Assembly (NCBI GenBank): GCA_031284345.1 | Contig: JAITAC010000080.1 | Coordinates: 1 to 13,971, forward strand | Reading direction: 5' to 3' | DNA length: 13,971 nt | From: Holosporaceae bacterium | GTDB taxonomy: Bacteria > Pseudomonadota > Alphaproteobacteria > UBA3830 | Part shown: positions 1 to 13,971 of the stretch, one piece after another | How the letters are laid out: each line of letters begins with the position of its first letter | Numbering within the stretch: the stretch's first letter is position 1 | Position numbers and translations under genes: made by a program | Notes under the pieces: model-generated | The model's input: only the letters and a program-made list of their open reading frames with translations | Databases searched by the model: none | What the model was told of the DNA's origin: nothing

Positions 1-119
1 TCGAAAATAAATTAAACTGTCGACCACGAAAAGTGCTAGGATTTAGAACGCCATTCGAGGTTTTCTTCGGATTTCAATTAAATACAACCGGCGTTGCACT
101 TCATTCTTGAAAGGGCGAA
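1..119 (+). mobile_element. Right end of an IS30-like insertion sequence (partial)
   Basis: Inferred from the transposase 3' end. In IS30-family elements the right terminal inverted repeat lies at or just after the stop codon, so the element probably ends within a few tens of bases of position 110. The stretch around 90-119 (GGCGTTGCACTTC..., then TTGAAAGGGCG) is the best candidate for the terminal repeat. The left end is outside the window, so neither the repeat pairing nor the target duplication can be confirmed. The end at 119 is a guess. Confidence 0.45.
3..110 (+). CDS. IS30-family transposase, C-terminal end (5' part outside the window)
   Basis: Only the last 35 codons are present, in frame from position 3 to a TGA at 108-110. 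The peptide reads ...LNCRPRKVLGFRTPFEVF... and ends GVALHS. A Leu-Asn-x-Arg-Pro-Arg-Lys-x-Leu-Gly-(Phe/Tyr)-Arg-Thr-Pro-x-Glu-Val-Phe block is the usual C-terminal signature of IS30-family DDE transposases, which catalyse copy-out/paste-in transposition. Family proteins end shortly after this block, so the 3' end looks intact and not degraded. Whether the rest of the gene is intact cannot be seen. The opposite strand of this stretch is also open, but that frame shows no recognisable motif and runs into the repeat array, so I take the plus-strand reading as the real one. Confidence is high for the family and unknown for function. Confidence 0.8.
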   Translation, partial: ENKLNCRPRKVLGFRTPFEVFFGFQLNTTGVALHS

Positions 120-201
120 CTTTGTACCAGTCGCTGCCCAGTCGGCAATGGCAAATCAGAGATGGGATCTGGTATAAATATGGGAAATAAGCTTCAGAAT
201 A

Positions 202-515
202 AGGACGTTCCAGAACCAGTTGTGGTGAGGACATCCCAGAGTCCGTGGTGGCTAGGACGTCCCAAAATCCGTGGTGGTGAGGACGTTCCAGAACCAGTGG
301 TGGTGAGGACATTCCAGAATCCGTGGTGGTGAGGACATCCCAGAGTCCGTGGTGGTGAGGACGTCCCAGAATCCGTGGTGGTGAGGACATTCCAGAACCC
401 TTGGTTGTGAGGACATCCCAGAATCCGTAGTGTGGTGAGGACATCCCAGAACCCGTGGTGGTGAGGACATACCAGAGTCCGTGGTGGTGAGGACATCCAC
501 GAGTCCTTAGGATGG
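202..515. repeat. Tandem minisatellite, about 12 copies of a 26-bp unit
   Basis: Units begin with AGGAC and end with GTGGTGGTG. They start at 202, 228, 254, 280, 306, 332, 358, 384, 410, 438, 464 and 490. All are 26 bp except the ninth (28 bp, with a TG insertion in the GTGG run), and the last is degenerate. The core between the ends is (A/G)T(C/T)CCAGA(A/G)(C/T)C(C/A). Variation is concentrated at a few columns. The array is richer in G+C than the flanking genes. It stops 13 bp short of the rsmI stop codon, so an rsmI transcript would read into it. Because 26 is not a multiple of 3 and the minus strand of the unit has no stop, all three minus frames stay open, giving His- and Trp-rich peptides. 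I read this as a by-product of the repeat, not as protein coding. Positions 111-201, between the IS end and the array, show no recognisable gene. Confidence 0.93.
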
Positions 516-528
516 CAAGATATTTCCG

Positions 529-1440
529 TTATTTTTCCGGACTCTCATCCGCCAAAAGCTTTAATTCCAGCGCTTTTTGGTAGATCGCTTTTTTGCTGAT
601 CCCGCTGGAATCCGAGATTATTTTTACCGCTTCCCGGAGAGATCTGCGTTCCAATTCTTGCCTCAACAGAGCATAAATTTCAGATTCAGTTTCATTGGAA
701 ATAATTTGGCCGCAACCGGCGACCACAACCGTAAATTCTCCAATGGGATCTCTTTTGGAAAAATATTCTCCCAATTCCGAAAGATTCCCGCGTTTTATTT
801 CCTCGAAAACTTTGGTAAGCTCTCGGCAAATGCAACACCGTCTGTCTCCCCATATATTTCTCATGTTTTGCAGAGTATTTACGATACGTTTTGGGGATTC
901 GAGAAACACCATGGTGGCCGTTATATTTTTTAGAGTGCTCAAAAATGCGATTTTTGCTTTTTCTTTTGGCGGAGGGAACCCCAAAAAAATAAATTTATCC
1001 GTTGGAAGTCCAGCTACACTAACTGCAGCTACCGGAGCACAGGCTCCTGGAATGGGAAAAACTTCGATGTTGTTCCGTATGCACCAGCCTACGAGGCGAT
1101 ATCCAGGATCCGACACCAGCGGAGTACCAGCGTCGGATATAAGGGCATATATTCCTCCAGATTGCAACGCTTCCATCACAGATCTGCTCAATTCATTGTG
1201 TTCATGACAGGGAATCACTCGTGTCTTGATGTTATAAAAATCCAATAATTTCCTTGACTGGCGCGTATCTTCCGCAAAAATACATTTCGCGATATCCAAA
1301 ATATATATTGCTCGTAGCGATATATCGAATATATTTCCAATAGGTGTTGCAACAACGTATAAACCTGGTTTATGATTTTGATTGTATAATTTATATAAAT
1401 TTGTTTCTGAATATTGGGGCGGTGAAAATGTATCAGGCAA
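529..1440 (-). CDS. rsmI: 16S rRNA (cytidine1402-2'-O)-methyltransferase RsmI
   Basis: RsmI uses S-adenosylmethionine to 2'-O-methylate C1402 in the decoding centre of 16S rRNA. The tetrapyrrole-methylase-type fold is clear from LYVVATPIGN near the N-terminus, AEDTR, ISDAGTPLVSDPGYRLV (the Gly/Asp/Pro-rich loop typical of RsmI) and PIPGACAP...AGLPTDKFIFLGFPP. The C-terminal tail with a short helical region is also present. The longest frame starts at an ATG at 1485 with no ribosome site. I prefer a TTG at 1440 because AGGAG lies 8 nt upstream of it, giving 303 residues against about 285 for the family. Either start overlaps the 5' end of the divergent lipoprotein gene. Neighbouring rsmI (yraL) and an lpoA/yraM-type gene is a widespread arrangement and supports both calls. 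The stop at 529-531 abuts the minisatellite, and I see no terminator between them. Confidence 0.93.
   Translation of the reverse strand: MPDTFSPPQYSETNLYKLYNQNHKPGLYVVATPIGNIFDISLRAIYILDIAKCIFAEDTRQSRKLLDFYNIKTRVIPCHEHNELSRSVMEALQSGGIYALISDAGTPLVSDPGYRLVGWCIRNNIEVFPIPGACAPVAAVSVAGLPTDKFIFLGFPPPKEKAKIAFLSTLKNITATMVFLESPKRIVNTLQNMRNIWGDRRCCICRELTKVFEEIKRGNLSELGEYFSKRDPIGEFTVVVAGCGQIISNETESEIYALLRQELERRSLREAVKIISDSSGISKKAIYQKALELKLLADESPEK
1378..1390 (+). promoter_or_regulatory. Candidate -10 region for the LpoA-like gene
   Basis: A perfect TATAAT sits at 1385-1390, about 38 nt upstream of the ATG at 1428, within the sequence TTGATTGTATAAT. No good -35 hexamer is seen at 16-18 nt spacing. It lies inside rsmI coding sequence on the other strand. 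The same 13-mer recurs upstream of the tRNA gene. This is inference only. Confidence 0.3.
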
Positions 1441-2549
1441 CGAAGTTACTCCTATTAGCTGTTTTTCTGCTGGTTTCTTGCACATTGCAGAAGCATTCTA
1501 CGATACCAACAAGCAAAAAAGAAGGCGCTGTTGCTAATATATCGCATGCAACAAACTTACTATTGGAAAGACAGAAAATGTCTAGCAATAAAGTACTATT
1601 GCTGTTGCCGTTATCGGGTCCTCATCGAGAAATAGGAAACAACATATTAAAGGCCTGCTTGCTCTCCGCTAACGAATTTCACAACAGCAAAATAAGCTTC
1701 TATGTTATTGATACAGCCAATAGCAGCTTAGATAAGTATGCGCTGTACGAAAAATTCAATGGCGAAAATCTCAAAGCCATACTTGGACCGATATTTTTTT
1801 ACGAAGCCAAACAATTTGGTGCTTTGTTTCCCAATACTCCTATATTTACATTTTCTAACAATTTGGACGTAAATAATGCCCACGTGTTTTCCTGCGGCAT
1901 ATCTCCGCTTGATGAGATTCGAACGATTTTTGCCTACGTCAAGAAGCATAAATTGTACGATTTCCTCTTTCTACTTCCGGAAAATGAATTGGGGGATCAA
2001 TTACAGCAATATATTAATCAAGAAGCGTCCAAATCTCATTTTAATGATTTGGGAGAGATAGAAATCGTCCGTTATCGCAGTATTAGCAGCCAGAATGTTC
2101 GAAAATTCATCAAAAATTCCAAAAAGAAAGCCGTATTTTTGATTGATCCTGTTGTGAATCCGAGAGATTTTACTAATATTCATGTATTTACGTTGAGTTC
2201 ATCGGTATTTGCCAACCAGGAATTGTGGCATGGGGCATATTTTGCTTTTTCAAATGAGCATCACTTGCAGAAGTTCAAAGACAAATATCAAAGAATCTAC
2301 GGCAACACACCGGGAATATTGGAAGCTATTGGCTATGACATTTGCAATTTCCTGTACGACATTATTTTATGTGAGATACCAGAAGATTTTTTCTGTTCAA
2401 AGCATGAAGGTTGCCTAGGTGCATTTTTTATCAAGAAAAACAGCGGATTAAAGCGAAAACTTTTCGTAAGACAGCTAAACAATGCCACTGATTCCGACGA
2501 CGATAATCAGGAAAATGATGTCAACGACGATGATGGCGATATCGAATAG
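1428..2549 (+). CDS. Penicillin-binding protein activator-like lipoprotein (LpoA/YraM type, periplasmic-binding fold)
   Basis: This is a 373-residue predicted lipoprotein. Residues 1-18 form a signal peptide with a lipobox LVSC, giving a lipidated Cys18. From about residue 54 the protein resembles a type-1 periplasmic-binding domain as found in LpoA and in branched-chain amino acid receptor-like proteins: VLLLLPLSGPH, then AILGP, FTFSNN, and near the C-terminus GNTPGILEAIGYD. LpoA in gammaproteobacteria is an outer-membrane lipoprotein that stimulates PBP1A. In alphaproteobacteria these shorter proteins share the fold, but their role is inferred. The start is placed at 1428 because it directly precedes the signal peptide and GGGGCGG lies upstream; an in-frame GTG at 1344 would bury the signal peptide. 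The C-terminal 20 residues are strongly acidic (Asp/Glu/Asn run), which is unusual for the family and probably disordered. It is divergent from rsmI, with overlapping 5' ends. Confidence 0.75.
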   Translation: MYQATKLLLLAVFLLVSCTLQKHSTIPTSKKEGAVANISHATNLLLERQKMSSNKVLLLLPLSGPHREIGNNILKACLLSANEFHNSKISFYVIDTANSSLDKYALYEKFNGENLKAILGPIFFYEAKQFGALFPNTPIFTFSNNLDVNNAHVFSCGISPLDEIRTIFAYVKKHKLYDFLFLLPENELGDQLQQYINQEASKSHFNDLGEIEIVRYRSISSQNVRKFIKNSKKKAVFLIDPVVNPRDFTNIHVFTLSSSVFANQELWHGAYFAFSNEHHLQKFKDKYQRIYGNTPGILEAIGYDICNFLYDIILCEIPEDFFCSKHEGCLGAFFIKKNSGLKRKLFVRQLNNATDSDDDNQENDVNDDDGDIE

Positions 2550-2608
2550 TTGGCTTAGCGCGCTGTGCGGATCCTGGCATACTTTGATTTTTTGAATACG
2601 CGTTCTAA

Positions 2609-2640
2609 AGAGACCTCTAAGATGTCAATTGGAGATCTCT
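2609..2640 (-). terminator. Weak hairpin over the rppH stop codon
   Basis: AGAGACCTC (2609-2617) and GAGATCTCT (2632-2640) pair over 9 bp; in the minus-strand RNA the one imperfect pair is a G-U wobble. It falls at the end of the long operon, where a terminator is expected, and between convergent genes. It overlaps the last rppH codons and is not followed by a clear U tract, so intrinsic termination is doubtful. A role in mRNA 3'-end protection is possible. Confidence 0.22.
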
Positions 2641-3126
2641 TGCGGCATTTTGGAAAGCGTTTTTTTTAAATTCCACAATGAAACCAAGCAGATTTTTTAC
2701 AGGCATCCAGCGCCAACGGGAAAACTCTTGATTTTCCGAGATCTGCAAATTTATTTCGTCATCATTGCCGATAAATTCAAACAGAAAAAATTTTACTTCC
2801 TGTCCTGCGTAGACTGTTCCATATTTTTTGAAGATGGCGGATTTTATATGATCCGGATAGTCATATTTATAGGAGTCATCGGTGCAGCCAATAATTTTTA
2901 CAGATTTAATTCCGGTTTCTTCGTACAATTCTCGGATTGCGGCGTCGAGATATTGCTCGCCTGCATCCACTCCTCCCTGGGGAATCTGCCAAGCGTTGGG
3001 GATTAGGGAGCGTTCAGCGGCAAGCACTGTTGTGGAACCATTGAGCGGCCTGTCGTCTGCCAAATTTTTTTCATCATCGACCTTGCTTAGAAAAATTGCG
3101 ACGCATTTTCTATAGACTTCACTCAT
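2617..3126 (-). CDS. rppH: RNA pyrophosphohydrolase RppH (Nudix hydrolase)
   Basis: RppH removes pyrophosphate from the 5' triphosphate end of mRNAs and so primes them for RNase E-dependent decay. The Nudix box is complete at residues 51-73 (G-x5-E-x7-REL-x-EE-x-GI), preceded by AWQIPQGG, the RppH/Ap4A-hydrolase form of the box. The conserved YRKCVAIFL start and the FSRWRWMPV motif near residues 135-143 also fit RppH. The length is 169 residues, slightly over the usual 155-165, because of an extra 15 or so residues between the first strand and the Nudix box (KVDDEKNLADDRPLNGS). The start codon lies inside the stop region of the preceding gene (8-nt overlap, ATGAGTGA), so translation is probably coupled. 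It is last in the operon, which is its usual position after the deacetylase-like gene in alphaproteobacteria. Confidence 0.94.
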   Translation of the reverse strand: MSEVYRKCVAIFLSKVDDEKNLADDRPLNGSTTVLAAERSLIPNAWQIPQGGVDAGEQYLDAAIRELYEETGIKSVKIIGCTDDSYKYDYPDHIKSAIFKKYGTVYAGQEVKFFLFEFIGNDDEINLQISENQEFSRWRWMPVKNLLGFIVEFKKNAFQNAARDLQLTS

Positions 3127-4084
3127 GTTTTTTTATAACCGAACTAATGGGAGCGATAACATAATTTTCATGTTTGGACACCGCCGTCAAAAAATCCGGC
3201 AATTTATCGAGATGTATGAAGAATATTTTGCCGTCGCTATCGTCGGAGATCTCCAGAACAGACTTTGAATCGAACACCACCGAGGCGTTTGCGTGTATGA
3301 CTCCCACATCCGAAGATAGTGTCTGCAGAATATCGTTTGTTTTTTCGAGATCTAGGAAGGCCAGTCCTTTTTTGGAGAGTTCCTCCAGAATCACCGTAAT
3401 ATCTTTTGCGGACTTTGTCAGCAGTGTGGGAGAAGTGTTGGCAATGCCGATAACATACTTGGAAACTGCCAGCAGATGCATCAATTTATCCACGGTATCT
3501 TCGCTGTTGGAATTAGCCAAAAACGGCGCTATTTCGTTTTTGGGACTGACCGCCGTTGACGCCTGCGTAGGAATTTGCAGGAACACCTCATGTCCTGCGT
3601 CATGTATCATTTTCACCACATTGGAGACGTTGTCAAGATAGTGCGGCAGCACAAACGTCGCCCGAGACGTTCCTAGTATTTTTATGGCGTGCGGCAGATA
3701 TTCCACAGATCCGGCCTCCACATATATGACGAGACAAGCTTTTTTCTTGCCCGTATCCGGGAATTTTGCCGAGTACACGTCGAATACCCGATCTCCGTCC
3801 GGAGAAATTTTCGGAAGGAATCCGTATTTGGTCTTTTCGTAAAAAAGATCGTCGTCATTTTTTTTGAAGGAATCTGCGGTATTTTCTGGGATGTTTTTTC
3901 CTTCTTCTAGCTCTATTTCGTCAGCATTAACATCGCAGAGCATGTCTTTATTTATGAAAATTCTATACTGATAGCCAGACGAAGATGTTTTGCGATCATC
4001 ATGATGAAATTTAGTTATAGCCAAAAAAGTCACCACAAAAATTGCAAAACTACTCCAGGCGAAAATCAGTTTTTTATTTTTCAT
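3119..4084 (-). CDS. Divergent polysaccharide deacetylase family protein (YibQ-like), probably catalytically inactive
   Basis: A 321-residue protein with one N-terminal membrane segment (about residues 6-23) and the rest expected in the periplasm. The alphaproteobacterial YibQ hallmark GFLPKISPDGDRVFDVY (about residues 88-104) precedes a deacetylase-like barrel from about 114: ACLVIYVEAG, ATFVLPHYLDN, and AGHEVFLQIPTQA near 163-175. In family members the equivalent segments are VIDDLG, GHEvllHlPMEP and NHMGS, where Asp and His bind metal. Here the Asp-Asp pair is replaced by V-E-A, the His by Gln169, and NHMGS by ANTSP (about 215-219). The fold is kept while the metal site appears lost. The start is the ATG at 4084, overlapping the ctpA stop by 11 nt; an in-frame TTG at 4099 is less likely. 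It sits between ctpA and rppH as in many alphaproteobacteria. Its molecular role is unknown. Confidence 0.82.
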   Translation of the reverse strand: MKNKKLIFAWSSFAIFVVTFLAITKFHHDDRKTSSSGYQYRIFINKDMLCDVNADEIELEEGKNIPENTADSFKKNDDDLFYEKTKYGFLPKISPDGDRVFDVYSAKFPDTGKKKACLVIYVEAGSVEYLPHAIKILGTSRATFVLPHYLDNVSNVVKMIHDAGHEVFLQIPTQASTAVSPKNEIAPFLANSNSEDTVDKLMHLLAVSKYVIGIANTSPTLLTKSAKDITVILEELSKKGLAFLDLEKTNDILQTLSSDVGVIHANASVVFDSKSVLEISDDSDGKIFFIHLDKLPDFLTAVSKHENYVIAPISSVIKKHE

Positions 4085-5582
4085 GTATTTTACTACCAAT
4101 AGATTTAAATTTTTCCATAACTTTTATGGTATCGAAAGCTTTATTTAGCTGGTAATCTTTTTCGATTTTTTCTTTTAGGGGCAGTTTTTTATAGGACATT
4201 TCCATTTCGTCATCGTTTTCTTCGTCTGGATTTTTTTTATCCGTGGATTTTTTCTTGCTAATGGCATCGAGGGATTTTTTATTTATTTCTTCGGTATTTT
4301 TTTTATTTTTTGCTTTTTTATCGGCGTCCAGGGCATTATTTAAGATTTCTTCTCTTACGATGAATATATGTTCTGGTTTTTTTATGAAGGCGAAATCGGC
4401 TTCGATGTCCGGCGTAATGCCGTTTGCCTGAATGCATTCGCCGCTGGGAGTGTAGTGTTTAGCGATCGTTAATTTTATGGCGGTTTTGTCGGATAGGTGA
4501 ACGACTTTCTGCACGGATCCTTTTCCAAAGGATCTAGTTCCCACGATTATGCCACGTTTGTTATCTCTCATGGCGCCGGCGAAAATTTCCGGAGCGGAGG
4601 CTGTTCCGCTATTTATCAGGACCACGATGGGTTTGCCGTTGGTCAGATCTCCTTTGGAAGCGAAGAAATCTTTGCTATTTTCTTTGGTTCTTCCGCGGGT
4701 GGACACTATTTTTCCGCCGTCGAGAAAGACGTCTGACACGGATACGGCTTCGTCCAGGAGTCCGCCCGGATTATTGCGTATATCGATGACAAGTCCGCAT
4801 AATTTACTGAAATTACTATCAGCGATGAATTTTTTTAGATTTTTGGTGGTATTTTTATCGAAGGTCGAGATTCTAACGTATCCGATATTGTCCAGAATTT
4901 CGGTTTTGACGGACTCGATTTTTATTATGTCTCTTTCTATTTCCACATCGAAGAGTGATTTTTCTCCTCTTTTTATTTTCAATTTGACTTTTGTTTTCGG
5001 TTCTCCCCGGAGTTTTTCCAGAGCTTCTTCGGAGGAGATACCGTTTACGAATTCGTCGTTTATGTAAATGATGAGATCTCCGGCCCGAAGTCCTGCTTTT
5101 TCGGCGGGAGTATCGTCAATGGGGGAAATAATGCGAATGAAGCCTTCGTCCATCATGATTTCGATGCCAAGTCCGCCGAATTCGCCGTCTGTTTGCGTAC
5201 GCAGAGACGTAAACGACTTTTCGTTCATGTAACCGGAATGCGGATCCAGCGATGACAATACGCCCGAAATAGCTTTTTCGGTTATTTCTCCCTCTTCCAA
5301 TTCATGCACGTATTCAGATCGAATGAGCTTGAATATCATCTGAAGGAACACCATGTATTGCATGTCTTCTGGAACATTTTTCTTGACATCTTCCGGTAGA
5401 ACAAGCCCGCACTTGGATTTGCTCTTGCCGTTACTGGTTTTGCCTTGGGTTTCTTGTATGCCGCTTTCCGACGACTTGGGCTGTGTTTTTTCCACATAAT
5501 TCCTAAGCGAACCGCCGGAACAGCTGCCATTGCCAAGCAATATTCCCATCATCAAAAACAAAGAAAATTTTAATTTTGTCAT
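4074..5582 (-). CDS. ctpA: Carboxyl-terminal processing protease CtpA (S41 family)
   Basis: A periplasmic serine protease that trims C-termini and regulates peptidoglycan hydrolases. An N-terminal signal peptide (residues 1 to about 21) ends GNGSC, close to a lipobox but with a non-standard -3 residue. The tail-specific N-domain with YVHELEEGEITEKAISGVLSSLDPHSGYM is at about 91-119. A PDZ domain follows at about 132-205 (GGLGIEI...DTPAEKAGLRAGDLIIYIND). The S41 catalytic domain includes VIDIRNNPGGLL at 265-276, the nucleophile Ser329 in SGTASAPEI, and the general base Lys354 in SFGKGSVQ. The C-terminal 90 residues contain a Lys/Asn/Glu/Asp-rich low-complexity insertion (about 420-462), longer than usual, which may be a flexible linker. 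Start: ATGA overlap with the envC stop, preceded by AAAGGAAATAA, a good ribosome site. Total 502 residues against about 440 for the family. Confidence 0.95.
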   Translation of the reverse strand: MTKLKFSLFLMMGILLGNGSCSGGSLRNYVEKTQPKSSESGIQETQGKTSNGKSKSKCGLVLPEDVKKNVPEDMQYMVFLQMIFKLIRSEYVHELEEGEITEKAISGVLSSLDPHSGYMNEKSFTSLRTQTDGEFGGLGIEIMMDEGFIRIISPIDDTPAEKAGLRAGDLIIYINDEFVNGISSEEALEKLRGEPKTKVKLKIKRGEKSLFDVEIERDIIKIESVKTEILDNIGYVRISTFDKNTTKNLKKFIADSNFSKLCGLVIDIRNNPGGLLDEAVSVSDVFLDGGKIVSTRGRTKENSKDFFASKGDLTNGKPIVVLINSGTASAPEIFAGAMRDNKRGIIVGTRSFGKGSVQKVVHLSDKTAIKLTIAKHYTPSGECIQANGITPDIEADFAFIKKPEHIFIVREEILNNALDADKKAKNKKNTEEINKKSLDAISKKKSTDKKNPDEENDDEMEMSYKKLPLKEKIEKDYQLNKAFDTIKVMEKFKSIGSKIHEK

Positions 5583-6631
5583 TTATTTCCTTTCTCTGGT
5601 GGTTGCAACATCCACTGTCGAGGATCCAGAGGTTCACCAGATTTTTTCAGTTCCATTTTTAGTACAGGGTTACTCAGTGGATTGGAGTTCATTTTTCCCA
5701 TATAATCTCCTATTTCAACGATGTCTCCGGTGGATGCGAACAGCTGATCTATTCCATACACAAATATCCGGTACTCTCCATTGCTTATTATCACCATATT
5801 GCCATAATTCAGGAATTTCCCAGCAAATACAATGAGCCCATATGCCGGAGATATAACTACTGCGCCCGGACGCGTCTCAAAGGAAAGGTAATATATCATC
5901 TGGTTGTTGGGATTTTTATCTCCAAATTCAGTAATAACCTTGCCATAAACCGGATAGCTCAACATCAGATCTGTGGAAATTTTTGTATTTCTCAGTACGC
6001 CTATGATATTTTCCGCTTCCAGTTCGGCGTCCAGTTCCTCTATGGATTCGGACTTGGATGCAATATGGTAAACGACATCATTCTGTATGATATTTTCTTC
6101 GCGTTTTTTGGCGATCATGGTTGATTGGTCTTCTATTTTTTTCAGTAGGTCTTCATACTCGCTAACGGCGTTTTTCGACTCTTCCCTAAGGGATTTTTTT
6201 TCATTTTTCAAAAGCACCATCTCGGAACTGGTTTTACCCAGCTGTTTTCCAATTGATTTAAAATACGAAACGAAATTTTTGATAATTATGGAGCATCTTA
6301 CGAAATCATTTTTGTTGTCCTGATGATTCATCGCGAGTATTTTGGAAAATCTCTGGATATCGAAGAGGACCGTGAAGCATCGCGTGAGCATTTCGTACAT
6401 ATTTTTTACAATCGGGGCGGAAATTTTTTCCTTTTGATTTACGGCATCGATTTTTATCTCGATTTTGGCAATTTTTTGTTCCAATTCCACGGCTTTTTTG
6501 CAGAAATTTTTCATTCCCTGGGATTGGTTGCTCGATATTTTTTTTGCGGTAGGCGGATCGCAGACGCCAGAAAAATAAAAGAGCGCCTGCAGTGCGAGAA
6601 TAGCCAAAATGCGTGCCGTGAAATCATTCAT
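5579..6631 (-). CDS. envC: EnvC-like murein hydrolase activator (degenerate LytM/M23 domain)
   Basis: A 350-residue protein with an N-terminal hydrophobic signal segment (about residues 7-22), a long helical coiled-coil part (about 40-210, Lys/Glu-rich) and a C-terminal LytM/peptidase M23 domain (about 226-340). The domain keeps the fold markers GKVITEFGDKN, GAVVISPAYGLIVFAGKF, YGNMVIIS, GDIVEIGDYMGKM and GEPLDPRQW. It lacks both zinc-binding motifs: the HxxxD region reads MIYYLSFET and the HxH region reads PVLKMELKK. This is the pattern of EnvC/NlpD-type proteins, which do not cut peptidoglycan themselves but activate N-acetylmuramoyl-alanine amidases at division. Its place directly upstream of ctpA is the standard alphaproteobacterial order. 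ATGA overlaps couple it to ugd before it and ctpA after it. Confidence 0.88.
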   Translation of the reverse strand: MNDFTARILAILALQALFYFSGVCDPPTAKKISSNQSQGMKNFCKKAVELEQKIAKIEIKIDAVNQKEKISAPIVKNMYEMLTRCFTVLFDIQRFSKILAMNHQDNKNDFVRCSIIIKNFVSYFKSIGKQLGKTSSEMVLLKNEKKSLREESKNAVSEYEDLLKKIEDQSTMIAKKREENIIQNDVVYHIASKSESIEELDAELEAENIIGVLRNTKISTDLMLSYPVYGKVITEFGDKNPNNQMIYYLSFETRPGAVVISPAYGLIVFAGKFLNYGNMVIISNGEYRIFVYGIDQLFASTGDIVEIGDYMGKMNSNPLSNPVLKMELKKSGEPLDPRQWMLQPPEKGNK

Positions 6632-7932
6632 TTTACCAACGGTCTCCCCACAGAATGATACACAAATCCAGTAGCTTTCACCTCGGAGACCGTATACATG
6701 CTTCTCAGATCAACCAGCAACGGATTCCGCACGCGACATCGGAGTTCTGCCAGATTGACGGCTCGGAATTCTGCCCAGTCCGTAAGTATAACAATGACGT
6801 CTGCATCGTTGCAATTGTCGTATACATTGGAGCTCCACTCTGCGTTTTTAAAAATATCTTGGGCCTGTTTAGAAAAGGATGGATCGTATATTTTTACTTT
6901 AGCTCCTTTTTCCAGCAGATAATTGACGATACCAATGCTCGGACTATCGCGCATATCGTCGGTATTGGCCTTGAAGGTCACTCCCAGCACCGACACGTTC
7001 TTATTTTTTACATCGTTATCGCAGACGTCCATAATTTTTTTAATCATCTTATCGCGCCTGGCGCAATTGGATCTTATTACTTCGTCCACCAGCGGCATAT
7101 CCACGCCAAATTTTTTGGCAAAATCGCTGAGGGCAGACGTATCTTTCGGAAAGCATGATCCGCCATAGCCGGGACCGGCCTGCAAAAATTGCTCACCGAT
7201 TCTTTTGTCCATTCCAATAGCATGGGCGACCTCCTTGACGTCTGCACCGCATTTCTCACATAGGTTGGCCACCTCATTTATAAAAGTGATTTTCATTGCC
7301 AGAAGTGCGTTAGCCGCATACTTACTCAGCTCAGCCGTTTCCAGATCCGTAAACATAATCGGAATACTGAGCATATACAACGGACGATAGGCGCGCACCA
7401 AAGCTTTTTCGGCTTTTTTGCTCTCGACGCCGAGAATTATCCTGTCCGGACGCAGAAAGTCCTCCACTGCGACTCCTTCTCGCAGGAATTCTGGATTGAA
7501 CGCTACTTCTAGGTCGTTGCCTTTATCCTGCAAAAACTTTTTTACGGCTCTAGTGGTTCCCACCGGCACTGTGGATTTTATCACCAATATGGCATGTTTG
7601 TTTACATGCGGAGCAAGATCGCTGACGGCATCATAGATGTAACTCAGATCAGCACTGCCATCGGGTTTGCTGGGCGTACCAACTGCAATGAAAACGAGGT
7701 CCGCGTCTTTCACTCCTGTGGCGACGTCGGAGGTAAAAGACAATCTGCCAATGCGCATATTTTTTACCATGAGCTTTTCCAGCCCATCCTCGTATATGGG
7801 AATTATGCCTTTTTTTAATTTTTCGATCTTAGATACATTATTATCAACACATATGACGTTAAAACCAAAATCCGAAAAGCAAACTCCCGAGACTAAACCT
7901 ACATATCCGGTACCAACAACTGTAATTTTCAT
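6628..7932 (-). CDS. ugd: UDP-glucose 6-dehydrogenase
   Basis: Cytosolic enzyme that oxidises UDP-glucose twice with NAD+ to give UDP-glucuronate, a precursor of capsule, lipopolysaccharide and other glycans. The Rossmann motif GTGYVGL is at the N-terminus. NPEFLREG (about 148-155), KYAANALLAMKITFINE (206-222) and the catalytic cysteine in GYGGSCFPKD (Cys262, counting from the in-frame TTG two codons upstream at 7938) are all present. The C-terminal NAD/UDP domain has FKANTDDMRDSPS (322-334). Length is full (434-436 residues). I chose the ATG at 7932; the TTG at 7938 is also possible because GGGAG lies 5 nt before it and 11 nt before the ATG. It is the first gene of the five-gene operon and overlaps envC by ATGA, an unusual partner. 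The UDP-glucose it needs would come from galU just upstream. Confidence 0.96.
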   Translation of the reverse strand: MKITVVGTGYVGLVSGVCFSDFGFNVICVDNNVSKIEKLKKGIIPIYEDGLEKLMVKNMRIGRLSFTSDVATGVKDADLVFIAVGTPSKPDGSADLSYIYDAVSDLAPHVNKHAILVIKSTVPVGTTRAVKKFLQDKGNDLEVAFNPEFLREGVAVEDFLRPDRIILGVESKKAEKALVRAYRPLYMLSIPIMFTDLETAELSKYAANALLAMKITFINEVANLCEKCGADVKEVAHAIGMDKRIGEQFLQAGPGYGGSCFPKDTSALSDFAKKFGVDMPLVDEVIRSNCARRDKMIKKIMDVCDNDVKNKNVSVLGVTFKANTDDMRDSPSIGIVNYLLEKGAKVKIYDPSFSKQAQDIFKNAEWSSNVYDNCNDADVIVILTDWAEFRAVNLAELRCRVRNPLLVDLRSMYTVSEVKATGFVYHSVGRPLVK

Positions 7933-8060
7933 GGCCAAACATTCTCCCGTCTCCAGTGTTCCCAGTTCGTCACAAATACTGCGAAATTTTTGATTATCTA
8001 CCGTCGTTGCATTTCCCCACAGAACACCGCTAAAAAAATACGATAATCTTTCTTACATAC

Positions 8061-8087
8061 ATATTACCACACTCCGTTAATTAACAA
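8061..8087 (-). promoter_or_regulatory. Candidate promoter for the ugd-rppH operon
   Basis: Reading on the minus strand, TTGTTA (8087-8082) and TAATAT (8066-8061) are separated by 15 nt. TGG directly before the -10 forms an extended -10 element, which can tolerate a short spacer. It would start transcription about 120 nt upstream of ugd. The region is AT-rich, so such matches arise easily. Confidence 0.3.
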
Positions 8088-8141
8088 AAATAATATAAGC
8101 AACACAAAAAAATTACCATCAATATCGAAACAAAAATATTG

Positions 8142-8160
8142 GAAGCAAATTTATAGCTTC
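8142..8160 (-). terminator. Weak hairpin downstream of galU
   Basis: GAAGC (8142-8146) and GCTTC (8156-8160) form a 5-bp stem with a 9-nt AT loop. On the minus strand it is followed by AATATTTTTG. It lies 32 nt past the galU stop, so it could act as a leaky terminator separating galU from the ugd operon. The stem is short, hence low confidence. The rest of 7939-8191 is AT-rich and shows no gene. Confidence 0.22.
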
Positions 8161-8191
8161 AGCAATTTTTTAAAACTAAATTTTTTTTCCT

Positions 8192-9007
8192 TCAGGGCGG
8201 AATATTCTCATAAAATTTTTTTATGACGCCGGCCAATTTTTTATCATTGCTGGATACGTGCAAAATTGCTTCTAGAAGTCCTTCCTGTGATCCGCAATCG
8301 AATCTTTTTCCTTCGAATTTAAATCCGACCAGACCATGGGTGGGAATCATCTGCAGTAGAGCGTCCGTCAATTGTATTTCATTTTTTACGCCTGGTTTCA
8401 GGTTTTTTAGTACGTCAAAAATCTCATGTGTTAGTATATATCTTCCGACGATGGCGTGGGTAGATTTTGCCTTTTCCACTGAAGGTTTTTCGTCAACGGA
8501 GCGGGCAATAATGGTTTTATCATTTTCTTTTTCCACATCCATTATGCCATATTTGCTCACATCTTTTTTTGGGACATTCATGATAGCAGCCATGTTTGAT
8601 CCGTGGTAATGTTTTATCATTTCGCCGATGCAAGAAGAGCTGTGCGATATATAATCGTCGGCGCTTATGACGGCAAACGGCTCATTATCCACCAAGTGCC
8701 TCGCACAGAGGACGGCATGTCCAAGACCGCGTGGTTCTCCCTGACGCACATAGCAGAAACTACATTTACTGGAGTCGAAACGTTCCATATGGGTCAATAC
8801 GTGATCACAATAGTCCTCAATGGACGTTTTCCCATGACGCGTAACAAATATAAACTGCTTAATTCCCGCTCCGAGAGCTTCTTCAAAGGCATATTGTATC
8901 AGAGGTTTGTCAAGAATTCCGAGCATTTCTTTGGGAATGACCTTGGTGATCGGATAAAATCTGGTACCTAATCCACCTACAGGAAATATGACTTTGCGTA
9001 TTTTCAT
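8192..9007 (-). CDS. galU: UTP-glucose-1-phosphate uridylyltransferase
   Basis: Makes UDP-glucose from UTP and glucose-1-phosphate, the substrate of the ugd product. Nucleotidyltransferase motifs, counted from the ATG at 9007: VIFPVGGLGTRFYPITKVIP (7-26) followed by KEML, DKPLIQYAFEEA (33-44), VRQGEPRGLGHAV (87-99), the active-site region ISADDYI (114-120), DEKP, VGRYILT, NEIQLTDAL and FDCGSQEG. I chose the start at 9007 because GGAAG lies 5 nt upstream and the family begins just before this motif; in-frame ATGs extend to 9064 without ribosome sites. The protein is 271 residues, shorter than the usual 290-300. The segment between IEDYCDH and VRQGEP is about 15 residues shorter than in E. coli GalU, removing part of a surface helix. 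The active-site motifs are unaffected. Confidence 0.94.
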   Translation of the reverse strand: MKIRKVIFPVGGLGTRFYPITKVIPKEMLGILDKPLIQYAFEEALGAGIKQFIFVTRHGKTSIEDYCDHVLTHMERFDSSKCSFCYVRQGEPRGLGHAVLCARHLVDNEPFAVISADDYISHSSSCIGEMIKHYHGSNMAAIMNVPKKDVSKYGIMDVEKENDKTIIARSVDEKPSVEKAKSTHAIVGRYILTHEIFDVLKNLKPGVKNEIQLTDALLQMIPTHGLVGFKFEGKRFDCGSQEGLLEAILHVSSNDKKLAGVIKKFYENIPP

Positions 9008-9079
9008 CGGCGCTTCCATATGCATAAACACTACCATAGTATACGGACATTGCTTCATAATCAATATAAAATATGGTTA

Positions 9080-9109
9080 TTGACAGAGGCTGATCGCAAA
9101 AAATATGAT
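9080..9109 (+). promoter_or_regulatory. Near-consensus sigma-70 promoter upstream of mvaA
   Basis: TTGACA (9080-9085), an 18-nt spacer and TATGAT (9104-9109) give the best promoter match seen in the window. Transcription would begin near 9116, leaving a leader of about 210 nt before the mvaA ATG. A 13-bp dyad AAATATgATATTT (9101-9113) overlaps the -10 and could be an operator, although such palindromes are common in AT-rich DNA. The galU gene diverges from the same intergenic region. Confidence 0.55.
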
Positions 9110-9251
9110 ATTTCTGGCCACCGCCGGATTCTGTTTTCTTCCTGATTTTGAAGCTTATTTCACATATTTACAATCCCAAGTTGTATGCCTGCGCCTTTTT
9201 CACATACATTCCAAAATCAATATATTATGAAATTTATTGGGAGGCAGCTCA

Positions 9252-9311
9252 ATGATTTCCGCACATGTTCATTTGCTAAAATTTCTGATACAATTCACAA
9301 CAGTTTTTTAA
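9252..9311 (+). CDS. Possible leader peptide upstream of mvaA (19 codons)
   Basis: A short frame, MISAHVHLLKFLIQFTTVF, begins 7 nt after GGGAGG (9239-9244), one of the strongest ribosome sites in the window. It ends 16 nt before the mvaA ATG. It lies in the long leader predicted from the promoter at 9080. It has no run of one amino acid that would suggest classic attenuation. The ribosome site may instead be fortuitous. No homology is recognised. Confidence 0.22.
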   Translation: MISAHVHLLKFLIQFTTVF

Positions 9312-9327
9312 TTGTTAATGGAAGCAT

Positions 9328-10368
9328 ATGAAATTTTCTACTAGCGCAATTGATACCATCATACCCACATGCATTATTGGTCCTTTGAAGCTGCTATACG
9401 ATAACAATCCAGAGCAGGTTTCTGTCCCCATGGCGACATTTGAAACTCCCCTTTGGCATTCGACAAAGCGAGGAGCGTTGGTGTCCCAGAAAACAAGTGG
9501 CATTCGGGTTGCGCCTCTGGATGATGCCATGACTAGATCCGTTATTCTGGAAGCCAATGATTTGGATGGAGCCGTGTCGGGCACCAACTGGATCAAAAGT
9601 CATCAGCAACAGATCAGTGACGTTGTGAGCAGTAGCAGTCGATTTGCTAAATTGAACGCTATTCATGTGGAAATCATCGGACGTATGATTTATCTGCGTT
9701 TATCCCTAACAACCGGAAACGCCTCAGGTCACAACATGGTCACCAAAGCAGCTGATTTCGCCATAAATTACATTATTTTCCACTGTAGCAGATTGAAATA
9801 CGTATCGATTTCTGGTAATATCTGCACAGATAAGAAGGTCTCGTCCATTAATGGCATTTTGGGAAGAGGGAAACGTGTTTCCGCAGAAATTTTTGTGCCC
9901 CGCGACGTCTGCGTCTCCGTTTTAAAAACCACACCGGAGCAAATCATGGAACTCAACGTAAAAAAAAATCTGGTGGGCAGCATATTATCCGGAGGAGTAC
10001 GCAGCGCAAACGCCCATTATGCCAACGTAGTGCTGGCAATTTATCTGGCCACCGGACAGGATTCCGCCAACATCGTAGAAGCATCTCAGGGCGTTACATT
10101 TGCGGAAGTCGACGCTGATGAAACATTGTATTTTTCGGTAAATCTTCCCAATATAATAGTCGGCACCGTCGGCAGTGGGAAAAAACTCGATTTTGCTCGG
10201 AAAAATCTTGAGCTCCTGGGCTGCTTTCCGGACGATCCGTTCTCCTCCCAAAGATTGGCAACACTGGTAGCGGCCGCGGTGCTGTGCTCTGAGCTCTCGC
10301 TGATGGCCTCTCTGACCAATTGCGGCGAATTGGTTAGAGTTCATGAAAAATTGGAGAGAAATTCATGA
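9328..10368 (+). CDS. mvaA: Hydroxymethylglutaryl-CoA reductase
   Basis: Reduces HMG-CoA to mevalonate, the committed step of the mevalonate isoprenoid pathway. The catalytic set is recognisable: Glu39 in PMATFETPLW, Lys169 in SGNICTDKKVSSIN followed by GRGKRV (the form seen in class I reductases), Asp245 in ATGQDSANIVEAS, and a C-terminal His339 in VRVHEKLERN, equivalent to the His of the family's C-terminal H-x-x-x-N/R motif. The nicotinamide-dinucleotide loop, usually TGDAMGxNM, reads TGNASGHNM (129-137), with Asp replaced by Asn131. At 346 residues it lacks most of the N-terminal region of longer homologues and has no membrane domain. A ribosome site GGAAG lies just upstream. The stop overlaps the mvaS start by ATGA. 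Its G+C appears somewhat higher than that of the flanking minus-strand genes. Confidence 0.93.
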   Translation: MKFSTSAIDTIIPTCIIGPLKLLYDNNPEQVSVPMATFETPLWHSTKRGALVSQKTSGIRVAPLDDAMTRSVILEANDLDGAVSGTNWIKSHQQQISDVVSSSSRFAKLNAIHVEIIGRMIYLRLSLTTGNASGHNMVTKAADFAINYIIFHCSRLKYVSISGNICTDKKVSSINGILGRGKRVSAEIFVPRDVCVSVLKTTPEQIMELNVKKNLVGSILSGGVRSANAHYANVVLAIYLATGQDSANIVEASQGVTFAEVDADETLYFSVNLPNIIVGTVGSGKKLDFARKNLELLGCFPDDPFSSQRLATLVAAAVLCSELSLMASLTNCGELVRVHEKLERNS

Positions 10369-11489
10369 AAATCGGCATTGATTCAATTGCTTTCTCCACC
10401 TCCAGATATTTTCTTAGACTCGAGATCCTTGCGGCCCATCGGGGTGTGAAATTCGAAAAATATTCCCAGGGCATAGGACAAATTATGATGCCCGTGTTTC
10501 CGCCCAATGAAGATATCGTGACCATAGCCATTGACGCCGCTCGAAAAGCCATTGCCCACATCGAAAATATCGCCGCCATAGATTTCTTGATTTTTGCAAC
10601 GGAGTCGTCCTTTGATTTATCCAAGGCCGCGGGCATATATGTGCATCATTTTTTGAAATTAAGAGAAGACTGCCGCGTAATAGAAATTAAGCAAGCTTGC
10701 TATTCAGCAACAGCAGCTCTACAGTTGGCAAAATCGTTCGTGCGCGAAAATCATAATTCGAAGGTGCTGGTGATTGGATCAGATATCGTAAAATATTCAT
10801 CCGGCAGCTCCGGAGAACCAACCCAAGGCGGAGCAGCCGTCGCATTCCTGGTATCTACGGATCCACAAATTATGATCATCGAAGACGGATCCGGAGTGCA
10901 TACCAATGACGTCATGGACTTCTGGAGACCCGCTTCCGAAAATGAAGCGCTGTTCGATGGAAAATTATCAGCATATAATTATTTAAAATCCCTGGATATA
11001 TCCTTCAATAGGTATCTGGCCAAAACCAACCGAGACATCTCGAGCATTGACTACGTCTGCTTCCATGCGCCGTTTGGAAAAATGGCTCATAAAGGTGCTC
11101 AGCAAATCAAATGGCGCGAATCCATAGACGATACTCTGCTGTATAACTCCGTCCTGGGCAATAGTTGTTCTGCGTCGCTCTATATCTGCCTGATGTCGCT
11201 CTTGGATCATGCGAAAACATCGCTGGAAGGCAAACGCATCGGACTTTATAGCTACGGCTCCGGCAGCGTCGCCGAATACTTCAGCGGCATAATTAACGGA
11301 AAATATAAATCCCGCATCACTGCGGAAAAAAATCAGCGCATGCTGGAGTCCCGAGAAGAAATCTCCTTCGAAGAATATGAACTGTTTTGTAAAAATTCGT
11401 CCGATTCCACAAATAAAATATACGAAAATTCCGGAACAGTCAGGCTGAAATCCATAGAAAATAAAAAAAGAATATACCTAGAAAATTAA
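10365..11489 (+). CDS. mvaS: Hydroxymethylglutaryl-CoA synthase
   Basis: Condenses acetyl-CoA with acetoacetyl-CoA to give HMG-CoA, the substrate of the preceding gene product. The thiolase-fold catalytic triad is in place: Glu80 in FATESSFD, Cys112 in IKQACYSATAAL and His234 in FHAPFGKMAHKG. These match Glu79, Cys111 and His233 of the Staphylococcus enzyme offset by one. PTQGGAAVAFLV (152-163) and YSYGSGSVAEYFS (295-307) are further family signatures. At 374 residues it is close to bacterial homologues (about 385-390), with a Lys/Asn/Glu-rich tail. GGAGAG lies 6 nt before the ATG, inside the end of mvaA. Pairing with an HMG-CoA reductase argues for mevalonate synthesis over a polyketide beta-branching role, for which an acyl carrier protein and enoyl-CoA hydratases would be expected nearby. 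No terminator is evident after it. Confidence 0.95.
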   Translation: MKIGIDSIAFSTSRYFLRLEILAAHRGVKFEKYSQGIGQIMMPVFPPNEDIVTIAIDAARKAIAHIENIAAIDFLIFATESSFDLSKAAGIYVHHFLKLREDCRVIEIKQACYSATAALQLAKSFVRENHNSKVLVIGSDIVKYSSGSSGEPTQGGAAVAFLVSTDPQIMIIEDGSGVHTNDVMDFWRPASENEALFDGKLSAYNYLKSLDISFNRYLAKTNRDISSIDYVCFHAPFGKMAHKGAQQIKWRESIDDTLLYNSVLGNSCSASLYICLMSLLDHAKTSLEGKRIGLYSYGSGSVAEYFSGIINGKYKSRITAEKNQRMLESREEISFEEYELFCKNSSDSTNKIYENSGTVRLKSIENKKRIYLEN

Positions 11490-11565
11490 TCATTGCTGAC
11501 GGCCCCAATTTTGTGTAACTTGCATGAGTATATTTTATATAGCTAATAGCAGAAACGGTTGATTG

Positions 11566-11571
11566 TATAAT
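11566..11571 (+). promoter_or_regulatory. Candidate -10 element upstream of tRNA-Arg
   Basis: A perfect TATAAT 54 nt before the tRNA, within TTGATTGTATAAT (11559-11571), the same 13-mer found upstream of the LpoA-like gene. There is no clear -35 at the usual spacing. Confidence 0.3.
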
Positions 11572-11603
11572 ATGATTTTTCTCGCTAAAAAAGTCACTAT
11601 GCA

Positions 11604-11761
11604 ACGGTCTCTAGTAGATATATTTGCGGTCGTAGCTCAGCTGGATAGAGCACGAGATTCCTAATCTCGTGGTCGTGGGTTCGAATCCCACCGATCGCAC
11701 CATTCCGAAATCCAGCGGAAAAATCCTTCCAAACCCACGTCTCCCCGTCTGTAGAGACCGT
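11604..11761. repeat. Inverted repeat flanking the tRNA-Arg gene
   Basis: ACGGTCTCTA (11604-11613) and its exact complement TAGAGACCGT (11752-11761) bracket the tRNA, 12 nt before and 49 nt after it. If both are in one transcript they could form a long-range stem around the precursor tRNA. Alternatively the pair is a remnant of an integration event or chance. Confidence 0.4.
11626..11702 (+). tRNA. tRNA-Arg (anticodon CCU)
   Basis: A 77-nt cloverleaf with encoded CCA. The acceptor stem GCGGTCG pairs with CGATCGC (one G-U pair). The D stem is GCTC/GAGC. The anticodon stem CGAGA/TCTCG encloses the loop TTCCTAA with anticodon CCT. The T arm is GTGGG-TTCGAAT-CCCAC. It decodes AGG. It stands alone on the plus strand between mvaS and bioA. 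tRNA genes are frequent integration sites, and accessory-type genes lie on both sides. Confidence 0.97.
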
Positions 11762-11806
11762 ACTACATTCATCGTGCTGAAAAGCAGCATCGCAATAAAT
11801 TGATTC

Positions 11807-13042
11807 CTATAAATATCTGTTGATTACTTCGTATGTCCTTAACAAATCATCGTTGCTCACGCAATAGGGAGGGAACAAATAGACGGTTCTTCCCAGTGGA
11901 CGCAGAAAAATTCCGTTTTCCCAGGCTTTGTCGATCATAAAATTAGCTTTTTCTTCGGATTCGACGTCAAATGCCGTTACTATGCCAATGCTCCTTCTTT
12001 TGAGGGCATTGAAAATAACATGACTTTTATGAAATTCCGTAATCTCCTTGATTTTGGCGATGGTTTCTTTTCTCCGCAGAATCTCCAGCGATTTGCAGGC
12101 GGCAGCGCAAGCAATTGGATTCGCCGTGTAGGAATGTCCGTGCAGAAATGTTTTTTTTCTGTCTTCGGATAAAAATGCGTCATAAATTTTTTCCGATGTA
12201 ACAGTCAAGGCCAACGGCAAAAAACCTCCCGTAAGTCCTTTGGAGAGACAGATAAAATCCGGCAGAACATTAGTATGATCCATGGCGAACATTTTCCCGG
12301 TGCGGTAAAATCCGGTCATGACTTCATCGAAAATTACAAGAATGCCATATTCTCTAACTTTGTTCACTAGCTTTTCCAGAAACTTTGATATGTAGAGTCT
12401 CATGCCAAATGATCCCTGCAGCAGAGGTTCTAATATAAGTACGCAAATTTTATTCCCAATTTCCTGCAGAATTTTTTCCAATCTACCAATTATTTCGTTT
12501 TCTTTTTCTTCCATTGATGCGGCGCCGTCGTAGTATTCCGGGACATCTATCATAATGGTTTTGAAAAATAACTCGGAAAAAGTCGCATGATACTTGGAAT
12601 TTACGCCGGCAGCGCTCATGGCTCCAAATGTATCTCCGTGGTAGCCTCCTTCCAGGGAGAGAAAAATACTTCTGTCAGTTTCTCCGATATTTTTAAAATA
12701 CTGATAGGCTATTTTTAGTGCAACTTCCACTGCTGTCGATCCATTATCCGAGAAAAAATAGCGATTTAGTTTTTGGGGAACGACCTGCTCCAGCTCGTTG
12801 ATCAATTTTTCTGCCGGATCGTGGGAAAATTTCGTAAAAATAACGTGCTCCAGTGTTTTGGCCTGACGACCTATGGCTTCTGCGATTTCTTGGTTAGCGT
12901 GTCCATGTACATTTACGAACCAGCTGGATATCATGTCCAGGTATTTTTCTCCGTTTTCGGCCAATAAATATGTTCCTTCTCCTTTAATTATTTTTGTCGG
13001 AGGGGGAGCGGTTTTTTCTTGGGTAAAAGGTCTCCAAATCAC
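11807..13042 (-). CDS. bioA: Adenosylmethionine-8-amino-7-oxononanoate aminotransferase
   Basis: A PLP enzyme that transaminates KAPA to DAPA in biotin synthesis, using S-adenosylmethionine as amino donor. Class III aminotransferase signatures are present: WRPFTQ at residues 3-8, SSWFVNVHGHA (39-49), DNGSTAVEVALK (99-110), GGYHGDTFGAMS (132-143), the cofactor-binding Asp239 in IFDEVMTGFYRTG, the Schiff-base Lys268 in CLSKGLTGGFLPLA, and HGHSYTANPIACAAA (301-315). It starts at a GTG overlapping the bioD stop (GTGA), with AGGA 8 nt upstream. At 411 residues it belongs to the slightly shorter form of the family. Being coupled to bioD removes most doubt over other class III aminotransferases. Confidence 0.95.
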   Translation of the reverse strand: MIWRPFTQEKTAPPPTKIIKGEGTYLLAENGEKYLDMISSWFVNVHGHANQEIAEAIGRQAKTLEHVIFTKFSHDPAEKLINELEQVVPQKLNRYFFSDNGSTAVEVALKIAYQYFKNIGETDRSIFLSLEGGYHGDTFGAMSAAGVNSKYHATFSELFFKTIMIDVPEYYDGAASMEEKENEIIGRLEKILQEIGNKICVLILEPLLQGSFGMRLYISKFLEKLVNKVREYGILVIFDEVMTGFYRTGKMFAMDHTNVLPDFICLSKGLTGGFLPLALTVTSEKIYDAFLSEDRKKTFLHGHSYTANPIACAAACKSLEILRRKETIAKIKEITEFHKSHVIFNALKRRSIGIVTAFDVESEEKANFMIDKAWENGIFLRPLGRTVYLFPPYCVSNDDLLRTYEVINRYL

Positions 13043-13656
13043 TTTAATATTCCTAAAATTTCAAGTGGCAACGTTGTATTTTGTAGAATTTCATTTAGAT
13101 CATGATTATGTGGAATAACCGAGAGTATTTTCAATTTAGAAAACTCTTCGATGGTATTCTTCACATTGTCCTTAATTTTGCCATTTATGATAATGCCGAG
13201 CATATCGATTCCGCGAATTTTCAAGACTTCCGTGGTCAGTAGCAGGTGATTAATCAAACCCAGCTTTGATTTCGCCACTATCAACACTTTGGCGCTGCAC
13301 ATTTTTATGAGATCCGCCATGAGAAAGTTTTTTGCTATGGGGACAAGAACTCCACCGGCGCCTTCGATAACGGTATTTTGCAGATTTCGGGCGAATAAAT
13401 TTGGTTTGATTTCAATATTTTCTAATTTTGCGGCGTCATAGGGAGATAATGGAGCGCTAAGTTTGTATGCTTCACATATAATTTTTGTATGCGGGGAGAA
13501 TTCTGCAACTGAGTTTTTGTCGGAATCGTTTCCTGTCTGAATTGGTTTCCAGTAATTGGCGTTTGTGTGTCTACAGATCCATGCGGAAACGACTGTTTTC
13601 CCAACATTTGTATCAGTTCCAGTAACAAAAATATTCATAGATTTTGCATTTGGCAT
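13039..13656 (-). CDS. bioD: Dethiobiotin synthetase
   Basis: An ATP-dependent enzyme that closes the ureido ring of DAPA with CO2 to give dethiobiotin, the step after BioA. The P-loop GTDTNVGKT lies at about residues 13-21. KPIQTG (37-42) is the substrate and Mg-binding segment, and VIEGAGGVLVPI (96-107) is the second family signature. The length is 205 residues, slightly below the usual 220-230. Two starts are possible: the ATG at 13656, or the one at 13638, which gives the typical MNIFVTGTDT beginning. Neither has a clear ribosome site, so I give the longer form. It overlaps bioA by 4 nt. The other biotin genes (bioB, bioF, bioC) are not in the window. Confidence 0.94.
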   Translation of the reverse strand: MPNAKSMNIFVTGTDTNVGKTVVSAWICRHTNANYWKPIQTGNDSDKNSVAEFSPHTKIICEAYKLSAPLSPYDAAKLENIEIKPNLFARNLQNTVIEGAGGVLVPIAKNFLMADLIKMCSAKVLIVAKSKLGLINHLLLTTEVLKIRGIDMLGIIINGKIKDNVKNTIEEFSKLKILSVIPHNHDLNEILQNTTLPLEILGILK

Positions 13657-13676
13657 TTTATTAATATAGCAATGAT

Positions 13677-13925
13677 TTACATTTTTTCAAGAGCAAAGCT
13701 CGCCGCCCGACGTATTCTATAACATATTGATTTTGAAGTGTATTTGTGTTTTTTTATTAGATTTTTAGATTTTATGACATGCCGCTCTTTAAATGCAGAC
13801 TTTAAGATATTGTCCAGTTTTTTTACTGCGCCGTGGTCTATTATTCTCATAAATTTCTCATTTTTGTCTTGGGCGCGGTTCACACATTGCCTTTCACTTA
13901 TATTAACATGAAGTAAATTCAACAT
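13677..13925 (-). CDS. Hypothetical small basic protein (doubtful)
   Basis: An 82-codon frame ending 20 nt before the bioD start. The product is rich in Lys, Arg and Ile, with no signal peptide or membrane segment and no motif I recognise. An internal ATG at 13850, preceded by GAGA, would give a 57-residue version (MRIIDHGAVKKLDNILKSAF...). It lies in the right position to be cotranscribed with bioD-bioA. It could equally be a chance frame or a decayed gene. The whole interval 13657-13971 holds no other recognisable gene, RNA or element. Confidence 0.2.
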   Translation of the reverse strand: MLNLLHVNISERQCVNRAQDKNEKFMRIIDHGAVKKLDNILKSAFKERHVIKSKNLIKKHKYTSKSICYRIRRAASFALEKM

Positions 13926-13971
13926 ACATGTGCTACAGAACCCGTGGAGGAGCGAGAACTTCTATTGGAAA

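Follow-up and report, generated by a model that had tools for sequence, protein, structure and literature searches.

The adjacent genes for HMG-CoA reductase (HMGR) and HMG-CoA synthase (HMGS) carried on a 13,971-nucleotide stretch of alphaproteobacterial DNA, hereafter the window, very probably form the upper part of a full classical mevalonate pathway, one that has replaced the DXP pathway in a reduced-genome alphaproteobacterium. Replacement of DXP is judged here from two marker genes, Dxr and IspH. The window corresponds to contig C134 in a MAG that totals 1,048,226 bases over 137 contigs and is 88.3% complete. In the proposed scheme, HMGS would join acetyl-CoA to acetoacetyl-CoA (the genome has a thiolase gene), after which HMGR would reduce HMG-CoA to mevalonate; a scattered set comprising mevalonate kinase (MVK), a divergent GHMP kinase in the role of phosphomevalonate kinase (PMK), diphosphomevalonate decarboxylase (MvaD) and Idi-2 would convert mevalonate to IPP and DMAPP, which would feed the synthesis of prenyl carriers, undecaprenyl among them. 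Acquisition of this module would have taken place long ago, from a bacterial pool with HMGR-(Idi2)-HMGS-kinase-kinase-MvaD operons, mostly gammaproteobacterial among the best 61 loci. The operon would then have broken up during inheritance in the order, leaving only HMGR and HMGS coupled in the window's genome, and the module would have been lost whole in several branches. The enzyme activities, the translational coupling and the precise compound phosphorylated by the PMK-like kinase are predictions from sequence. The features of the window and the pathway genes found elsewhere in the genome are listed in Table 1.

Table 1. Features of the window, by position, and pathway genes located on other contigs of the same genome.
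Feature	Location	Strand	Evidence or remark
Best sigma-70-like promoter match (TTGACA-18-TATGAT), 5' of the pair	9080-9109	+	consensus matching
HMG-CoA reductase, short form (346 aa)	9328-10368	+	PF00368, 1.3e-83
GGAGAG, likely HMGS ribosome-binding site, within the HMGR 3' end	10353-10358	+	direct sequence reading; function predicted
ATGA overlap of HMGR and HMGS	10365-10368	+	direct sequence reading; translational coupling predicted
HMG-CoA synthase, bacterial type (374 aa)	10365-11489	+	TIGR01835, PDB 3v4n
tRNA-Arg	11626-11702		biotin genes lie downstream
Biotin genes, which we take to be bioD and bioA (bioD-bioA)	11810-13656	-	Pfam aminotransferase class III and AAA_26
Mevalonate kinase (MVK)	C42, cut by contig end		TIGR00549 best family; PF00288 above cut-off
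Diphosphomevalonate decarboxylase (MvaD)	C19		PF22700, 1.9e-29, above cut-off
PMK-like GHMP kinase	C132 (L231:596-1453)		divergent; best read as phosphomevalonate kinase
Idi-2	C89		TIGR02151, 375.9 bits, above cut-off of 281
Thiolase	C22		
UppS	C65		

Direct reading of the sequence bears out the two open reading frames and the ATGA overlap described in the original prediction, and the catalytic residues named there are correct. E39, K169, D245 and H339 of HMGR are invariant in 93/93 aligned rows (a set that contains the PDB rows but not G005's partial HMGR), as are E80, C112 and H234 of HMGS in 82/82 rows (leaving out fragments in G007, G043 and L198). HMGS scores 395.8 bits against the prokaryotic HMG-CoA synthase equivalog TIGR01835, above the cut-off of 360, and matches PDB 3v4n at 2.3e-76. 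HMGR has the sequence of a class I catalytic domain, an assignment drawn from a match to NCBIfam TIGR00533 that lies below its cut-off (310 bits, 2.2e-92; cut-off 442) and from alignment, starting at residue 12, with the class I enzymes PDB 6hr7 and human 1dq8. The match to TIGR00533 starts at profile position 72, leaving positions 1-71 without a counterpart. Since 19 aligned homologues begin at about the same position as the window's HMGR, its sequence is that of a short sub-family, consisting of the catalytic domain minus the N-terminal part of class I enzymes, rather than of a truncation through decay. Nor are the two genes decaying, because Nei-Gojobori comparison with the same-genus genome G002 gave dN far below dS for both HMGR (0.091 versus 0.687, a ratio of about 0.13) and HMGS (0.070 versus 0.716, about 0.10), indicating purifying selection. 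The base composition of the pair (GC 0.41-0.47, versus 0.37-0.47 across the window) is unremarkable, consistent with an old transfer. The case for a promoter belonging to the pair is one of consensus matching only: the best site agrees with the consensus at 11 of 12 positions, but it lies in a region with 10 promoter-like sites versus 6.0 +/- 2.5 in shuffles, so that an excess over shuffles is not clear. At HMGR residue 131 (window 9718-9720), the Asp position of the DAxGxN motif, which we take to be cofactor-binding, D is found in 61/61 outside rows and in both PDB rows, N in 21/22 rows of the window's family, and D, G or E in eight rows from the order's other families.

Inside the window it is true, as had been noted, that no pathway kinase or decarboxylase gene is recognized near the pair. 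The downstream enzymes are nevertheless not missing: MVK, the PMK-like kinase, MvaD and Idi-2 are encoded on other contigs of the same genome, so the apparent gap is one of location and not of absence. Thus, a genome-wide check for mvk, mvaD and idi, as originally proposed, finds all three, and that for pmk finds a GHMP kinase, although it matches no PMK model in NCBIfam. The MVK gene, cut by a contig end, scores 117 bits against TIGR00549, below the cut-off of 163, and 439 bits against a profile made for the order, which has this gene among its seeds. MvaD likewise falls below the TIGR01240 cut-off (134 bits against 171); its closest match among solved structures is PDB 3lto (278 bits, 7.8e-82), presumably the Legionella pneumophila protein. 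Dxr and IspH were not found in the window's genome. Absences in a single 88%-complete MAG are weak, and it is the order-wide count that carries them.

Elsewhere in the window, positions 202-498 hold a tandem array of 11.3 copies of a 26-base unit (84% matches), which in at least two frames translates into a short, recurring peptide. Biotin synthesis genes like those downstream of the tRNA gene are also described in other intracellular alphaproteobacteria, according to the accessible part of one report (PMC13134042).

The alphaproteobacterial setting suggested originally is upheld by the named near kin of the window, which are MAGs labeled 'Holosporaceae' or 'Alphaproteobacteria'. The order was sampled with 45 genomes, including the window's own, at completeness of 55-97%. 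HMGR is present in 29/45 of these, in 11/11 genera searched and in all four families searched. HMGS occurs in the same 29 genomes, in 27 of them above the cut-off and as fragments in G007 and G043. The PMK-like kinase was detected in 30/45 genomes (in G026 as a short fragment) and Idi-2 in 32/45 (in G026 below cut-off and partial); Idi-2 is unmatched in 5/29 HMGR-bearing genomes, a count that covers Idi-2 and not Idi-1. MvaD was detected in this survey through PF00288 only, a model weak for MvaD, so that its apparent absence from G001, G002, G026 and G034 is a soft result; in G002, PF00288 gave a match at E 0.008. Dxr and IspH were each found in 0/45 genomes of the order, in agreement with the suggested loss of DXP genes, and each was positive in another alphaproteobacterium (G053) and in 10/14 named controls. 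Outside the order, HMGS above the cut-off was found in 0/15 genomes of the class. HMGR is present in 29/34 genomes with at least one of MVK, the PMK-like kinase and MvaD versus 0/11 with none (Fisher p 4e-7), and all 29 genomes with the upper pair have one or more lower genes. This co-occurrence provides strong evidence that the HMGR-HMGS pair works with the scattered lower genes. Weak 'MVK' matches of 26-41 bits in G004, G017, G023, G026 and G028 were left out of the pathway count; for those in G004 and G017 the best NCBIfam match is the heptose kinase HddA, below its cut-off. Thiolase, which was expected to vanish with HMGS, is present in 39/45 genomes, including pathway-free ones. Some record titles name rumen, roe deer and red deer, and the JAI... 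accession series presumably derives from termite guts.

Trees support, in outline, the foreign origin originally proposed for the pair, namely an old horizontal acquisition followed by inheritance within the family. In the class sample, HMGR lies above the cut-off in 20/385 genomes, 16 of them outside the order. Nearly the whole profile is matched in 14 of these 16, from genomes of 4.0-6.5 Mb; HMGR of the small genomes G172 and G277 matches only from profile position 41, and HMGS lies within the fetched flank. Among the best 80 of at least 570 loci, the nearest named relatives outside the order are mostly gammaproteobacteria, along with Lentisphaerae and others. The best 61 outside loci on this capped list supplied the outside rows of the trees, and across these 61 loci HMGR identity is 49-56%, HMGS lies within the fetched flank in 54 and two GHMP kinases in 49, the typical gene order being HMGR-(Idi2)-HMGS-kinase-kinase-MvaD. 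With the outside sample being 61 loci from the best 80 of at least 570, a nearer donor may be unseen, and we infer the direction of transfer.

Trees of the two proteins, as the original prediction had called for, differ in how well they unite the order. In the careful HMGS tree, 28 rows of the order form a clade with G172, a 1.0-Mb alphaproteobacterium outside it (bootstrap 97, SH-aLRT 94), and the window's family is recovered at 100/99. The quick HMGS tree had placed the order alone on one side of a branch (94), G172 joining it in the careful tree; the order as one clade without G172 is neither supported nor rejected (AU p 0.355). The HMGR tree supports the window's family (95), but its best topology does not unite the order, although a single clade is not rejected (AU p 0.31). 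A first HMGR tree joined the order to two rows on long branches (94), a grouping that broke up on adding rows, and the case for a single acquisition therefore rests mainly on HMGS. The genes probably entered the order as a whole only once. Distances for HMGR and HMGS correlate, as co-inheritance predicts, with rho 0.68 across 19 genomes of the family and 0.89 across 26 of the order, values that 0/2000 permutations reach in either case. A vertically inherited alphaproteobacterial clade, the outcome named originally as contrary to transfer, thus describes the history of the family since acquisition but not its beginning, which was entry by an old transfer. HMGR of 'Ca. Trichorickettsia mobilis', a relative of 'Ca. 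Sarmatiella mevalonica', sits with other proteobacterial rows (97), away from the order, so that Rickettsiales and this order seemingly acquired the pathway separately. The short HMGR of L174 (DYTE01000003.1), titled 'Rickettsia conorii isolate SulCav...', pairs with that of Ca. Trichorickettsia (support 81); this MAG has probably been labeled with the wrong species.

Operon decay appears graded. Clusters of five or six genes occur outside the order; within it, G036 and G044 carry PMK-MvaD-MVK clusters separate from the pair, PMK adjoins MvaD in G015, and in the window's genome (G000) the lower genes all lie apart. HMGR and HMGS are adjacent on one strand in 28/29 genomes, G038 having them 127 kb apart; L165, a named relative outside the 45-genome set, has HMGR with no HMGS within 6 kb. 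The genes flanking the pair in the window recur in only 2/19 named relatives (L151 and L157 of L151-L169), several of which are short contigs. Taken with the adjacency in 28/29 genomes, this suggests that the pair is kept together while its surroundings change.

Other roles and histories for the pair were weighed against this reading. That kinase and decarboxylase genes are not recognized in the window would fit a bacterium without a complete pathway that produces mevalonate which a host then receives by export or exchange; exchange had been entertained in the original prediction. However, the presence of MVK, the PMK-like kinase, MvaD and Idi-2 in the same genome, and of one or more lower genes in every HMGR-bearing genome (0/29 have none), renders host exchange very improbable. 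An equally slight chance attaches to the synthase and reductase acting elsewhere, for instance in polyketide beta-branching or in the breakdown of HMG-CoA; although HMGS also matches PksG- and CurD-type HMG synthases, it exceeds the prokaryotic HMG-CoA synthase equivalog cut-off, PksG falls about 110 bits below the best HMG-CoA synthase chain, and the gene is coupled to HMGR and co-occurs with MVK, the PMK-like kinase and MvaD. Slighter still is the chance of a recent acquisition by the window's genome or its nearest kin only. The rarity of HMGR in the class (20/385 genomes above cut-off) would be expected of such an event, but its presence in all 11 genera of the order, the well-supported family clade in the HMGS tree, and the joint divergence of HMGR and HMGS speak against it.

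A further possibility concerns the five genomes with lower genes and no upper pair (G013, and also G001, G006, G010 and G016), which might import host mevalonate and so stand halfway between isoprenoid synthesis and IPP import. G013 (96% complete) has MVK, the PMK-like kinase, MvaD and Idi-2, with no HMGR match and no HMGS above the cut-off. Against this, the idea depends on G013 as a single case, and five lower-only genomes of 34 is close to the 4.63 predicted from assembly incompleteness alone; at completeness of at least 90% (21 genomes) there are two, versus 1.37 predicted. Mevalonate import is thus unproven, and we regard it as unlikely. Comparison around argS, which flanks HMGS in G018, did not help, since the argS stretches of its genus-mates G013, G021, G024, G027, G029 and G035 share only argS with the 18-kb stretch of G018, bar one 36-bit match in G024, too little to show an empty site.

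The favored reading, a complete pathway acquired long ago, includes its wholesale loss in some members of the order. HMGS, HMGR, MVK, the PMK-like kinase and MvaD are all absent from 11 genomes (G017, G019, G021, G022, G024, G027, G029, G031, G033, G035 and G041) whose completeness is 63-93% and reaches at least 90% in four. UppS is kept in 10 of the 11 (all except G033) and Idi-2 in three. These cells would have to obtain prenyl precursors elsewhere. The pathway-free genomes sit in genera g3, g4, g5 and g7, each of which also has members with HMGS, HMGR, MVK, the PMK-like kinase and MvaD, and loss therefore looks repeated; the g7 members with the full set have no Idi-2 match. G049, a small-genome alphaproteobacterium of another order (1.4 Mb, 99% complete), has no match to Dxr, IspH, Idi-2 or HMGR, so that by these genes it too shows no route to isoprenoid precursors.

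The PMK-like kinase itself merits attention. Neither Pfam nor the PMK models of NCBIfam gave a match to it, and none of three family members tested matched a Pfam model. A search with one member returned 954 homologues at E <= 1e-5, which include Bdellovibrio entries named 'hypothetical protein' and others named 'mevalonate kinase'; among 120 of these, four carry a fused Idi-1 domain. Members also adjoin MvaD and MVK in other families within the order. It seems reasonably likely that the kinase on C132 stands for a large unnamed PMK family that would fill the 'missing PMK' step in proteobacteria with mevalonate genes, making this orphan family a candidate for the missing enzyme.

The locus is a new and well-supported case of a known pathway replacement, and what makes it valuable is its distribution across the order, the wholesale losses that recur there, and the orphan kinase. 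Replacement of DXP by mevalonate is widened from isolated alphaproteobacterial cases to 29/45 genomes of an uncultured reduced-genome order of animal guts. Because its genera mix complete and pathway-free members, the order offers a natural series for studying when symbionts begin to import prenyl precursors. In the literature, as far as its text was available, we found no mention of mevalonate in this order, and the accessible text of a paper on Rs-D84, an order considered for the window (PMC12306168), has no word starting with isopren or mevalon. A 2017 survey that included nine Holosporales genomes states, in the part available, that non-Rickettsia Rickettsiales and Holosporales encode MEP/DOXP and are without idi (PMC5615194); the present order does not fit that statement, if these NCBI-labeled Holosporaceae count as Holosporales.

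Among known systems, 'Candidatus Sarmatiella mevalonica' (Rickettsiaceae), a symbiont of Paramecium, is likewise an alphaproteobacterium in which all the mevalonate genes are present, through horizontal transfer according to the available text of PMC11253213. It is a genus of Rickettsiales, whereas the trait described here extends over all four families searched of another order, for which association with protists is only suspected. Legionella and Coxiella, which use mevalonate in place of the non-mevalonate pathway according to the accessible part of PMC9803151, provide a parallel among intracellular proteobacteria but are gammaproteobacteria; HmgS is absent from most Legionella species, and PmvK from all, in the accessible portion of a survey of that genus (PMC13001223). 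Gammaproteobacterial operons (Neptuniibacter, Nitrincola and uncultured lineages) have the same short HMGR with HMGS close by, but in most of those loci the kinases and MvaD are still clustered, whereas in the window's genome only HMGR and HMGS remain together. Rickettsia has neither isoprenoid pathway and often keeps idi, as stated in the part of the 2017 survey available (PMC5615194), and in this it resembles the 11 genomes of the order without HMGS, HMGR, MVK, PMK-like kinase, MvaD, Dxr and IspH, of which 10 have UppS and three Idi-2. Unlike that of Rickettsia, however, the loss in this order falls inside genera whose other members retain the mevalonate genes.
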